A DNA stretch of 64,000 nucleotides from Georgenia sp. SYP-B2076 (GTDB lineage: Bacteria > Actinomycetota > Actinomycetes > Actinomycetales > Actinomycetaceae): positions 62,001 to 126,000 of the forward strand of contig NZ_RXOZ01000035.1 in NCBI RefSeq assembly GCF_003991205.1. Direction: 5' to 3'. Numbering within the stretch: position 1 is the stretch's first letter; the number at the start of each line of letters is the position of its first letter. Shown here piece by piece: positions 1 to 64,000 of the stretch. The position numbers were made by a program, and so were the translations under genes. The notes beneath the pieces were generated by a model, which was not told where the DNA came from, searched no databases, and worked only from the letters and a program-made list of their open reading frames with translations.

Positions 1-688
1 GCCGGACGTCATGGAGCAGGTCTGCGTGCGCTACCTCAAGCCGTTGCTGGGCGCCCCGGTCGACGGCACGGAACGCGCCGCCGGCGCGTCCGGTGCGGCG
101 GGCGCCCGCACGGGCGTGGTCGCGTGCACCCGCGCCCCAGGACTCCTGGAGCCGCTGGCACGCACCGGCGCCGTCGTCGTGCTCGGCCCCGGCGCCAACC
201 CCGCCGGCGTCCTGCGCGCCGCCGCGGACACGGGTGCCCCCGAGGTGCTGGTGCTGCCCTGCGACGAGCACTCCGCCGCCGTCGCGGCCGAGGCGGGGGT
301 CCAGGCCGCCGACGGCCGGGCGGCCGCGCACCTGGGCGGGCGCCAGCTGCTGCACGTGGCCACGACCCGCAACGAGATCCATGTCCTGGCGGCCGCGGTG
401 GAGGTCGCCGGGGCCGGGGAGGGGCGGCACCTTGTCGAGGTCGCCGACGAGGCGGTGCGGCGCACCCGGACCGCCGAGCTCGGCTGGCCCGATGTGGGGA
501 CGGAGCTCGCGCTCGCCGGGCTGCTCTCGCCGGGGGACGAGCTGGTCACCGCCCTGCTGGGCGCGGGCGCGGACGAGGACAGCCCCGAGGTCGTGCGCGA
601 GCTCGTGGCGCAGGCGGCCCCGGGAGCCGAGGTCGTCGTCATCCAGGGTGGGCAGGCCGCCCCGGGGCTGCTGCTGGGGGCGGAATGA
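1..688 (+). CDS. C-terminal part of a DAK2-domain (YloV/FakA-like) protein, truncated by window edge
   Basis: The frame is open from the first base, so this is the 3' end of a longer gene. The visible 225+ residues run through an alpha/beta region and end with GAEVVVIQGGQAAPGLLLGAE-like sequence, typical of the C-terminal domain of DAK2-fusion proteins related to fatty-acid kinase subunit FakA, which phosphorylates acyl groups held by a DegV/FakB partner. The kinase (DhaL) domain would lie upstream and cannot be seen. Its stop overlaps the recG start (ATGA), and a DAK2 gene directly before recG is the usual actinobacterial arrangement. That neighbourhood is a main reason for the call; the fatty-acid role is inferred from the family. 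Confidence 0.7.
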   Translation, partial: PDVMEQVCVRYLKPLLGAPVDGTERAAGASGAAGARTGVVACTRAPGLLEPLARTGAVVVLGPGANPAGVLRAAADTGAPEVLVLPCDEHSAAVAAEAGVQAADGRAAAHLGGRQLLHVATTRNEIHVLAAAVEVAGAGEGRHLVEVADEAVRRTRTAELGWPDVGTELALAGLLSPGDELVTALLGAGADEDSPEVVRELVAQAAPGAEVVVIQGGQAAPGLLLGAE

Positions 689-2967
689 ACGAGCGCACGA
701 GTCACCACCTGCCCGCCGTGGCCGGGGACCACCGAGGCCGTCTGACCACGCCGCTGCCCAAGGCGTTGGGGGAGAAGACGGCCAAGGCGCTGGCCAAGCT
801 GGGCCTGAACACGGTCGAGGACCTGCTGCGGCACTACCCGCGCCGCTACGGCAACAGGGGCAAGCTCACCGACCTCGCTCACCTGGGGGTGGGGGAGCAC
901 GTCACGGTCATCGCCCGCGTCGCCCACGTCTCCGTGCACGCGATGCGCGCGAGGCGCGGCGCCATCCTGACCGCCACGATCACCGACGGCAGCGACGAGC
1001 TGACGCTGACGTTCTTCGGCAAGCACGCCGCGGCGTTCACGCTGCACGAGCGGCAGCTGCGCCCGGGCGCGACGGGCATGTTCACCGGCACCGTGAGCAC
1101 CTTCAAGGGCACCCGCCAGCTCACCCACCCCCAGTACGAGACCTTCGACGACCTGAGCGACGAGTTCGCGGCGATGCAGAAGGTCGACTGGCCCATCCCG
1201 ATCTACCCGGCCAGCGCCAGCATCCCCAGCTGGAAGGTCGCGGGCGCGGTCAAGACCGTGCTCAGCGCCCAGCGGGACGGGGACGTGCCCGAGCCGCTGC
1301 CCGTCGCGTACCGCGAGGAGCACCGGCTCGTCGGTGCGCTGGAGGCCCTGCAGCTCATCCACGAGCCGCACGAGACCGCCGACTACCGGCGTGCCCGGCT
1401 GCGCCTGCGCCACGAGGAGGCCTTCGTGCTCCAGACGGTGCTCGCGCAGCGTCGCGCCGCCGCCCTCGCGGAGCCGGCCACCGCCCGGGCGTCGCGCCCC
1501 GGCGGCATCCTCGAGGCCTTCGACGCGCGGCTGCCGTTCACGCTCACCGACGGCCAGCGCGAGGTCGGCGAGGTCCTGGCCGCGGAGATCGCCCGGCCCG
1601 TCCCGATGCAGCGCCTGCTGCAGGGCGAGGTCGGCTCCGGCAAGACGGTCGTGGCGGTGCGCGCCATGCTTCAGGTCGTCGACGCCGGCGGGCAGGCCGC
1701 GCTCCTGGCACCCACCGAGGTCCTCGCCCACCAGCACCTGCGCACCCTGAGGGACCTGCTGGGCCCCCTCGCCGAGGCCGGCATGCTCGGCGGCGCCGAC
1801 GTCGCCACCCGGCTCACGCTGCTGACCGGGTCGCTCAGCGCCCCGGCCCGGCGCAAGGCGCTGGCGGAGGCGGCGTCGGGGGAGGCGGGCATCGTCGTCG
1901 GCACCCACGCCCTGCTCAGCGAGAACGTCCAGCTGGCCGATCTCGGGCTCGTCGTCATCGACGAGCAGCACCGGTTCGGCGTCGAGCAGCGCGACGCGCT
2001 GCGCGCCAAGGCGGTGACCACCCCGCACCTCCTGGTCATGACGGCCACCCCGATCCCGCGCACCGTGGCGATGACGAGCTTCGGGGACCTGGAGACCTCG
2101 ACCCTCGCCGAGCTCCCGGTCGGCCGGGCCGGGGTCGAGACCGTCGTGGTGCCCGCCGGCAAGCCCGCGTGGGTGCGGCGCGTGTGGGAGCGTGTCCGCG
2201 AGGAGGTCGACGCCGGCGGCCGCGCCTACGTCGTGTGCCCCCGCATCACCCCGGGCGAGGCCCCCTCCGCGGGCGTCGACGACGGCACCGGCGACGACGT
2301 GCCCGACATGGCGGACCTGCTCGAGCTATCGGACGCCGGGCAGCCCCGCCCGCCCCTGGCCGCCGTCGAGGAGGTCGCCGCGCAGCTGCGCGCCGAGCCG
2401 GCCCTGGCGGGCGTGGCCGTCGGGGAGATGCACGGCCAGCTTTCCACCGAGGCCAAGGACGCCGCGATGAGCGACTTCGCGTCCGGGCGCGTGCCCGTCC
2501 TGGTGTCCACCACGGTGATCGAGGTCGGCGTGGACGTGCCCGCGGCGACCGTCATGGTGATCCTCGACGCCGACCGCTTCGGGCTGTCCCAGCTCCACCA
2601 GCTCCGCGGGCGCATCGGCCGCGGCGCGAAGCCCGGCATGTGCCTCGCCGTGACGTCGGCCGAGCCCGACACCCCCACCATGAAGCGGGTGCAGGCCTTC
2701 GCCGGCACGACGGACGGCTTCGCGCTCGCGGACCTCGACCTCGAGATGCGCAAGGAGGGCGACGTCCTCGGCGCCACGCAGTCGGGCAGCGGCACGTCGT
2801 TGCGGCTGCTGCGCGTGACCAAGGACGCCGCCATCATCGACGCCGCGCGCACCGCCGCCCGCGCGGTGGTGGACCACGACCCGGAGCTGCTCACCTACCC
2901 CGACCTCGCCGAGGTCATCGCCCGGACGGTGGACGAGGAGACCGCCGAGTACCTCGAACGGACCTGA
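685..2967 (+). CDS. recG: ATP-dependent DNA helicase RecG
   Basis: Superfamily 2 helicase that regresses stalled replication forks and processes recombination intermediates. The 760-residue length is slightly above the usual 690-750. An N-terminal wedge/OB region (about residues 20-250) is followed by Walker A GEVGSGKT near residue 314, the DEQH box (426-429), MTATPIPRT, and a C-terminal helicase lobe with QLHQLRGRIGR. Between the lobes (about residues 510-570) is an acidic, Ala/Gly/Pro-rich insertion not typical of E. coli RecG. The ATG at 685 overlaps the upstream stop, so the genes are probably translationally coupled. In many actinobacteria rsmD and coaD follow recG directly; here about 5.7 kb of other genes intervene. 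Confidence 0.96.
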   Translation: MNERTSHHLPAVAGDHRGRLTTPLPKALGEKTAKALAKLGLNTVEDLLRHYPRRYGNRGKLTDLAHLGVGEHVTVIARVAHVSVHAMRARRGAILTATITDGSDELTLTFFGKHAAAFTLHERQLRPGATGMFTGTVSTFKGTRQLTHPQYETFDDLSDEFAAMQKVDWPIPIYPASASIPSWKVAGAVKTVLSAQRDGDVPEPLPVAYREEHRLVGALEALQLIHEPHETADYRRARLRLRHEEAFVLQTVLAQRRAAALAEPATARASRPGGILEAFDARLPFTLTDGQREVGEVLAAEIARPVPMQRLLQGEVGSGKTVVAVRAMLQVVDAGGQAALLAPTEVLAHQHLRTLRDLLGPLAEAGMLGGADVATRLTLLTGSLSAPARRKALAEAASGEAGIVVGTHALLSENVQLADLGLVVIDEQHRFGVEQRDALRAKAVTTPHLLVMTATPIPRTVAMTSFGDLETSTLAELPVGRAGVETVVVPAGKPAWVRRVWERVREEVDAGGRAYVVCPRITPGEAPSAGVDDGTGDDVPDMADLLELSDAGQPRPPLAAVEEVAAQLRAEPALAGVAVGEMHGQLSTEAKDAAMSDFASGRVPVLVSTTVIEVGVDVPAATVMVILDADRFGLSQLHQLRGRIGRGAKPGMCLAVTSAEPDTPTMKRVQAFAGTTDGFALADLDLEMRKEGDVLGATQSGSGTSLRLLRVTKDAAIIDAARTAARAVVDHDPELLTYPDLAEVIARTVDEETAEYLERT

Positions 2968-3092
2968 CAGCGTCGCACCCTCGCCCGGCCGCGGCCCGGC
3001 GGCGCCCCGGCGCCCGTAGGGTGGGGGACCGCACGTGACACGCACACGCATCGGGACACCGCAGTCCCCGGCCTCGAAGGAGAGACCCACCC

Positions 3093-4595
3093 ATGACGCT
3101 CACCACCGACCCCGCCGCCACGGACACCACCGCGGGCACCGCCGTCGCCCCGGCGGCCTGGGACCGCAAGATCTTCACCGGCCGCTGGTCCGAGGGACAC
3201 GGCGGGACGATCGACGTCGTCGCCCCCGCCACCGGCAAGGTCATCGCGACGGTCGGCGCGGCCAGCACCGCGGACCTGGACGCCGCCGTCGAGGCGGCGA
3301 CGGCGGCGCAGAAGGCCTGGGGCGCGGCGACCTACGACCGGCGCGCCGCGGTGTTCCGCCGGGCGGCCCAGCTGCTGGAGGCCGATCCCGATCGGCTCCT
3401 GCGCTGGCTCGTGCCCGAGTCCGGCTCCGGCCAGGGCAAGGCCGCGTTCGAGGTGGGCCTCCTGGTCGCCGAGCTGAACGAGAGCGCCGCGCTGGCCTCC
3501 CACCCCTACGGCGAGCTCCTGCACTCCTCGAAGCCGCGCCTGTCCCTGGCCCGGCGCGTGCCCGTCGGGGTGGTCGGCGTGATCTCGCCGTTCAACTTCC
3601 CCGCGATCCTCGCGCTGCGCTCCGTCGCGCCCGCCCTGGCCGTCGGCAACGCCGTCATCCTCAAGCCCGACCCGCGCACGTCGATCTCCGGTGGCCTCGC
3701 GCTCGCCGAGCTGCTCGCCGACGCGGGCCTGCCCGAGGGGCTGCTGCACGTGCTGCCCGGCGGCGCCGAGGTCGGCCACGCGCTCGTGGTCCACCCCGGG
3801 GTGCCGTGCCTGTCCTTCACCGGCTCGACCGCCGCGGGCCGGAAGATCGGCGCGGCGGCCGCGCCGCTGCTGAAGAAGGTCCACCTCGAGCTGGGCGGCA
3901 ACAACGCTTTGCTGGTGCTGCCCGACGCCGACGTCGACGCCGCGGCGTCCGCCGGCGCGTGGGGGTCGTTCCTGCACCAGGGGCAGGTCTGCATGACCAC
4001 GGGGCGTCACCTGGTCCACTCCTCGATCGCGGCGGAGTACACGGCGAAGCTGGCCGAGAAGGCGCGGAACATCCCCGTCGGCGACCCGACCGACCCGGCC
4101 AACGCGCTCGGGCCGATCATCGACGCCGGCCAGCGGGACAAGATCCACGGCATCGTCACCGCGGCCGTCGAGGGCGGCGCCACGCTCGCGGCCGGCGGCA
4201 CGTACGAGGGCCTGTTCTACGCGCCGACCGTGCTCGCGGACCTGGCCCTGGACAGCGCCGCGCTCACGCAGGAGATCTTCGGGCCCGTCGCGCCCGTGAT
4301 CACCTACGACACCGTGGACGAGGCGATCGACCTCATCAACAGCTCCGAGTACGGGCTCTCCGTGGGCATCCTCACCTCGGACGCGTTCCGCGCCTTCGAG
4401 CTCGCCGGCCGCATCGAGTCGGGCATCGTGCACATCAACGACCAGACGGTCGACGACGAGGCGACCATCCCCTTCGGCGGCGTCAAGGCCTCCGGCGTGG
4501 GCGGCCACTTCGGCGGCGCGCGGGCCAACCTGGAGTCCTTCACCGACCTTCAGTGGATCACCGTGCAGTCCACGATCGAGCGCTACCCGTTCTGA
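3093..4595 (+). CDS. Aldehyde dehydrogenase (benzaldehyde dehydrogenase-like)
   Basis: NAD(P)-dependent oxidation of an aldehyde to a carboxylic acid. The 500-residue protein has the family landmarks: SPFNFPAIL near residue 165, FTGSTAAGRKIG, general base Glu266 in LELGGN, and nucleophile Cys300 in GQVCMTTG. The C-terminal motif PFGGVKASGVGGHFGG and the overall sequence resemble XylC/benzaldehyde and vanillin dehydrogenases, so an aromatic aldehyde is a plausible substrate; this is inference. An AAGGAGA ribosome-binding site sits about 10 nt before the ATG. The gene has its own 125-nt upstream gap, so it is probably transcribed separately from recG. Confidence 0.9.
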   Translation: MTLTTDPAATDTTAGTAVAPAAWDRKIFTGRWSEGHGGTIDVVAPATGKVIATVGAASTADLDAAVEAATAAQKAWGAATYDRRAAVFRRAAQLLEADPDRLLRWLVPESGSGQGKAAFEVGLLVAELNESAALASHPYGELLHSSKPRLSLARRVPVGVVGVISPFNFPAILALRSVAPALAVGNAVILKPDPRTSISGGLALAELLADAGLPEGLLHVLPGGAEVGHALVVHPGVPCLSFTGSTAAGRKIGAAAAPLLKKVHLELGGNNALLVLPDADVDAAASAGAWGSFLHQGQVCMTTGRHLVHSSIAAEYTAKLAEKARNIPVGDPTDPANALGPIIDAGQRDKIHGIVTAAVEGGATLAAGGTYEGLFYAPTVLADLALDSAALTQEIFGPVAPVITYDTVDEAIDLINSSEYGLSVGILTSDAFRAFELAGRIESGIVHINDQTVDDEATIPFGGVKASGVGGHFGGARANLESFTDLQWITVQSTIERYPF

Positions 4596-4660
4596 CCCGT
4601 CGTCGGCCCGACCCGGACGATCTCGGTCGTCGGGCCGGGCCCGGTCGTCGGACCCGAACC

Positions 4661-4692
4661 GGCCCTGGCCCGACCCGGCCCTGGCCCGAACC
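4661..4692 (+). repeat. 16-bp tandem repeat downstream of aldehyde dehydrogenase
   Basis: Two copies of ggccctggcccgaccc/ggccctggcccgaacc (one mismatch) lie in the 195-nt gap between the aldehyde dehydrogenase and the ABC ATPase. Flanking sequence has related cggtcgtcgg copies. It looks like a GC-rich slippage product; no gene or terminator is evident. Confidence 0.7.
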
Positions 4693-4778
4693 GGCCCCGC
4701 CCTGGCCCGGCGCCGCGCCCGCGCGCCACGTGCGGGCGGTTCGCCGGGCGGCGTGTCGGCGGGCGAGCGACGGCGTCG

Positions 4779-4793
4779 TAGTCTCACCTCGTG
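4779..4793 (+). promoter_or_regulatory. Putative leaderless promoter (-10 TAGTCT) for ABC ATPase
   Basis: TAGTCT lies exactly six nt before the GTG at 4791, and no Shine-Dalgarno sequence is present. The same hexamer plus cacctc plus GTG arrangement occurs before the response regulator at 12921. This suggests a leaderless transcript starting at or near the start codon. Confidence 0.5.
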
Positions 4794-5486
4794 AGGAAGG
4801 CGAAGCCCCAGGCCAAGCTCGTGCGCACGCACGCGCTCGAGGTGGGGTACAACCTGGCGGTGTGCCCGCCGGTGACCCTCTCGGTCGGCCCGGGCGAGGT
4901 CGTCGCGGTCGTCGGCGCCAACGGGACGGGCAAGTCCACGCTGCTGCGCACTGTCGTCGGCCAGCTCGAGCCCGTCGCCGGCAAGCTCGAGGTGCTCGGC
5001 GGCAAGGTCGACGAGCGCGCGGCCCGGTTCCGCGCGGACGTCGCCGTCGACCTGGGCGAGGAGGCGTTCTTCCCGGCGCTCACGGTCGAGGAGCACCTGC
5101 TGCTGACCTGCTACGGCCACGGCGTCCCGGCGCCGCAGGAGGTCACCGGGCAGCTGATCGACGAGTTCGGCTTGGGCGAACGGGTCAACGCGCTGCCGTC
5201 CGCGCTCTCCTCGGGGCAGCGGCGCCGCCTGCTCCTTGCCGCCGTCTTCTCCCGCCCCCGGTCGCTGCTCGTGCTGGACGAGCCCGAGCAGCGCCTCGAC
5301 ACCGCCATGCGCGCGCACCTGACCGCGCGGCTCGCCCGGGAGCGTGCGGGCGGCGGCGCGGTGCTGCTGGCCACCCACGACCCCGAGGTCGTGGCCGGCG
5401 CGGCCACCAAGGTCGTCGTCATCACCGAGTCCGGGGTCCGCACCGTCGACCCGGCGGCCGGGGCAGCCGCCGTCGCGCACCTGTGA
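4791..5486 (+). CDS. ABC transporter ATP-binding protein
   Basis: ATPase subunit of an ABC system, 231 residues, single nucleotide-binding domain. Walker A is GANGTGKST (about residues 43-51). The signature region is degenerate, LSSGQRRRLLLA rather than LSGGQ, followed by Walker B LLVLDEPEQRLD and the switch-His segment LLATHD. It starts at a GTG with a TANNNT hexamer six nt upstream, so leaderless expression is likely. The next gene, a multi-TM protein, begins 8 nt after its stop and is the probable membrane partner. The substrate cannot be told from sequence. Confidence 0.88.
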   Translation: MRKAKPQAKLVRTHALEVGYNLAVCPPVTLSVGPGEVVAVVGANGTGKSTLLRTVVGQLEPVAGKLEVLGGKVDERAARFRADVAVDLGEEAFFPALTVEEHLLLTCYGHGVPAPQEVTGQLIDEFGLGERVNALPSALSSGQRRRLLLAAVFSRPRSLLVLDEPEQRLDTAMRAHLTARLARERAGGGAVLLATHDPEVVAGAATKVVVITESGVRTVDPAAGAAAVAHL

Positions 5487-5493
5487 CGGGGCG

Positions 5494-7053
5494 ATGAGCG
5501 CGCCCGCCGACGTCCCGGTGGCCCCGGCGCCCAGCGGGCGCGCGGTGCGTCGCTGGACCCGCAGCCGCACCCGGCCCCGCTCCACCAGGGGCATGGGCGA
5601 GCTGCTGGGCGACGTGTACACGGCGCTGCTCGCCGTGGCCGTCACCGTGGCGATGGTGCTCTCGATCTCCGCCCGGCTCGGGGCGGACCTCGCCGGGGCC
5701 CCGGCGGTGGCGGGGGAGGGCGTGTCCCTCGCGCCCGGCTGGCTCGCGGTGCTCGCCGCCCTCGCCGCCCTCGCCGGCCTGGCCGGGCTGACGGCGCGGC
5801 TCGGGCCGGTCGCGCTGAGCGGCCCCGAGTCGAGCTGGTGGCTGCCGCTCCCGGGGGAGCGGCGCTCGCTGCTGCGCCCGGCCGCCGTCCGCTGGCCCGC
5901 GGTCGCCGCCGCGGCGGGCGCATGCGTGGGCGCGGCCGTGATCCTCGTGCTCGCGCCGCGGCCCGACCCGGCGGTCGCCCTGGCGGCGGCCGTGCTCGGC
6001 GGGGCGGTCGCCGCCGCGCTGGTCCTCGCGATCGGGCTGACCGAGGGCTCGCGGCGGGCGCACCGGTGGGCCCGCCGGGTGGCCGACTCCGCGCTCGCGG
6101 CGGTGCCGGCGGCGGGCGTGGTCCTGGCGGTCCTCGCGCCGCCCGTCCCGGCGGTCTCCTCCGCCGTCGTGCTGGCCGCGGCCGTCGCCGTCGCGGTGGT
6201 GTGCGCGATCGCGCTGCTCCTCGACCGGCGGCTGGTGACGTTCCGCGACTCGGTCCTGCGCGAACGGGGCGCGGTGAGCGGCGAGGCGCTGGGCGCGGTG
6301 CTGTCCCTCGACACGCGGGCGCTGGGCAGGGCGCTGACCGAGAACACGCTCCGCCCGGTCCGCCGGCGCTCCACGTCCATGGCGTGGCTGGCGCGGGTGC
6401 CGCCGCGCTGGCGTGCCCACGCGTCCCTGGTCACCGCCGACGCACTCGTGCTCGCGCGCAGCCCCCGGCACCTGGTCCAGCTGGTCGCCACCGCGCTCCT
6501 GCCGGTCGTGGCGCTCGCGGTGCCGCAGCCCCGCCCGGTGGTCACGCTGCTCCTGCTCGTCCTCGGCGCGTACGTGGGCGCGCTCGCGACGGCGGACGGC
6601 GCGCGACGGGCGCAGGTCTCACCCGCGCTGGACGCCCTGCTGCCGCTGAGCCAGGCGCAGGTCCGGCGCCTGCGCCTCGCCGTGCCGACGGCGGCGATGG
6701 CGGCGTGGTCGCTCCTGGTGTTCGCCGCCGTGGCATGGCGCTACGGCGGCGCCGGGTACTGGCTGGTGCTCGGGCTGCTCGCCGCGCCGGTGTGGGCGGG
6801 CGCGGCGGTGCGGGCGGCGTACCGGCCCCTGCCGGACTTCTCCGGACCGCTCATCCACTCCCCGATGGGGTCCCTGCCGCCGGGGCTCAGCACGGTCATC
6901 GTCAAGGGTCCCGACGTCGCGAGCCTCGGGGCGATCCCCGTGCTCATCGCCCTGCTCGTCGGTGCCGCCGCGCCGGCGCTGCTCGTGGTGCAGGCCGCGC
7001 TGAGCGCGATCGTCCTGGCGATCGTCGCCCGGCCGGGCCGGCCGGCGACGTAG
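5494..7053 (+). CDS. Multi-pass membrane protein, probable permease partner of the preceding ABC ATPase
   Basis: A 519-residue integral membrane protein with roughly ten or more hydrophobic segments separated by short Arg-rich loops. A basic N-terminus (RAVRRWTRSRTRPRSTRG) precedes the first segment. It looks like the actinobacterial uncharacterised family I know as DUF6297, often beside a small ABC ATPase; the family name is from memory. The ATG at 5494 lies 8 nt after the ATPase stop, so the pair is almost certainly one transcription unit. Direction of transport and substrate are unknown. Confidence 0.75.
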   Translation: MSAPADVPVAPAPSGRAVRRWTRSRTRPRSTRGMGELLGDVYTALLAVAVTVAMVLSISARLGADLAGAPAVAGEGVSLAPGWLAVLAALAALAGLAGLTARLGPVALSGPESSWWLPLPGERRSLLRPAAVRWPAVAAAAGACVGAAVILVLAPRPDPAVALAAAVLGGAVAAALVLAIGLTEGSRRAHRWARRVADSALAAVPAAGVVLAVLAPPVPAVSSAVVLAAAVAVAVVCAIALLLDRRLVTFRDSVLRERGAVSGEALGAVLSLDTRALGRALTENTLRPVRRRSTSMAWLARVPPRWRAHASLVTADALVLARSPRHLVQLVATALLPVVALAVPQPRPVVTLLLLVLGAYVGALATADGARRAQVSPALDALLPLSQAQVRRLRLAVPTAAMAAWSLLVFAAVAWRYGGAGYWLVLGLLAAPVWAGAAVRAAYRPLPDFSGPLIHSPMGSLPPGLSTVIVKGPDVASLGAIPVLIALLVGAAAPALLVVQAALSAIVLAIVARPGRPAT

Positions 7054-7124
7054 CTGAGCTGGAGGCTGCGCACGCGCTTGCTCCGACGCTCCCCGCCGGT
7101 GCGCCGCAGCTGGGCGCCCCCCGC

Positions 7125-8111
7125 TTAGCCCGCCATGCCCATGGCGTCGGCGAGCAGCTCGTAGGAGCGAAGCCGGGAGGCGTGGGTGGGGGCGCTGGTC
7201 GCCACGATGACCTCGTCCGCGTCGGCGTGCCGGGCGAACTCCTCGACCTGGTCCCGGATCGTGGCCGGGGCGCCGACGGCGGAGTAGCGCGTCATCTGGC
7301 GGATCTGCTCGCCGGCCGGGGAGGAGAGCAGGGCGTCGGCGTCGGCGTCGGAGAGCGGGAGCCCGCGCCGGGTCAGGCGCCCGGCGTTGGCCCGCAGGAC
7401 TGCGGTGTAGAGGTCCTGCGCCTCGGCGTCGGTGTCCGCGGCGAAGACGTTCATGCCGGCGATGACATGCGGCTCCGGGTGCTGCTCGGACGGCGTGTAC
7501 TCGCGGCGGTACGCGCGGACCGCGTCGACGAGTGCGTTCGGCGCGAAGTGCGACGCGAAGGAGTAGGGCAGGCCCAGCGCCGCCGCGAGCCTGGCGCCGA
7601 ACAACGACGAGCCGAGGATGATCAGCGGCACGTCGGTGCCGGCCCCCGGGACGGCGCGCACCAGTTGGTTCTGGGCGGCCGGGCCGAGGAGGGCCTGCAG
7701 CTCGACGACGTCCTGCGGGAAGTGGTCGGAGGCGGTGGGGTCGCGGCGCAGGGCGCGCAGCATGTTCATGTCGCCGCCCGGCGCGCGTCCCAGGCCCAGG
7801 TCGATCCGCCCGGGATACAGCGTCTCCAGCGTGCCGAACTGCTCGGCGATGACGAGGGGGGAGTGGTTGGGCAGCATGATCCCGCCCGCACCGACGCGGA
7901 TGGTCGAGGTGTGCCCGGCTACGTGGCCGATGAGCACGCTCGTGGCCGACGAGGCGACGGTGGGCATGTTGTGGTGCTCGGCGAACCAGTACCGCGTGTA
8001 GCCCCACGCCTCGGCGTGTCGGGCGAGGTCCACGCTCGCGTCGAGCGTCTCCCGGATGGTCCCGTCCGTGTGGACGGTGGCGAGGTCGAGGATGGACAGG
8101 GGGACGGACAT
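7125..8111 (-). CDS. LLM-class flavin-dependent oxidoreductase
   Basis: Luciferase-like (beta/alpha)8 monooxygenase of 328 residues. [13 protein letters not shown] at the N-terminus, [28 protein letters not shown] and [10 protein letters not shown] are hallmarks of the alkanal-monooxygenase-like (MsnO8) subgroup, which uses reduced FMN or F420. The ATG at 8111 was chosen because AGGAG lies close upstream and the conserved N-terminus begins there. The gene converges on the preceding membrane-protein gene, with 71 nt between the stops. Substrate unknown. Confidence 0.88.
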
Positions 8112-8656
8112 GGAGCTCCTAGGTCGGTGACGTAGCGGCAGCCGCTTCCGGACGACCGTCCGCGTCATTTCCACGCTACGTCGCCCGCCGCGCCAGGGCC
8201 AGCCCCGTGGGACGTGGGCGGCGCCACGCCGGGCGCTTCCGCCGGGCGCTTCCGCCGGGCGCGCGCGGCAGGGCGCGCGCGGCAGCGTGGGGCAACGTGC
8301 GCCGCCGCCGTGCGTGCCGCCACCGGACTTGCCGCAGCGCGCCGGTGCCACGCCACGCGCCGACGGCGGGTGCCGGGGGCCTGTGCGTCGAGTGGCACGT
8401 CATCGTCGGGTTTCGGCGCGGGGACCGGTGCGGAAGGTGTCGCCCGGCGGGCTCGGTGCGCCAAGTGGCACGCACCGCCGTCGCCGCCCGTGTACGACCG
8501 GCACCGTGCCCGCTCGCGGGTCCGCGAGAGCCCTCACTGGCAGATCCGAGAGCCCTCACTGGCGGGTCCGTGCGGGCCCTTGCGCGCAGCTCCCGCGCGA
8601 GCCCCGGCGCGCACGCCCCGCGCAGGCGCCCCGGGATGTCGCCCTAGGCTGGCCTG
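8112..8656. other. 545-bp intergenic region with several short tandem duplications
   Basis: No convincing gene is present; the open frames are out-of-frame GC-rich runs. It contains two tandem pairs, gggcgcttccgcc at 8231-8256 and gggcgcgcgcggca at 8257-8284, and a near-perfect direct repeat of gagagccctcactggc at 8526-8563. The right end carries the rsmD promoter-like TAGGCT. Confidence 0.7.
8231..8284 (+). repeat. Two adjacent tandem duplications (13 bp x2, 14 bp x2)
   Basis: gggcgcttccgcc is repeated perfectly at 8231-8243 and 8244-8256, followed directly by two perfect copies of gggcgcgcgcggca at 8257-8270 and 8271-8284. Both units begin gggcgc, suggesting successive slippage events. Confidence 0.9.
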
Positions 8657-9232
8657 ATGACCAGGATCGTGGCGGGCAGCGCCGGAGGACGCACCCTGCA
8701 GGTGCCCCGCAGCGGCACGCGGCCGACGTCGGAGCGCGTGCGCGAGGCCCTCTTCTCCCGGCTGGGGCACCTCGGCGTGGTCGACGGAGCCCGCGTCCTC
8801 GACCTGTACGCGGGCTCGGGGGCGCTCGGGCTGGAGGCCGCCTCGCGGGGAGCCGCGCACGTGACCCTGGTCGAGTCCGCGAAGCCGGCCGCCGACCTGT
8901 GCCGCCGCAACGCGGCCCAGCTCGGCCTCTCGGGGGTCGACGTGGTGGCCGCGCGCGTGCAGACCTTCCTTGCCGGCGCGCCCACCCCGGGCGCCGCCCC
9001 GGCCGACCTCGTGCTGCTGGACCCGCCCTACGACGTCACCGAGGACGACCTGGGCGGCGTGCTGGCGCAGCTGGCCGACGGCGGGTGGCTGGCCGCGGAC
9101 GCCGTCGTCGCCGTCGAGCGCTCGCGCCGCAGCCCGGAGCCGGCGTGGCCGGCGGGCCTGGCGCGGGGCGGGGAGCGCCGATACGGGGACACCGTCGTGT
9201 GGTTCGGCGAGCGTGTGGGCGAGGACGGCTAA
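8657..9232 (+). CDS. rsmD: 16S rRNA (guanine(966)-N2)-methyltransferase RsmD
   Basis: SAM-dependent methyltransferase acting on G966 of 16S rRNA in the assembled small subunit. The 191-residue protein has the full signature: RIVAGSAGGRTLQVP, RPTSERVREALF, SAM-binding LDLYAGSGALGLEAASRGA, and the catalytic DPPY motif about two thirds in. TAGGCT sits six nt before the ATG with no ribosome-binding site, so a leaderless mRNA is likely. coaD follows, as in most actinobacteria. Confidence 0.95.
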   Translation: MTRIVAGSAGGRTLQVPRSGTRPTSERVREALFSRLGHLGVVDGARVLDLYAGSGALGLEAASRGAAHVTLVESAKPAADLCRRNAAQLGLSGVDVVAARVQTFLAGAPTPGAAPADLVLLDPPYDVTEDDLGGVLAQLADGGWLAADAVVAVERSRRSPEPAWPAGLARGGERRYGDTVVWFGERVGEDG

Positions 9233-9242
9233 CGTGGCCGTC

Positions 9243-9269
9243 ATGCGCACCGAGGGAGGACGGGCATGA
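9243..9269 (+). CDS. Eight-codon leaderless mini-ORF overlapping coaD start
   Basis: ATG at 9243 opens an eight-codon frame, MRTEGGRA, whose TGA overlaps the coaD ATG (ATGA). TAACGT (9230-9235), which also contains the rsmD stop, lies seven nt before this ATG, matching the leaderless pattern seen elsewhere in the window. The GGGAGGA inside the mini-ORF is the coaD ribosome-binding site. It may couple coaD translation to a leaderless transcript; whether it is translated is unknown. Confidence 0.35.
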   Translation: MRTEGGRA

Positions 9270-9769
9270 GCCTGGCTGTCTGTCCGGGGTCCTTCGACCC
9301 CATCACGCTGGGCCACGTGGACGTCGTGCGCCGCGCCCGGGAGATGTTCGACGAGGTGGTCATCGCCGTCGCGCACAACCCGGCCAAGCGGTACCTCTTC
9401 GCGCCCGAGGAGCGGGTCGGGCTCGCCCGCGCCGCGCTCGCCGACCTCGACGGGGTGCGGGTGGCGCTCGTCCCCGGGCTCCTCGCGCGCTACTGCGCCG
9501 ACGTCGGCGCCGCGGCCATCGTCAAGGGGCTGCGCGGCGCCGCCGACTTCGACGCCGAGCAGTCCATGGCGCTGATGAACCGGCACCTGGCCGGCGTGGA
9601 GACCGTCTTCATCATGGGGGACCCGACCCTCGGGCACGTGGCGTCTTCCCTGGTCAAGGACGTGGCCAGCCACGGCGGCCGCGTCGACGACCTCGTTCCC
9701 CCCGCGGTGGCCGCCGCGCTGCAGCAGATCCTTCCCCGTCCGCCGAGCCCGCAGGAGAGCAACCGATGA
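9266..9769 (+). CDS. coaD: Pantetheine-phosphate adenylyltransferase (PPAT)
   Basis: Converts 4'-phosphopantetheine and ATP to dephospho-CoA, the fourth step of CoA synthesis. The 167-residue length is typical. The nucleotidyltransferase motif appears as CPGSFDPITLGH near the N-terminus, with VKGLRGAADFDAEQSMALMNRHL and SSLVKDVA further on. Most homologues have ITNGH and a different segment before SSLVK (here IMGDPTLGHVA), so some active-site loop residues differ. A strong GGGAGGA lies before the ATG. The stop overlaps the next start (ATGA). Confidence 0.95.
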   Translation: MSLAVCPGSFDPITLGHVDVVRRAREMFDEVVIAVAHNPAKRYLFAPEERVGLARAALADLDGVRVALVPGLLARYCADVGAAAIVKGLRGAADFDAEQSMALMNRHLAGVETVFIMGDPTLGHVASSLVKDVASHGGRVDDLVPPAVAAALQQILPRPPSPQESNR

Positions 9770-10269
9770 CCGCCAGCAGCCAGACCGAGGAAGAGGGCTA
9801 CTCGCTCATCTCCATCCTCGACGAGCTCACCGAGATGCTCGACCACGCCCGCGCGATGCCCATGTCGGCGTCCGTGCTCGTGAACAAGGCCGAGGCCCTG
9901 GACCTGCTCGACGCCGCCCGCGCCGTCGTGCCCGAGGAGATCCACGCGGCGGACGACATCGTGGCCGACGCCGACGCCGTCCTGGAACGCGCGAGCGAGC
10001 GCGCCGAGCAGATCGTGGCGGACGCGGCGGCCGAGGCCGAGCGCCTCGTCGCCGCCGAGCGCATCGTCGCCCTCGCCGAGGAGCGGGCGCGCCAGGTCGT
10101 GGCGGACGCGAAGGCGCAGGCCGCCAAGCTCGCCGCCGACGCCAACGACTACTGCGACCGCCAGCTCGCCCAGTTCGAGATCGACCTCGGCGCGATCACC
10201 ACCCAGGTGCGCGCCGGCCGGGAGGCGATCGCGGCCCGCGCCGGCCGCGCCCCGGCCGCCGACGAGTAG
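9766..10269 (+). CDS. Coiled-coil protein of the coaD-yceD interval (DivIVA/AtpF-like)
   Basis: A 167-residue, highly charged Ala/Glu/Arg-rich protein with no membrane segment. The middle (about residues 60-140) is a heptad-rich helix, e.g. ASERAEQIVADAAAEAERL, predicted as a coiled coil; N- and C-termini are short and less regular. Proteins of this kind sit between coaD and yceD in many actinobacteria and are variously labelled cell-division initiation or ATP-synthase-B-like. The start overlaps the coaD stop, so it belongs to that operon. Function is unknown; a scaffold role is inference. Confidence 0.7.
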   Translation: MTASSQTEEEGYSLISILDELTEMLDHARAMPMSASVLVNKAEALDLLDAARAVVPEEIHAADDIVADADAVLERASERAEQIVADAAAEAERLVAAERIVALAEERARQVVADAKAQAAKLAADANDYCDRQLAQFEIDLGAITTQVRAGREAIAARAGRAPAADE

Positions 10270-10381
10270 CGGCCGCGCGAGTACCATCGAAGGCTGGCCC
10301 GGCGGCCCATCGCGCCGATCGGGCAGCCCGGCCGAACCCCGGCCCCGCCCCGGCGGGGCCCGCAACACACTCAGGAGCCTC

Positions 10382-10990
10382 ATGGACGCCCGATCGCCGC
10401 TCGTGGTCAGCACGCACGAGCTCGGCCGCCGACCGGGGACGATGCGCACGTACGAGCGCACCGTGCCCGCCCCGGCAGACCTCGGCACCACCGTCATCGG
10501 GGTGCCCGTCGGGTCCGACGTCGAGCTGGACCTGCGCCTGGAGGCCGTCATGGACGGTGTCCTGGTGACCGGCCGCGCCGGCGTCGACCTGCACGGTGAG
10601 TGCGTGCGGTGCCTGCGCGACATCGACGACACGCTCACCGTGGACCTCTCCGAGCTCTACTACTACCCGGGCACCCGCGAGCACCTCACCGCCGACGGCG
10701 ACGAGGAGGCCGAGGACCTGCCCGAGCTGGTGGGCGAGCTCCTCGACCTCGAGCCCACCCTGCGCGACGCCGTGGTGCTCGCTCTGCCGTTCCGGCCGCT
10801 GTGCCGGCCGGACTGCGCGGGCCTGTGCCCGGAGTGCGGGGAGCGCCTCGACGACCTCCCGGCCGACCACCACCACGAGCAGCTGGACCCGCGCTGGTCC
10901 GTCCTCGGCTCCGTCTTCGCCACCGAGCCCGACGAGGCCGGGCGCGAGGACACGGGACAGGCGACGCCGGGCGACGGCGCCGCCCGGTGA
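10382..10990 (+). CDS. yceD: YceD family protein (DUF177, 23S rRNA accumulation protein)
   Basis: DUF177 protein of 202 residues. The N-terminal half carries [17 protein letters not shown] and the C-terminal half [13 protein letters not shown], giving two cysteine pairs that probably bind zinc, followed by an acidic tail. YceD proteins affect 23S rRNA accumulation and are normally encoded beside rpmF. Here rnc starts 29 nt after the stop and no L32 gene lies between. The upstream 112-nt gap contains a GC-rich inverted repeat (ggccccgccccggcggggccc) before an AGGAG ribosome-binding site. Confidence 0.88.
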
Positions 10991-11018
10991 GCACGGCACG
11001 CACGTCGAGGAGCACGCC

Positions 11019-11786
11019 ATGAGCAAGAAGCACCTGCGGACCGCGACGGTCGAGGAGCCCGCGCGCGCGGACGTGGAGACCCTCACCGCGGCCCTGGGCA
11101 CCACCATCGACCCCGAGCTGCTCGTGCTGGCCCTGACGCACCGCTCCTTCGCCCACGAGGCGGGCGGCATCCCCACCAACGAGCGCCTGGAGTTCCTCGG
11201 GGACTCGGTGCTGGGCCTGATCGTGACCGAGTTCCTCTACCGCGCCCACTCGGACATGCCCGAGGGCGACCTCGCGCGGATGCGCGCGGCCACCGTCAGC
11301 CAGCGGGCGCTGGCCGAGGTCGCGCGCGAGCTCAACCTCGGCGCGTACATCCTGCTGGGCCGCGGCGAGCTCGTGACCGGCGGGCGCGAGAAGGACTCGA
11401 TCCTCTCCGACACCGTCGAGGCCCTGATCGGCGCGACGTACCTGTGCCACGGTCTCGAGCACACCCGCACGGTCGTCGAGCGCCTCGTCGGGCGCCTGCT
11501 CGTGCAGGCGGCGCGCCTGGGCGCGGGGCTGGACTGGAAGACGTCGCTGCAGGAGCTGGCGGCCGAGCGCGGCCTCGGCAGCCCCAGCTACGTCGTCACC
11601 GGTTCCGGCCCCGACCACGCACGCACGTTCTCCGCCGTCGTGATGCTGGAGGGCGCCGAGCGCGGACGCGGCGTGGGCAGCTCCAAGAAGCTTGCCGAGC
11701 AGAACGCCGCCGAGGACGCCTACGCGCGCCTCGCGGGCGACGCCGTGGCCGGCGCCGACGACCTCACCGCGGGCGAGACCGCCTGA
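11019..11786 (+). CDS. rnc: Ribonuclease III
   Basis: Double-strand-specific endoribonuclease that matures rRNA and degrades structured RNA. The 255-residue protein has an N-terminal RNase III domain with the signature [15 protein letters not shown] (about residues 49-63), the second acidic cluster [10 protein letters not shown], and a C-terminal dsRNA-binding domain (about 170-240) ending in [25 protein letters not shown] lies eight nt before the chosen ATG. mutM starts two nt after its stop. The gene follows yceD directly; the rpmF gene common at this junction is missing. Confidence 0.95.
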
Positions 11787-11788
11787 CG

Positions 11789-12829
11789 GTGCCCGAGCTA
11801 CCCGAGGTCGAGACCGTCCGCGCCGGGCTGGCCGCCCGCGTGGTCGGCCGCACCGTCGCCGACGTGGAGGTCCTCCACCCGCGCAGCGTCCGCCGCCAGC
11901 CGGGTGGCGCCACGGATCTGGCGGCCCGGCTGCGGGGCCGCACCCTCACCGCCGCGGTGCGCCGCGGCAAGTACCTCTGGCTCACGTACGGCGAGGACGT
12001 CGCGGCCGCGCCCGACGAGGCGCTCCTGGCCCACCTTGGCATGAGCGGCCAGCTGCTCGTCCAGGAGCCCGACGGCGCCCGGGCGAGCATCGGGGAGCCC
12101 GGCATGGTGGCGGCGGCGGTCGGAGACCCGGGCCGGTTCCTCGCCGCGCCGGGGGAGCGGCCCCTAGACCTGACCGCCACGCTCCCCCCGACCCTGGTGC
12201 GCACCATCCCCGCCACCACCGCGCATCTGCGTGCGCGCCTGACGTTCCACGACGGCGGCCAGCTGTGGTTCGTCGACCAGCGCACCTTCGGCCACCTCAT
12301 GGCGGTGGGCACGGTGCCGACCGACGACGGGGCCGCCGGCGGGCTCGGGTCCGACGCACCCGTGCTGCCGGCGCCGGTCGCGCACATCGCCCGCGACCTG
12401 CTCGACCCCGCCCTCGACCGCGCCGCGCTCGTGCGCCGCACCCGCACCCGCCGCACCGAGGTCAAGCGCGCGCTGCTGGACCAGAGCCTCGTCTCCGGCG
12501 TCGGGAACATCTACGCCGACGAGGCGCTGTGGCGCGCCCGCCTGCACGGCGCGCGGCGCACCGACCGCCTGAGCCCGGCCCGGCTGGGTGAGCTCTTCGA
12601 CGCCGCCGCCGAGGTGATGCGCGAGGCCCTCGCCGTGGGCGGGACGAGCTTCGACGCCCTGTACGTCGACGTCGAGGGCGCGGCCGGCTTCTTCGCGAGG
12701 TCCCTGGCGGTGTACGGCCGCGCCGGCCTGCCGTGCCCGCGGTGCGGCGCGCCGGTGCGCCGCGAGCAGTTCATGAACCGCGGGTCGTTCTCGTGCCCCC
12801 GGTGCCAGCGCCGCCCCGCCGCCGGGTGA
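11789..12829 (+). CDS. mutM: Formamidopyrimidine-DNA glycosylase (Fpg/MutM)
   Basis: Bifunctional glycosylase/AP lyase removing 8-oxoG and formamidopyrimidines. The GTG start gives the required mature N-terminus [10 protein letters not shown], in which Pro2 is the nucleophile and Glu3 the acid. Helix-two-turn-helix sequence ([19 protein letters not shown]) and a C-terminal four-Cys zinc finger, CPRCG...CPRC, are intact. At 346 residues it is longer than the usual 270-290, owing to Ala/Gly-rich insertions near residues 90-120 and 170-195. It is in the rnc operon. The stop codon lies in a 20-bp tandem duplication. Confidence 0.95.
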
Positions 12830-12860
12830 CCCGCCCCGCCGCCCGGTGACCCGCACCGCC
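12821..12860 (+). repeat. 20-bp tandem duplication spanning the mutM stop codon
   Basis: gccgggtgacccgccccgcc (12821-12840) is followed by gcccggtgacccgcaccgcc (12841-12860), 18 of 20 identical. The first copy holds the mutM TGA at 12827 and the second repeats it at 12847 in another frame. Confidence 0.9.
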
Positions 12861-12908
12861 GGGCGCCGCGCCAGGTCGCGCCCGCGGATGTTCGGCGGGC
12901 GGATTCGG

Positions 12909-12923
12909 TAGGCTCACCTCGTG
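12909..12923 (+). promoter_or_regulatory. Putative leaderless promoter (-10 TAGGCT) for response regulator
   Basis: TAGGCT at 12909-12914 precedes the GTG at 12921 by six nt, with no ribosome-binding site. The spacer cacctc is identical to that of the ABC ATPase gene at 4791. Confidence 0.5.
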
Positions 12924-13580
12924 CCCACCCCGTACGAGAAACAAGCAGAGCGCGACATCCGCGTCATGATCGTCGACGACCACGAGGTCGTCCGCCGCGG
13001 CATCGCCGAGATCGTCGACCGCTCCGACGGCCTGACCGTCGTCGCCGAGGCCGGGTCTGTCGCGGAGGCCGTGCGCCGCGCCCCGCTCGTGCGCCCCGAG
13101 GTCGTCCTCGTCGACCTCCAGCTCCCGGACGGCACCGGCATTGACATCATCACCGCGCTGCGCGAGCACGTGCCCGCCGCGCGTCCCATCGTGCTGACGT
13201 CCTTCGACGACGACGACGCCCTGGCCGCGGCGCTGCACGCCGGCGCGAAGGCCTACCTCCTCAAGACCGTGCGCGGCGCCGAGATCGCCGACGTCGTCAA
13301 GGCGGTGGCGTCCGGCCGGACGCTCCTGGACGAGCGGACCGTCACGCGGCGGCGCGCGGACCACGACGACCCGACGGCGGACCTGACGCCCTCCGAGCGC
13401 AAGGTCCTCGAGCTCATCGGTGACGGGATGTCCAACCGTGAGATCGGCGAGCGGCTCGGCGTCGCGGAGAAGACCGTGAAGAACCACATCACCGCGCTGC
13501 TGAGCAAGATGGGCCTGCAGCGCCGCACGCAGGTCGCGGCCTGGGTCGCGGGCCAGCGCGCCGCCGGCTGGCGCAGCTGA
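12921..13580 (+). CDS. NarL/LuxR-type response regulator (DevR/DosR-like)
   Basis: Two-component transcription factor of 219 residues. The receiver domain has VMIVDDHEVVRRG, phospho-acceptor Asp65 in VLVDLQLPDG, a Thr switch (VLTSF) and Lys in AYLLKT. A linker leads to a C-terminal LuxR helix-turn-helix with LTPSERKVLELIGDGMSNREIGERLGVAEKTVKNHI-type sequence (split by the usual recognition helix). The NREIG/EKTVKNH wording is that of DevR/DosR regulators of hypoxia. A DevS-like kinase lies 1.2 kb downstream on the other strand, making it the likely partner; a DosR-like box precedes cydA. The start is a leaderless-type GTG; a second in-frame ATG lies at 12966. Confidence 0.88.
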   Translation: MPTPYEKQAERDIRVMIVDDHEVVRRGIAEIVDRSDGLTVVAEAGSVAEAVRRAPLVRPEVVLVDLQLPDGTGIDIITALREHVPAARPIVLTSFDDDDALAAALHAGAKAYLLKTVRGAEIADVVKAVASGRTLLDERTVTRRRADHDDPTADLTPSERKVLELIGDGMSNREIGERLGVAEKTVKNHITALLSKMGLQRRTQVAAWVAGQRAAGWRS

Positions 13581-13717
13581 GGTCTCGCGCGGCCGGGGCC
13601 TGAACGCCCGGCGCCGAGCCGCCCGGGCGGGTGGCTCCCGCGATTCCTGAGCACGCCGCCGCCGGGGCCCGGGCGGCCCCGGCCGGGGCGCGGTGCGCCG
13701 GACTACGCTTGCCGGCA

Positions 13718-14644
13718 GTGACCACCTCCCGCTCGCGCACCTGGCGCCCCGCCTGGCCGTGCCCGGTGGGGCAGATCTCAGGCCAGCTGCGGCACGGCGC
13801 CGGGGACCCGACGTACCGCTCCCTGGACGGCAGCATCTGGCGCGGCCTGCGCACCCCGGCAGGCGTGGTGACCCTGCGGATCGAGCCCCGGCCCGCGCTG
13901 GCGGAGGTGCTCTGCGAGGCGTGGGGACCGGGCGCTGCCTGGGTGCTCGACCAGGTGCCGGCCATGCTCGGAGCCGAGGACGACCCCGGGGGGTTCGACC
14001 CGCGGCACGAGGTGCTGGTGCGGGCTTACCGACGCTTCCGCCACTGGCGCGTCCCACGGACGGGTCTGGTCATGGACTCCCTGGTGCCCGCGATCATCGA
14101 GCAGAAGGTCACCGGCCGGGAGGCGTTCGCCGGGTGGCGGAACCTCGTGCGCCGCTTCGGCGAGCCCGCGCCCGGCCCTGGCGCCGAGCACCAGCTCTGG
14201 GTGGCTCCGAGCCCGGCCCAGCTCCTCGCGATCCCGTCGTGGGACTGGCTGCACCTGGGCGTGGACCCGGCGCGCTCGCGCACGGTGGTGCGCGCCGCAC
14301 AGGTCGCGCCCGCGCTCGAGCGCACGGTGGGCGTCCCGGTCGACGAGGTGGACCGGCGTCTGCAGTCGGTCCCCGGCATCGGGCGGTGGACCTCCGCCGA
14401 GGTGCGCGCGCGGGCGCACGGCGACGCCGACGCGGTCAGCTTCGGCGACTTCCACGTCGCCAAGGACGTCGGGTGGGCCCTGACCGGGGCGCCGGTGGAC
14501 GACGACGGGCTCGCCGAGCTGCTCGAGCCCTACCGGCCGCACCGGCTCCGGGCGCAACGGCTGGTGGAGCTGTCCGGCCAGCGCCCGCCGCGGCGCGGGC
14601 CACGGATGGCGCCCCGCGCGCACCTGCCGACCTGGAGCGGCTAG
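13718..14644 (+). CDS. DNA-3-methyladenine glycosylase II-like (AlkA/HhH-GPD) protein
   Basis: Base-excision repair glycosylase for alkylated purines, 308 residues. The helix-hairpin-helix VPGIGRWTSAEV precedes catalytic Asp244 in SFGDFHVAKD, and IIEQKVTGREAFAGW is the conserved helix before it. The N-terminal third matches the AlkA-type beta domain in length. There is no Ada domain. The GTG start was chosen because TACGCT lies eight nt upstream (leaderless pattern) and no ribosome-binding site is seen. It sits between the response regulator and the convergent kinase gene and may be unrelated to signalling. Confidence 0.85.
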   Translation: MTTSRSRTWRPAWPCPVGQISGQLRHGAGDPTYRSLDGSIWRGLRTPAGVVTLRIEPRPALAEVLCEAWGPGAAWVLDQVPAMLGAEDDPGGFDPRHEVLVRAYRRFRHWRVPRTGLVMDSLVPAIIEQKVTGREAFAGWRNLVRRFGEPAPGPGAEHQLWVAPSPAQLLAIPSWDWLHLGVDPARSRTVVRAAQVAPALERTVGVPVDEVDRRLQSVPGIGRWTSAEVRARAHGDADAVSFGDFHVAKDVGWALTGAPVDDDGLAELLEPYRPHRLRAQRLVELSGQRPPRRGPRMAPRAHLPTWSG

Positions 14645-14780
14645 CTCAAGGGGCTGCGACCGCGGCCGTGCTGGGGCCCGCCGTGCCGCGGCCCCCCGCG
14701 TGCCGGGGCCCCCCGCGTGCCGCGACCCCCCATGCCGCGGCCGACCGTGCCGCGCCGCCGGGCGAGGCCGCCCTGAGCCC

Positions 14781-16616
14781 TCAGTTCAGCGGCACCTGCC
14801 AGCTCACCAGGCTGCCCTGCCCCCGCTCGTTCGCGCCCACCGAGAACGTCCCGCCGTGGCGCCGCGCGCGGGCGGCGAGATTCGCCAGGCCCGAGCGGCG
14901 GCTCACGGACGGGTCAACGCCCACGCCGTCGTCCTCGACGTCGACGACCACGCGGCCCGTGGGCCCGTAGCCCAGGACGCTGACGCGCACCTGGACGGAG
15001 GACGCCCGCGCGTGGCGCGCGGCGTTGGACAGGCCCTCGCGGACGACGGCGACGACGTCGTCGGCGATGTCGGCGTCGACCCGGTTGTCGACGAGGTCGC
15101 TGAGCGAGCGCTCGGCGTCGTCGCCGCTCAGGATCGCGCCGTCGACGTCGATGAGCAGCGACGGCGCGAAGCCCAGGCCCGTGCGGGCCAGCGAAGCCTC
15201 CCGGCGCAGGCGTTCCACGAGCACGACGGCGGTGTCCGGCTCACGCAGGGAGTGCACGATGGCCCGGATCTGCTTGACGGCCTCGTCGACGCTGGTGAGC
15301 GACTCCTCCAGGAGCGTGGCGAGCCCCGCCTCGCCCCGGTCGGCGAGCGAGGCCCGGGCGGACTCCAGCTGCATGCCGGTCGCGAAGAGCTGCTGGATGG
15401 CGAGGTCGTGCAGGTCCCGGCCGATGCGGGCGCGCTCGTCCAGGAGGGAGGCCACGTCCTGGGCGTGACGCGCGCCCGCCAGCTCCAGGGCGAGGGCGGC
15501 CTGGTCCGCGACGGACTCCGCCATGGCCAGGTCGTTCTGGTCGAACTCCGGCCGGCCGATCTTGCGCAGCAGCAGGACGACGCCGCGGCCCTCGCCCCGC
15601 AGCATCATCGGTGCGTACAGCGCCGGGCCGAACTGGGCGAGCTGGCGCAGGCGCAGGGTCCGCAACCGGGTGAGGGAGTCGACGATGAGGCCGGCCTTCT
15701 CCTTGAGCACGGTCATCGCGCGCCCGTCCGGGGGGAAGACGAGGCCGATGAGGTCCTCGGCCAGGAACCCCTCGGCGATCTCGCACGCCCACGCTTCGCC
15801 GACGGAGGGCAGGATGATCAGCGCCGTGTCCGCCTCCGCGACCTCGCGCAGGCGCGCGGCGATCATCTCCAGGGCCTCCTCCTCCTCGGTGCCCTCGAGC
15901 AGGGTGGTGGTGATGTCCTGGCTGACGGCGATCCAGCGCTCCCGGCTGCGCGCCTCGGCGTAGAGGCGGGAGTTCTCGATCGCGACGGCGGCGGCCTCGG
16001 CGAGGGTCATCATGTCGTCCGCGTCGTGCCCGGTGAACCCGCCGGGCTTCTCGGCGAGGTACAGCCGGCCGTAGACCTTCTCGCGCACCCGCACGGGCAC
16101 GCCGAGGAAGGAGTGCATCGGCGGGTGCCCGGGCGGGAAGCCCCCGAACTCGGGGTGCGTGGTGAGATCCTCGAGGAGGAGCGGGCCGTCCACCGGGATC
16201 GCGCCGAGGACGCCGTGGCCGCGGGGCGGGTGACCGAGGATCTCCTGCTCCTCCTCGCTCATGCCGACCTGCACGAACGCGGTGGTGGTGCCGCGGGAGT
16301 CGAGCACCCCGAGGGCGGCGTAGCGGGCGCCGGTGAGTCGGGCGGCGCGGTCCACGAAGTTGCGCAGCGCCTCGGCCACGTCGAGGTGGGACGTGAGGTC
16401 GAGGGCGGCGCCGAGCAGGGAGGAGGTGTCGGTGGCGATGGTGTGGCGCCGACCGGCCCGGTCATCGGCGCTCGCGCCCGTCGCGTCGGTGGCCTGCTTC
16501 GGGTGGCTCGCGCTCACCAGGGCGGCCTCGTGGTCGACGTCGGGTGCCGCGGCGTGGAACGGGCAGGCGCCGGCCGTGCCCGCGGTGGCCGCGTCGTGCT
16601 GTCCGTGGGGGTTCAT
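14781..16616 (-). CDS. GAF-GAF-HisKA_3 sensor histidine kinase (DevS/DosT-like)
   Basis: A 611-residue soluble kinase. A variable N-terminus with a Cys-Pro motif (ACPFH, Cys18) is followed by GAF1 (about 70-215), GAF2 (about 235-390), HisKA_3 with phospho-His403 in IGRDLHDLAIQQLF, and an HATPase with VREGLSNAARHA and DDGVGVD. GAF1 contains FPPGHPPMHSFLGVPVRV, closely resembling the haem-binding GAF-A of mycobacterial DevS/DosT; His164 is a candidate ligand. An AGGAGG ribosome-binding site fixes the start. It lies 84 nt downstream of cydC on the same strand, so co-transcription with cydABDC is possible. Oxygen/redox sensing is inferred from the family. Confidence 0.88.
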   Translation of the reverse strand: MNPHGQHDAATAGTAGACPFHAAAPDVDHEAALVSASHPKQATDATGASADDRAGRRHTIATDTSSLLGAALDLTSHLDVAEALRNFVDRAARLTGARYAALGVLDSRGTTTAFVQVGMSEEEQEILGHPPRGHGVLGAIPVDGPLLLEDLTTHPEFGGFPPGHPPMHSFLGVPVRVREKVYGRLYLAEKPGGFTGHDADDMMTLAEAAAVAIENSRLYAEARSRERWIAVSQDITTTLLEGTEEEEALEMIAARLREVAEADTALIILPSVGEAWACEIAEGFLAEDLIGLVFPPDGRAMTVLKEKAGLIVDSLTRLRTLRLRQLAQFGPALYAPMMLRGEGRGVVLLLRKIGRPEFDQNDLAMAESVADQAALALELAGARHAQDVASLLDERARIGRDLHDLAIQQLFATGMQLESARASLADRGEAGLATLLEESLTSVDEAVKQIRAIVHSLREPDTAVVLVERLRREASLARTGLGFAPSLLIDVDGAILSGDDAERSLSDLVDNRVDADIADDVVAVVREGLSNAARHARASSVQVRVSVLGYGPTGRVVVDVEDDGVGVDPSVSRRSGLANLAARARRHGGTFSVGANERGQGSLVSWQVPLN

Positions 16617-16700
16617 GCTCTCCTCCTGCGTGCGCCGCGCGCGCGGCCGCTGGAAGTACCGTAACCGTCGCCGCGGTCCCGCCACCGCGCCCGGGCGGCG

Positions 16701-18656
16701 TCACCGATCCGGGCGTGCCTCCTGCTCGGCGGCCCAGCGGTAGGACGGGACGGAGTCGAGCAGCTCGGCATGGGGGCCACGCGCGACGACGGTGGCGGGT
16801 CCCGCGCCCCCGTCCGGGCGGCCGAGGAGGACGACCTCGTCCGCCGCGCCGAGCGGGGCCAGCCGGTGCGTCACCAGCACCACGCCGCGGGCGCCGTCAC
16901 GCCCCGCGCCCGGGCCCGCGCCCGGCGCGGACGGCACCCGCCCGGCGCCGAGCAGGTCCGTGACGAGCCGGTCCGCGGTGGCGGGGTCCAGGTGCTCGCC
17001 GGGCTCGTCGAGCAGCAGGAGCGGCGCCGGGCTGGCCAGGGCGCGGGCCAGGAGGAGCCGGCGCCGCTCGCCGCCGGAGATGGTGGACGCGTCGGTGCCC
17101 AGGAGCGTGTCGAGGCCATCCGGCAGCCCGGCGAGCCACGGGCCGAGCCCGGCGCGGGTGAGGAGCGCGGTGGCCTCCGCCTCGGTGACGTTGCCGCGGG
17201 CCACGCGCAGGTTCTCCAGCACGGTGGTCTCGAAGACGTGGGCGTCCTCGGCAGTGAGACTCACCTGGCGGCTGACGCGGCCGCGGTCCGCGCCCCACAG
17301 CGCCGAGCCGCCCAGGTCCGCCACGCCCTCGCGGGGCGGGAGGAGCCCCGCGAGGGTGAGCAGGAGTGTGGTCTTGCCGATGCCGCTGGGGCCGACGACC
17401 GCGACGGCCCTGCCGGGCGAGGCGTCGAGGTCGATGCCCCGCGCCACCACCGGGCCGCCCGGCCAGCCGACGCCCAGCCCGCGGGCCGCCAGGTGCGGCA
17501 CGCCCGCGGGTGCGGCCGTCGCGCCTCCGGGTGCGGCGCCCGGACCGGCGCCGGTGCCGCTCGGCGCGGCGGGGGAGCCGGCCGCGTCGAGCAGCGCCAT
17601 GATCCGCAGCGCCGAGCCGGCCGAGCGCACGAGCTGGACGGCCGCGGGGCCCAGGAGGGCGGTGCCCTCGAACGCCGCGAGCGGCGTGAGGACGATGACC
17701 GCGAGCTCAACTTGCGCCATGGAGCCGGCGACCGTGGCGGGGATGCCGAGGACCAGGGCGCCGATGACCGCGATGCCCATGGCGAGGGTGTCGACGCCGG
17801 CGGCCAGGGCGGCCGGTCGCGCGGCGGCGTCCTTCGCCCGGGCGAGGGTGCCCTCGGTGCGGCGCAGGCCCGCGAGCATCGCGTCGACGCGACCGGAGAC
17901 GGTCAGCTCGGCGGCGCCGTCGACCATCGTCATGGCGGTGGCGCTGAGGTCCCCCCGGGCGGCCGTCTGGGCGTGCTCGGCCAGGCGCGCCGCCCGCATG
18001 TTCAGCCACGGTCCCGCCACGCCGGCGAGCAGGAGGCACGCGGCGAGCACCGCGCCGGCGCCCAGGTGCAGCCAGCTCACGAGGACGACGGAGCCCGCCC
18101 CGACGACGGCCGCGACGGCGGCCGGGAGGATGGCGCGGACCACCACGTCGCCCACGGCGTCGACGTCGGCGCCGGTGCGGGCGAGGAGGTCGCCGCGGCG
18201 CAGCCCGGCCACGGCGTCGGTGCGCCCGTCGGCCAGGGTGCGGTAGACGTGCTCGCGCAGCGACGCCATGCCGCGCAGGGCGACCTCGTGGGAGGCGAGA
18301 CGCTCGAGGTAGCGCATGAGCGCCCGGGAGATGCCGAACGTGCGCACCGCCACGCTCGCGACGGAGAGCTCGAGGACCGGCGGCATCTGCGACGCGCGGG
18401 CGATCAGCCACGCCGCGCAGGCGCTCAGGGCCACCGCGCTGCCCAGGCCGGCGCTGCCGGCGAGGACCGCCCACAGGAGCCGGACCCGGTCGAGGTCGAG
18501 CAGCCGGACGGCCCGGCGCAGCGCGTGGCGCTCCTCCGCCGGCAGCACCTGCGCACGGGACGGCCCTTGGCCGCGGGGGCGGCCGGTGGCGGGCGTGGCC
18601 CGGGCGGGGGTCGCTCGGGCGTGGGTCGAGCGCGCAGGGGAGGCCGGTCGGCTCAC
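16701..18656 (-). CDS. cydC: Thiol reductant ABC exporter subunit CydC
   Basis: Fused permease-ATPase half of the CydDC exporter that sends glutathione/cysteine-type thiols out and is needed for cytochrome bd assembly. The 651-residue protein has a long Pro/Ala/Arg-rich N-terminus (about 60 residues), a six-TM region (about 75-340), an Ala/Gly/Pro-rich linker, then an ATPase domain with GPSGIGKTTLLL, signature ISGGERRRLLLARAL and LLLLDEPGEHLD. The start is a GTG overlapping the cydD stop (GTGA). It is the last cyd gene; the sensor kinase follows after 84 nt. Confidence 0.9.
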   Translation of the reverse strand: MSRPASPARSTHARATPARATPATGRPRGQGPSRAQVLPAEERHALRRAVRLLDLDRVRLLWAVLAGSAGLGSAVALSACAAWLIARASQMPPVLELSVASVAVRTFGISRALMRYLERLASHEVALRGMASLREHVYRTLADGRTDAVAGLRRGDLLARTGADVDAVGDVVVRAILPAAVAAVVGAGSVVLVSWLHLGAGAVLAACLLLAGVAGPWLNMRAARLAEHAQTAARGDLSATAMTMVDGAAELTVSGRVDAMLAGLRRTEGTLARAKDAAARPAALAAGVDTLAMGIAVIGALVLGIPATVAGSMAQVELAVIVLTPLAAFEGTALLGPAAVQLVRSAGSALRIMALLDAAGSPAAPSGTGAGPGAAPGGATAAPAGVPHLAARGLGVGWPGGPVVARGIDLDASPGRAVAVVGPSGIGKTTLLLTLAGLLPPREGVADLGGSALWGADRGRVSRQVSLTAEDAHVFETTVLENLRVARGNVTEAEATALLTRAGLGPWLAGLPDGLDTLLGTDASTISGGERRRLLLARALASPAPLLLLDEPGEHLDPATADRLVTDLLGAGRVPSAPGAGPGAGRDGARGVVLVTHRLAPLGAADEVVLLGRPDGGAGPATVVARGPHAELLDSVPSYRWAAEQEARPDR

Positions 18657-20515
18657 GGGGTCACCTCCTCGGCGCGGGCGGCCGCGCCCGCGGCCCCGGG
18701 TCGGGTCTCGGAACGGTCGGCGCCGGCCCCGTCGGCGGGGCGCGAGCGGAGGGTGACGACGTCGTCGGCGAGGGCCACCAGGGCGGCCCGGTGGGCGATG
18801 ACCAGGACGGTTCGTCCCTGGTCGCGCAGCTGGGCGACGGCGTCGAGGACGTGCCGCTCGGCCGCGGCGTCGAGGTGGGCGGTGGGCTCGTCGAGGACGA
18901 CGAGCGTCTCCTCGCCGAGGAGCGCGCGGGTGAGGGCGAGGCGCTGGCGCTGGCCGACGGACAGGCCCACGCCGCCGTGGCCGAGGACGGTGTCCCACCC
19001 TTCCGGCAGGGAGGCGACGACAGCGTCGAGACCCGTCGCCCGCGCGGCCGCCGCGGCGCGGGCCCCGATCGCCCGGCCGGTGCTGCCCGACGCCGCGGTG
19101 GCGTCCCCGGCGCCGCCAAGGACGTTCTCGCGGACCGTGCCCGGCAGGATGACCGGCCGCTGCGGCACCCAGGCCACCTGACGGCGCCAGGACTCCGGCT
19201 CGACGTCGGCGAGGTCGAGCACGCCCGCCGGGGCGGCGGGGACGGCCCTGCCCGCCCTGCCCGTTCCGTCGGGCCCGTCGGCCCGGCCGGCCGAGGCAGC
19301 CCCGGCAGCCCGGCCGGCCCCGTCGGGGACGAGGCGCACGGTGCCGGCGTCGGGCCGCAGCAGGCCCAGGACCACGGCGGCCGCCGTCGTCTTCCCGGCC
19401 CCCGACGGGCCCACCAGGGCGATGACGCGCCCGGGCCGCAGCCGCGCGCTCAGCCCGGCGGGAGCCCACGTCGCGCGCCCGGGGGCGGCGACGGAGACGC
19501 CGTCGAGCACGATGTCGGTGCGGCGCAGGTCCGGCGCGGGGCTCGTGCCCGCCGCGGGGAGGGGGAGCTCAAGGATCCCGAAGGCCTGCTCCGCGGCGGC
19601 GACCCCGTCCGCGGACGCGTGGAACTGCGAGCCCACGTCGCGGATGGGCTTGTAGATCTCCGGGGCGAGCATGAGGACGGCCAGCCCGGTGGTCAGGTCG
19701 AGGTCGCCGGCGACCAGGCGGGTCCCGATCACGACCGCCACGAGCGCGATCGAGATGGACGCGAGGAACTCCAGCACCGCGCCGGAGAGGAACGCCACGC
19801 GCAGGGTGCTCATGGTGGTGCGGGTGTACGCGCGGCCCAGGTCGCCCACGCGTTTGCCGGGGCCCTGCTCACGGCCGAGGGCCTTGAGCGTGCTCAGACC
19901 CGCGAGCAGGTCGAGCAGCTGGGCGCCGAGCCGCTGCATCACCTCGAGCTTCTCCGCGGCGAACGTCGCCGTGAGCACGCCGATGAGCCACATGAAGACG
20001 GGGATGAGCGGGATGGTGAGCGTGATGATGAGCGCGGAGACGAGGTCGAGGCCGAAGACCACCACGAGCGACGCGGGGGTGACGGTGGCGGCCAGCAGCA
20101 GCTGGGGCAGGTAGCGCACGAAGTACGGCTCGAGGTCGTCGAGGCCGCGGGTGGCCAGCGTGACCACCTGGGCGCCGTGCCCGCTGGCGAGCCAGCGCGG
20201 CCCCTGCTCGACCGCCCGGGCCAAGACCTGCGCGCGCAGCTCGGCAATGACGTCGCCCGCCGCGCGGTGCGCGAAGGACTCCTGGGCCACCAGCACCACG
20301 ACGCGCGCCGCCACCACGGCCGCGAGCCAGCCGACGAGGTGCGCGACCTGGTCCCAGCCGGCGCGCCCCTCGATGACGGGCGAGACGGCGTGGGCGATCA
20401 GGAGCGCCTGGGCCACCACGAGCGCCGCCGTCGCGAAGCCGGTGGCGGCCGTGAAGGCGATGTAGCGGCGGGCGGCGCGGGCGTGGCGGAGCAGGCGGGA
20501 GTCGAGCGGCTTCAC
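18653..20515 (-). CDS. cydD: Thiol reductant ABC exporter subunit CydD
   Basis: Partner of CydC in the heterodimeric thiol exporter. It has 620 residues: six-TM domain (about 15-315) with the conserved PEIYKPIRDVGSQFHASADG before the linker, then an ATPase domain with GPSGAGKTTAAAVVLG, signature LSVGQRQRLALTRALL and LVVLDEPTAHLD. The ATPase domain holds an unusual Gly/Ala/Arg-rich insertion of about 40 residues after Walker A (VPDGAGRAAGAASAGRADG and on). It begins 4 nt after cydB and overlaps cydC. Confidence 0.92.
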   Translation of the reverse strand: MKPLDSRLLRHARAARRYIAFTAATGFATAALVVAQALLIAHAVSPVIEGRAGWDQVAHLVGWLAAVVAARVVVLVAQESFAHRAAGDVIAELRAQVLARAVEQGPRWLASGHGAQVVTLATRGLDDLEPYFVRYLPQLLLAATVTPASLVVVFGLDLVSALIITLTIPLIPVFMWLIGVLTATFAAEKLEVMQRLGAQLLDLLAGLSTLKALGREQGPGKRVGDLGRAYTRTTMSTLRVAFLSGAVLEFLASISIALVAVVIGTRLVAGDLDLTTGLAVLMLAPEIYKPIRDVGSQFHASADGVAAAEQAFGILELPLPAAGTSPAPDLRRTDIVLDGVSVAAPGRATWAPAGLSARLRPGRVIALVGPSGAGKTTAAAVVLGLLRPDAGTVRLVPDGAGRAAGAASAGRADGPDGTGRAGRAVPAAPAGVLDLADVEPESWRRQVAWVPQRPVILPGTVRENVLGGAGDATAASGSTGRAIGARAAAAARATGLDAVVASLPEGWDTVLGHGGVGLSVGQRQRLALTRALLGEETLVVLDEPTAHLDAAAERHVLDAVAQLRDQGRTVLVIAHRAALVALADDVVTLRSRPADGAGADRSETRPGAAGAAARAEEVTP

Positions 20516-20519
20516 CGGG

Positions 20520-21716
20520 TCAGCTGGTCCCGGAGGTGTCCGCCGGCCCGGGGGCGCTCCCGTCCGGCCCGGAGGTCCCCGCCGGCCCGGCGGCGCTGCC
20601 CTGCCCGGGGGTGATGCCGCCCGGCCGGGCTGCGCCGTCGGGCAGGGCGGGCGTGGGGCGGGCCCCGGCGGGCTCGAAGGCGCGGATGCGGGTGGGGTGC
20701 AGGCCCTCGTGCTCGTCGAACTGGTCCGCCGTGAGCCGCTTGCGGAACACCCAGTAGGTCCAGCCCTGGTAGAGCAAAACCACCGGCACGAGGATCAGGG
20801 CGACCACGCTCATCAGCGTGAGGGTGGCCTGCGTGGAGGCGGCGGCGTCGATGCTCAGGGACCATGCCGGGTTGAGCGAGGACGGCATGACGTTCGGGAA
20901 CATGATGCAGAAGACGAGCGCGACGCCGGCGACGATGACCAGGGCGTTGAGCGTGAACGCCCAGCCCTCCCGGTCCGCCCGCGTCGCGACGACGACGCCC
21001 ACCATGGCGGCGGCGGCCACCGCGAACGGGGCCCAGGAGAAGGTGTTGGCGGAGAAGGCCAGCTGCGCCCACAGGCCCCACCCGCCCGCGACGACGAGCG
21101 AGACGACGGACATGCGCCGCGCGAGGCGGCCCGCGCGACGGCGGACGTCGCCGTCGGTCTTCAGCGCCAGGAACACGGCGCCGTGGGTGAGGAACAGGCA
21201 CGCGGTCACGGCGCCGCCGACGAGCGTGAAGGGCGTGATCAGCGAGACGAACCCGCCGGTGAGCTGGTGGTTGCCGTCGACGACCTCGATGTGCATGCCC
21301 TGCACGAGGTTCGCGAACGCCACGCCCCACAGCACCGCGGGCACCCAGGCGCCGAACGTGTGGCCCCAGTCGGCGCGGCTGCGCCAGGCGTCGTCGTTGA
21401 TCTTGCCCCGCCACTCGATGGCGCAGACCCGCACGATCAGGGCCAGCAGGATGATCATCAGCGGCAGGTAGAAGCCGGAGAACATCGTGGCGTACCACTC
21501 GGGGAACGCCGCGAACGTGGCCCCGCCGGCGGTGATGAGCCAGACCTCGTTGCCGTCCCAGACGGGGCCGATCGTGCCGAGGAGGGCCCGGCGCTCCTTC
21601 TCGGCCCGCGCGAACGGCTTGAGCAGCATCCCGACGCCGAAGTCGAAGCCCTCCAGCACGAAGTACCCCGTCCACAGGACGGCGATGATGAGGAACCACA
21701 GCAGCGGCAGGTCCAT
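20520..21716 (-). CDS. cydB: Cytochrome bd ubiquinol/menaquinol oxidase subunit II
   Basis: Membrane subunit of cytochrome bd oxidase, the high-affinity terminal oxidase for low oxygen. N-terminal MDLPLLWFLIIAVLWTGYFVLEGFDFGVG-type sequence (residues 1-29) is characteristic, with TIGPVWDGNEVWLI and about nine TM segments. Roughly 55 C-terminal residues after the last helix form a disordered Gly/Ala/Pro/Ser tail (TSGPDGSAPGPADTSGTS), absent from most CydB proteins. It lies 39 nt after cydA in the same operon. Confidence 0.95.
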   Translation of the reverse strand: MDLPLLWFLIIAVLWTGYFVLEGFDFGVGMLLKPFARAEKERRALLGTIGPVWDGNEVWLITAGGATFAAFPEWYATMFSGFYLPLMIILLALIVRVCAIEWRGKINDDAWRSRADWGHTFGAWVPAVLWGVAFANLVQGMHIEVVDGNHQLTGGFVSLITPFTLVGGAVTACLFLTHGAVFLALKTDGDVRRRAGRLARRMSVVSLVVAGGWGLWAQLAFSANTFSWAPFAVAAAAMVGVVVATRADREGWAFTLNALVIVAGVALVFCIMFPNVMPSSLNPAWSLSIDAAASTQATLTLMSVVALILVPVVLLYQGWTYWVFRKRLTADQFDEHEGLHPTRIRAFEPAGARPTPALPDGAARPGGITPGQGSAAGPAGTSGPDGSAPGPADTSGTS

Positions 21717-21755
21717 CGGTCAGTTCTCCAGGTCGGCGGTGCGGCGGGCGGGCGG

Positions 21756-23246
21756 TCAGTAGCTGAAGGTCAGGGTGGGCTCGGGCCCGCTGACCTCCGA
21801 GTCGTCGACCCTGGTGGGCGGCGGCTCGACGCCCTCGCGCACGTACCGGCGGATGAGCAGGAACCAGGTCACGCCGAGCCCGGCGTACAGCAGCGTGAAC
21901 AGGACCATCGAGGTGATCACCGAGCCGGAGGAGACCACGGTGGACACGCCGTCCTGGGTGAGCAGGTACACCTGGTCCACCGGGTTGGCGGGGTTGGGGG
22001 CCACCACCCAGGGCTGGCGGCCGGTCTCGGTGAAGATCCAGCCGAAGGAGGCCCCGATGAACGGCATGGGCAGGGCGACCAGGCACAGGCGGGAGAACCA
22101 GACGCTGTCGGTGACCCGGCCCTTGCGCAGCAGCCACAGCCCGGCCAGCGCCAGGGCGGCGGAGAAGGCGGCGGGGCCGATCATCAGGCGGAAGCTCCAG
22201 TAGGTCAGCGCGAGGTTCGGCTGGTAGTCCACGTCCGTGCCGAACTGGTCGGCGTAGCGCTGCGTGTACTCCTTCTGCAGGTCGTTCACGCCGGGCAGGT
22301 AGCTCTCCTCGCCGGTGAAGTGGCCGGTGCCGAGATACGAGGTCACGCCGGGGAGCTGGATGAGGTGGCGCACCCCCTCGCACGAGTTGGAGAGGTCACC
22401 GATCGTCAGGATGGAGAAGGCGGCCGACTCCTCGCCCTCGCACAGGGCCTCGGCGGCGGACATCTTCATGGGCTGCTGCTCGTACATGAGCTTGCCCTGG
22501 AAGTCCCCGGTGCCCATGACGGCCAGCCCGGCCGCGACGGTGGCGATGAGGCCGACATAGGCGCCCGGGCGCCAGATGCCCCTGGCCTCCTCGGTCCGCC
22601 CGGCGCGCACGGACCGCACGATCCACCAGCCGCAGATCCCGGCGACGAACGTGCCGGCGACGAGGAAGGACGTCGCGACGGTGTGCGAGTACGCCGCGAG
22701 GAGCGTGTTGTTGGTCATGATCTGGAAGAAGCCGCCGATGCCGTCGAGCTCGGCGCGGCCGGTCTCCGGGTTGTAGACGGCGCCCACGGGGTGCTGCATC
22801 CACGAGTTGGCGGCGAGGATCCAGTAGGCGGAGAGGTTCGTGCCGACCGCGACCAGCCAGATGCAGGTCGTGTGGAGCCACTTGGGCAGCCGGCCCTCGC
22901 CGAAGATCCACAGGCCCAGGAAGGTCGACTCGAGGAAGAAGGCGGCCAGGGCCTCGATCGCGAGCGGCGCACCGAAGATGTCGCCCATGAAGCGGGAGTA
23001 CTCCGACCAGTTCATGCCGAACTGGAACTCCTGGACGATGCCGGTGGCGACACCGAGGGCGAAGTTGATCAGCAGGATCTTGCCGAAGAACTTCCGGAGC
23101 TTGTTCCAGCTCTCCTTGCCGGTGCGCACCCACGCGGTCTGCATGATCGCCACGAGCGGTGCGAGACCGATCGTCAGCGGGACGAGGATGAAGTGGTAGA
23201 CGGTGGTGATCGCGAACTGCCACCGAGCAAGGTCAAGCGTTTCCAC
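21756..23246 (-). CDS. cydA: Cytochrome bd oxidase subunit I
   Basis: Haem-bearing subunit, 496 residues. It contains the b595/d ligand His18 in TTVYHFILVPLTIG, INFALGVATGIVQEFQFG, the second conserved His in SHTVATSF, GRQPW near the C-terminus, and a short Q-loop (no E. coli-type insertion), as usual in actinobacteria. The GTG at 23246 was chosen because AAGG lies eight nt upstream and VETLDLARWQF aligns with family N-termini; upstream in-frame codons look like leader. A GGAC-N6-GTCC palindrome lies 93-106 nt upstream. Confidence 0.95.
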   Translation of the reverse strand: METLDLARWQFAITTVYHFILVPLTIGLAPLVAIMQTAWVRTGKESWNKLRKFFGKILLINFALGVATGIVQEFQFGMNWSEYSRFMGDIFGAPLAIEALAAFFLESTFLGLWIFGEGRLPKWLHTTCIWLVAVGTNLSAYWILAANSWMQHPVGAVYNPETGRAELDGIGGFFQIMTNNTLLAAYSHTVATSFLVAGTFVAGICGWWIVRSVRAGRTEEARGIWRPGAYVGLIATVAAGLAVMGTGDFQGKLMYEQQPMKMSAAEALCEGEESAAFSILTIGDLSNSCEGVRHLIQLPGVTSYLGTGHFTGEESYLPGVNDLQKEYTQRYADQFGTDVDYQPNLALTYWSFRLMIGPAAFSAALALAGLWLLRKGRVTDSVWFSRLCLVALPMPFIGASFGWIFTETGRQPWVVAPNPANPVDQVYLLTQDGVSTVVSSGSVITSMVLFTLLYAGLGVTWFLLIRRYVREGVEPPPTRVDDSEVSGPEPTLTFSY

Positions 23247-23735
23247 CTGTCTGCCCTTCGAATCTATGGGGTGAGCAACCAACGTACGTCGCGGACGTGG
23301 CTTCGCTAAACGTAGGGTCCGCCCGGCCTGCGTGATCTAGGACCTACGTCCCTCGTCCTGACGCCTTGTCATGATCTCGGTGGCGTGTTCCGCCGCGCCG
23401 GCGGCGGGTTGTGCGATACTTCTCCTTGGTCGGAGAGCAGCCCCACACCCCGTTCTCCGGTCCGACGACGTCGTGACCTCACCGGTCCGGGCCCATCTCG
23501 CGCCGCCTCGCCATCCCGGCGAGTGCGCTGCAGCAGAAGCCTCGAGCCCGGAGCGAAACCGAACAGCCCTCGCGGGCAGATCGGGCAGGCCGCCCGCCAG
23601 TCGGCGTCCATGTACGCGGCAACGCGCACCGGACGTAACTCAAGGACTTCCGTCCGCGGCCGAGGGCCGGGGACGACGAACCGCCCACGGGCGCCGATGG
23701 GTGTGGGCGGCGGCCGGGGGCAAGGGGAGTACCCC
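23247..23735. other. 489-bp divergent intergenic region between cydA and rne
   Basis: No gene is supported. It must hold the cydA promoter (minus strand) and the rne promoter and 5' leader (plus strand). The only recognisable site is the DosR-like palindrome at 23339-23352. The rne leader may be up to about 300 nt; long leaders serve autoregulation in E. coli rne, but no such structure was demonstrated here. Confidence 0.6.
23339..23352 (-). promoter_or_regulatory. DosR/DevR-box-like palindrome upstream of cydA
   Basis: AGGACCTACGTCCC has the GGAC and GTCC half-sites of the mycobacterial dormancy box (core GGGACTWWAGTCCC) with correct 14-bp spacing; it differs at three core positions, and the outer flanks of the 20-bp consensus are not kept. 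It lies about 100 nt before the cydA start. A NarL-type regulator of the DevR kind and a DevS-like kinase are nearby, which makes the match meaningful, but binding is inferred. Confidence 0.45.
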
Positions 23736-26700
23736 ATGACCGAGCAGGACAGCACCACCAGCACCGAACAGGCCACCGTGGGCGAGCAGCCCGCGACGCC
23801 CCCGCGCCGGAGCCGAGCACGCCGGGCCACCAGCCCGGTGCTCTCGCCGGGAGCGGCGCCGAGCGACGACGGCACGACGGCGGAGGCACCCGAGGCCCCG
23901 GCCCCCGCTACGACGGCGCCTGCCGGCGAGGGCGCCGCGGCGCCGGGCGCGGACGGGGCGGCTGCGCCGGCCCCGGCCAAGAAGCCCCGCACCCGGCGCG
24001 CACCGGCCAAGAAGGCCGCGGCCGCACCGGAGACGGCCCCGACGTCCCCCGCGGAGGACGAGGCTGGACCGACCCCGCCCGCCCAGGCGCTCCTGAAGAA
24101 GGCCCCCGCCCGCAGGGCGCCGCGGAAGACCGCGGCCAAGTCTGCGGCCGAGGCGTCCGCCGCCGAGGCGCCGGCCGAGGCGCCCGCAGGCGAGACGGCC
24201 GCCGTCGAGGCTGCCGCGGTCGAGACGCCTGCCGCCGAGGCTGCCGCCGTCGAGACGCCTGCCGCCGAGGCTGCCGCGACCGACGCCGCGCCGGCCGCCC
24301 CCAAGCGCACCCGCGCCCGGCGTGCGACGAGCAAGGTCGCACCGGAGAGCGACGCTTCCGGGGCTGGCGCAACGACGACCCCCGCGTCCGAGGCCGGCGC
24401 CTCCACCGAGGCCGGCGCCGGCGCGACCGCGCCCAGGGCGCCCCGGACCAGCGCCAGGGCCGGCGCCAGCGCGCCCACTGCGCCCACCGAGGGCGTCACC
24501 GCGGAGCCGACCGGCGTCGAGCCCTCCTCCAGTGGCGCCGCCGACGAGTTCGCCGGACCCGCATTCTCCGACCTCACCCCTGGGGTCGCCGTCTCCGAGC
24601 CCACCACCGCGGTGGACGAGCAGGAGCCGGCCAGGCGCCCCGCGCGCCGCAGCCGCCGCGCCTCCGCCCCCGCTCGTTCGCCCGAGCAGCGCCTCGATGT
24701 CCTCGCCGAGCTCGGCGTCGGCCGCGCGGCCGAGACCGGCGCGGAGGAGGACGCGGAGCCGGAGGAGACCGCTCCCGAGGACGTGGCAACGGCCGCAACC
24801 CCCGCCGCCGCCGAGGACGAGGAGCCCCGCCTCGCCGCGACCGCCCTGCTGTTCCAGGCGCCCGACCCCACGAGGGCACGGACGCGCCGCCGGCGCGCAC
24901 AGTCCCCGGTCGCCGCGCCGAGCACGGGCGAGGAGGCCCCCGAGGACGCGGACATGGACGTCGTCGTCGAGGACGCGGACGCCGTCGTCGAGGACGAGGC
25001 CCACGAGACCACCGAGGACGAGCAGGCCGGCGGCCGCCGTCGTCGCCGCCGCGGCGGCCGCGGACGCCGTAACCGCGGAGGCCAGTCCGACGCCGGCACC
25101 GACGAGGACGAGGACGCCCACGGCGCCGAGGACGCCGAGGCGAACGAGGAGCAGGCCGAGGAGGAGCCCGCGCCGCAGAGCCACGACGAGGGTGACGAGG
25201 CGGGGTCCAGCTCGCGCCGCCGTCGTCGCCGTCGCCGCAGCAGCGGCGGCAGCGAGACCAGCCGGACGGTCGACATCGAGGCGGGCGGCCGCACCGCCCG
25301 CGACGAGGTCACCGCCCTGAAGGGCTCGACACGCCTGGAGGCCAAGCGTCAGCGCCGCCGCGAGGGCCGCGAGGCCGGGCGTCGCCGCCCGACGCTGAGC
25401 GAGGCCGAGTTCCTCGCCCGGCGCGAGGCCGTGGACCGCAAGATGCTCGTGCGCGAGAAGGACGGCCTCAACCAGATCGCCGTGCTCGAGGACGGCATCC
25501 TCGTCGAGCACTACGTCGCCCGCCACACGCAGAGCTCAATGGTCGGCAACGTCTACCTGGGCCGCGTGCAGAACGTGCTGCCCTCGATGGAGGCCGCGTT
25601 CATCGACCTCGGTAAGGGGCGCAACGCCGTCCTCTACGCCGGCGAGGTCAACTGGGACGCCGCGGGCATGGAGGGTCAGCCGCGCCGCATCGAGCAGGCG
25701 CTCAAGTCCGGCGACGCCGTCCTGGTGCAGGTCACCAAGGACCCGATCGGCCACAAGGGCGCGCGCCTGACCTCGCAGATCACGCTGGCGGGCCGCCACC
25801 TCGTGCTCGTGCCCTCGGGCGCGATGACCGGGATCTCCCGCAAGCTGCCCGAGCCCGAGCGGGCGCGGCTGAAGAAGCTGCTCAAGCAGATCGTCCCGGA
25901 CGGCGCCGGCGTCATCGTGCGCACCGCCGCCGAGGGCGCCTCCGAGGAGCAGCTCCGCGCCGACGTCGAGCGGCTCACCAAGCAGTGGGCGGACATCGAG
26001 GCCAAGGCCAAGGGCGCCAAGGCCGCGCCGCTGCTGCTCAAGGGTGAGCCGGAGCTCGCCGTGCGCGTGGTCCGCGACGTCTTCAACGAGGACTTCGAGT
26101 CCCTCGTCGTCTCCGGCGGCGGCGCGTGGCAGACCATCTCCGGCTACGTCAAGGACCTGTCCCCGGACCTCGCGGACCGGATGCACCACTGGACCTCCGA
26201 GAAGGACGTCTTCGGCGCGCACCGCGTCGACGAGCAGCTCGCCAAGGCCATGGACCGCAAGGTCTGGCTGCCCTCGGGCGGGTCGCTGGTCATCGACCGC
26301 ACCGAGGCCATGACCGTCATCGACGTCAACACCGGCAAGTTCACCGGCTCCGGCGGCACGCTAGAGGAGACGGTCACCCGCAACAACATCGAGGCGGCCG
26401 AGGAGATCGTCCGGCAGCTCAGGCTGCGCGACATCGGCGGCATCATCGTCATCGACTTCATCGACATGGTGCTCGAGTCCAACCGCGACCTGGTCATGCG
26501 CCGACTGCTCGAGTGCCTGGGCCGCGACCGCACCCGCCACCAGGTGGCGGAGGTGACCTCGCTGGGCCTGGTGCAGATGACCCGCAAGCGCGTCGGGCAG
26601 GGCCTCGTCGAGGCCTTCTCCACCCCCTGCGAGCACTGCAACGGGCGTGGGTTCATCGTGCACGACGCCCCCGTCGAGAGGTCCGGTGGCTCCTCCGAGG

Positions 26701-27407
26701 GCACGCACGCGCACCACGGGCACGACGACGACGAGGGCGCGGGCTCGCACCGCCGCGGCCGCCGCGGTGGTTCCGCCCCTTCCGCCGAGGCCTCGGCTGA
26801 GGCGCCAGAGGTTGCCGAGGATCCCGCCGCCGTCGCGGCCCGCGAGGCCGTGAAGGCCACGCTCGCGACGATCGCGGCCGCGGCCGCCAGCGCGCACGAC
26901 GGCATCGCGGACGCGACGTCGGGCGACGGCGGCAAGGCAGGCACTGGGGCCTCGAGGGACCGGGCGCGCGCCACCAGGGGGACGGGAGCCGCGAGTGAGG
27001 CGACCGCTCCCGCGGCGGAGGTTCCGGCACGTGCGACGGAGGTTCCGGCACTTGGGGCTGAGGCTCCGGCACCCGCCGCGGCGCCTGTCGTAGGGACGTC
27101 CGCGCCGGCCGTCACCGGGGTGATCGGTGGAGCCGCGCCCGCGCCGGTGGTCACCGGTGTCATCGGTGGGCCCGCCGCTTCGACCGGCAGCCCGGCTCCC
27201 GTCGCCGCCGGGACACCGTCGGCCTCAGTCTCCGCATCGGCGCCGGTCACGGGCGCTGGTGGGGCAGACGCCGCACAGGTTCCCCAGGACGAGGCGCCCG
27301 CAGCGCCCGCGCCCAAGCGGGCCCGTCGCAGCCGCCGTGCGGTCTCCAGCGGTGTCGTGACGCCGGGGGAGACGAAGATCGTGACCGTGGAGCCGGCCGC
27401 CGAGTAG
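23736..27407 (+). CDS. rne: Ribonuclease E/G (Rne/Rng family)
   Basis: Central endoribonuclease of mRNA decay and rRNA maturation. The 1223-residue protein has a catalytic core at about 560-985: S1 domain (VGNVYLGRVQNVLPSMEAAFIDLGKG split across strands), the DNase-I-like site with VIDVNTGKF and IDFIDM, and the zinc-link CEHCNGRG. Long, disordered Ala/Pro/Glu arms flank it, the N-terminal one with TPAAEAAAVE-type repeats near residues 155-180 and Arg-rich patches ([14 protein letters not shown]) likely to bind RNA. This N- plus C-terminal extension is the actinobacterial layout. In many relatives rplU follows directly; here it is 7 kb away. Confidence 0.95.
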   Translation: MTEQDSTTSTEQATVGEQPATPPRRSRARRATSPVLSPGAAPSDDGTTAEAPEAPAPATTAPAGEGAAAPGADGAAAPAPAKKPRTRRAPAKKAAAAPETAPTSPAEDEAGPTPPAQALLKKAPARRAPRKTAAKSAAEASAAEAPAEAPAGETAAVEAAAVETPAAEAAAVETPAAEAAATDAAPAAPKRTRARRATSKVAPESDASGAGATTTPASEAGASTEAGAGATAPRAPRTSARAGASAPTAPTEGVTAEPTGVEPSSSGAADEFAGPAFSDLTPGVAVSEPTTAVDEQEPARRPARRSRRASAPARSPEQRLDVLAELGVGRAAETGAEEDAEPEETAPEDVATAATPAAAEDEEPRLAATALLFQAPDPTRARTRRRRAQSPVAAPSTGEEAPEDADMDVVVEDADAVVEDEAHETTEDEQAGGRRRRRRGGRGRRNRGGQSDAGTDEDEDAHGAEDAEANEEQAEEEPAPQSHDEGDEAGSSSRRRRRRRRSSGGSETSRTVDIEAGGRTARDEVTALKGSTRLEAKRQRRREGREAGRRRPTLSEAEFLARREAVDRKMLVREKDGLNQIAVLEDGILVEHYVARHTQSSMVGNVYLGRVQNVLPSMEAAFIDLGKGRNAVLYAGEVNWDAAGMEGQPRRIEQALKSGDAVLVQVTKDPIGHKGARLTSQITLAGRHLVLVPSGAMTGISRKLPEPERARLKKLLKQIVPDGAGVIVRTAAEGASEEQLRADVERLTKQWADIEAKAKGAKAAPLLLKGEPELAVRVVRDVFNEDFESLVVSGGGAWQTISGYVKDLSPDLADRMHHWTSEKDVFGAHRVDEQLAKAMDRKVWLPSGGSLVIDRTEAMTVIDVNTGKFTGSGGTLEETVTRNNIEAAEEIVRQLRLRDIGGIIVIDFIDMVLESNRDLVMRRLLECLGRDRTRHQVAEVTSLGLVQMTRKRVGQGLVEAFSTPCEHCNGRGFIVHDAPVERSGGSSEGTHAHHGHDDDEGAGSHRRGRRGGSAPSAEASAEAPEVAEDPAAVAAREAVKATLATIAAAAASAHDGIADATSGDGGKAGTGASRDRARATRGTGAASEATAPAAEVPARATEVPALGAEAPAPAAAPVVGTSAPAVTGVIGGAAPAPVVTGVIGGPAASTGSPAPVAAGTPSASVSASAPVTGAGGADAAQVPQDEAPAAPAPKRARRSRRAVSSGVVTPGETKIVTVEPAAE

Positions 27408-27430
27408 GTCGGCGCACCACCAGAACGATG

Positions 27431-27476
27431 GCGCAGGGCCGGGACCGTGAGGTCCCGACCCTGCGCGGTTGTTTGT
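27431..27476 (+). terminator. Rho-independent-type terminator after rne
   Basis: A 16-bp stem (gcgcagggccgggacc / ggtcccgaccctgcgc, one mismatch) with a gtga loop is followed by ggttgtttgt. It starts 23 nt after the rne stop. Confidence 0.8.
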
Positions 27477-27582
27477 GGGGCCGTCGGGGCCCGTGAGGCG
27501 CCAGGTGACTGGGCGACATCGGGCGGCCGCGCAATTCATGCACAGGGCGTCCATTCCGTAGCCGCCCGCGCGTGCGCACCGC

Positions 27583-27597
27583 TAGCGTCTGGCCATG
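27583..27597 (+). promoter_or_regulatory. Putative leaderless promoter (-10 TAGCGT)
   Basis: TAGCGT at 27583-27588 lies six nt before the ATG of the lipoprotein gene at 27595. No Shine-Dalgarno sequence is visible in the spacer ctggcc. Confidence 0.5.
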
Positions 27598-28218
27598 CCT
27601 CACGGGGACAGATGTCCAGCAGGGAGAGCGGCGGCACGGTTGCTGCTCGCGGCTGCCCTGCTGGCAGGATGCAGCGCCGAGGCGGACGCGGAGCCGACGC
27701 CGTCGCCGTCGCCGAGCCGACCGGCGGCCACCCAGCCCGCGGAGCCGACGGCGTCCGCGACGCCGAAGCCTCCCGCCGTGGAGAAGCCCGTCGCTCCGGC
27801 ATCGATGCGCCGCGACGACGTGGCGGGGGCGGAGGCGGCGGCGCAGTACTTCTTGGAGCTGTATCCGTACGTGCACAGGACGGGTGACTTGACCGAGTGG
27901 AGGGCCATGGCGGATCCAGAATGCATCTTCTGCAAGAGTGTCGCGGACGGCGTTTCGGAATTGTTTGACGCCGGCGGCCACGCTTCGGGAGGTGAGGTGG
28001 TCATCACCGGGGTCGAAGGTCGTAATCCGTTAAGCGGCAATCCATACTTTCGAGTGGACATCGATGCTACAAAGAGTTCTTTAACTCGCGTTACATCATC
28101 CGGTGCGAGCGAGTCAACGGCCGAAGGAGTGAACCATCTAATCGTTGCCGTGGGCCGCGAAGCTGATAATTGGATCATTCGTGAGGTGCAGATCGAGGAT
28201 GAGGACTTCGTTGGGTAG
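27595..28218 (+). CDS. Lipoprotein of the DUF6318 type
   Basis: A 207-residue secreted lipoprotein: signal peptide ending LLAGC with lipidated Cys26, a Pro/Ala/Ser/Thr linker (about 30-65), then a globular domain beginning DDVAGAEAAAQYFLELYPYV and containing TGDLTEWRAMADPECIFC. That wording matches the actinobacterial family I know as DUF6318; function unknown. From about 27930 the sequence is clearly less GC-rich and uses codons such as TTA and AAT that neighbours avoid, suggesting recombination or acquisition of the 3' half. It overlaps the next gene by 20 nt. Confidence 0.75.
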   Translation: MPHGDRCPAGRAAARLLLAAALLAGCSAEADAEPTPSPSPSRPAATQPAEPTASATPKPPAVEKPVAPASMRRDDVAGAEAAAQYFLELYPYVHRTGDLTEWRAMADPECIFCKSVADGVSELFDAGGHASGGEVVITGVEGRNPLSGNPYFRVDIDATKSSLTRVTSSGASESTAEGVNHLIVAVGREADNWIIREVQIEDEDFVG

Positions 28219-29011
28219 CGCCCGGGTTGTCGGTCTTGGGGCCGCTGGCCTGTTTGTCGTTTTCTTGAGCGCGACAGGCCCTGTAGCGTCGGCCAAGGAC
28301 ACTTGGGACGCCTACCACGATGGTGGCGCAACCCAAGTGGTCGGAGAACAGCAACGGGAAACCCCCGGACGAGACGCGAAGCCGGCGTCAGATGGAAACA
28401 GGGGAGGTGGATTGGAGGCTCCACCGTGCGAAACGTATTCTAATCTCGGTGGAGGCCAGTACCACATCGATCTCAGCGGATGTTTCACCGAGGAGCAGCT
28501 GAGCCGTCTCGGTGGCAACTTCGTCGTTGGTTTCACGCCGGGCGATCCGGCTATCGATGCCGCGCCACCCGTCGTCGTCACCCGCGAAGACCTTCAACGT
28601 CTGCCGATCGCGCCCGGCGCCCTCGTGGTCCAGCCCGACCGGGGCTGGGTTTTGGTCAACATGGACACGATCGTCTGGGTAGAGACGGGTGCGCAGACGT
28701 TCAGCACGGTCGTGCTCGACACGCCGGTTCAGGTCAGGGTCGAGCCGGTGGACTACACCTGGGGCTTCGGGGACGGCTCGGCACCGCTGCGCACGACCGA
28801 CCCCGGCGCGCCATACCCCGACCACTCCGTCAGCCATCCGTACACCCGTGCCGCGGCCGACGCCCGCGTCACCCTGACCACGCGGTGGGTCGGCGAGTTT
28901 CAGGTCGACGGCTCCGGGGTGTGGCAGCCGGTCGCGGGCTTCGCGACAACCCAGGAGAGCTCGGCACCCTTCGAGGTCCGCACGGCCCACGCCGCGCTCA
29001 CCACCCGCTGA
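28199..29011 (+). CDS. Secreted PKD-domain-like protein
   Basis: A 270-residue exported protein. A signal peptide (residues 1-32, ending VASA before KD) precedes a short charged linker and a mixed region with two Cys; a PKD-like motif, VEPVDYTWGFGDGSA, occurs around 185-200, followed by YPDHSVSHPYTR, typical of PKD strands. The ATG at 28199 is preceded by GAGG; a GTG at 28181 is an alternative. Lipoprotein plus PKD pairs like this recur in Micrococcales, role unknown. The first 250 nt share the lower-GC, atypical codon use of the end of the preceding gene. Confidence 0.7.
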   Translation: MRTSLGSARVVGLGAAGLFVVFLSATGPVASAKDTWDAYHDGGATQVVGEQQRETPGRDAKPASDGNRGGGLEAPPCETYSNLGGGQYHIDLSGCFTEEQLSRLGGNFVVGFTPGDPAIDAAPPVVVTREDLQRLPIAPGALVVQPDRGWVLVNMDTIVWVETGAQTFSTVVLDTPVQVRVEPVDYTWGFGDGSAPLRTTDPGAPYPDHSVSHPYTRAAADARVTLTTRWVGEFQVDGSGVWQPVAGFATTQESSAPFEVRTAHAALTTR

Positions 29012-29199
29012 CAGCGGCGACCGTCGTCGCGCTCCGTGCCCTCGCGGGCCCCGTCAGGACTTGACCTGTCGGCGGCGGGGGCGTGAGGAGATGACCTGTC
29101 ACCAACAATGATGGGGGGCGACATCCGCGTCGGATGCGCGTTCGGGAGAGATGCTCCTCCAGAATGAGTGCCTAAGGCATCAGACAGGAGACCAGCATC

Positions 29200-30579
29200 A
29201 TGAGCAGATCCGCGCGTTCGAGACGCGTCGCCGCCGGCGTCGCCGTGCTTGCGACCGCCGCACTTGCACTCGCCGCATGCACACCGGGGTCGAACTCGTC
29301 CTCGGACAGCACGTCGGCGGCGACCGCGAGCGAGGTCCAGACCGACATCTCCAAGGTGGCGGACCAGACGCTGACGGTCTGGGACCAGGAGGTCCGCGGC
29401 GGCCAGAACGAGCAGATGGAGCGCCTCAACGCGGCCTTCGAGAAGAAGTACCCCAACATCACGATCGACCGGAAGACGCAGTCCAACGACGATCTCACGA
29501 CGACGCTGCGCCTGGCGCTGACCGGCAACGACGCCCCCGACGTCACCCAGGCCAACAACGCCCGCTCGCAGATGGGGCAGTTCGTCGCCGCGAAGCAGCT
29601 GGTCTCGCTCGACCCGTACGCGGAGGCCTACGGCTGGGGGGACCGCTACCCGGAGAGCGTCCTCAGCTACTCCAGCTATAGCCCCGACGGCAAGACCTTC
29701 GGCGGGGGCTCCGTCTACGGCCTCCCACAGGTCGGCGAGGTCGTCGGCGTCTTCTACTCCAAGAGCAAGCTCGCGGAGCTGGGCCTGCAGGTGCCCGCGA
29801 CGTGGGGCGAGTTCGAGGACCAGCTCGGCACGATCAAGGCCGCCGGCCAGACCCCGCTCCTCCTGGGGAACATCGAGCAGTGGCCCGCGCTGCACGTCTT
29901 CGGGCCGATCCAGGGGGCGCTCGTCCCCGCCGACGAGATTCACACCCTCGGCTTCGGCAACTCCGGGGGCAGCTGGACCGACGACAGCAACGTGCAGGCG
30001 GCCACGACCATCCAGCAGTGGGCGCAGCAGGGCTACTTCAACGACGGCTTCAACGGCACGGACTACGACGCCGCGTGGCAGTCCCTGACCAAGGGCGGCG
30101 GCGTCTACCTCATCGGCGGCTCCTGGCTCGCCGCCGACCTGAAGGCCGCCATGGGCGACGACGTCGGCTTCTTCGCCCCGCCGCCCGCCGAGGCCGGGAA
30201 GGGCCCGGTCACCACGGGCGGGACGGGCATCCCCTTCGCGATCACCTCGAAGGCCGAGAACCCCGACGTCGCCGCCGCGTACATCAACTTCATCACCAGC
30301 AAGGAGGCCATGGGCGTCCTCGCCGAGACGGGCAACCTGCCGGTGGTCGACACGGCTGCGCACACCCCCGGGTCCGGGGTGATGAAGGACGTGTTCACCG
30401 CCTACGCGGACGTCACCGAGAAGGGCCAGCTCCTGCCGTACCTCGACTACGCCACCCCGACGATGAACACGACGATCGGTCAGGCGCTGCAGTCCCTGAT
30501 GGCGGGGGAGTCGACGCCGAAGCAGTTCACCGAGACCGTCGAAGCGGACTATGCGGCGTTCGTCGGGTCCAACAAGTGA
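29200..30579 (+). CDS. Sugar ABC transporter substrate-binding lipoprotein
   Basis: Extracellular solute-binding protein, 459 residues, family 1 (carbohydrate). A basic N-terminus and hydrophobic stretch end in LAAC with lipid anchor Cys27; the mature protein has LTVWDQEVRGGQNEQM, NDAPDVTQANNARSQMG and GGTGIPFAIT segments typical of maltose/N-acetylglucosamine-type binders. AGGAG precedes the ATG. Two permease genes follow with overlapping reading frames; no ATPase gene is present, so a shared MsiK-like ATPase probably energises uptake. The substrate cannot be read from sequence. A TGCCTAAGGCA palindrome (29169-29179) lies just before the ribosome-binding site. Confidence 0.9.
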   Translation: MSRSARSRRVAAGVAVLATAALALAACTPGSNSSSDSTSAATASEVQTDISKVADQTLTVWDQEVRGGQNEQMERLNAAFEKKYPNITIDRKTQSNDDLTTTLRLALTGNDAPDVTQANNARSQMGQFVAAKQLVSLDPYAEAYGWGDRYPESVLSYSSYSPDGKTFGGGSVYGLPQVGEVVGVFYSKSKLAELGLQVPATWGEFEDQLGTIKAAGQTPLLLGNIEQWPALHVFGPIQGALVPADEIHTLGFGNSGGSWTDDSNVQAATTIQQWAQQGYFNDGFNGTDYDAAWQSLTKGGGVYLIGGSWLAADLKAAMGDDVGFFAPPPAEAGKGPVTTGGTGIPFAITSKAENPDVAAAYINFITSKEAMGVLAETGNLPVVDTAAHTPGSGVMKDVFTAYADVTEKGQLLPYLDYATPTMNTTIGQALQSLMAGESTPKQFTETVEADYAAFVGSNK

Positions 30580-31585
30580 CGAGCCGGTGCGGGGCGCGGC
30601 CGTGCGCCCCGCACCGGGCCCGGGCGGCGCACCGCGCCCGGGCGGCGTGCCGGGCGCGGCGAGCGGCCCCGGCGGCCCCGTCGCCCTGCCGCCGGCCGAC
30701 GGGACGGTGACGCGGCGACGAGGCGGGAAGTACGGCTTCGCGCCGTACGGCTTCCTGCTCCCCGGGTTCGCCGTCTACGCGCTGTTCCTGCTCTACCCGC
30801 TGGGCCGGTCGGTCCAGATCTCGCTGTACGACTGGGACGGGCTGAGCCTGGCCACGTTCGTCGGGCTCGCGAACTACGTCGACGTCTTCACCGACGCGCA
30901 GCTCCGCGCCGCGTTCGAGCACGCGCTTGTGCTGATCTTCTTCTTCGCCGTCCTGCCGCTGGGGCTCGGGCTGGTGCTGGCCGCCGTCCTGACGCGCGGG
31001 CAGGTCAGGGGGCTGGCGTTCTTCCGCACCATCGTCTTCCTCCCGCAGGTCATCGCGATGGTCGTGGTGGCGGTCGCCTGGCGCCAGATCTACGCCCCGG
31101 ACGGGACGCTCAACACGTTCCTGCGGTGGCTGGGGCTGGAGTCGTGGACCCGGACGTGGCTGGGCGACTTCACCCTGACGCTGCCGGCCGTGGGCCTGAT
31201 CGGCACGTGGGTGTGCACGGGCCTGGTCACGGTGCTGCTCATGGCCGGCATGAGCCGGGTCCCGGGCGAGCTCTACGAGGCGGCGACGCTCGACGGCGCG
31301 GGCGCCGTGCGCAGGTTCTTCGCGGTGACCCTGCCGTCCGTGCGGGCCGAGATCGTCGTCGCCCTGACGCTGACGATCATCGCCGCCCTCAAGACGTTCG
31401 ACCTCATCTACGTCACCACCTCCGGCGGCCCGGGGAGCACGACGACGGTGCCCAGCTTCGAGGTGTACCGCCGCGCCTTCCAGCTCGGTGAGGTCGGCTC
31501 CGCCACCGCCGTCGCCGTCGTGTTGACGGTCCTGATCTTCGTGATCAACGTCGGTGTCAACCGGATCGGGGAGCGGGAGCGGTGA
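30551..31585 (+). CDS. Carbohydrate ABC transporter permease (MalF/UgpA type)
   Basis: Integral membrane permease with six TM segments; begins with a disordered Gly/Pro/Ala-rich tail (about 55 residues), then GFAPYGFLLPGFAVYALFLLYP. The EAA-type cytoplasmic loop is ELYEAATLDGAGAVRRFFAVTLP. The ATG at 30551 overlaps the binding-protein gene by 29 nt; GTGs at 30587 and 30707 are in-frame alternatives, the latter trimming most of the disordered tail, so the start is uncertain. It forms the heterodimer with the next permease. Confidence 0.88.
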   Translation: MRRSSGPTSDEPVRGAAVRPAPGPGGAPRPGGVPGAASGPGGPVALPPADGTVTRRRGGKYGFAPYGFLLPGFAVYALFLLYPLGRSVQISLYDWDGLSLATFVGLANYVDVFTDAQLRAAFEHALVLIFFFAVLPLGLGLVLAAVLTRGQVRGLAFFRTIVFLPQVIAMVVVAVAWRQIYAPDGTLNTFLRWLGLESWTRTWLGDFTLTLPAVGLIGTWVCTGLVTVLLMAGMSRVPGELYEAATLDGAGAVRRFFAVTLPSVRAEIVVALTLTIIAALKTFDLIYVTTSGGPGSTTTVPSFEVYRRAFQLGEVGSATAVAVVLTVLIFVINVGVNRIGERER

Positions 31586-32400
31586 GGATCTCGGCGGCCG
31601 AGCGTGCCGGGAACTACGCCATCCTCCTGCTCTTCAGCGTGGTCGCGCTGACCCCCGTGGTGACCATCCTGCAGCGGGCGCTCGCGCCGGAGACCCCGCG
31701 AGACGCCGCCACGGGCGCCGCCCTGCACTGGGAGAACTTCGGCCGTGCCTGGGTGCAGGGCCGCTTCGGGGAGTACATGCTCAACTCGGTCGTCGTGGCG
31801 GTCGTCGTCGTGGTCCTGGCCACGGTGTGCTCGGTCATGGCGGGATACGCCCTGGGGGCGTTCGACTTCCGTGGTTCGCAGGCGTTCTTCTACCTGTTCC
31901 TCCTCGGCCTGATGGTGCCGACGGAGGCGATCGTCGTGCCGCTGTTCTTCGACTTCCAGGCCGTCGGGCTGACGAACACGGTCTGGGCCATCGCCCTGCC
32001 GCAGGTGGCGCAGTCGGTCGCGTTCGGCACGTTCTGGATGCGGTCGTACTTCCGCGGGGCGAACCGGTCGATCATCGAGGCCGCCCGCCTCGACGGGGCC
32101 GGGCACGTCCGGGTGCTGTGGTCGGTCCTGGTGCCGGTGGCGCGCCCCGCGATCGTGACCCTCGTGCTGCTGACCTTCATGTGGACCTGGAACGAGTTCC
32201 TTATCCCGCTCGTGATGTCCCCCAACTCCCAGCTGCGCACCGCCCCGCTCGGCCTGGCCCTGTTCCAGGGGCAGTACGTCCAGGGCACGACCCTCCTGGC
32301 CGCCGGGGCCGTGCTGGTGGCGCTGCCCGTGGTGGTGCTCTACCTCTTCCTGCAGCGGCACTTCATCCGGGGGATGCTCGAGGGCGCCGTGCGCGAATAG
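31582..32400 (+). CDS. Carbohydrate ABC transporter permease (MalG/UgpE type)
   Basis: Second permease subunit, 272 residues, six TM segments, starting at a GTG that overlaps the preceding stop (GTGA). The EAA loop is IIEAARLDGAGHVRVLWSVLVPVARP, and FMWTWNEFLIPLVM is the usual late TM signature. Together with the lipoprotein it makes a CUT1 sugar importer. The operon ends here: the next gene starts 34 nt later with its own promoter-like hexamer. Confidence 0.9.
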   Translation: MRISAAERAGNYAILLLFSVVALTPVVTILQRALAPETPRDAATGAALHWENFGRAWVQGRFGEYMLNSVVVAVVVVVLATVCSVMAGYALGAFDFRGSQAFFYLFLLGLMVPTEAIVVPLFFDFQAVGLTNTVWAIALPQVAQSVAFGTFWMRSYFRGANRSIIEAARLDGAGHVRVLWSVLVPVARPAIVTLVLLTFMWTWNEFLIPLVMSPNSQLRTAPLGLALFQGQYVQGTTLLAAGAVLVALPVVVLYLFLQRHFIRGMLEGAVRE

Positions 32401-32434
32401 CCCCGCCGGGCAACGAGCACGTAACGTCGCGGTC

Positions 32435-33091
32435 ATGAAGATCGTCATCGCCGGTGGGCACGGAAAGATCGCACGCATCCTCGAGCGTCACCTGGCGGGG
32501 CGCGGTGACGAGGTGGTCGGGCTCATCCGCAACCCCGAGCACGCCGCCGACCTGCTCGGCGCCGGCGCGACTCCCGTGCTGTTCGACCTGGAGACCGGCA
32601 CGGTCGACCAGCTCGCGGACATCCTCCGGGGCGCCGACGCTGTGGTGTTCGCGGCCGGCGCCGGTGCCGGCAGCGGCGCGGCCCGCAAGGACACCGTGGA
32701 TCGCGGCGGAGCCGTGCTGCTCGCCGACGCGGCGGAGCGCGCCGGGGTGCGCCGCTACGTCATGGTCTCCTCCATGGGGGCGGCGAAGGGCGGTGCGGGC
32801 ATCGAGGACGAGGTCTTCGCCGCGTACCAGGACGCGAAGAAGGCCGCCGACGAGGACCTCATGGCCAGGAGGCTCGATTGGACGATCCTCCGGCCCGGCA
32901 TGCTCACCGACGAGCCCGGCACCGGTCTGGTGACGATGGCGCAGGAGACGGGTCGCGGCGCCGTGCCCCGTGAGGACGTCGCCCGGGTGATCTGCGCGGT
33001 GCTCGACGACCCGGCGACCGCCGGGCTCGTCGCGGAGGTCATCACGGGGCCGAACCGGGTGGCGATGGCGCTCGCCGACCTGACGGACTGA
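32435..33091 (+). CDS. NAD(P)-binding SDR-like protein
   Basis: Atypical short-chain reductase / NAD(P)H-binding protein, 218 residues. The N-terminus MKIVIAGGHGKIARILERHL is a Rossmann GxxGxxG-type dinucleotide motif, followed by GADAVVFAAGAGAGSG, RYVMVSSMGA and a LDWTILRPGMLTDEPG segment, as in YwnB/HSCARG-like proteins. TAACGT ends seven nt before the ATG, so it may be leaderless. Role is unknown; such proteins act as redox sensors or minor reductases. Confidence 0.82.
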   Translation: MKIVIAGGHGKIARILERHLAGRGDEVVGLIRNPEHAADLLGAGATPVLFDLETGTVDQLADILRGADAVVFAAGAGAGSGAARKDTVDRGGAVLLADAAERAGVRRYVMVSSMGAAKGGAGIEDEVFAAYQDAKKAADEDLMARRLDWTILRPGMLTDEPGTGLVTMAQETGRGAVPREDVARVICAVLDDPATAGLVAEVITGPNRVAMALADLTD

Positions 33092-33545
33092 CCTCAGCGC
33101 GGGCGCGCTCGTCCAGCCACGCGCTGGCCAGGTCCAGCCGCACCTCGATCTCGAGCACCGAGCACGCCATCTCGTGACGGTCGACCAGGCCGGTGGCGAC
33201 CAACCAGCGGACGAGCTCGGCGACGACCCGCAGCTGGACCCGGGCCTCGGGGACTGTCGGCATGAGCCAGTCACGGTCGACGAACCCCGGCAGGGTGGCC
33301 ACGAGCGCCTCCGGCCCCGTCACGCGGGCCACCGCGTCGGCCGGGTCCACCTGCCGCTCCGCCTCCACGAGCGTGAGCTCGTTCGACGTGAGCCAGCGTT
33401 CGGCCTCCGTGTCGAGGTACACCTCGAGATGGCCGCGGACCCGCCGCGCCCGGGACCGCAGGGCTGGGTGACGCAGCAGGGCCGAGCTCGCGTAGAACGC
33501 GCCGATGACCTGCGCGGCGGAGAGGGGCACCATCGTCTCGTCCAT
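33042..33545 (-). CDS. Hypothetical protein, 167 aa
   Basis: I do not recognise a family. The 167-residue protein is mostly helical, with a Leu/Arg/Val-rich body (RWLTSNELTLVEAERQVDPA; LRVVAELVRWLVATGLVDRHE) and no signal peptide, membrane segment or cysteine cluster apart from one Cys. The ATG at 33545 follows GGGAGG by eight nt, a good ribosome-binding site. Its 3' end overlaps the convergent NAD(P)-binding gene by 50 nt, which is unusual; a shorter real 3' end is not possible because no earlier stop exists in frame. Confidence 0.6.
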   Translation of the reverse strand: MDETMVPLSAAQVIGAFYASSALLRHPALRSRARRVRGHLEVYLDTEAERWLTSNELTLVEAERQVDPADAVARVTGPEALVATLPGFVDRDWLMPTVPEARVQLRVVAELVRWLVATGLVDRHEMACSVLEIEVRLDLASAWLDERARAEVSPSGRRAPSPPGSAP

Positions 33546-33606
33546 GCCGGCAGCCTCCCACCGGCCACCCACATCGGCGCCGAGGCGCGGCTCCTCCGCC
33601 GGGGGG

Positions 33607-34056
33607 TCAGTCGCGGGCGGCCTCCGCGCTCTCGGCGAAGGCCTTGAAGCGCGCCATCTGCGCCCGCGTCTCCTTCGGGAAGGAGCCTCGGAAGAGCAGC
33701 CCCACGACCTTCATCGGGCCGGAGAACTCGAAGAGGTTCGCCGTGACCCAGCGCGTGCGACCGGGACCCGCCTCGTGCAGGTGATTCTCGCAGACGTTGT
33801 GCACCCCCTTGGCGTCGTACGTCGCGTGGAACGACTCGGGCAGGTCGTTGGAGACAACCGTCTCGACCATCTCCATTCGGCGCCTGCCGGTGAGGAAGAC
33901 GAGCCGTGTGCGCGTGCCGGCCTGCCACGGCTCGCCCGAGAGGAGCTCGACGGACTGGAGCCCCAACTGCCACTCGGCCATGGCGTCCTGATCCATGAAA
34001 ATCCGCACCACCTCGTCGCGGGGCAGGTTGATCTCGATCTCCTCGGTGTAGCGCAT
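33607..34056 (-). CDS. SRPBCC-family (START-like) protein
   Basis: Single-domain hydrophobic-cavity protein of 149 residues. The N-terminus MRYTEEIEINLPRDEVVRIFMD and the WVTANLFEFSGPMKVVGLLF / FKAFAESAE end match polyketide cyclase/START-type folds. It lacks signal peptide and catalytic signature, so a binding or stress role is all that can be suggested. It starts 436 nt before rplU on the opposite strand and lies 61 nt upstream of the hypothetical gene at 33042, possibly in one unit. Confidence 0.75.
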   Translation of the reverse strand: MRYTEEIEINLPRDEVVRIFMDQDAMAEWQLGLQSVELLSGEPWQAGTRTRLVFLTGRRRMEMVETVVSNDLPESFHATYDAKGVHNVCENHLHEAGPGRTRWVTANLFEFSGPMKVVGLLFRGSFPKETRAQMARFKAFAESAEAARD

Positions 34057-34349
34057 GCGCCGAAGCCTAGGGGACGGTCAGCCACCCAGGAGCAGCACCG
34101 GTCCGAGGCGCTCCTCCAGCACCGCCGTCGTGCGCGCTCCCGCCGAAGAGGTCCTTCTCGCGCGGCTCACGAACGGGCGAGACTCCCGCGCACCCGCTCA
34201 CCGGGGACGGACCCGCCGGACGATGCCGGGAATGGTGGGGGAGTCGGTGGGCGCGGTAACCTCCTCGGGCGACGCGGGATGCGAGCGGCGAGGCTGTCGC
34301 CTGTGCCCGATCCCACACCCGCCGTGGCACGTCACCGGGCCTGAGGCAT
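34057..34349. other. Intergenic region upstream of the rplU promoter
   Basis: No gene is supported in these 290 nt. Open frames on both strands lack ribosome-binding sites and family-like sequence. The region presumably contains the promoter of the SRPBCC gene. Confidence 0.5.
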
Positions 34350-34378
34350 TTGCCCCGGGGGGCCGCGCCGCGTAACCT
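34350..34378 (+). promoter_or_regulatory. Sigma-70-type promoter for rplU-rpmA
   Basis: TTGCCC (34350-34355), a 17-bp spacer and TAACCT (34373-34378) match the housekeeping consensus. It would give a leader of about 105-110 nt before rplU, containing a direct repeat (ggtgcgcc...gggtgcgcc), where L21 autoregulation could act. Confidence 0.6.
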
Positions 34379-34492
34379 AGAGCGTCGGTGCGCCTCATGG
34401 GTGCGCCTATCCCGTCCGTCTCTTGCGCCCTCCGGGACCTCGTCCAGAGCGCGGCGTGGGGACGACCCGTTTCGACAGAGATGAGCAGCAAC

Positions 34493-34801
34493 GTGGTGTA
34501 CGCGATCGTCAAGGCCGGCGGCCGTCAGGAGAAGGTGTCCGTCGGCGACGTCGTCGTCGTCGACAAGCTGGCCGGTGAGGTCGGCGGAACCGTCGAGCTC
34601 GAGCCCATCATGCTCGTCGACGGTGACAAGGTCACCACGGACGCCGGTGACCTGGGCAAGGTCAAGGTGACTGCTGAGATCGTGCGGGCCGAGAAGGGCC
34701 CGAAGATCTCGATCATGAAGTTCAAGAACAAGACCGGTTACCGCAAGCGCATGGGTCACCGCGCGAAGCTGACCCGCCTCAAGGTCACCGGCATCAACTA
34801 G
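34493..34801 (+). CDS. rplU: 50S ribosomal protein L21
   Basis: Large-subunit protein binding 23S r[22 protein letters not shown] at the N-terminus and [24 protein letters not shown] at the C-terminus (in two parts) are the family ends; 102 residues is standard. The GTG at 34493 gives this normal N-terminus; an ATG at 34481 would add MSSN and is an alternative. rpmA follows after 59 nt. Confidence 0.95.
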
Positions 34802-34860
34802 TTTCGCGGCCCTCTCGGGCCCGTTCCTGACATTTAGACGAAGACGAAAGCAGGTTCGAG

Positions 34861-35118
34861 ATGGCACACAAGAAGGGCGCCAGCGCCTCCCGGAACGGCC
34901 GCGACTCCAACGCCCAGCGCCTCGGTGTGAAGCGCTTCGGTGGTCAGGTCGTCAAGGCCGGCGAGATCATCGTGCGTCAGCGTGGCACCCACTTCCACCC
35001 CGGCATCAACGTCGGCCGCGGCAAGGACGACACGCTGTTCGCCCTGACCCCCGGCGCGGTGACGTTCGGTAACCGTCGCGGCCGCAAGGTCATCGACGTG
35101 GTCCTGGCCGACGCCTGA
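34861..35118 (+). CDS. rpmA: 50S ribosomal protein L27
   Basis: Peptidyl-transferase-centre protein, 85 residues: [17 protein letters not shown]...[27 protein letters not shown]. The N-terminus lacks the cleavable extension of Firmicutes L27 and begins AHKKG directly, as expected for actinobacteria. A ribosome-binding site GCAGGTTCGAG precedes the ATG. A strong hairpin follows within 20 nt of the stop. Confidence 0.97.
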
Positions 35119-35136
35119 CCGCAGTGCAAGCCTTGG

Positions 35137-35169
35137 CAGGGGCGGACGGCGTGAAGCCGTCCGCCCCTG
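35137..35169 (+). terminator. Hairpin terminator between rpmA and obgE
   Basis: caggggcggacggc and gccgtccgcccctg form a perfect 14-bp stem around gtgaa, followed by ttgcatg. It probably attenuates rather than fully stops transcription into obgE, or obgE has its own promoter in the 130 nt that follow. Confidence 0.8.
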
Positions 35170-35296
35170 TTGCATGTCCCGGCCCCGTCCGTCGTCACCT
35201 CGGCGGCCACGGGCCCACCGACCTCCGGGTCGCCGGGCGCCCACCACGGCACATCGCCGCGGCGCGCCACCAGAAGCAAGGAAGAGGACGACGACG

Positions 35297-36814
35297 ATGG
35301 CCACCTTCGTAGACCGCGTGGTTCTGCATGTCGCCGCCGGTGACGGCGGGAACGGCTGCGCCTCGATCCGGCGCGAGAAGTTCAAGCCCCTGGCGGGCCC
35401 CGACGGCGCCAACGGCGGCAGGGGCGGGGACGTCGTGCTCGTCGTCGACCCCCAGACCACGACCCTCCTCGCGTACCACCACAGCCCGCACCAGCGGGCC
35501 ACGTCCGGTACGCAGGGCGCCGGCGACTTCCGCGGCGGCCGGACGGGTGAGGACCTCATCCTGCCCGTGCCCGACGGCACCGTGGTCAAGTCCGCCGACG
35601 GCGAGATCCTCGCCGACCTCGTGGGCGCCGGCACCCGGTTCGTCGCCGCCACCGGCGGGCACGGAGGCCTGGGGAACGCCGCCCTGGCGTCCCCGCGGCG
35701 CAAGGCCCCCGGCTTCGCCCTGCTGGGCGAGGAGGGGGAGACGGTCGACCTCGTCCTCGAGCTGAAGTCCGTCGCGGACGTCGCCCTCGTGGGCTTCCCC
35801 AGCGCCGGCAAGTCCTCGCTCATCGCCGCGATGTCCGCCGCGCGCCCGAAGATCGCCGACTACCCCTTCACGACCCTGGTGCCGAACCTCGGCGTCGTGC
35901 AGGCCGGTAGCGAGCGCTACACCATCGCCGACGTCCCCGGGCTGATCCCCGGCGCCAGCCAGGGCAAGGGCCTCGGCCTGGAGTTCCTGCGCCACATCGA
36001 GCGCTGCGCCGTCATCGTGCACGTCCTCGACTGCGCCACCCTCGAGCCGGGCCGCGACCCGGTCTCGGACCTGGACACGATCGAGGCCGAGCTCGCCGCC
36101 TACGCGGGCGACCTGGAGATCGCCGGCGGCCGCGTGCCGCTCATGGAGCGGCCCCGCGTCGTGGTCCTGAACAAGATCGACGTCCCCGAGGCCCGCGACC
36201 TCGCCGAGCTCGTGCGCCCGGACCTCGAGAAGCGGGGCCTGCGGGTCTTCGAGATCTCCACCGCCTCCCACGAGGGGCTGCGCCAGCTCTCCTTCGCCTT
36301 GGCCGAGATCGTCGTCAAGGCCCGCGCCGAGGCGCCCAAGGCCGAGTCCACCCGGGTCATCCTGCGGCCCACGGCCGTGGACGACGCCGGCTTCACCGTG
36401 ACGCGCCGCAACGGCCAGGACGGCGAGTTCTTCCAGGTCCGCGGCTCCAAGCCGGAGCGCTGGGTGCGCCAGACGGACTTCAACAACGACGAGGCCGTCG
36501 GCTACCTCGCCGACCGCCTGGCCCGCGTGGGCGTCGAGGAGCAGCTGTACAAGGCCGGTGCCGTCGCTGGCAGCACCGTCGTCATCGGCCCCGTCGAGGG
36601 GGGCGTCATCTTCGACTGGGAGCCGACCCTGCAGACGGGCGCCGAGCTCCTCGGCCCGCGCGGGACCGACCTGCGGGTGGAGGAGTCCAACCGCCCGACC
36701 CGCGCGGACAAGCGCCGCGGCTACCACGACCTCATGGACGCCAAGGCGGCGGCCCGTCAGGAGCTGTGGAACGAGCGCGAGTCCGGCCACTGGGACGACC
36801 CCGAGAAGGAGTAG
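35297..36814 (+). CDS. obgE: GTPase ObgE/CgtA
   Basis: Ribosome-associated GTPase for 50S maturation and stress control. The 505-residue protein has a glycine-rich Obg fold (1-160: [25 protein letters not shown]), then a GTPase domain with G1 [10 protein letters not shown], switch-[12 protein letters not shown] and NKID, and a C-terminal OCT domain followed by a charged tail. A GAAGAGGA ribosome-binding site precedes the ATG at 35297. proB, usually next in actinobacteria, is 4.4 kb downstream here. Confidence 0.96.
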
Positions 36815-36946
36815 CACCCCTTCAGGCCGGTGTCGGAGCCCGCGGCCGTGCCGGGGCAGGCCGTCAGCGGGCTCCCAGGCCGGTCGCATAGGCTGGATGA
36901 CGGCGGTGGAAGAGTTCTGCCGTGCCACACGGCAGGAGATTTCGTC

Positions 36947-38344
36947 ATGTCTGAACAAGATCGCGCGCGCCCCCCGCGCACGGGTGCCACCGGGGCGGCC
37001 GGCACGGACGAGCCGCTCGCGGACGCCGACGCCCGGCCCGCGGTCGGGCCCGACGCCGCCGAGACGGCGGTCAGGCCGGACGCTGCCCAGACTGCGGTGG
37101 AGCCGGACACCGCCCAGACCGCGGTGGAGCCGCACGCCACCCAGACCGCGGCCGGGCCCCATGCCGCCCAGACTGCGGCCGGGCCCGACACCGCCCGGCC
37201 CGCGGCCGTCGCCGTCGCAGGAACCGGCGCCGACGGCTCCGCATCCGCGTCCCCGGAGGAGGACGCCACGGACCTGCCGCGGCTCCTCGGCGTCGTCCTG
37301 GCACTGACCATCGCGGCCTGCTTCGCCCTCATGGCGCTCGTGGTGCCCTACCAGAACATCGCGCTCCGCAACATCCCGGTCGGCGTGGCCGGCGAGGGTG
37401 CCATGGTCTCGCAGTTCCAGCAGGTCCTCGACCAGGTGCAGCCCGGCGCGTTCGACGTCACCACGTACGCCAACGCGGACGAGCTCCGTGCGGCGACCAA
37501 GGACCGCGAGGTATACGGCGGTTTCGCCGTCGACGACACGTCCGCGAACGCCGTGACCGCCAGCGGCGGCAGCGGGGCGGTCGCCCAGGTGCTGAGCTCG
37601 CTCGGCTCGTCCTTCGGCGCCTCCGTGGAGGACGTCGCCCCCGCGGCGAAGGCCGACCCCAGCTCCTACGGCCTCCAGGTCGCGGCGACCATCGCGGTGC
37701 TCGCGGCACTGGCGGGTGGCGTCGTGCTGGCCCGGGTGGCCCCGCGCCGCCCCCGCGAGCAGCTCGTCGGGATGCTGACCCTCGCCGTCGTGCTCGGCCT
37801 GGCGCTCTCCGGCGTCCTGCAGGCCGTGGGCACCGTCGACGGCGGGTTCCTCACGGTCGCGGCCGCCGCCGCCCTCGCGGTGCTGGCGGTCGGTGTGACG
37901 GCCATCGGCGTGACCGCGCTGGCCGGTGTCGCGGGCGCGGCGCTCTTCCTGCTCGTGATCGTCGTCCCGGGCATGAGCCTGTCCGGCCTGTCCTCCGCCC
38001 CGGAGATGCTGCCATCCGGATGGGGCGCCCTCGGGCAGTTCCTGCCGCAGGGGGCGTTCGGCTCGCTGGTGAAGTCGCTGGCCTTCTTCGGCGGCGGCGG
38101 CGCGCTGCGCCCGCTGCTGGTCCTGGTCGGCTGGCTGGTGGTGGGCGCGCTGCTCGTGTGGCTCGCCGCCGCCAGGACGAGGAGCGCGAGCCGGCGCCGT
38201 GCCGTCGAGGCGGAGATCGCGGCGCTCGAGAGCGACGCGGACGAGAGCGGCACGGCCGACGGCGACATGAGCGGCGGCGTCGCGGCCCGCACCCCCGGCG
38301 CGACCGAGCCGGGGTCTGACGACGGGCCGCGCCCCGCTCGCTGA
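36947..38344 (+). CDS. Membrane protein of the YhgE/Pip-like (DUF3533-type) group
   Basis: A 465-residue protein: a disordered N-terminus of about 105 residues with five 9-residue repeats (DAAETAVRP and variants, residues 36-80), one TM segment (about 110-130), an extracytoplasmic domain (FQQVLDQVQPGAFDVTTY..), then five TM segments and an acidic cytoplasmic tail. This one-TM/ectodomain/five-TM plan resembles ABC-2-like permeases of the YhgE/Pip and DUF3533 groups. GCAGGAG precedes the ATG. The function is unknown; no ATPase lies nearby. Confidence 0.65.
   Translation: MSEQDRARPPRTGATGAAGTDEPLADADARPAVGPDAAETAVRPDAAQTAVEPDTAQTAVEPHATQTAAGPHAAQTAAGPDTARPAAVAVAGTGADGSASASPEEDATDLPRLLGVVLALTIAACFALMALVVPYQNIALRNIPVGVAGEGAMVSQFQQVLDQVQPGAFDVTTYANADELRAATKDREVYGGFAVDDTSANAVTASGGSGAVAQVLSSLGSSFGASVEDVAPAAKADPSSYGLQVAATIAVLAALAGGVVLARVAPRRPREQLVGMLTLAVVLGLALSGVLQAVGTVDGGFLTVAAAAALAVLAVGVTAIGVTALAGVAGAALFLLVIVVPGMSLSGLSSAPEMLPSGWGALGQFLPQGAFGSLVKSLAFFGGGGALRPLLVLVGWLVVGALLVWLAAARTRSASRRRAVEAEIAALESDADESGTADGDMSGGVAARTPGATEPGSDDGPRPAR
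37052..37186 (+). repeat. Five-copy 27-bp in-frame repeat
   Basis: Codes for DAAETAVRP, DAAQTAVEP, DTAQTAVEP, HATQTAAGP and HAAQTAAGP in tandem in the cytoplasmic N-terminus of the preceding membrane protein. The 27-bp unit length keeps the frame. Confidence 0.85.
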
Positions 38345-38355
38345 CGCACGGACCT

Positions 38356-38391
38356 CGACGGGCCCTCTGCCACCAGGCAGAGGGCCCGTCG
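38356..38391 (+). terminator. Strong hairpin terminator
   Basis: A perfect 16-bp stem, cgacgggccctctgcc / ggcagagggcccgtcg, with a four-base loop lies 12 nt after the membrane-protein stop. The T-tract is weak, as is usual in GC-rich genomes. Confidence 0.85.
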
Positions 38392-38506
38392 GCGTCCCGG
38401 CTTTGGCCGGGCCCGCACCTGTGCGCGGCCCCGGGCGGGGCGACCTCGCGGCCCGTGCGCGCCTCTCGGGCTGCTGCCGGGGGCGATCGGTGCGACGGTA
38501 GTGCGC

Positions 38507-38707
38507 ATGAGCGAGCACGAGATCGACCCGCACAAGACCGACAAGCCCGGCGCCGCGGACCTGACCTTCGGCGGCGCCGACACCGAGACCGACCGCGACG
38601 ACGAGCTGAGCCCGTCGCCCGCGGTGCACGGCGACGAGGGCGGGGGAGACCTGGCCGCGGGGGCCGAGGAGGACTCCGCCTCGAAGCGGCCCCGGCAGGG
38701 CATCTGA
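38507..38707 (+). CDS. Small acidic hypothetical protein, 66 aa
   Basis: MSEHEIDPHKTDKPGAADL... is a hydrophilic, strongly acidic 66-residue protein with no Cys, no membrane segment and no recognised domain; it would be disordered. It starts at ATG 38507 after TAGTGCGC with no clear ribosome-binding site. Codon positions show the usual GC3 bias, which supports it. Its 3' end and stop lie in a 20-bp tandem array. Function unknown. Confidence 0.5.
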   Translation: MSEHEIDPHKTDKPGAADLTFGGADTETDRDDELSPSPAVHGDEGGGDLAAGAEEDSASKRPRQGI

Positions 38708-38796
38708 CACGGCCCCGGCACCTGACGCGGCCGGGCGGCACCTGACGCGGCCGGGCGGCACCTGGCGCGGCCGGGCGGCACCTGGCGCCGGCGGCC
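38701..38796 (+). repeat. 20-bp tandem array copying the stop-codon region
   Basis: Units catctgacacggccccggca, cctgacgcggccgggcggca (twice), cctggcgcggccgggcggca and a partial copy. The first contains the stop of the small gene at 38705; copies two and three repeat TGA at 38723 and 38743. Confidence 0.9.
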
Positions 38797-38827
38797 CGCG
38801 TCGCTTTCGGCCTCGATCCGCCGCCGC

Positions 38828-40225
38828 TCAGCCCGGCGGGATGTTGTGGTTGAGCCGGAAGACGTTCTCCGGGTCCCACGCGCGCTTGACCTCGACCAGC
38901 CGGTCGAGCGTGGCCTGGCCGTACGCCGCGAGCGACTGCGCACGCCAGTCCTCGACGCGGTCCTGGCCGACGAAGTTGACGTAGCTGCCGACGGTCGCGA
39001 ACGGGGCCATGTCGGCGGCGAGCGCGCGGGTGTAGGCAATCTGCTGCTCGTCGTGCTCGGGCCCAAACCAGAACGCGTACATGTTCGTCAGGAACCGCGA
39101 GGAACGCGCCGGGAACGGCGTGGACCCGGCCGGCACCCTCGCGGCAGCGCCGCCCATGTGGTGGATGTCGAACGCCGCCACGGGCAGGGTCTGCGCCGCG
39201 GTACGGCGGACGAGCACGCCGGCCACCTCCGCGTCGAGCCGATCGAAGGCGACGTTCTTCATGTAGCAGCGGGTGCCCCGGGGGATCAACGGGTCGAACG
39301 CGGACTGCCACTGGACCCACGGCGTCGGCCCGACCTCCTCCATGTCCGGCGGCGCGGCCCGGCGCAGGGGCTCCACGAGCCGCGCGCCCTCGTCCTGGTC
39401 CGGGGACGCCCACGCGAACGCGAGCAGGTAGAAAGGGTCCTCCCCGAACCCTGCGTCCGGCGGCGGATAGATGAACGAGAAGATGGACTGCATCTCGTCG
39501 GGGATCTCGCGGGTCCACGTATCCCACGCGCGAAGCGCATCCTCCCAGTGCGGCCGAGCGTAGATGAGGTTGCCCGCGTAGACCGTGGCGGGCAGCGGGT
39601 GGGCGCGGAACGTGAAGGACGTGACGACGCCGAAGTTCCCGCCACCCCCGCGAAGGCCCCAGTACAGGTCCGGGTGCTCCGCCTCGTTGACGTGCACCAG
39701 CCGCCCGTCCGCGGTGACGACGTCGGCGCCGAGCAGGCTGTCGATGCTCAGGCCGAACGGCCGGGTCAGCCAACCCACCCCGCCGCCGAGCGTCAGCCCG
39801 CCCACGCCCGTCGTGGAGACGACGCCGCCCGGGACGGCAAGCTCGAACGGCACGGTGGCGCGGTCGACGTCGCCCCAGGTCGCGCCGCCGCCGACGCGCA
39901 CCGTCCGGGCCTCGGGATCCACCTCCACGGTGCGAAGACCAGCGAGGTCGATGACGACACCGCCGTCCACGGTGCCGTTGCCGGCGACGCCGTGGCCGCC
40001 GCCGCGCACGGCCAGCGGGAGGTCGTGCCGGCGCGCATACGCGATCGCGGGGGCAACATCCTCCGGGGCGCCGGCCCGCACGACGGCGGCGGGCCGCTTG
40101 TCGATCAACCCGTTCCACACGCGGCGCGCCTCGTCGTAGTCCGGGTCGCCGTCGCGCACGACCGTGCCTGCGACGTCGCGCAGCTCGTCGAGGGCGCCGG
40201 GAACGGTCGTCCTGCGGTCGTCCAT
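38828..40225 (-). CDS. FAD-binding oxidoreductase, berberine-bridge-enzyme-like
   Basis: PCMH-type flavoprotein oxidase or dehydrogenase, 465 residues. The FAD motif AVRGGGHGVAGNGT carries His78, the usual 8-alpha-histidyl attachment site; LGGGVGWLTRPFGLSIDSL replaces the second covalent Cys of bicovalent enzymes with Ser, so single covalent or non-covalent FAD is expected. GGGNFGVVT and the C-terminal VKRAWDPENVFRLNHNIPP are BBE-type. Several family members oxidise sugars or aromatic natural products. The ATG at 40225 follows an AGGTGG-like site. Confidence 0.85.
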   Translation of the reverse strand: MDDRRTTVPGALDELRDVAGTVVRDGDPDYDEARRVWNGLIDKRPAAVVRAGAPEDVAPAIAYARRHDLPLAVRGGGHGVAGNGTVDGGVVIDLAGLRTVEVDPEARTVRVGGGATWGDVDRATVPFELAVPGGVVSTTGVGGLTLGGGVGWLTRPFGLSIDSLLGADVVTADGRLVHVNEAEHPDLYWGLRGGGGNFGVVTSFTFRAHPLPATVYAGNLIYARPHWEDALRAWDTWTREIPDEMQSIFSFIYPPPDAGFGEDPFYLLAFAWASPDQDEGARLVEPLRRAAPPDMEEVGPTPWVQWQSAFDPLIPRGTRCYMKNVAFDRLDAEVAGVLVRRTAAQTLPVAAFDIHHMGGAAARVPAGSTPFPARSSRFLTNMYAFWFGPEHDEQQIAYTRALAADMAPFATVGSYVNFVGQDRVEDWRAQSLAAYGQATLDRLVEVKRAWDPENVFRLNHNIPPG

Positions 40226-40631
40226 CTCGTCCACCACCTGTCCGGGCCACCGTGGATGAGCCGGCGCGGACGGTTCGAGCGGCCCGTCCTCGGACCGGTC
40301 CGCGTCATGGAGGAAACCACCGTTCACGGCCGAGCGTGACGTCGTGCCGTCGGCTTCGGCGGCGCGGCGCCCTGGGACGCCGGACCGGTGCCTGGCATTC
40401 TCCACTGGGGTCGTGGCCGGGACAAGGGTCGCGGACGCGCGGCAGGCGTGGTGGGGCAGGCGCGGTGAGTAAGGAGTGGAAGGCGGCAGGCGCGGTGGGG
40501 CAGGCCTGGCGCGGTAGGGGCGGCGCGGCCGACCTGGTGGGCGGGCGTGCATGAGGGCGCTGGCCCCTACCGGGCGCCCTGGGCGGGGAGGATGATCGGG
40601 AGCACCCACGCGCCGGAGCTGGAGGGCCGAC
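40226..40631. other. 406-bp intergenic region with 21-bp direct repeat
   Basis: No gene is supported. It holds the divergent promoters of the oxidoreductase and cupin genes and two copies of ggcaggcgyggtggggcaggc, at 40441-40461 and 40485-40505 (one mismatch), 44 nt apart. Confidence 0.6.
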
Positions 40632-41135
40632 ATGACCACGACCCCGTTCGCCGGCCTCGTCCCCGCCGGCGAGCACGCCGTGCTGCTCGAGGGGGCCCTC
40701 GGCGCGGTCGAGATGCTGCCCGGCGCCGTCACCGACGGGCGGCTGGCCGTCGTCCAGCACCCGCTGGCACCGCGCGCGCTCGGGGCGCCGATGCACACCC
40801 ACACCCGCGAGGACGAGTACACGCTCGTCGAGGAGGGGCTGGTAGGGATCCAGGTCGGCGACGAGGTCATCGAGGCCGGCCCTGGCGACGTCGTGGCCAA
40901 GCCGCGCGGCGTCCCGCACGCCTTCTGGAACCCGACGGAGCGGCCCGCGCGACTGCTCGAGATCATCGTGCCGGGCGCGTTCGCGGCGTACTTCCGCGAG
41001 CTGGGCGAGGTCGTCGCCGACGGGCCGCCCGCCGCTGACCGCCTCGTGGCCCTGGCCGGGCGGTTCGGGGTGCGGATGGATCTGACGTCGGTCCCGGCGC
41101 TCGTCGAGCGCTACGGCCTGATCCTTCCGGCCTGA
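40632..41135 (+). CDS. Cupin-domain protein
   Basis: A 167-residue single-cupin protein. HTHTREDEYTLVEEGLVGIQVGDE matches cupin motif 1 (G-X5-HXH-X3,4-E), with PGDVVAKPRGVPHAFWNP as motif 2, so a metal site with three His and one Glu is likely. The C-terminus is helical. AGGGCC-type ribosome-binding sequence precedes the ATG. Substrate or role unknown; similar proteins are dioxygenases, isomerases or sugar binders. Confidence 0.85.
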   Translation: MTTTPFAGLVPAGEHAVLLEGALGAVEMLPGAVTDGRLAVVQHPLAPRALGAPMHTHTREDEYTLVEEGLVGIQVGDEVIEAGPGDVVAKPRGVPHAFWNPTERPARLLEIIVPGAFAAYFRELGEVVADGPPAADRLVALAGRFGVRMDLTSVPALVERYGLILPA

Positions 41136-41207
41136 CCCGCACGCACCGCCTCGTGCCGCGATGGACGCGGCTCCGACGTCGTGGCGTCGTGCGGGATGAT
41201 GGCCCGC

Positions 41208-42344
41208 GTGAACCTCCCGCTGGCCCACCGGTCCGGGGTCGCGACGGCCCCGCGCATCGTCGTCAAGATCGGCTCGTCCTCCCTCACGACGCCCGACGGC
41301 AGCCTCGACCTGCCCTCGCTGCGGCACCTCGTGTCCGTGATCGCGGCCCGCCGCGCGCAGGGCCAGCAGGTGGTCCTCGTCTCCTCGGGCGCCATCGCCG
41401 CGGGCATCACCCCGCTGGGCCTTCCCGGGAAGCCGAAGGACCTGGCGACGGCGCAGGCGACGGCGAGCGTCGGGCAGGGCCTGCTGGTCGCGCGCTACAC
41501 GGAGGCCTTCGCGCGCCACGGCCAGCGGGTCGGCCAGGTGCTGCTCACCGCCGAGGACCTGATCCGGCGCACCAACTACGCCAACGCGCAGCGCGCGCTG
41601 GAGCGGCTGCTGACCCTCGGCGTCGTGCCCATCGTCAACGAGAACGACACGGTGGCCACGGACGAGATCCGCTTCGGCGACAACGACCGCCTCGCCGCGC
41701 TGGTCTCCCACCTGGTCCGCGCCGACGCCCTGGTGCTGCTCACCGACGTCGACGGGCTCTACGACGGGCCGCCCTCCCGGCCCGGGACCCGGCTGATCCG
41801 GTCCGTCACCTCCCCGGCGGACCTCGCCGGCGTCGAGGTCACCGGCCGCGGCAGCGACATCGGGACCGGCGGCATGGTGACCAAGCTCGACGCCGCGTCG
41901 ATCGCCACCGGCTCCGGGATCCCGGTGGTGCTCACCTCGGCCGGCAACGTCGAGCCCGCGCTGGCCGGCGAGGAGGTCGGCACGTGGTTCGCCGTGACGG
42001 GACGGCGCAAGTCGGCCCGCCGGCTCTGGCTCGCCCACGCCGCACAGGTCCGCGGCCGGCTCCACCTCGACGCCGGCGCGGCCCGGGCCGTGACCGACGG
42101 GAAGCGCTCGCTGCTGGCGGCCGGGATCGTCGGGGTGGACGGCGAGTTCGAGGCGGGCGACGCCGTGGAGCTGGTCGGCCCCGACGGCCTCGTCGCCCGT
42201 GGGCTCACCGCGTACGGGTCGGCCGAGATCCCGGAGATGATGGGCAAGTCCTCGGTCCAGTTGCGCGACGACGGCTCGGACGCGCACCCGCGCGCCGTCG
42301 TGCACCGCGACGACCTCGCCCAGGTGCGTCCCCGCCGGCGCTGA
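41208..42344 (+). CDS. proB: Glutamate 5-kinase
   Basis: First step of proline synthesis, ATP-dependent phosphorylation of glutamate. The amino-acid kinase domain has RIVVKIGSSSLT, VSSGAIAAG, VPIVNENDTVA and LTDVDGLYDGPP, and a C-terminal PUA domain is present; 378 residues. The GTG at 41208 was taken because GATGAT lies seven nt upstream in the leaderless pattern; ATGs at 41196/41199 are alternatives. proB is detached from obgE, with four genes between them. Confidence 0.93.
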   Translation: MNLPLAHRSGVATAPRIVVKIGSSSLTTPDGSLDLPSLRHLVSVIAARRAQGQQVVLVSSGAIAAGITPLGLPGKPKDLATAQATASVGQGLLVARYTEAFARHGQRVGQVLLTAEDLIRRTNYANAQRALERLLTLGVVPIVNENDTVATDEIRFGDNDRLAALVSHLVRADALVLLTDVDGLYDGPPSRPGTRLIRSVTSPADLAGVEVTGRGSDIGTGGMVTKLDAASIATGSGIPVVLTSAGNVEPALAGEEVGTWFAVTGRRKSARRLWLAHAAQVRGRLHLDAGAARAVTDGKRSLLAAGIVGVDGEFEAGDAVELVGPDGLVARGLTAYGSAEIPEMMGKSSVQLRDDGSDAHPRAVVHRDDLAQVRPRRR

Positions 42345-42380
42345 GGTCCGTCCCGGCCTGCGTCGACGCGCGACCGGCGG

Positions 42381-42920
42381 TCAGGCGAGCCGACTGTGCG
42401 TGCCCAGGTGGTGGTAGGTGCGGCCCTTGTACACCAGCGGGTTCTCGCTGCGGCTGTGCTCCGCGAGCAGCGCGTGGACCGTGATCAGGAGGCTGTCACC
42501 CACGGGTACCCGCTGCTCGATCCGCCCGCGGACCCAGGCCGTGGTTCCGCCGAGCACGGGCTCGCCGGCGGGCAGGGGGCACCAGTCGACGCCGGCGAAC
42601 CGGTCCACGCCGCGCGCGGCGAACCGGGTCGCGACGTCGTGCTGCTCGGCCGCGAGGAGGTTGACCACAACCGTGTCGTTCTCCTCGAGCGCGCGGCGCG
42701 AGGAGGACGTGGCGGCGAGGGAGAACGCGAGCATGGGCGGGGCGGCCGAGACGGAGATGACCGACGTCGCGGTGAAACCCACCGGTCCGTGGGGCGTGCG
42801 CAGGGTGATGACGGCGACGCCGGCGGGGTGGTGACGGAAGATCGCCTTGAAGTCGTCCTCGCCGACCTCGCCCGCGCCCGCGACGATGGGGTGAAGCTCG
42901 AGGCTGTGGTCCACGCTCAT
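42381..42920 (-). CDS. Flavin reductase-like protein (DIM6/NTAB family)
   Basis: FMN-binding split-barrel reductase, 179 residues, of the type that supplies reduced flavin to two-component monooxygenases. Landmarks: FRHHPAGVAVITLRTPHGPVGFTATSVISVSAAPPMLAFSL (residues 28-68, read in two parts) and VDWCPLPAGEPVLGG. The start overlaps the stop of the preceding NADPH:FMN reductase (ATGA), so the two are co-translated. Lying opposite a riboswitch-controlled monooxygenase suggests a role in flavin-dependent sulfur or carbon oxidation. Confidence 0.85.
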   Translation of the reverse strand: MSVDHSLELHPIVAGAGEVGEDDFKAIFRHHPAGVAVITLRTPHGPVGFTATSVISVSAAPPMLAFSLAATSSSRRALEENDTVVVNLLAAEQHDVATRFAARGVDRFAGVDWCPLPAGEPVLGGTTAWVRGRIEQRVPVGDSLLITVHALLAEHSRSENPLVYKGRTYHHLGTHSRLA

Positions 42921-43450
42921 GCCAGGCTCCGCTCGCGGCGCGCCGCCGCGCCCCGGAGCGCCGCGCCGTTGGCCTCGAGCCAGGCGTCGATCACGGCGTC
43001 CAGCTCGGGAAGCTGGGCCTCGGTCAGCACCAGCGCCCGGGTGGGGACCTCGGCGCCGAGCTCGACGAGGAGCGGGCGCAGGTGGACCTCGGCCGCAAGG
43101 AGGTGGGCCGGGTTGCCGGCGACCTGAAGCGGGACGGCGACGACGCCGGCGAGGCCGTTGTTGCCGTACAGGTCGAGGAAGGACTTCAGCAGGCCCGTGT
43201 AGGTGGCCTTGTAGGTCGGGGTGGCGACGATGAGGACTCTCGCGCCGGACACCGTGGCGCTGGCCGCGTCCGCGCGGGGGTGCTCGGGGGAGAAGATCTC
43301 CTCTGCCACCTCGGCGAGGTCGATGACCGCGGGTTCACCGGCGTCCAGATCGTCGGCCACGCGTGCGGCGACCCGCTCGGCCACCGCGCGGGTGCGCGAG
43401 CCGGGACGTGGGTTGCCGGAGAGGGCGACGACGGTTGGTGTTGTGCTCAT
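42917..43450 (-). CDS. NADPH-dependent FMN reductase (SsuE/MsuE-like)
   Basis: Flavodoxin-fold reductase, 177 residues. LSGNPRPGSRTRAVAERV is the phosphate-binding loop (SGSxRxxS type), and VLIVATPTYKATYTGLLKSFLDLYGNNGLAG is the FMN/dimer segment of SsuE/MsuE and related enzymes. GGAGG precedes the ATG. It is the first gene of a two-gene unit transcribed away from the SAM-riboswitch locus. Supplying FMNH2 to the LLM monooxygenase across the divide, or to others in this window, is inferred from context. Confidence 0.85.
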   Translation of the reverse strand: MSTTPTVVALSGNPRPGSRTRAVAERVAARVADDLDAGEPAVIDLAEVAEEIFSPEHPRADAASATVSGARVLIVATPTYKATYTGLLKSFLDLYGNNGLAGVVAVPLQVAGNPAHLLAAEVHLRPLLVELGAEVPTRALVLTEAQLPELDAVIDAWLEANGAALRGAAARRERSLA

Positions 43451-43733
43451 GACGAACCTCCGGCTCGGGGGCCTTGTAGGAAGTGGCCGATCATGACGCT
43501 AGGTCCCGCTCTCACGGCCCGGCGCCGCCGCCCGGCACCGTCTCGCCACGGGAGACGCCGGCCGCCAGATCCGAGCCCGTTCTCACATCGCGAGAATCCG
43601 GGCGACCGGCGAGCGCGACTGGCGGCCGGCGGCGGACGCCGTCCTCGGGCCAACGCCGACCCGGCCGGGCGGCGCCCGGGGCGCGGCGGTCGCGGCGGGC
43701 CCGCCCGGGAGCATGACACCAGGTGAGCGGTAA
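43451..43733. other. Divergent intergenic region, FMN-reductase side
   Basis: No gene is supported. A minus-strand TAGCGT at about 43491-43496 may be the -10 of the FMN-reductase promoter. An inverted repeat, TTCTC-N7-GAGAA (43580-43596), lies in the middle and could be an operator. Confidence 0.5.
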
Positions 43734-43762
43734 TTGACACGGGAAAGAAGTTTCCCTAGCGT
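43734..43762 (+). promoter_or_regulatory. Strong promoter with a palindromic operator in the spacer
   Basis: TTGACA (43734-43739), 17-bp spacer, TAGCGT (43757-43762). The spacer contains GGGAAAGAAGTTTCCC (43741-43756), a perfect 6-4-6 inverted repeat. A protein bound there would block RNA polymerase, so a repressor operator is likely; no regulator gene adjoins. Transcription would begin just before the riboswitch. Confidence 0.7.
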
Positions 43763-43769
43763 CGGGCTA

Positions 43770-43881
43770 AAGGTTCAGAGTGCCAGTGCGCATCCGCGCA
43801 AAGCCCCGGCTTGCTGGTCGACAACCCCCCACGTGCGGGGGGTGCCCCGGGTGACAACCAGGCCCTGCCACGAGGCAGGGC
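43770..43881 (+). ncRNA. SAM-IV-type riboswitch
   Basis: The segment GAGTGCCAGTG, GCCCCGGCTTGCTGG, ACAACCCCCC and GGTGCCCCGGGTGACAACC follows the SAM-IV (actinobacterial S-adenosylmethionine riboswitch) consensus nearly word for word. Visible helices: outer GGTT/AACC (43773-43776 with 43856-43859), GCCAG/CTGGT, CCCCCC/GGGGGG, and a downstream hairpin GCCCTGCC-ACGA-GGCAGGGC (43862-43881). It sits immediately after a strong promoter and upstream of a leader peptide and an LLM monooxygenase gene. The class normally turns genes off at high SAM. Class assignment is by eye from memory of the consensus. Confidence 0.85.
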
Positions 43882-43931
43882 AAGGCAGTGGCACCCCAGG
43901 GTGCATGAGCACGAAGGAAACCAGGACGACC

Positions 43932-44021
43932 ATGAACACGCCCGTGAGCCCCAGGCAGAACGTCTTCTCGCCTCGCCGCTCGATGTGCATGTGCATGTGC
44001 CGTTCGCGAATGTCCCTCTGA
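43932..44021 (+). CDS. Met/Cys-rich leader peptide, 29 aa
   Basis: A short frame, MNTPVSPRQNVFSPRRS followed by MCMCMC and RSRMSL, with an AGGA five nt upstream; an in-frame ATG at 43905 would extend it by nine residues. ATG and TGC codons alternate three times at 43983-44000. Cys-rich leader peptides control sulfur genes in actinobacteria by ribosome stalling; here Met and Cys codons are mixed, so charging of either tRNA could be sensed. It lies between the SAM-IV aptamer and the monooxygenase gene. Translation and attenuation are inferred. Confidence 0.7.
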   Translation: MNTPVSPRQNVFSPRRSMCMCMCRSRMSL

Positions 44022-44179
44022 CGACATTCCCAGCGACGCCCCGGCGCACCTCGCGCTGACGCGTCACCCCTGACCAGAGCCCCCTCGCCGGGTGAGTGGC
44101 ACACCACGGCAAGGGACTGGCCGGTCAGCCTTCCTTCATGCAGCGCCATGCGCGACGACACCCCTGGATGTGTGCACCC

Positions 44180-45256
44180 ATGTCTGTTTCCCGCCTTCCC
44201 TCTCGCTCCTCCGGCCCCTCCTCCGCCCAGGCCACGCTCGGCCTGGACCTGACCGGGCTGGGCGTCAACCCGTCCTCCGACGGCTTTTCCGCCGACCTTC
44301 CCGTCGAGAAGGCCAACCTCGCCAAGCTCGCGTCCTACACTCGCGCGGCGCACGACGGCGGGCTCTCGTTCGTCTCCATCGGTGAGCAGTTCCGCCTGCG
44401 CAGCGACCGCGCGCTGCGCACGGACGCCTGGCTCGACCCGGTCGTCGCCGCCCGCCGGATCAGCCCCCACGCGGGAGCGGCGGGCCTCGTCGCCACCGTG
44501 CCGATCCAGGGCGCAGACCTGGGCCTCGTCGCCGGCGAGCTCGCGCAGGTCACCCGCGCCGGTGGCACCTGGGCCGGGCTGGAGCTCGCCGGGCACGCCG
44601 GCAGCGCGGACGCCCTCGCCAACACCCTCGCCGGCGTGAGCCGCTCGTTCCCGTCGGCGCGGGCCGGCTCGCAGCGCGCGCCCCGTCCGCAGGTCGTCGT
44701 GCCGGTGGGCACGGAGTCCGAGATCGAGCTGGCGGGCGAGTTCGCCGACGTCGTCCGCATCCGCGAGCACGACCTCGAGTGGGCGCGCGAGCTGCGCTAC
44801 GCCGTGCGGGCCTCGGCCCGCGCCGCCGGCCGTCAGGATGTCCGCGTACTCGTCGACCTGCACACGGTCGTGTCGGCCGACCGTCAGGCCGCCGAGGAGC
44901 GCGCGGCGCTGGTGGCCGACATCGCCGGGGAGAACGCGCCGTGGACCGGTGCGCTCAGCGCGGTCGGCACGGCGTGTGACGTGGCCGACGTCATCCAGAC
45001 CTGGGTGCGGGCCGGCGCGGCGGACGGGTTCGTCGTCCTGCCCGGCTCGCTGCCCGCGGATGTGGTGGCCCTCCTGCGCGGCGTGGTCCCGGAGCTCCGC
45101 GCACGCGGGCTCGTCAGCGAGCAGGCCGTGGGCAACCGGGCCCCCGTGCGCCGTCCCCAGGACCCGGGTCAGGCTCGCGCCGCCTCTGCCGCGGCCCGCG
45201 TGGGCGCGCGGCCGGCCGCGCGCCGCGGCGCTTTGGCCGCGGTCCCCGTCGCCTGA
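44180..45256 (+). CDS. LLM-class flavin-dependent oxidoreductase under SAM-IV/leader-peptide control
   Basis: About 358 residues. The core begins TLGLDLTGLGVNP and ends with DVIQTWVRAGAADGFVVLPGSLPADVVALLRGVVPELRARG, the C-terminal signature of the SsuD/NtaA/SnaA group; a basic Ala/Arg tail follows. N-terminal wording is less conserved than usual. The start is uncertain: ATG 44180 was chosen near the domain edge, with 44138 and 44168 also possible; none has a good ribosome-binding site, so translation may depend on leader structure. The SAM-IV riboswitch and divergent FMN reductases suggest organosulfur or sulfonate oxidation. Confidence 0.78.
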   Translation: MSVSRLPSRSSGPSSAQATLGLDLTGLGVNPSSDGFSADLPVEKANLAKLASYTRAAHDGGLSFVSIGEQFRLRSDRALRTDAWLDPVVAARRISPHAGAAGLVATVPIQGADLGLVAGELAQVTRAGGTWAGLELAGHAGSADALANTLAGVSRSFPSARAGSQRAPRPQVVVPVGTESEIELAGEFADVVRIREHDLEWARELRYAVRASARAAGRQDVRVLVDLHTVVSADRQAAEERAALVADIAGENAPWTGALSAVGTACDVADVIQTWVRAGAADGFVVLPGSLPADVVALLRGVVPELRARGLVSEQAVGNRAPVRRPQDPGQARAASAAARVGARPAARRGALAAVPVA

Positions 45257-45313
45257 GCCGGGTGCGCGACGCCCGCGTGGCGCCGGGGTGTCGCCCGGAG
45301 TCTCCTGGCCGCG

Positions 45314-45351
45314 CACGACCCCTCACCGTGCACGAGCGGTGGGGGGTCGTG
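45314..45351. terminator. Bidirectional terminator between convergent genes
   Basis: cacgacccctcaccg and cggtggggggtcgtg pair over 15 bp (one G-T) between the monooxygenase stop and the convergent HNH gene stop. Confidence 0.75.
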
Positions 45352-45361
45352 AGGTGAGACG

Positions 45362-46750
45362 TCAGGCGGCCAGCGTCTCGCCGATCTGGTGGCCGTCGGG
45401 CCGGATGAACCGCCATCGGTGGGCATAGCGCTCGATGGTGATGCTGTGCAGGTGCACGTCGTCGTGGTGGTACCAGCAGAGCAGAAGGCCGTTGAGCAGG
45501 TCGGTGGTGCCGTTCTGCGCGTACCACCAGACCGAGTGGTGGATCTCGCCCTCGCCGGGTGGGGCGTGACAGCCCGGGTACTGACAGGTCTTGTCCCGGG
45601 CGATGATGGCGCGGGTCTGGGCGACGGTGAAGAGGCGTTCTTCGCGGCCTGCGTCGAGGACCTCGGAGTCCGCGCCGAAGACGACGCGGTGGATCTGTGA
45701 CTGGCACAGGAGGCGGGCGAAGAGACCGAACGGGATGGGCGTGCCGTCCTCGGCGGTAGCGGGGGCGACGCCGGTCAACGACCGGTAGTTCAGGGCGGTG
45801 TTGATCGTGGCGAGCGTGCACTCCGCCCCCTGGTGCCGGGCGCAGCCGAGGACGCCGGGGACGGCGCCGCTCCCGGGAGGGAGTGCGTCGGCGCCGCCGG
45901 CCTGGGCTGCGACGGTGGCAAGCAAGGTGCCGATATCGGCGGTGATGGTGACGTGCGGCCGGATCCGGGCGCCTGGCTTGAGCACGCCGGAGTCCAGGAC
46001 GAGGTGCGCCAGCGACGTCAGGCCGGCGGCGCGGCGCTGACCGACGCTGCGGTGGTCGTCGGCGGCGGGGACGCCGACGCGGGCGTCGATCGCCATGGCG
46101 ACCAGGTCTCCGTTGATCTGGGAGAGCCAGCCCTGGACGTGGTAGCCGCCCGTGGTCTTGGCGAGGACGAGCTCCTCACGGACGGCCTCGTCCTTCCAGG
46201 CGCGGTCCGCGGCCGAGGGGTCGGTGCGGGTGGCCCAGTGCTTCACCAGGTGGGTGAAGGCTTCCGCGTCCATCACGACGGCGTGGCTGAGGAGGAATGC
46301 TTCACCCAGCGCATGGTCGGTGAGCTGGGCCCGGCGGGCGGGAGTGTCGGTCGCGTGCTTGACGAGGGCGGCGACGTGGTCGCCGGTGACCTGCGCGTCG
46401 GCCAGCGCCTCGGCCGTGAGGGGCAGGTGGTCCCGCAGGGCACGGCCGGCCTTGACCTGCCGGTGGGCGCTAGCGCCGTGGCGGTGGCTCGTGCCGCGAT
46501 ACCAGGTACCGAAGGACCGGGCGCCGGTGGTCGCCCACAGCCCGTCGGCTTCGGCGGCGACGAGCGCCTTGGCGGTCAGGGCCTCGACCTTGCGCGTGAT
46601 GATCTCCAGCTGGGCCACCGCGTCGAGCAGGCCCTGGGAGGGGAGAGCCTGCAGGTCCAACGCACACAGGGCCGTCAGGGTCTCGGACACGTCGGACAGG
46701 CCGAGCGACGCCGCGATGCCCGGGTCGGTGACCGTGTCCAAGACGCTCAT
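45362..46750 (-). CDS. DUF222/HNH endonuclease (13E12-type repeat family)
   Basis: A 462-residue protein with an N-terminal helical DUF222 domain (about 15-330) and a C-terminal HNH nuclease: CQYPGC, then GEIHHSVWW, LLNGLLLCWYHHDDVH. Homologues in mycobacteria (13E12 family) are numerous, often SOS-induced and of unknown role. Here a perfect LexA box sits between the -35 and -10 elements 43 nt before the ATG, so DNA-damage control is likely. Substrate DNA and purpose are unknown. The gene converges on the riboswitch-controlled monooxygenase. Confidence 0.88.
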   Translation of the reverse strand: MSVLDTVTDPGIAASLGLSDVSETLTALCALDLQALPSQGLLDAVAQLEIITRKVEALTAKALVAAEADGLWATTGARSFGTWYRGTSHRHGASAHRQVKAGRALRDHLPLTAEALADAQVTGDHVAALVKHATDTPARRAQLTDHALGEAFLLSHAVVMDAEAFTHLVKHWATRTDPSAADRAWKDEAVREELVLAKTTGGYHVQGWLSQINGDLVAMAIDARVGVPAADDHRSVGQRRAAGLTSLAHLVLDSGVLKPGARIRPHVTITADIGTLLATVAAQAGGADALPPGSGAVPGVLGCARHQGAECTLATINTALNYRSLTGVAPATAEDGTPIPFGLFARLLCQSQIHRVVFGADSEVLDAGREERLFTVAQTRAIIARDKTCQYPGCHAPPGEGEIHHSVWWYAQNGTTDLLNGLLLCWYHHDDVHLHSITIERYAHRWRFIRPDGHQIGETLAA

Positions 46751-46786
46751 CTCACCACCCCTTTGTGCGGTGCTGCGGATGCCCAT

Positions 46787-46816
46787 ATCGTATCGAACGC
46801 GCGTTCGAATGCGCAA
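46787..46816 (-). promoter_or_regulatory. LexA-controlled promoter
   Basis: On the minus strand TTGCGC (46816-46811), an 18-bp spacer, and TACGAT (46792-46787). The spacer contains TCGAACGCGCGTTCGA (46793-46808), a perfect palindrome matching the Gram-positive SOS consensus CGAACRNRYGTTCG at every position. Confidence 0.85.
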
Positions 46817-46901
46817 GGGTTGTGAGGGGAACGGTCTCATCTGTGGATCAGCGGTCCGGCTCGGCGTGCCCGGGACCTGATCCGGTGCGAGCCTGAGACG
46901 C

Positions 46902-47897
46902 ATGACTCGCTTCGGGTACACCCTCATGACCGAGCAGAGCGGACCGAAGGAGCTGGTGCGCTACGCCGTCGGCGCCGAGCGCGTGGGCTTCGACTTCGAG
47001 GTCTCCTCCGACCACTACTTCCCGTGGCTGGACTCGATGGGGCACTCGCCCTACGCGTGGACGGTGCTGGGCGCGGTCGCGCAGGCCACCGAGCGGGTCG
47101 AGCTCATGACGTACGTGACGTGCCCGACCATGCGTTACCACCCGGCCGTCGTGGCCCAGAAGGCCGCGACGCTCGCCGTGCTCTCCGACGAGCGGTTCAT
47201 CCTCGGCCTCGGGGCGGGGGAGAACCTCAACGAGCACGTCGTCGGGGAGCGCTGGCCCGCCGTGGGGGAGCGCCACGACATGCTCGAGGAGGCGCTTCAC
47301 ATCATCCGCGAGCTGCTCGACGGCGAGCACCTCACCTACGAGGGGGAGCACTTCCGCGTCGACTCCGCCCGGCTGTGGGACGTGCCGGCGCGGCCCGTGG
47401 AGATCGGTGTGGCGGTCTCCGGCGAGCAGTCCGTCCACCGGTTCGCGACGATGGCCGACCATCTCGTCTCCACCCAGCCGACGGCGGAGCCGCTCAAGCT
47501 GTGGGCGAAGGTGCGCGGCGAGGCCGGGCTGGGCGCCTCCCGTTCGATCGGCCAGCTCCCCATCTGCTGGGACCCCGACGTCGACGCCGCCGTCGAACGT
47601 GCGCACCGGACCTTCCGCTGGTTCGGCGGCGGCTGGGGCGTGAACGCGGACCTCCCCACCACCCGCGGGTTCACGGATGCCAGCCAGTTCGTCCGGCCGG
47701 AGGACGTCGCCTCATCAATCCCCTGCGGCCCCGACCTCGACGCCATCGTCGAGGCGGTCTCGACCTTCTGGGACGCCGGCTTCACCGACATCGCCCTGGT
47801 GCAGGTGGGGGACGAGGGCCAGCAGGCCTTCCTCGACAACGCCGCCGGGCCGTTGCTGGAGAAGCTGCGCGCCGCGGCGCCGGACGGCGCGCACTGA
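46902..47897 (+). CDS. F420-dependent-type LLM oxidoreductase
   Basis: A 331-residue (beta/alpha)8 protein of the F420-binding group (TIGR03557-like). MTRFGYTLMTEQSGPKELVRYAVGAERVGFDFEVSSDHYFPWL (in parts), THG-less but with VELMTYVTCPTMRYHPAVVAQKAATLAVLSDERFILGLGAGENLNEHV-type sequence, and WVGGG-like FRWFGGGWG. Members reduce or oxidise substrates with F420 rather than FMN. F420 biosynthesis genes are not in the window, so cofactor use is family-based inference. Confidence 0.88.
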   Translation: MTRFGYTLMTEQSGPKELVRYAVGAERVGFDFEVSSDHYFPWLDSMGHSPYAWTVLGAVAQATERVELMTYVTCPTMRYHPAVVAQKAATLAVLSDERFILGLGAGENLNEHVVGERWPAVGERHDMLEEALHIIRELLDGEHLTYEGEHFRVDSARLWDVPARPVEIGVAVSGEQSVHRFATMADHLVSTQPTAEPLKLWAKVRGEAGLGASRSIGQLPICWDPDVDAAVERAHRTFRWFGGGWGVNADLPTTRGFTDASQFVRPEDVASSIPCGPDLDAIVEAVSTFWDAGFTDIALVQVGDEGQQAFLDNAAGPLLEKLRAAAPDGAH

Positions 47898-47947
47898 TGA
47901 AGTGAGGGCGCGCGGCGTGGCTCAGCCTGGCCGCCCGACGGCGTAGG

Positions 47948-49030
47948 TCAGGCCGTCTTTTTCGCCGGAGCCTTCTTGCGGGCGGTCGTGGTGCGGCTCG
48001 TCGTCTTCTGCGCCGCAGGCTTCTTCTCCGCGTCTGCGCTCGCAGACGCGGTCTTGCGCGTGGAGGTCCCGGTCTTGCGGGCCGGTGCCTCCCCGGCCGC
48101 CGCCTTGCCGTCCGACGCCTTGCCCTCCGCAGACTTCCGGGTGGACGCCTTCCGGGCCGGCGTCTTGCGGGCGGGCTTCTCCTCGTCCGACTCCTCGTCC
48201 GCCTCCGCGTCGTCCGTACCCGTGCGGGCGGCGGCCTTGGCGCCGCTCCTCTTGCGGGACTCCTCGACCGAGCGTCGCAACGCCTCCATGAGGTCGAGCA
48301 CCTCGCCGCCCTCCTCCTCGGGCTCGCCGAAGGTTGCGCCGGTGTCGAGCGCGTCGCCCTGCTCCAGCTTGGCCTCGATGAGCTGGCGCAGCTGGACCTG
48401 GTACTCGTCGGTGAAGGACTCCGGGTCGAAGTCGGACTCGTAGCTGGCGACCAGCGCGGCCGACATCTCCAGCTCCTTGCTGCTGACCCGCACCCGCTCG
48501 TCCAGCTCCGGGAAGTCCGCCTCCCGCACCTCGTCGTTCCACAGCAGCGACTGGAGCACCAGGACGTCGTCGCGCACCCGCAGGGCACCCAGGCGGGTCT
48601 TCTCGCGGAGCGTGAAGTTGACGATCGCGGTGCGGTCGGTCTCCTCCAGCGTGCGACGCAGCAGCACGTAGGACTTCACCGACTTCGAGTCCGGGGCGAG
48701 GTAGTACGTCTTCTGCATCATGATCGGGTCGAGCTGGTCCGAGGGGATGAACTCGAGCACCGTGATCTCGCGCGAGCGCTCGACGGGGAGCGACTCGATG
48801 TCCTCGTCGGTCAGGACGACCGTGCGGTCGCCGTCGTCGTAGGCCTTGGCGATGTCCTCGTAGCTGACGACCTTGTCGCACACCTCGCACCGACGCTGGT
48901 AGCGGATGCGGCCGCCGTCGGCGTTGTGAACCTGGTGCAGCTCGACGTCGTGGCTCTCGGTGGCGCTGTAGAGCTTGATGGGGACGTTGACCAGGCCGAA
49001 GGTGATCGACCCCTTCCAGATCGCGCGCAT
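47948..49030 (-). CDS. ku: Non-homologous end-joining protein Ku
   Basis: DNA-end-binding homodimeric Ku. The N-terminus MRAIWKGSITFGLVNVPIKLY is invariant in bacterial Ku; YQRRCEVCDKVVSYEDIAKAYDDG and LDLMEALRRSVEESRKR mark the rest of the domain (1-270). The Lys/Ala/Thr-rich tail of about 90 residues (KKPAAQKTTSRTTTARKKAP-type) makes the protein 360 residues, longer than the 270-300 average, and probably binds DNA. No ligD lies nearby. Confidence 0.95.
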   Translation of the reverse strand: MRAIWKGSITFGLVNVPIKLYSATESHDVELHQVHNADGGRIRYQRRCEVCDKVVSYEDIAKAYDDGDRTVVLTDEDIESLPVERSREITVLEFIPSDQLDPIMMQKTYYLAPDSKSVKSYVLLRRTLEETDRTAIVNFTLREKTRLGALRVRDDVLVLQSLLWNDEVREADFPELDERVRVSSKELEMSAALVASYESDFDPESFTDEYQVQLRQLIEAKLEQGDALDTGATFGEPEEEGGEVLDLMEALRRSVEESRKRSGAKAAARTGTDDAEADEESDEEKPARKTPARKASTRKSAEGKASDGKAAAGEAPARKTGTSTRKTASASADAEKKPAAQKTTSRTTTARKKAPAKKTA

Positions 49031-49148
49031 CGAACGCTCCCTCGTCGTCGAGCCGTCGGCAGAACGGTCGCGCGGCGGTCCGCCCGACCTCGCACCAGTG
49101 AACCCGAAGGGGTGCGGGGACGCCACCGGTATGGCGTATCGCTGGTGG

Positions 49149-49844
49149 TCAGGGCGCTGCGGCGGCTGCCGCTGGCCCGGTCGGGCGCTCGATGGCGCGC
49201 ACGCAGCACCGGCCGGCGTGCGGGTCGGAGACGATCGTGTGCCGCTCGTCGTGGACCCCCGACGCGACGCCGCAGACGAGCTCGTAGTTGAGCTCGCACA
49301 CGAGCTCGGTGTGGCGCTGGGCGAGCTGGTGGAACGGGCAGTTGCCCATCACGATGCCGCCGCCCGGGTCCTCGCGCGGCTCGAAGCCGCCCTCCTCGAG
49401 CGCCTGCTCCAACGTCGTGGCGTTCGCCGCCGCCGCCCGCCCCGCCTCGGCCGCCACGCGCCGAAGCTCGGCGCGGACGGACCGTCCGCTCGTCGCCGAC
49501 TGCTCGATCGCGCGCGCGAAGAGCTCTGCCGCCGTCTCGTAGCGGCGCTCGGGCACCGAGACGGCCACCTCGGCGACGGCCCTGGAGTAGAGCTTGGACG
49601 GTCGCCCCGCGCCCGGTCCCGTCCGGCCGGAGAGCCGGCGGAACTCGACGGCGAGGAGGCCCACCTCGGCCAGCCGGTCGAGGTGGAAGGCGGCCGTGCT
49701 GCGGCTCAGCCCGAGTGCCGCCGCGGCGTCGTCCCTGCTGGTCGGCCGCCCGCGCGCGGAGACGAGGTCGTACAGGGCGCGCCGGGTCGGGTCGTCCAGC
49801 GCGGAGACGGCGCTGACGCGCTCGCTCCTGGATCGCTCGGTCAT
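49149..49844 (-). CDS. HTH transcriptional regulator with Cys-rich C-terminus (SufR/ArsR-like)
   Basis: A 231-residue regulator. The N-terminal winged helix (about 8-90: DDPTRRALYDLVSARGRPTSRDDAAAALGLSRSTAAFHLDRLAEVGLL, in parts) is ArsR/SufR-like. The C-terminal domain has GNCPFHQLAQRHTELVC...CGVASG and GRCC: Cys169, 183, 191, 213 and 214, a layout like Fe-S repressors of the SufR type, although spacing differs. TAGGCT six nt before the ATG marks a leaderless start. It faces folE, with an inverted repeat between them. Fe-S or redox control of that island is inferred. Confidence 0.78.
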   Translation of the reverse strand: MTERSRSERVSAVSALDDPTRRALYDLVSARGRPTSRDDAAAALGLSRSTAAFHLDRLAEVGLLAVEFRRLSGRTGPGAGRPSKLYSRAVAEVAVSVPERRYETAAELFARAIEQSATSGRSVRAELRRVAAEAGRAAAANATTLEQALEEGGFEPREDPGGGIVMGNCPFHQLAQRHTELVCELNYELVCGVASGVHDERHTIVSDPHAGRCCVRAIERPTGPAAAAAAP

Positions 49845-49873
49845 GGCGAAAGCCTACGCTTCTAAAAACAACA

Positions 49874-49906
49874 TTGGTTGACCAAGTGGGCGGGGACTTC
49901 TAGCGT
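49874..49906 (+). promoter_or_regulatory. folE promoter with overlapping palindromic operator
   Basis: TTGACC (49878-49883), 17-bp spacer and TAGCGT (49901-49906). TTGGT-TG-ACCAA (49874-49885) covers the -35 and also lies about 18-30 nt upstream of the -10 (TAGGCT, 49856-49851) of the divergent regulator gene, so one bound dimer could control both. Confidence 0.7.
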
Positions 49907-49934
49907 CGAGGTCATCGGTACGAGGAGGTACGAC

Positions 49935-50756
49935 GTGACTACCACGGCACTCAAGGACGCCCCCGCAGCCGGAGCGCTCACCGACAGTTCTGCCCCCGGA
50001 GCGCTCACCGACAGTTCTGCCCCCGGAGCGCTCACCGGCGAGCACACGGACGGCGTGCGGCGGCGCGAGGACGGAGTGAACTCACTCCGCAGCGAGCCGC
50101 CTGGTGCCACACCGCACTACCCTGCACCGCACGGCCCCACACCGCTCGGCGCGCACGCGGCACCCCAGGTGGCGCCCGCGCCGGTGAGCCTGGACCGCGC
50201 GGGCGCGATGGACGCCGTCGCCCGGCTCCTCACCGCGCTGGGACGCGACACGGCCGGCCCGCACCTGGCCGAGACGCCGCGCCGGGTGGCCGACGCGTTC
50301 ATCGAGATGCTCACGCCCCACGCCCTCTCCCTGACGACGTTCCCGAACGAGGAGGGCTATGACGAGCTCGTCCTGGTGCGGGACGTGCCGTTCCACTCCC
50401 TCTGCGAGCACCACCTCCTGCCGTTCCACGGCGTCGCGCACATCGCCTACCTGCCGGAGGAGCGGCTCGTGGGGCTGTCCAAGCTGGCCCGGGTCCTCGA
50501 GCACTTCGCCCGGGACCTGCAGGTGCAGGAGCGCCTCACCCAGCAGGTGGCCGACCTCCTGCAGGAGCGGCTCGAGCCGCGCGGCGTCGGCGTCGTGCTC
50601 GAGGCGGAGCACATGTGCATGGCGCTGCGCGGAGCCCGGGCGCCCGGGTCTCGCACGATCACGAGCGCGCTGCACGGGACGTTGCGCGAGGACGCCCGCA
50701 CCCGCGCCGAGTTCCTCGCGCTCACGGGCGCACGACCGCAGGGCCCGCGGGCCTGA
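49935..50756 (+). CDS. folE: GTP cyclohydrolase I
   Basis: Converts GTP to 7,8-dihydroneopterin triphosphate, the entry to folate and other pterins. The core (about 95-273) has zinc ligands in CEHHLLPFHGVAHIAYLP and EHMCMALRG, with RDVPFHSLCEHH. An N-terminal Ala/Ser/Pro extension of about 90 residues includes two and a half copies of the nine-residue repeat GALTDSSAP (27-bp DNA repeat). GGAGG precedes the GTG. The genes that follow are not the usual folB/folK set, which suggests a specialised pterin route; a housekeeping folE may exist elsewhere. Confidence 0.92.
   Translation: MTTTALKDAPAAGALTDSSAPGALTDSSAPGALTGEHTDGVRRREDGVNSLRSEPPGATPHYPAPHGPTPLGAHAAPQVAPAPVSLDRAGAMDAVARLLTALGRDTAGPHLAETPRRVADAFIEMLTPHALSLTTFPNEEGYDELVLVRDVPFHSLCEHHLLPFHGVAHIAYLPEERLVGLSKLARVLEHFARDLQVQERLTQQVADLLQERLEPRGVGVVLEAEHMCMALRGARAPGSRTITSALHGTLREDARTRAEFLALTGARPQGPRA
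49971..50036 (+). repeat. 27-bp perfect tandem repeat in folE
   Basis: ggagcgctcaccgacagttctgccccc is the unit: 49971-49997 and 49998-50024 are identical and a third, partial copy runs to 50036. The repeats are in frame. Confidence 0.9.
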
Positions 50757-50778
50757 CGACAGCAACAAGGAGACTGCC

Positions 50779-52050
50779 ATGACCGAGGCACGCACGTTCC
50801 TCATCGCCGGTGCCGGGCTCGCCGGGGCACGCGCCGCCGAGACGCTGCGCGAGGAGGGCTTCGCCGGGAAGGTGCTCATCGCGGGGGAGGAGGCGGAGCG
50901 TCCCTACATCCGGCCCCCGCTGTCCAAGGAATACCTCGCCGGCACGGCGGAGCGTGAGGCGGGGTTCGTGCACCCGGAGCGGTGGTACGCCGAGCACGAC
51001 GTCGAGCTGCTGCTGGGCACGAGCGTTACGCGGGTGGACCTCGGGGACCACACCGCCGCCCTGACCGGCGGCGGCCGCGTGCGCTACGACGCGCTCCTCC
51101 TGGCCACCGGCGCCCGGTCGCGGCGCCTGACCGGGCTCGGCTCCGGCGCCTCCCTGACCGGCGTGCACTACCTGCGCACCCGGCAGGAGTCCGACGCGCT
51201 GCGCGCGGCCCTGGCCGACGGCGGCCGCCGCGTCGTGATCGTCGGGTCCGGCTGGATCGGGCTCGAGGTGGCGGCGGCGGCGCGGACCTACGGCAACGCG
51301 GTCACCGTGCTCGGCCAGGAGACCGTGCCGCTGAGCGCCGCGCTGGGCGACGAGATCGGCGGGATCTTCGCGGCGTTGCACCGCGAGCACGGCGTCAACC
51401 TGCGGACGTCGACGAGCGTGCGGGAGATCCGCGGCATCCTCGGCGCCGTGACCGGCGTGGTCCTGCGCGACGGCGAGGTCGTCCCGGCCGACGTGGTCGT
51501 GGTCGCGATCGGCGCCGTCCCCAACGACGAGCTCGCCTGCGTGGCCGGCCTGACGGTGGACAACGGCGTCGTGGTCGACGAGCACCTGCGCACCGGGCAC
51601 CCGGACGTCTACGCGGCCGGCGACGTCGCGAGCGCGTTCCACCCGGCGTTGGGGCGCCAGCTGCGCGTCGAGCACTGGGCGAACGCCCTGAACACCGGCC
51701 CGCTCGCGGCGCGGGCGATGCTGGGGCAGCCGGTCGTGGACGACCTCGTGCCCTACTTCTACACCGACCAGTACGACCTCGGGATGGAGTACACCGGCTA
51801 CTTCAGCCTCGCCCGCGACGCCCGCGTGGTCTACCGCGGCGACCGGGACGCGCGGGAGTTCATCGCGTTCTGGGTGGCCGAGGGGCGCGTGGTGGCGGGG
51901 ATGAACGTCAACGTGTGGGACGTCAGCCCGGACATCGAGAGGCTCGTGCGCTCGGCCGCGCCGGTCGACGAGGCCCGGCTCGCCGACGCGAGCATCCCGC
52001 TCACGGAGCTCGTCCCGGCGGACGCCGTGGCGGCGGAGGGGGTCGCGTGA
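50779..52050 (+). CDS. NAD(P)H:ferredoxin/rubredoxin-type FAD reductase
   Basis: Two-dinucleotide-fold flavoprotein, 423 residues. FLIAGAGLAGARAAETLRE binds FAD, YIRPPLSKEYLAG is the ferredoxin-reductase segment, GGRRVVIVGSGWIGLEVAAAA binds NAD(P)H, and a C-terminal Reductase_C domain follows HPDVYAAGDVA. Such enzymes feed electrons to ferredoxins or rubredoxins of oxygenases. A paralogue lies at 60132. AAGGAG precedes the ATG; the next gene overlaps its stop, so it belongs to the folE island. Confidence 0.88.
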   Translation: MTEARTFLIAGAGLAGARAAETLREEGFAGKVLIAGEEAERPYIRPPLSKEYLAGTAEREAGFVHPERWYAEHDVELLLGTSVTRVDLGDHTAALTGGGRVRYDALLLATGARSRRLTGLGSGASLTGVHYLRTRQESDALRAALADGGRRVVIVGSGWIGLEVAAAARTYGNAVTVLGQETVPLSAALGDEIGGIFAALHREHGVNLRTSTSVREIRGILGAVTGVVLRDGEVVPADVVVVAIGAVPNDELACVAGLTVDNGVVVDEHLRTGHPDVYAAGDVASAFHPALGRQLRVEHWANALNTGPLAARAMLGQPVVDDLVPYFYTDQYDLGMEYTGYFSLARDARVVYRGDRDAREFIAFWVAEGRVVAGMNVNVWDVSPDIERLVRSAAPVDEARLADASIPLTELVPADAVAAEGVA

Positions 52051-53186
52051 TGACCGGCCGGGTGCGGTTCCCGGAGCTCGCCGCGCCGTGCCCGCCCGAG
52101 GCGGGCGGCCGGGCCGTCCAGAGCGGTGAGACGCTCGTCGACGCCGTGCACCCGAGCCCGCGCAGGCGGGACGGCAAGGCGCTCGGCGTCGGGCGAGCGG
52201 GCGCCCGGGACGGCGGGACGGTCCTCTTGGCCGACGAACCGGGCGCCGGCCGCCGCGCGCCATCCGCCGACACGGACGCCGGCACCGCCCCGGGCGCGCG
52301 CGCCTACCTGCCGGACCTCATCGAGCCACGCCGCACCATCGGCGGGCGGACGTTCGACTTCTCCCGTGAGGTCGCCGTCGTGGCGATCGTCAACCGGACG
52401 CCCGACTCTTTCTACGACCGCGGCCGCACCTACGCGCTCGACGCCGCCATCGACCGGGCGCTGACGGCGGCGGCGGAGGGGGCGGACTGGGTCGACGTCG
52501 GCGGGGTGCCGTTCTCGCCGGACGTCGCCGCGGTCTCCGCCCAGGAGGAGCTCGACCGGGTGCTGCCGGTCGTCGCCGGCGTGCGCGCCCGCTCCGACGT
52601 CGTCGTGTCCGTGGACACGTCCCGCCCGGAGGTGGCCCGGCGGTGCCTCGACGCGGGCGCCGCCGTCATCAACGACACGAGCGGGTTGCGTGATCCCGCG
52701 ATGGCGCAGGTGGTGGCGCGAGCGGGGGCGAGCGTGGTCATCGTCCACTCCCTGGCCGCCCCGCACGCGCGGCATCCCGCGCCGCGGTACACCGACGTCG
52801 TGGCCGAGGTGGGCCGGCACCTGCGCGCACGCGTGGCCCTTGCCCTCGACGCCGGAGTGCCCGCCGGCCGGATCTTCGTCGACCCCGGGCACGACCTCAA
52901 CAAGAACACCCGCCACTCCCTGGCGCTCACCGCCCGCCTGAACGAGATCACCGCGATCGGCATGCCGACCCTCGTGGCGCTGTCCAACAAGGACTTCGTC
53001 GGCGAGACGCTGGGCCGTCCCCGCGAGGAGCGGCTGGCGGGCTCGCTGGCCGCGGCCGCGCTGTGCGTGCAGCAGGGCGCCCGCCTCGTGCGGGCCCACG
53101 AGGTTGGCCCGACCGTCGACGCCGTCCGCCTCGCCGAGGCGGTGCTCGGCCTGCGCGAACCCGCGTACGCCCGCCACAACGTGTGA
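52050..53186 (+). CDS. Dihydropteroate-synthase-like TIM-barrel protein
   Basis: A 378-residue protein: a disordered 100-residue N-terminus, then a FolP-like barrel with VNRTPDSFYDRG, DVGGVPFSPD, VSVDTSRPEVARRCL, GAAVINDTSGLRD and a C-terminal GPTVDAVRLAEAVLG. True DHPS has DIGGESTRPG and a SRKRF-type motif; here they read DVGGVPFSPD and SNKDF. Loss of these substrate-loop residues suggests another substrate than pABA. It overlaps the reductase gene (TGATG) and precedes the RibD-like reductase, so it probably works on a pterin made by FolE. Confidence 0.75.
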   Translation: MTGRVRFPELAAPCPPEAGGRAVQSGETLVDAVHPSPRRRDGKALGVGRAGARDGGTVLLADEPGAGRRAPSADTDAGTAPGARAYLPDLIEPRRTIGGRTFDFSREVAVVAIVNRTPDSFYDRGRTYALDAAIDRALTAAAEGADWVDVGGVPFSPDVAAVSAQEELDRVLPVVAGVRARSDVVVSVDTSRPEVARRCLDAGAAVINDTSGLRDPAMAQVVARAGASVVIVHSLAAPHARHPAPRYTDVVAEVGRHLRARVALALDAGVPAGRIFVDPGHDLNKNTRHSLALTARLNEITAIGMPTLVALSNKDFVGETLGRPREERLAGSLAAAALCVQQGARLVRAHEVGPTVDAVRLAEAVLGLREPAYARHNV

Positions 53187-53213
53187 CGTGCGGATCGTGC
53201 CCAGGAGGGAACC

Positions 53214-54053
53214 ATGTCCCAGACCGACGAGCTGACGATGACGGACACCGCTCTGCTCACCACCCCGGGCGCCGCGACGGGCACCGCCCTGCTCACCACG
53301 CCGGGCCCGGCGACCAAGGAGGCCCGGGAGCGCCTGTCGAACCTGGCGCCCCGGTGGCCGCTGGAGGAGCTGGTGCGCCGCTACGCCGTCGCCGACCGCC
53401 TGGCGCCGCACGTGCGCGTGAACATGATCGCCAGCCTCGACGGCGCCGCCACCCATGACGGCCTCTCCGGCGGGCTGAACAACGCCGACGATAAGCAAGT
53501 CTTCGACACGCTGCGCATGCTCAGCGACGTCGTCATGGTGGGGGCGGGCACGCTGCGCGCGGAGGGCTATGGCGCGCTCCGCCTGGGGGACGTCGCCGTC
53601 GCCTGGCGGCAGACCCACGGGCTTGCGGCGCACCCCACGCTCGCCGTCGTGTCCTCCCGCCTCGAGCTGCGCGCCGACGACCCGATGCTCGCGGACGCCC
53701 CGGTGCGGCCGGTAGTCCTGACCCACGGCGCGTCACCAGCGGCCCGGCGCGAGGAGCTCGGGACGGTCGCGGACGTCGTGCTGTGCGGGGAGCGCGCGGT
53801 CGACCCCCGCGCGATGGTGGCCGCGCTGGTGCGCCGTGGGCTGCGCCAGGTGCTGTGCGAGGGCGGCCCGCACCTGTTCGGCACCCTGGTCGAGGCGGAC
53901 GCCGTCGACGAGCTGTGCCTGACGCTCAGTCCCGTGCTCGAGGGCGGCGGCGCGGGGCGCATCACCACGGGCGGCGCCCCGGCCGCCCGGCGGATGCGGC
54001 TCGCGCACGTCCTTACCGCCGACGACATGCTCATGCTGCGCTACCTGCGGTGA
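53214..54053 (+). CDS. RibD C-terminal-domain reductase (dihydrofolate-reductase-like)
   Basis: A 279-residue protein. After an N-terminal tail with a repeated TALLTTPG motif, the DHFR-like RibD_C fold starts at about 60: HVRVNMIASLDGAATHDGLSGGLNN, MVGAGTLRAEGYG, VLCEGGPHLFGTLVEADAVDELCLTLSPVLEGGG. It lacks the deaminase domain of true RibD. Such stand-alone reductases act on pteridine or pyrimidine intermediates with NADPH. A strong AGGAGGG precedes the ATG. It is the last gene of the folE island. Confidence 0.85.
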   Translation: MSQTDELTMTDTALLTTPGAATGTALLTTPGPATKEARERLSNLAPRWPLEELVRRYAVADRLAPHVRVNMIASLDGAATHDGLSGGLNNADDKQVFDTLRMLSDVVMVGAGTLRAEGYGALRLGDVAVAWRQTHGLAAHPTLAVVSSRLELRADDPMLADAPVRPVVLTHGASPAARREELGTVADVVLCGERAVDPRAMVAALVRRGLRQVLCEGGPHLFGTLVEADAVDELCLTLSPVLEGGGAGRITTGGAPAARRMRLAHVLTADDMLMLRYLR

Positions 54054-54054
54054 G

Positions 54055-54195
54055 CCGCCGCCGCGCGCAAAGGCGGCTGCGGCCCGGCGCCGCACGTACG
54101 CGCTTACGGTCCGCCGCCACGCGCAACGCGGCCCCGGCCCGGCGCCGCGTCCCGACCGGGCGCGGCGCCGCCCCCTCAGGCCCGGGCCTGGCGCG
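54055..54195. repeat. Diverged GC-rich tandem duplication between convergent genes
   Basis: ccgccgccgcgcgcaaaggc...cggcccggcgccgc is followed by a second copy, ccgccgccacgcgcaacgcg...cggcccggcgccgc, about 56 bp further on. There is no gene; the 54176-54195 segment is part of the stop-codon duplication of the following gene. Confidence 0.6.
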
Positions 54196-54215
54196 TCAGG
54201 CCCTGACCTGGCGCG
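54176..54215 (-). repeat. 20-bp tandem duplication spanning a stop codon
   Basis: tcaggcccgggcctggcgcg and tcaggccctgacctggcgcg (plus strand), 18 of 20 identical. The copy at 54196-54215 holds the stop of the CoA-binding gene (TGA on the minus strand). Confidence 0.9.
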
Positions 54216-54693
54216 CGGAGGAGATCACGCCCGTGTTGAAGCCCGCCAGGTGGAGCCCGCCGTGGAAGCGGGCGTGCTCGATCTTGAGGCAGCGGTCCAT
54301 CACGACCTGCACGCCGGCCGCCTCGGCGTCGCGCGCCACCTCCTCGTGCCAGGACCCCAGCTGCAGCCACAGGGTCTTGGCGCCCACCGCCTTGGTCTCC
54401 TCCAGGACCTGCGGGAGGTCGTCGTGCCTGCGGAAGACGTCGACGAGGTCCGGCGCCTCGGGCAGGTCGGCGAGGGAGGGGTAGACCGGCCGGCCGAGGA
54501 TCTCCTTGACCACGGGATTGACGAAGTACACCGTGTACGGCGAGGACGAGAGCAGGTAGGTCGACACGAAGTACGACGCGCGCGACGGCTTGTCCGAGGC
54601 GCCCACGATCGCGATCGACCTGGTGCCGCGCAGGATGCCCAGGCGCTCGACGGCGGACGGTCCCACCCACGTCCGCTCGGCGACGGCGCTCAT
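54196..54693 (-). CDS. CoA-binding domain protein
   Basis: A 165-residue Rossmann-fold protein. SIAIVGASDKPSRASYFVSTYLL, VYFVNP and GVQVVMDRCLKIEH match stand-alone CoA_binding_2 proteins (YccU-like). It is the last gene of the acs-sfnG-metY operon, its ATG overlapping the metY stop. A CoA- or acyl-CoA-binding partner for the acetyl-CoA-handling enzymes is plausible but unproven. Its stop codon is copied in a tandem 20-bp duplication. Confidence 0.85.
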   Translation of the reverse strand: MSAVAERTWVGPSAVERLGILRGTRSIAIVGASDKPSRASYFVSTYLLSSSPYTVYFVNPVVKEILGRPVYPSLADLPEAPDLVDVFRRHDDLPQVLEETKAVGAKTLWLQLGSWHEEVARDAEAAGVQVVMDRCLKIEHARFHGGLHLAGFNTGVISSARQVRA

Positions 54694-56147
54694 GCCTGCA
54701 CCCCCGACGTGATCGCGCAGGCCGGCGCGACGCGCGCGGCGACCGGGACCGGGGCGGCCCCGCCGGCCGGGGCCGGCGCGGAGGCGGGCACCGCCGCGGT
54801 GGCGGCCTCCTCCTGCGCCGCTCCGGCGGCTCGGCCCTCCCGGGTGCGCCCGGTCGCCCGGGTCAGCGCCTGGTCGAGGTCCCAGAGGATGTCCTCGACG
54901 TCCTCCAGGCCCACGGAGAGGCGGATCAGGTCCTCGCCGACGCCCGCGGACACCATCTGCTCGGCCGTCAGCTGGCGGTGCGTCGTCGAGCCCGGATGCA
55001 GCACGAGCGTCTTGGCGTCGCCGACGTTCGCGAGGTGGCTGGCCAGCTGGAGGGACCCGATGAAGACCTCGCCGACCTCCCGCGCGGACCGCTCACCGGT
55101 GGGCGCGACCCCGAAGGCGAAGACGGACCCGACACCGAGCGGCAGGTACTTCCGGGCGCGCTCGTGGTGGGGGTGCCCCGGCAGCCCCGCGTAGTTGACG
55201 TAGGCGATGCGGGGATCGGTGTCCAGCCACGCAGCGACCTCCTTGGCGCCCGCCAGGTGGGCGTCCATCCGCTGGGGCAGCGTCTCGATGCCCTGGAGGA
55301 GCTGGAACGCCGACTGCGCCGAGAGCGACGGCCCGATGTCCCGCAGCTGCTCCGAGCGCAGCTTGGTGAGGAAGCCGTACTCGCCGAAGTTGTCCCACCA
55401 CGAGATGTTGCCGTAGGACGCGACGGGCTCGGTCATCGTGGGGAACTTCCCGTTGCCCCAGTTGAAGCGCCCCGACTCGACGACGACGCCGCCCAGGGTG
55501 GTGCCATGACCCCCGAGGAACTTCGTGGCCGAGTGGATGACGATGTCCGCGCCGTGCTCGAAGGGGCGCAGCAGGTACGGCGTCGACAGGGTGGCGTCGA
55601 CGACGAGCGGGACGCCGGCGTCGTGCGCCACCTTGGCCAGGCCCTCGAGATCCGCCACCTCGCCGGACGGGTTCGCCACCGTCTCGGTGTAGAGCGCCTT
55701 CGTCTCCGGGCGGATGGCCGCCGCGAAGTCGGCCGGGTCCGTGCCGGCGACGAAGGTCGTGTCGACCCCGAAGCGGCGCAGGGTGACGTCGAGCTGGGTC
55801 ACCGTGCCGCCGTAGAGCTGGGAGGACGCGACGATGTGGTCGCCCGCCTGGGTCAGCGCCGCGAAGGTGATGAACTCCGCGGCCATGCCGGACGCCGTCG
55901 CGACCGCGCCGATGCCGCCCTCCAGGGAGGCGACGCGCTCCTCGAACGCGGCGACCGTGGGGTTGGAGATGCGGGAGTAGATGTTCCCGTACTTCTGCAG
56001 CGCGAAGAGGTTGGCGGCGTCGTCCGTGCTGCTGAACACGAAGGACGTGGACTGGTAGATGGGCACCGCGCGGGCGCCGTGCTCGGCGTCGGGCGTGCCG
56101 CCGGCGTGCAGCGCCCGCGTGCGGAACCCGAACTGGTGGTCGCTCAT
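54690..56147 (-). CDS. metY: O-acetylhomoserine sulfhydrylase-type enzyme
   Basis: PLP-dependent Cys/Met-metabolism enzyme, 485 residues; adds sulfide to O-acetyl- (or O-succinyl-) homoserine. FRTRALHAGGTPDAEHGARAVPIYQSTSF, GNIYSRISNPTVAAFEERVASLEGG and PLP Lys209 in HSATKFLGGHG identify it, and WGNGKFPTMTEP is characteristic of the OAH-sulfhydrylase branch. About 45 extra C-terminal residues are Ala/Pro-rich. It overlaps sfnG upstream and the CoA-binding gene downstream (ATGA each), so sulfur released by SfnG-dependent pathways would be captured here. Confidence 0.92.
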   Translation of the reverse strand: MSDHQFGFRTRALHAGGTPDAEHGARAVPIYQSTSFVFSSTDDAANLFALQKYGNIYSRISNPTVAAFEERVASLEGGIGAVATASGMAAEFITFAALTQAGDHIVASSQLYGGTVTQLDVTLRRFGVDTTFVAGTDPADFAAAIRPETKALYTETVANPSGEVADLEGLAKVAHDAGVPLVVDATLSTPYLLRPFEHGADIVIHSATKFLGGHGTTLGGVVVESGRFNWGNGKFPTMTEPVASYGNISWWDNFGEYGFLTKLRSEQLRDIGPSLSAQSAFQLLQGIETLPQRMDAHLAGAKEVAAWLDTDPRIAYVNYAGLPGHPHHERARKYLPLGVGSVFAFGVAPTGERSAREVGEVFIGSLQLASHLANVGDAKTLVLHPGSTTHRQLTAEQMVSAGVGEDLIRLSVGLEDVEDILWDLDQALTRATGRTREGRAAGAAQEEAATAAVPASAPAPAGGAAPVPVAARVAPACAITSGVQA

Positions 56148-57328
56148 CGGGCCGTCGCCAGGCTGTGGCGGGCGTCGCGCGCGGCGCCGATCGGGGGCAG
56201 CAGGCCGGTGTCGAGCTCGGTCCCGTTCTTGCGGGCCAGGTCCGCCTCGAGCTCGCGGACGATCGGCAGGACGTCCCGGCCGAAGGCCTCGACCTCCTCC
56301 TGGAAGTGCAGGTAGCAGGTGAGGAACAGGTTCACGCCGATCTTCTTGTACTCCACGATCCGCTCGGCGATCTGCTCGGGGGTGCCGATCAGCTGGGTGC
56401 GGAAGCCGTCGTTGTACTGGACGAGGTCCTCGAAGGTCGAGTCCGCCCACATGCCCTTGCCGTCCTTGGTGGACTGACCGGCCTCCTTCACCGCGGAGGC
56501 GAAGCCCTCGACGGCGGGCCGGTGCGCCTTAGCGACGATCTCGCGGAGGGTCTCCCTGGCCTCCTTCTCGCTCTCGCGGGCGATGACGAAGCCGTTGAGC
56601 CCGAACCGGGGCGCGCGCCCCGCCTCCGCGGCGGCGCGGGTGACCCCGGCGATGTTCTCCTTGAAGCCCTCGATGTCGCGGCCGTTGGAGAAGTACCAGT
56701 CCGCGGTGCGTCCCGCCGCGGCCTGGGCTGCGGTGGAGTTGCCGCCGAAGAAGATCTCCGGGTGGGGCCGGCCGGGCACGTCGATGGGCGGGGGGTTGAG
56801 CGTGAAGTTCTTGATGTCGTAGTACTTCCCGGGGAAGGAGAAGTCCTCCTCGGTCCACAGGCCGCGGAGCACGCGGATGAACTCCTCGGTGCGCACGTAG
56901 CGCTCGTCGTGCTCGAGCCACGGCAGGCCGAAGTTCACGAACTCGTCCTTGAGCCAGCCGGAGACGACGTTGACCGCCGCGCGGCCGCCGGAGAGGTGGT
57001 CCGCGGTGATGATGAACTTGGCGAGGACGCCCGGGTGCCACATCCCCGGGTGCACGGCCGAGATCACCTTGAGCCGCTCGGTGGCGAGCAGCAGCGCCAG
57101 GGAGAAGCTCGTCGCCTCGTGCTGCTTGTCCGCCCCGTAGCTGGCCGCGTAACGGGTCTGGGTCAGGGCGTACTCGAAGCCGCTGTCCTCGGCGATCCGG
57201 GCGAGGGTCTTGTTGTACTCGAAGTCCCAGCTGGTGCGCTGCTCGATGGTGCTCACCACCAGGCCGCCGGAGACGTTGGGGACCCAGTACGCGAACTTGA
57301 GGGGGGTGCGCAGGTCGATGGTGGTCAT
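56144..57328 (-). CDS. sfnG: Dimethylsulfone monooxygenase
   Basis: FMNH2-dependent LLM monooxygenase converting dimethyl sulfone to methanesulfinate. The N-terminus LKFAYWVPNVSGGLVVSTI, RYAASYGADKQHEATSFS, GWLKDEFVNFGLPWLEHDERY and IFFGGNSTAAQAAAGRTADWYF are the SfnG wording; 394 residues. AAGGA precedes the ATG, which also overlaps the acs stop. It needs a flavin reductase; two candidates are at 42381-43450. Substrate assignment is by family. Confidence 0.9.
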   Translation of the reverse strand: MTTIDLRTPLKFAYWVPNVSGGLVVSTIEQRTSWDFEYNKTLARIAEDSGFEYALTQTRYAASYGADKQHEATSFSLALLLATERLKVISAVHPGMWHPGVLAKFIITADHLSGGRAAVNVVSGWLKDEFVNFGLPWLEHDERYVRTEEFIRVLRGLWTEEDFSFPGKYYDIKNFTLNPPPIDVPGRPHPEIFFGGNSTAAQAAAGRTADWYFSNGRDIEGFKENIAGVTRAAAEAGRAPRFGLNGFVIARESEKEARETLREIVAKAHRPAVEGFASAVKEAGQSTKDGKGMWADSTFEDLVQYNDGFRTQLIGTPEQIAERIVEYKKIGVNLFLTCYLHFQEEVEAFGRDVLPIVRELEADLARKNGTELDTGLLPPIGAARDARHSLATAR

Positions 57329-59508
57329 GACGTTTCCTTCGTTCGTGCCGCCAGCACGTGGGCGATGGCGGCGACTGCGGGTTCGTTCTGCAGCGAGGTG
57401 GTGTCGCCCAGCGGGGTGCCTTCGTAGAGCTGGGCGAGGAGGCGGCGCATGATCTTGCCGGAGCGGGTCTTGGGCAGGTCCGGCACCACGATGACGTCGG
57501 ACGGCTTGGCGATCGGGCCGATCTGGCTGGCCACGTGCGCGCGGAGGGCCGCCGTGACGGCGTCCGCCGGCTTCGTGACGCCGCCGTGGAGGACGACGAA
57601 GGCGGTGACGGCGTGGCCGGTGCGCGCGTCGACGGTGGGCGCGACGCCCGCCTCGACCACCCAGGGGTGGGTCACGAGGGCGGACTCGATCTCGATGGTG
57701 GAGAGCCGGTGGCCCGAGATGTTGATGACGTCGTCCACCCGGCCGAGGATCCAGGTGTCGCCGTCGGCGTCGTACCGGGCGCCGTCCCCGGCGAGGAAGT
57801 AGCCCTGGTCGGCGAACGCGCGCCAGTAGGAGTCCAGGTAGCGCTGCGGGTCCCCCCACACGGTGCGCGCCATGGACGGGCCGATCTTGTCGACCACGAC
57901 GTAGCCCTGCACGCCGGGCCTCACCGGGGCGCCGTCGTCGTCCACGATCAGGGTGCTCAGCCCGGGCACGGCGCGGGTCGCGCACCCCGGCTTGGGCCGG
58001 CCCCCGGGCGCGAAGACGGGGTCGTGGGGGCGGGGGGACAGGACGGTCGAGCCCGTCTCGGACTGCCACCACGTGTCGATGAACGACGCCGTCCCGCCGC
58101 CGACGTGCTTGCGGAGCCACCGCCACGCCTCGGGGTTGATCGACTCGCCCACCGAGCCCAGCAGGCGCACGGAGGAGAGGTCGTAGTGCGCGGGCACGCC
58201 GTCGGGGAAGGCCGCCATGAGGGACCGGATCAGCGTGGGGGCGGTGTAGTAGTTCGTCACGCCGTAGCGCTCGATGACCTCGAAGTGGCGGCCGTGGTGG
58301 GGCGAGCTGGGGGTGCCCTCGTAGATGACCTGGGAGACGCCGTTGACCAGGGGGCCGTAGATCTCGTAGGTGTGGGCCGTGACCCAGGCCAGGTCGGCGG
58401 TGCACCAGTGGACGGTGGAGTCCACCTTGGCCGGGTCGTTGATCGCAGCCAGCTCGTCAGGGCGGACCCGGCCGTCCTCGCCGACCACCTCCGGGAGCAG
58501 GTCGAAGAGGAGGGCGTGGGTGTACGCCGTCTGGACGAGGTAGCCGCCCATGGTGTGCACCAGGCCCTTGGGCTTCCCCGTGGTGCCGGAGGTGTAGATG
58601 ATGAACAGCGGCGTCTCGGCGTCGAACGCCTCCGCGACGTGCGTGTCCGGCTGGCCGTCGAGGAGCTCGTCCCACCACAGATCACGGCCCGGCGTCCACG
58701 GCACCTGCGCCGCGGCCTCCCGCGCGGCCTGCGCGTCGGTGGCGTCCGCGCCGGACGTGCGCCGGACGACGAGGACGTGCTCGATGGCGTTGTCCCCGGC
58801 GCAGGCCTGGTCGGCGGCGGCCTTGACCGGCACCACCGCGCCGCGGCGGTTCTGGCCGTCCGTGGTGACCAGCACCTTGGCGCCCGTGTCCTCGACGCGG
58901 AACCGCAGCGCCTCCGCCGAGAAGCCCCCGAACACCAGCGAGTGGATCGCGCCGATGCGGGCGCAGGCGAGGGTGACGATGACGGTCTCGGGGATGACCG
59001 GGAGGTAGACCACGACGCGGTCTCCCTTGCCGACGCCGAGGCTGAGCAGGGCGTTCGCCGCCCGGCTGACCTCGCGCTGGAGCTCGGCGTAGGTGTACGT
59101 CCGCCGGTCCCCGGGCTCGCCCTCGAAGAACAGGGCGACGTGGTCGCCGCGGCCGTTCTCGACGTGGCGGTCCACGCAGTTGTGGGCGACGTTGAGCGTG
59201 CCGCCGGCGAACCAGGAGATCTGGGGGACCGAGAACCGCGGGGTGCCGTCCTCCTCGGTGCCGGTGCGCTCGGCCTTGGCGAAGGTGTGGGCGGTGTGCC
59301 AGGGCTGCGCCCAGTCCAGCCGGCCGGCCTGCTTCTCCCAGAAGGCGACGCGCGCGGCGTCGGACTCCAGGGCCGGGTTGGTGGCGTCGCGGGGGTTGTC
59401 GCGGCGCGCGGCCGAGGGCGCCGCGGCCGCCGGGTGGGGCGTCGCGGGCGCCGGGTGGGGCGTCGCGGCGCTCGCCGTCGGGGTGGGGGCGAGTGCCTGG
59501 GAGGTCAT
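57325..59508 (-). CDS. acsA: Acetyl-coenzyme A synthetase
   Basis: AMP-forming acetate:CoA ligase, 727 residues; activates acetate through acetyl-AMP. Motifs: IIYTSGTTGKPKGLVH, WWQSETGSTV, ISGHRLSTIEIE and the C-terminal RSGKIMRR with Lys685, the acetylation switch. About 45 N-terminal residues form an Ala/Thr/Pro-rich tail not usual in Acs. ATG 59508 was chosen; ATG 59520 is an alternative, both without a good ribosome-binding site. It is the first gene of a four-gene coupled operon with sfnG and metY, which suggests acetyl-CoA for O-acetylhomoserine. Confidence 0.92.
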   Translation of the reverse strand: MTSQALAPTPTASAATPHPAPATPHPAAAAPSAARRDNPRDATNPALESDAARVAFWEKQAGRLDWAQPWHTAHTFAKAERTGTEEDGTPRFSVPQISWFAGGTLNVAHNCVDRHVENGRGDHVALFFEGEPGDRRTYTYAELQREVSRAANALLSLGVGKGDRVVVYLPVIPETVIVTLACARIGAIHSLVFGGFSAEALRFRVEDTGAKVLVTTDGQNRRGAVVPVKAAADQACAGDNAIEHVLVVRRTSGADATDAQAAREAAAQVPWTPGRDLWWDELLDGQPDTHVAEAFDAETPLFIIYTSGTTGKPKGLVHTMGGYLVQTAYTHALLFDLLPEVVGEDGRVRPDELAAINDPAKVDSTVHWCTADLAWVTAHTYEIYGPLVNGVSQVIYEGTPSSPHHGRHFEVIERYGVTNYYTAPTLIRSLMAAFPDGVPAHYDLSSVRLLGSVGESINPEAWRWLRKHVGGGTASFIDTWWQSETGSTVLSPRPHDPVFAPGGRPKPGCATRAVPGLSTLIVDDDGAPVRPGVQGYVVVDKIGPSMARTVWGDPQRYLDSYWRAFADQGYFLAGDGARYDADGDTWILGRVDDVINISGHRLSTIEIESALVTHPWVVEAGVAPTVDARTGHAVTAFVVLHGGVTKPADAVTAALRAHVASQIGPIAKPSDVIVVPDLPKTRSGKIMRRLLAQLYEGTPLGDTTSLQNEPAVAAIAHVLAARTKETS

Positions 59509-59792
59509 GGCTGGCCACATTGCCCGACGCGGGGGCGGCGCGCGGGGCCCGCCCGGGAAATCTCGCACTCTGGGCGCGGGGACGTGGCTGTCCTCGCCGA
59601 TCTCACGATGCGGTCGATCGGTCTATGAGCCGGCGCCGGCCGGGCGCCTGGCCCGAGGCTCTGCACATCGGGGGACCTGGCGCCGGCGCGGGCCAGCGGC
59701 GCTGGGGCCACCGACCGCTACGTCAAGCGGGGGCGTGCGGTCACCGAGCGCTACATCGGTTTCGGCGGCGCACGGCAACTCGAGCGGACCGG

Positions 59793-59981
59793 TCAGGGCG
59801 GGGCTTCGTCGCCGTGCGCTTCGGCGGGCGGCAAGTCGAAGTAGGCGACGCCGGCGTCCAGGTCGACCCCGAAGGGTGGAGCGCCGTCGCCGGGTCGCTG
59901 GATCTCGAGGCGCTGGCGCTCGCGCTCCGCGAAGAGGTGTTTCATGCCCGGCTCGAAGATCTCGAACACGTCCTCGAACAT
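59793..59981 (-). CDS. Small DUF6191-like protein, 62 aa
   Basis: MFEDVFEIFEPGMKHLFAER then RQRLEIQRPGDGAPPFGVDLDAGVAYFDLPP: short, soluble, and like the 60-residue actinobacterial family (F-x-PG-x-KH...GDG-x-P-x-x-G-x-DL...V-x-F) that I know as DUF6191. TAGCGT lies seven nt before the ATG on the minus strand (leaderless pattern). Function unknown. It is divergent from the flavin reductase gene at 60132. Confidence 0.6.
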   Translation of the reverse strand: MFEDVFEIFEPGMKHLFAERERQRLEIQRPGDGAPPFGVDLDAGVAYFDLPPAEAHGDEAPP

Positions 59982-60131
59982 GTGACGGACGCTACTCCGT
60001 GGATGAAGGTGCCGCCGAGCGTCCGACGAGCTGCTGCGCGCCGCACGTCGGCCCGAGGCACGCGTCGGCCCCTGGCGCCGGTGTCCCGCGCGGGGCACGA
60101 TGACGACGTCAGCGCCGACCGAGGAGGTCCC

Positions 60132-61364
60132 ATGCCGGAGCGCACGTTCGTCATCGTCGGCGGCGGTCTGGCCGGGGCGCGTGCCGCGACCTTCCTCCGC
60201 AAGGAGGGGTTCGACGGCCGCGTGGTCATCGTCGGCGCGGAGACCGACCCGCCGTACATCCGCCCGCCGCTGTCCAAGGAGTACCTCCGCGGCGCGGCGG
60301 AGCGCGCCGAAGCCGACGTCCACCCCGCCGGCTGGTATGCCGACAACGGTGTCGAGCTGCTGCTCGGCCGTCGGGCGACGGGGCTCGACCTCGCGGGGCA
60401 CGTCGTCGACCTGGACGACGGCGAGGTCCTCGGCTACACGAAGCTGCTCCTGGCCACCGGTGCCTCCCCGCGCCGTCTCGGCCCCGGCTCCGGCGAGGAC
60501 CTCGGCGGCGTGCACTACCTGCGCACCGCGGGCGACTCCGAGGCGCTGCGCGCGGACCTGAGCGCGGGCGGCCGCCGCCTGGTGATCGTGGGCTCGGGCT
60601 GGATCGGCCTGGAGGTCGCGGCCGTCGCCCGCGGCTACGGCAACGAGGTGGTGGTGCTCGGCCGCGACCCCGTCCCGCTGCGGGCGGCCCTCGGCGCCGA
60701 GCTGGGCGGTGTGTTCGCGGACCTCCACCGCGCCAACGGCGTCGACCTGCGCGGTGCGGCCGCGGTGGAGCGGATCACCGGGGCTGGCACGGCCCACGGC
60801 GTCGTGCTCGGCGACGGCACCGCGGTCGGGGGAGACGTCGTCCTGGTGGCCATCGGCGCCGTCCCCAACGTGGCGCTCGCGGCCGCCGCGGGCCTGGCGG
60901 TCGACGGCGGGGTGGTCGTCGACGAGCACCTGCGCACGGCAGCCCCGGACGTCTACGCCGTCGGCGACGTCGCGCGGTTCTTCCACCCAGCGCTCGGCCA
61001 GCACATCCGGGTGGAGCACTGGGCCAACGCGCAGCGGGGCGGCCCCGTGGCGGCGCGCTCGATGCTGGGCCAGGACGTCGCCAACGACCGGCCGCCGTAC
61101 TTCTACACCGACCAGTTCGACCTGAGCATGGAGTACTCGGGCTACCCCGAGCTCGCCGCCGACGCCCAGGTCGTCTACCGCGGCGACCGCGAGGCGCGGG
61201 AGTTCATCGCGTTCTGGGTCGCCGGCGGCCGAGTCGTGGCGGGCATGAACGTCAACGTCGAGGACGTCAGCCCCGCCATCGAGCGGCTGGTGCGCTCGGG
61301 CGCACCGGTCGACCCGGCGCGCCTCGCCGACCCGGCGGTGCCGCTGGAGGACCTCGCGGCCTGA
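60132..61364 (+). CDS. NAD(P)H:ferredoxin/rubredoxin-type FAD reductase (second copy)
   Basis: A 410-residue flavoprotein, clear paralogue of the protein at 50779: FVIVGGGLAGARAATFLRKEGF, YIRPPLSKEYLRG, GGRRLVIVGSGWIGLEVAAVA, DVYAVGDVARFFHPALGQ and a C-terminal Reductase_C domain with EYSGYPELAADAQVVYRGDR. GGAGG precedes the ATG. No ferredoxin gene adjoins. It could serve oxygenases elsewhere. Confidence 0.88.
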   Translation: MPERTFVIVGGGLAGARAATFLRKEGFDGRVVIVGAETDPPYIRPPLSKEYLRGAAERAEADVHPAGWYADNGVELLLGRRATGLDLAGHVVDLDDGEVLGYTKLLLATGASPRRLGPGSGEDLGGVHYLRTAGDSEALRADLSAGGRRLVIVGSGWIGLEVAAVARGYGNEVVVLGRDPVPLRAALGAELGGVFADLHRANGVDLRGAAAVERITGAGTAHGVVLGDGTAVGGDVVLVAIGAVPNVALAAAAGLAVDGGVVVDEHLRTAAPDVYAVGDVARFFHPALGQHIRVEHWANAQRGGPVAARSMLGQDVANDRPPYFYTDQFDLSMEYSGYPELAADAQVVYRGDREAREFIAFWVAGGRVVAGMNVNVEDVSPAIERLVRSGAPVDPARLADPAVPLEDLAA

Positions 61365-61402
61365 GGGTGGCGCAGCGACACGCGCGTAGGGAGGCCGCCC
61401 GG

Positions 61403-61487
61403 ATCAGGGGAGGGTGCCGGCGTCGGGGAAGTGACCCGGTGTCAGGGAGGACGCCGGCGTCGGGGAGGACACCCGGGTCAGCGGAGG
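61403..61487 (-). repeat. 36-38-bp repeat copying a stop-codon region
   Basis: atcaggggagggtgccggcgtcgggg, gtcagggaggacgccggcgtcgggg and gtcagcggaggatgc begin three successive copies; the last holds the stop (minus-strand TGA at 61480-61478) of the acetyltransferase gene, and the other two copies contain TGA as well. Confidence 0.8.
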
Positions 61488-62014
61488 ATGCGCTCGTAGA
61501 GCACGTGGTCCTGCCAGCGGCCGGCGATCTGGAGGTACTGCGTCGCCAGGCCGATCCGCTCGCAGCCCGCGCGGCGCAGCACCGTCTGCGACGCGATGTT
61601 GTGCACCAGCGTGCCTGCCTGCAGCCGGTGCAGGCCCTCCTCACGCGCCGCACGCGCCGCGTGCTCGACGGCCGCCGTCGCGATGCCACGCCCGACGTAG
61701 TCCCCGTCGACCCAGTAGCCCACGTTGCCGCTCAGGAACGGGCCGCGGACGATGCCGCTGACGGTCAGGGTGCCGACCACGCGGTCGCCGTCGCAGAGCA
61801 GCCACGGGAGCGCCGTGCCCGCGCCCAGCTGGCCCAGCTTGCTGGCGACCTCGGTGCCCTGGCCCGCACCGGTGTAGAACGCCTCCGGCCGGACCGGCTC
61901 CCACGGCGCCAGATGCTCACGGTTGCGGGCGTACGCCTCCGCGAGGGCGTCCCCGTCGCCCGGCGCGAGGACCCGCATCGTGACGGACTCGGTCAGGAGG
62001 GCGGGCTCGGGCAT
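61478..62014 (-). CDS. GNAT acetyltransferase, RimJ/RimL type
   Basis: 178-residue N-acetyltransferase. LTESVTMRVLAPGDGDALAEAYARNREHL, GNVGYWVDGDYVGRGIATAAVEHAARAA (acetyl-CoA site, in parts) and VLRRAGCERIGLATQYLQIAGRWQDHVLYERI are typical of the RimJ/RimL family that acetylates ribosomal protein or antibiotic-like amines. Specific target unknown. The stop lies in a repeat array. Confidence 0.88.
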   Translation of the reverse strand: MPEPALLTESVTMRVLAPGDGDALAEAYARNREHLAPWEPVRPEAFYTGAGQGTEVASKLGQLGAGTALPWLLCDGDRVVGTLTVSGIVRGPFLSGNVGYWVDGDYVGRGIATAAVEHAARAAREEGLHRLQAGTLVHNIASQTVLRRAGCERIGLATQYLQIAGRWQDHVLYERILR

Positions 62015-62110
62015 CCCGCGATCGTAGCCGCAGCCTCTCCTCCCGGCCGCGGTTGCGGGCCCAGGTCCCGTTGGCCTCCAGCCGGGGCCCGCGGGCGGTC
62101 AGCGACCGCC

Positions 62111-62956
62111 TCAGCGATACTGGGTGAAAGCCGCGACGTCGGGGTCGGCGCCGATCCGGCTCTCGGTGTCCAGGCCGCTGATGGCGTCGACCTCGTCCTC
62201 GTCGAGCTCGAACCCGAACAGGTCGAGGTTGGCGGCGATGCGGTCGGGAGTCACGGACTTGGGGATCACGACGCGGCCCTCCTGAAGGTGCCAGCGCAGG
62301 ACCACCTGGCCGGGCGTGACATGGTGCGCGGCGGCGATCCGGGTTACGGCTTCCGAGCCCAGGTCCCGGCCCTGCCCGAGGGGCGAGTAGGCCTCGACGG
62401 CGACGCCGGCGGACTCGGTCGCGGAGAGCGTCTCGCGCTGCTGGAAGGTCGGGTGGACCTCCACCTGGTTGACGGCGGGGATGACGTCGCTCTCGGCCAG
62501 GAGCCGGCGCAGGTGCCGGGGGAGGAAGTTCGAGACGCCGATCGCCCGGACCGCGCCGTCGGACAGCAGCTTCTCGAACGCCCGCCACGTCTCGACGTAG
62601 AGGTCGCGGGCTGGGACGGGCCAGTGGATGAGGTAGAGGTCGACGACGTCCAGCCCCAGCGCCCGGCGGGAGTTCTCGAAGGCGGCCAGGGCGGCGTCGA
62701 AGCCCTGGTCCCCGTTGCGGAGCTTGGTGGTCACGAAGACGTCCTCGCGCGGCAGGCCCGTCGCCTTCAGGGCCGCTCCGACGCCTGCCTCGTTGTAGTA
62801 GCCCGCCGCGGTGTCGATGTGGCGGTAACCGGCCTCGAGAGCCGTCTCCACTACGTGCTGCGTGTTCTCCTCGGGGACCTGGAAGACGCCGAAGCCCACC
62901 TGGGGGATCGCGACGCCGTTGTTGAGGGTGAGGGGCGGGACATGGATGCCGGTCAT
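62111..62956 (-). CDS. Aldo/keto reductase (2,5-diketo-D-gluconate reductase-like)
   Basis: 281-residue NADPH-dependent (alpha/beta)8 reductase. LNNGVAIPQVGFGVFQVP, AGYRHIDTAAGYYNEAGVG with catalytic Asp/Tyr, VDLYLIHWPVP, GVSNF, NQVEVHP and VIPKSVTPDRIAANLDLF form the complete AKR5-type signature. Substrate is uncertain; family members reduce diketogluconate, methylglyoxal and small ketones. It stands alone. Confidence 0.92.
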   Translation of the reverse strand: MTGIHVPPLTLNNGVAIPQVGFGVFQVPEENTQHVVETALEAGYRHIDTAAGYYNEAGVGAALKATGLPREDVFVTTKLRNGDQGFDAALAAFENSRRALGLDVVDLYLIHWPVPARDLYVETWRAFEKLLSDGAVRAIGVSNFLPRHLRRLLAESDVIPAVNQVEVHPTFQQRETLSATESAGVAVEAYSPLGQGRDLGSEAVTRIAAAHHVTPGQVVLRWHLQEGRVVIPKSVTPDRIAANLDLFGFELDEDEVDAISGLDTESRIGADPDVAAFTQYR

Positions 62957-63049
62957 GACTCCTGCTTACCGCCTGCCCACCTCTTCCCGCATCTCGGCGG
63001 CACCGGCGTCCTGGGGCCCCGGCGCCAAGGAGGGCAGTGTCATGACCCG

Positions 63050-63120
63050 GTGTGGCCTACGCCGGCGTCGTGACGCACGCCGGCGTCGTGCCCTACGCCG
63101 CGTCGTGGCCTGCGGCGCGC
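63050..63120. repeat. Degenerate tandem repeat of (ta)cgccggcgtcgtg
   Basis: ctacgccggcgtcgtgacgcacgccggcgtcgtgccctacgccgcgtcgtggc: three successive diverged copies of about 18-19 bp in the 180-nt gap between the aldo/keto reductase and the alpha/beta hydrolase. No gene. Confidence 0.7.
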
Positions 63121-63136
63121 GGGCCGGCCCGCGGTG

Positions 63137-63991
63137 TCATGGCCCCGGTGCGGCCCGCGGCGTTGCGGGATGCGACGCGTGGGCGTAGCGCTCCAGCCGA
63201 AGCGCCAGCTCGGCCGGGTGCGAGAGGTAGCCGGCGTGGCTGCCCGGCATTTCGTCGGCCTCGACCCCCAGGCGCTCACGCGCCATCGCGCGCAGAAAGT
63301 CGGGCCGGAAGAACCGGTCGTCGGCGAAGACCAGGTACGACGTCGGCACGTCGGGCCACGCAGCGAGCGGCCACGGCTCGGTCATAGGTCGCACGGACTG
63401 GTGCCGCGAGCGGCGCAGCGCCTCGGCGGCGAGCCGGGGCTCGACGTCGTGCATGAACGTGGCAACCAGTCCGGCGTCGTCGTCCATGGCGAGGGCGACG
63501 CCGTCCCTCTCGGCACCCTCACGGGCGGCCGCCTGGTAGCCGCTGGTCTCCCACCAGTCACGCCCGCGCTCGCCGGGCAGGGGCACCATGGCGGCGACGA
63601 GCACGAGGCGGTCGACCCGCAGGTGCTCGCACACGAGCGGCGCGGTGAAGCCGCCGAGGGAGTGCGCCACGACGACGAGGCCCGGCTCCGCGCCGCCCGG
63701 CTGCTCTCCGTCCGAACCCGTGGCGTCCGGCTCCGCGCCGTCCCGGGCCGCGCCGCCCGGGTGCTCTCCGTCCGAAGCCGCGCCGCCGGGATCTGCCGAC
63801 GCGGACCGCTGGGTGTGATCACGCACCGCGGCGGTGACGACGGCCGCATAGTCGGCGAGGCCGGCCGACTCGTCCTCGCACGGAAGGTCCACGGCGACGA
63901 CGTCGTGGCCCCGTGTGCGGAGCTCGGCGGCCGTGCGATGCCACTCCCACGCGCTGCCGCCGGCCCCGTGCACGATCGCGAACGTCGTCAC
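63137..63991 (-). CDS. Alpha/beta hydrolase
   Basis: 284 residues, starting at GTG 63991 close to the window end. FAIVHGAGGSAWEWHRTAAELRTRGHDVVAVDLP is the family start (in parts), the nucleophile elbow is VVAHSLGGFTAP, and PDVPTSYLVFADDRFF / GSHAGYLSHP supply the acid and His. Between strand and nucleophile lies a disordered insertion (about 65-100) built of GDG/PGG-type repeats (SDGEHPGGAARDG; SDGEQPGGAEPG), not seen in relatives. Substrate unknown; similar proteins include plant-like methylesterases. Confidence 0.88.
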   Translation of the reverse strand: MTTFAIVHGAGGSAWEWHRTAAELRTRGHDVVAVDLPCEDESAGLADYAAVVTAAVRDHTQRSASADPGGAASDGEHPGGAARDGAEPDATGSDGEQPGGAEPGLVVVAHSLGGFTAPLVCEHLRVDRLVLVAAMVPLPGERGRDWWETSGYQAAAREGAERDGVALAMDDDAGLVATFMHDVEPRLAAEALRRSRHQSVRPMTEPWPLAAWPDVPTSYLVFADDRFFRPDFLRAMARERLGVEADEMPGSHAGYLSHPAELALRLERYAHASHPATPRAAPGP

Positions 63992-64000
63992 CCCCGCTGG

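Follow-up and report, generated by a model that had tools for sequence, protein, structure and literature searches.

A SAM-IV riboswitch, a short reading frame rich in methionine and cysteine codons, and the gene for a short flavin-dependent monooxygenase of the LLM fold together make up what is, by comparison of genomes, a conserved unit. The example studied here lies in the window, the whole 64,000-nucleotide stretch of DNA that was analysed. We think it fairly probable that the unit works as a two-stage sulfur sensor, in which the riboswitch would gate translation of the short leader frame and, when SAM is low, ribosomes stalling at the Met/Cys codons would open the start of the monooxygenase. 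The sequence-only reading had proposed stacked control of this gene by a palindromic operator, a SAM-IV riboswitch and a Met/Cys leader peptide, which would sense SAM, Met-tRNA and Cys-tRNA together; the riboswitch, leader and LLM gene stand as a conserved unit, but the operator had to be given up. The features between the promoter and the monooxygenase gene that carry the argument are the following.

43734..43762, + strand: promoter, with TTGACA at 43734-43739, a 17-nt spacer and TAGCGT at 43757-43762, from the comparison of 35 loci
43772..43892, + strand: SAM-IV riboswitch aptamer (RF00634), cmscan 65.6 bits with a cut-off of 38
43913..43919, + strand: GAAGGAA, Shine-Dalgarno sequence of the leader frame; GAAGG is invariant in the 17 aligned leaders of the lineage
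43932..44021, + strand: leader frame of 29 codons, MNTPVSPRQNVFSPRRSMCMCMCRSRMSL followed by a stop codon, with the run of Met/Cys codons at 43983-44000; from translation and comparison
44180..45256, + strand: flavin-dependent monooxygenase, short at 358 aa and with a YtnJ/NtaA/DmoA-like LLM fold, from profile searches, phmmer and Foldseek

The promoter had been read as TTGACA-N17-TAGCGT with a perfect inverted repeat in its spacer that might serve as an operator. The promoter itself is real: a TTGACR box with a 17-nt spacer is kept in 33 of the 35 homologous loci, the -10 element ending 8-10 nt before the aptamer, so that transcription would start at the first base of the aptamer or at the base adjoining it. 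For Corynebacterium glutamicum, an excerpt of a published report gives an observed SAM-IV transcript that starts 2 nt ahead of the aptamer (PMC3890552). The repeat, GGGAAA-N4-TTTCCC, is present and perfect, but the window's promoter is the only one of the 35 to have it, and 6-bp inverted repeats with loops of 3-8 nt are common in the window (410, about 6.4 per kb). The operator was rejected on these grounds and the palindrome is treated as a probable product of chance.

The SAM-IV-like element that had been recognised from the letters was confirmed by its covariance model. In a cmscan of the whole window, the match to RF00634 extends over the full model (1-116) with an E-value of 2.3e-9 and is the single match at the gathering threshold, which places the element in the SAM-IV family; no Rfam 15 family besides SAM-IV reached its cut-off in the window. 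The genome, of 4.28 Mb, yielded no other copy of SAM-IV. We also considered whether another known riboswitch follows the leader and rejected the idea, there being no further Rfam match up to E 5 with one exception on the minus strand, which overlaps the aptamer and at 13.6 bits is far under its own cut-off. The aptamer presumably binds SAM. Its end lies 39 nt before the start of the leader frame, and this distance is 19-42 nt in all 35 leaders. At other SAM-IV loci, 24 of the 53 recognised main-gene starts lie at 27-50 nt, with a median of 43; the comparison sets had 59 of 60 and 46 of 47 loci usable, and 6 of the 59, including L184 and L162, had no recognised main gene. Since the spacing between aptamer and leader resembles that before genes under direct control, it is most likely that SAM-IV controls translation of the leader frame and does not act directly on the monooxygenase start.

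The small frame rich in Met and Cys codons that had been described ahead of the monooxygenase bears the marks of a leader for ribosome-mediated attenuation, namely a short frame (43932-44021) with its own start signal (GAAGG in the 17 aligned sequences) upstream of the gene. The sequence ATGTGCATGTGCATGTGC occurs once in the genome. Over the 35 leaders the last 15 residues contain on average 6.5 Met plus Cys, and at least five in 34 of them; these leaders were chosen with a Met/Cys filter, and the counts by a fixed rule given below were made separately. By comparison, 1,210 control frames of 20-50 aa from the fetched loci have a mean of 0.68, and the one control that reaches at least five turns out to be a g14 leader. 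Within the final 45 nt of the 18 leaders from outside the window's lineage (f1), ATG and TGY together occur 114 times in frame, against 47 and 5 times in the other two frames, and ATG alone 47 times against 0 and 1. The cysteine codons of these leaders are mixed, 31 being TGC and 36 TGT. The in-frame excess together with this mixture indicates that it is the amino-acid content that is kept while the nucleotides change.

This pattern bears on the possibility that the ATGTGC repeat is kept because it pairs, as RNA, with the leader's 5' half, or for the shape of the DNA, with the frame being incidental. The run does pair with the region around the leader start in minimum-energy folds of the window's lineage, and (ATGTGC)n alternates purine and pyrimidine. 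However, other families write the same residues in other codons, in frame and mostly without (ATGTGC)n, and the cluster keeps the reading frame of the start even though leader length ranges from 25 to 35 codons (28-31 in g1, g26, g31 and g21), which makes this explanation very improbable. Within six groups the pN/pS of the leaders is 0.54-1.00, and the peptide sequence would thus seem to be without strong purifying selection; dN/dS in this range is not decisive and was discarded as a proof of coding. Methionine and cysteine are typical metal ligands, and the product might be the small protein itself, a Met/Cys-rich peptide for handling metal, thiols or flavin that is co-expressed under SAM-IV. 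Only the Met/Cys cluster is common between families, though, with the N-terminal halves differing, and the low constraint within groups as well as the varying spacing and order of Met and Cys are better accommodated by sensing of codons. We therefore regard a functional peptide as quite unlikely, even though a conserved uORF under Mbox control in Mycobacterium tuberculosis may, according to an excerpt of its description, be a functional protein (PMC12810186).

To judge how far the arrangement extends we searched for SAM-IV in the genomes of the family (35 of 213 with a match), the order (226 of 396) and the class (262 of 394), of which part of the matches were examined. The fixed rule called for a frame that starts at most 90 nt from the aptamer, has 12-55 codons and carries at least four Met/Cys in its last 15 residues. 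By this rule, 37 of 42 loci that combine SAM-IV with the short monooxygenase have a Met/Cys-rich frame, and they come from four family-level groups; a conserved cluster of codons for amino acids of the pathway, as in an attenuation leader, is thus present. All 17 loci in the window's genus g1 and the related g26, g31 and g21 have leaders ending in the Met/Cys cluster, and all 18 LLM loci of other families with a cmscan-confirmed SAM-IV carry a Met/Cys leader, the remainder being one of one at L184 and one of six in genus g14. The leaders of other families, such as MNQDRTPVPLRPALRFATCMMCCCSMSA, MAQAQVPGFGRSTRTTTGTCCMCMCLCTMA and MHQAGWQRTLAATRQARMCMCMSTCADRCCQR, are not related in sequence to the window's leader. 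Among SAM-IV loci whose gene was not recognised as a short LLM gene, only one in 103 has such a frame (0 of 39, 0 of 58, 0 of 5 second loci in g1 and g26, and 1 of 1 at G110). At G110 the leader MQINSAAPRATTASSLMAACMCTCECRR precedes a sulfur transporter (PF04143). Conservation of the leader frame and its Met/Cys codons in relatives, on which the sequence-only reading had made its proposal depend, was thus found, 37 of 42 loci against one of 103.

Many of the other SAM-IV loci stand, by eye, directly before MetY-like or cysteine-desulfurase-like genes; the naming was by eye except at L127, L129, L136 and L137, where it was by profile (two of each). The 103 also include two LLM genes of related type, L163 and L164, in genomes G268 and G218, where SAM-IV lies 32 and 27 nt before the gene with no leader between them, so that SAM-IV can apparently control such genes directly. 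At L162, also in G268 and before a longer LLM gene, a 24-aa frame has three Met or Cys in its last 15 residues and falls just under the threshold. Genus g14, where 6 of 13 SAM-IV matches were examined, departs from the pattern. Five of its leaders are homologous: four of them retain three internal Met and have no Cys codon, and the fifth has four Met and one Cys. The sixth locus, L005, has no Met/Cys cluster.

A protein search found homologues of the LLM gene in 59 of the 396 genomes of the order; the plasmid collection held partial LLM matches only, none covering 80%. Twenty of 30 listed LLM loci were given to cmscan, and 18 of the 20 have SAM-IV upstream. The loci outside this set were the window's own locus (L083), L084-L087 of genus g26, L103, which is the g14 locus lacking the cluster and was counted as such, and L093, L095, L108 and L109. 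These figures speak to the idea that the aptamer is a remnant and that the Met/Cys leader alone regulates. The window's SAM-IV, at 65.6 bits, scores lower than many others, which reach about 121 bits, yet it is well over the cut-off, and scores are 89-92 bits at the congeners G102 and G106 and 82.8-110 bits at LLM loci of other families. Moreover, at the two LLM loci in the set without SAM-IV, L099 and L105, no frame meeting the Met/Cys rule was listed. With the aptamer so regularly kept, a remnant is scarcely credible.

Behind the leader lies RNA that also shows signs of conserved structure, including a domain overlooked in the sequence-only reading.

44008..44029, + strand: H1, hairpin with a 7-bp stem, GAATGTC/GACATTC, whose loop holds the leader stop codon; kept by 15 of the 17 leaders in this lineage
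44032..44119, + strand: conserved RNA domain behind the leader, containing hairpins H2 and H3 (model R1), from covariation and genome search
44035..44065, + strand: H2, stem 44035-44039 / 44061-44065, 98.9% of cells paired and two pairs with double changes
44091..44105, + strand: H3, GGTG-AGTGGCA-CACC, heptaloop consensus [AC]GTG[AG]CA, from the count of loop and stem and from covariation in the stem
43899..43907, + strand: segment behind the aptamer, GGGTGCATG, complementary to the nine bases before the monooxygenase start; the pairing is supported in the window's genus only
44131..44137, + strand: TTCCTTC, complementary to the leader Shine-Dalgarno sequence GAAGGAA
44171..44179, + strand: TGTGCACCC, immediately ahead of the monooxygenase ATG and predicted to pair with 43899-43907

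The H1 stem is written GAATGTC with GACATTC or GACGTTC in seven leaders and GTATGTC with GACATAC in eight, and the two subgroups differ by a double change from A-U to U-A (both counted by eye). For H2 and H3, 19 sequences from two families were aligned, 18 of them distinct; 95% of the cells are paired, and six of the ten pairs show changes on both sides. The 19 were drawn from 27 candidate rows, with G138 and G140 left out as near-duplicates and G127, L097, L107, L111, L094 and L088 because H2 or H3 did not align, an omission that favours the structure. The percentage paired, the number of double-change cells and the covariation score were each reached by none of 500 shuffles, the number of pairs with double changes by 6 and the pair types by 23 of 500, and controls in which the pairing was slid score far lower. 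The H3 heptaloop with at least four pairs is found in 22 of the 35 leaders, compared with a shuffled rate of 0.0006 per leader, and is missed in the other 13.

A search with model R1 matched 14 of 297 genomes, and every match lies upstream of an LLM gene. Six of the matches lie beyond the training rows (L190, L192, L193, L196, L197 and L200), each following SAM-IV and a Met/Cys leader; L190 and L192 are near-duplicates of training rows, and one of the six is a new leader sequence (G449). As the model matches 14 of 297 genomes though the gene is in 59 of 396, and as H3 is missed in 13 leaders, the domain would belong to part of the loci; these searches indicate that it is tied to this monooxygenase gene, though not at every such locus. 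The domain has no Rfam 15 match in the window. RNAalifold run on MAFFT alignments recovered only parts of the structure.

A consensus scan found no intrinsic terminator-like site on the + strand between 43400 and 44300, so classical attenuation by terminator and antiterminator is unlikely; the signal probably reaches the main gene through translation, through Rho-dependent termination or through both. The RNA behind the leader is rich in C (43.5% C and 29.8% G over 35 leaders). A C-rich spacer free of terminators is what might be expected if the leader were translated without Met and Cys being sensed, translation serving to keep Rho off or to couple initiation and SAM-IV being the sole input. 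The absence of Cys codons from four of the six g14 leaders agrees with this, and the excerpts available of two M. tuberculosis studies describe systems of riboswitch and uORF without amino-acid sensing (PMC11260477, PMC12810186). It would leave unaccounted for the Met/Cys clusters in unrelated leaders of four family-level groups, in 34 of 35 as compared with one of 1,210 controls, and the lack of such a leader at 102 of 103 other SAM-IV loci. On this evidence we judge SAM-IV as the sole input to be unlikely, and prefer the two-stage sensor.

How the leader might be linked to the start of the monooxygenase was investigated by exchanging the partners of predicted pairings between sequences. In relatives of the window the pairing partners shift together, as GAGCACG with TGTGCTC in G102 and G109 and as GAAGGACGT with ACGTCCTTC in G137; for the partner of the leader Shine-Dalgarno sequence, changes such as GAAGGACGT with ACGTCCTTC, and others, occur in the related genus g26. 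In the window's lineage, native partners give -36.8 kcal/mol against -34.0 after swapping (p 0.003, n=12), and shuffling gives P of 0.014-0.092 in seven of the twelve sequences of the window's genus, the other five being weaker. The same pairing has p 0.24 (n=16) in other families, where the main genes mostly have an ordinary Shine-Dalgarno sequence. After removal of near-duplicates, these tests were run on 12 of the 17 leaders of the lineage and 16 of the 18 from other families. With p 0.003 in the window's lineage but 0.24 elsewhere, one universal pairing over the gene start was rejected: the last step would not be a single universal structure, and the pairing is lineage-specific at best. 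When the leader frame was swapped against the region from -60 to 0 of the gene, p was 0.015 for the 12 sequences of f1 and 0.051 for the 16 of other families. Together with RNAalifold this is suggestive of pairing between the leader codons and the sequence ahead of the gene, though not pinned to one helix.

The gene had been called an LLM oxidoreductase with no clear ribosome-binding site, which is correct at the level of the fold. Its start at 44180 lies 158 nt after the leader stop codon and has no clear Shine-Dalgarno sequence. Other starts were considered, as in-frame ATGs exist upstream, and were rejected; 44180 aligns with ATG or GTG in the 17 aligned sequences. The protein gave no match to Pfam, and 13 of 24 orthologues match the Pfam luciferase-like family. 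Against TIGR03860 (NtaA/DmoA-type) it scores 71.2 bits with a cut-off of 279.7, which leaves it outside that family and related at the fold level only. A phmmer search of the PDB found YtnJ/CmoJ, DmoA and BdsA, and with an AF2 model of pLDDT 82 the top Foldseek hit was YtnJ (E 5.9e-17); the neighbours in both searches are thus YtnJ/CmoJ and the nitrilotriacetate, dimethyl sulfide and dibenzothiophene sulfone monooxygenases. Although these searches support the LLM fold, they support no particular substrate. A relative with 69% identity is found in Georgenia subflava. Two flavin reductase genes adjoin the locus on the other strand.

42917..43450, - strand: divergent NADPH-dependent FMN reductase, SsuE/MsuE-like (PF03358; TIGR03567 94 bits, below cut-off)
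42381..42920, - strand: flavin reductase (PF01613, E 2.3e-33)

sfnG and metY lie about 10 kb from the monooxygenase. The YtnJ/DmoA-like fold and the adjoining flavin reductases suggest that SAM-IV here stands in the 5' leader of a sulfur-related gene, and it would seem likely that the monooxygenase frees sulfur from organic compounds.

From the aptamer, the frame and its codon cluster, their conservation, the structure behind the leader and the lack of an intrinsic terminator in the consensus scan, which the analysis shows, we infer SAM binding, stalling, its polarity, a role for Rho and the kind of substrate in the model that follows. In the first stage the SAM-IV aptamer, at or adjoining the 5' end of the transcript, would control translation of the leader frame; with SAM plentiful, the leader would remain untranslated, the RNA folded and the monooxygenase off. 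In the second stage, with SAM low, the leader would be translated, and where charged Met-tRNA or Cys-tRNA is scarce the ribosome would stall on the Met/Cys run near its end. A stalled or queued ribosome would hold open both the hairpins (H1 and the H2/H3 domain) and the pairing at the gene start, so that the monooxygenase is translated, and its mRNA would probably also be spared termination by Rho. Full expression would then require a shortage of SAM as well as of Met/Cys, as would suit a flavin monooxygenase that frees organic sulfur. The reverse polarity, in which the leader represses and SAM derepresses, is unlikely, as it would switch on a sulfur-scavenging gene in times of plenty. A rather doubtful elaboration is a switch of three layers, in which SAM-IV gates the leader, the Met/Cys codons measure two charged tRNAs and H2/H3, behind the stop codon, senses a signal or binds a protein and so determines whether a stalled ribosome opens the start; if true, SAM, Met-tRNA and Cys-tRNA would be combined in one logic gate, perhaps together with a fourth signal. 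No such switch was described in the papers searched.

The SAM-IV riboswitch, for which the original paper is said to be that of Weinberg et al. in 2008, stands directly before the main gene at many of the loci examined, whereas in the window it stands before the leader frame. In Salmonella the mgtA leader joins the sensing of an ion, Mg2+, with a codon-sensing peptide, mgtL; it differs from the leader described here in its signals, structure and lineage. Mycobacterial sORFs that are polycysteine and leaderless were reportedly described by Canestrari et al. in 2020. The window's frame does not belong to this class of polycysteine leaderless attenuators, as it begins about 160 nt after the predicted start of the transcript.

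Among known leaders there is a likeness to metL of Streptomyces lividans, MSTTSDRTPATEATTTPGARCMCRRMCAF, which lies upstream of metNIQ (PMC8079986). As far as the excerpted account goes, the two have in common a mixed Met/Cys leader of 29 aa with a CMC..MC cluster at its end, a gene connected with sulfur amino acids and no clear terminator; in contrast, metL is described as being on a leaderless transcript, hence without an aptamer in the mRNA, it serves another gene, and the SAM-IV of S. lividans is listed at a gene other than that of metL (PMC8079986). Candidate cysteine-attenuator leaders have been reported for actinobacterial cys operons (excerpt of PMC1262725) and polycysteine sORFs for mycobacteria (excerpts of PMC9094748 and PMC13236596). 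Judging from these excerpts, cysteine attenuators resemble the window's leader in having a short frame with Cys codons towards its end, sulfur genes and no evident terminator, but the mycobacterial polycysteine set is leaderless, whereas the window's frame mixes Met and Cys, has a Shine-Dalgarno sequence and follows an aptamer. In M. tuberculosis, Mbox-rv1805A has an Mbox that directly controls a uORF, with Rho-dependent termination, and in the excerpt concerned the authors leave open whether termination depends on translation of the uORF (PMC12810186). B12 riboswitches with uORFs are also found there, and expression of ppe2 needs translation of the uORF (excerpt of PMC11260477). These systems likewise place riboswitch and uORF in one leader; they differ in their ligands, and in the excerpts sensing of amino acids is not described.

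Among the matches listed from open-access papers, we found no description of SAM-IV joined with a leader peptide. Those open-access papers that name a SAM-IV riboswitch, a leader peptide and cysteine treat them apart in the passages retrieved, and the term leader peptide is absent from a review of tandem riboswitches. The parts, that is SAM-IV, the Met/Cys leader, cysteine leaders and riboswitch-linked uORFs, are thus known separately, and the combination appears to be new within the open-access literature searched.

If the model holds, a single mRNA leader would read SAM together with the charged forms of both sulfur amino acids, and an aptamer and a ribosome-sensing leader, which are usually treated as alternatives, would act in series in several actinobacterial families. 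It would then be testable whether sensing in series gives AND logic. The H2/H3 domain would add an RNA supported by covariation and without an Rfam 15 match in the window, and the presence of the leader suggests that an uncharacterised group of short flavin monooxygenases probably serves to scavenge sulfur.

The architecture of SAM-IV followed by a Met/Cys-rich leader also occurs with another gene downstream. In genome G110 (loci L051/L118), SAM-IV and the leader MQINSAAPRATTASSLMAACMCTCECRR precede a gene for a YeeE/YedE-type sulfur transporter (PF04143), an arrangement that is otherwise the same as the composite unit of the window. A simple arrangement exists beside the composite one: at L163 (genome G268) and L164 (G218) an NtaA/DmoA-type gene of the luciferase-like monooxygenase (LLM) fold starts 32 and 27 nt after SAM-IV, respectively, and the Met/Cys leader is absent between the two.

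Some genomes of the window's genus, g1, and of genus g26 have an additional SAM-IV locus that lacks the Met/Cys leader (L034, L036 and others; G103a, G104a, G108a, G136a, G141a); at G104a this SAM-IV lies immediately upstream of a gene for a 153-aa protein of unknown function. Genome G617 has two divergent SAM-IV aptamers separated by about 100 nt (L115, 957-1292). Downstream of one of them (L067) is a frame ending SRRHVDLVRVASCTCR, which we take to resemble known cysteine leaders.

The window also holds a second LLM gene, with a DUF222 gene on one side and a Ku gene on the other, and, about 10 kb from the monooxygenase gene, an organosulfur gene group.

46902-47897, + strand: LLM gene, F420-dependent type (TIGR03557, 476 bits)
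54196-57328, - strand: organosulfur group, comprising
SfnG, - strand: dimethylsulfone monooxygenase (TIGR04021, 617.6 bits)
MetY, - strand: O-acetylhomoserine sulfhydrylase (TIGR01326, 566.5 bits)
CoA-binding protein, - strand

A covariance-model scan of the whole window found no SAM-IV upstream of this metY.

In the RNA following the leader, a UCAC 3' of hairpin H2 is conserved among leaders of the window's family-level group, f1, and of f13. It could pair with GUGA in the loop of hairpin H3 as a possible pseudoknot (44064-44101).

Homologous leaders in genus g14 (L005, L008-L011, L014; for example MALTNNIQTAGQRVSAPFHLRRMRMWHKSMA) retain Met codons and have lost nearly all Cys codons; L005 lacks the Met/Cys cluster. 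The g14 leaders are a natural variant with which Met sensing could be told apart from Cys sensing.
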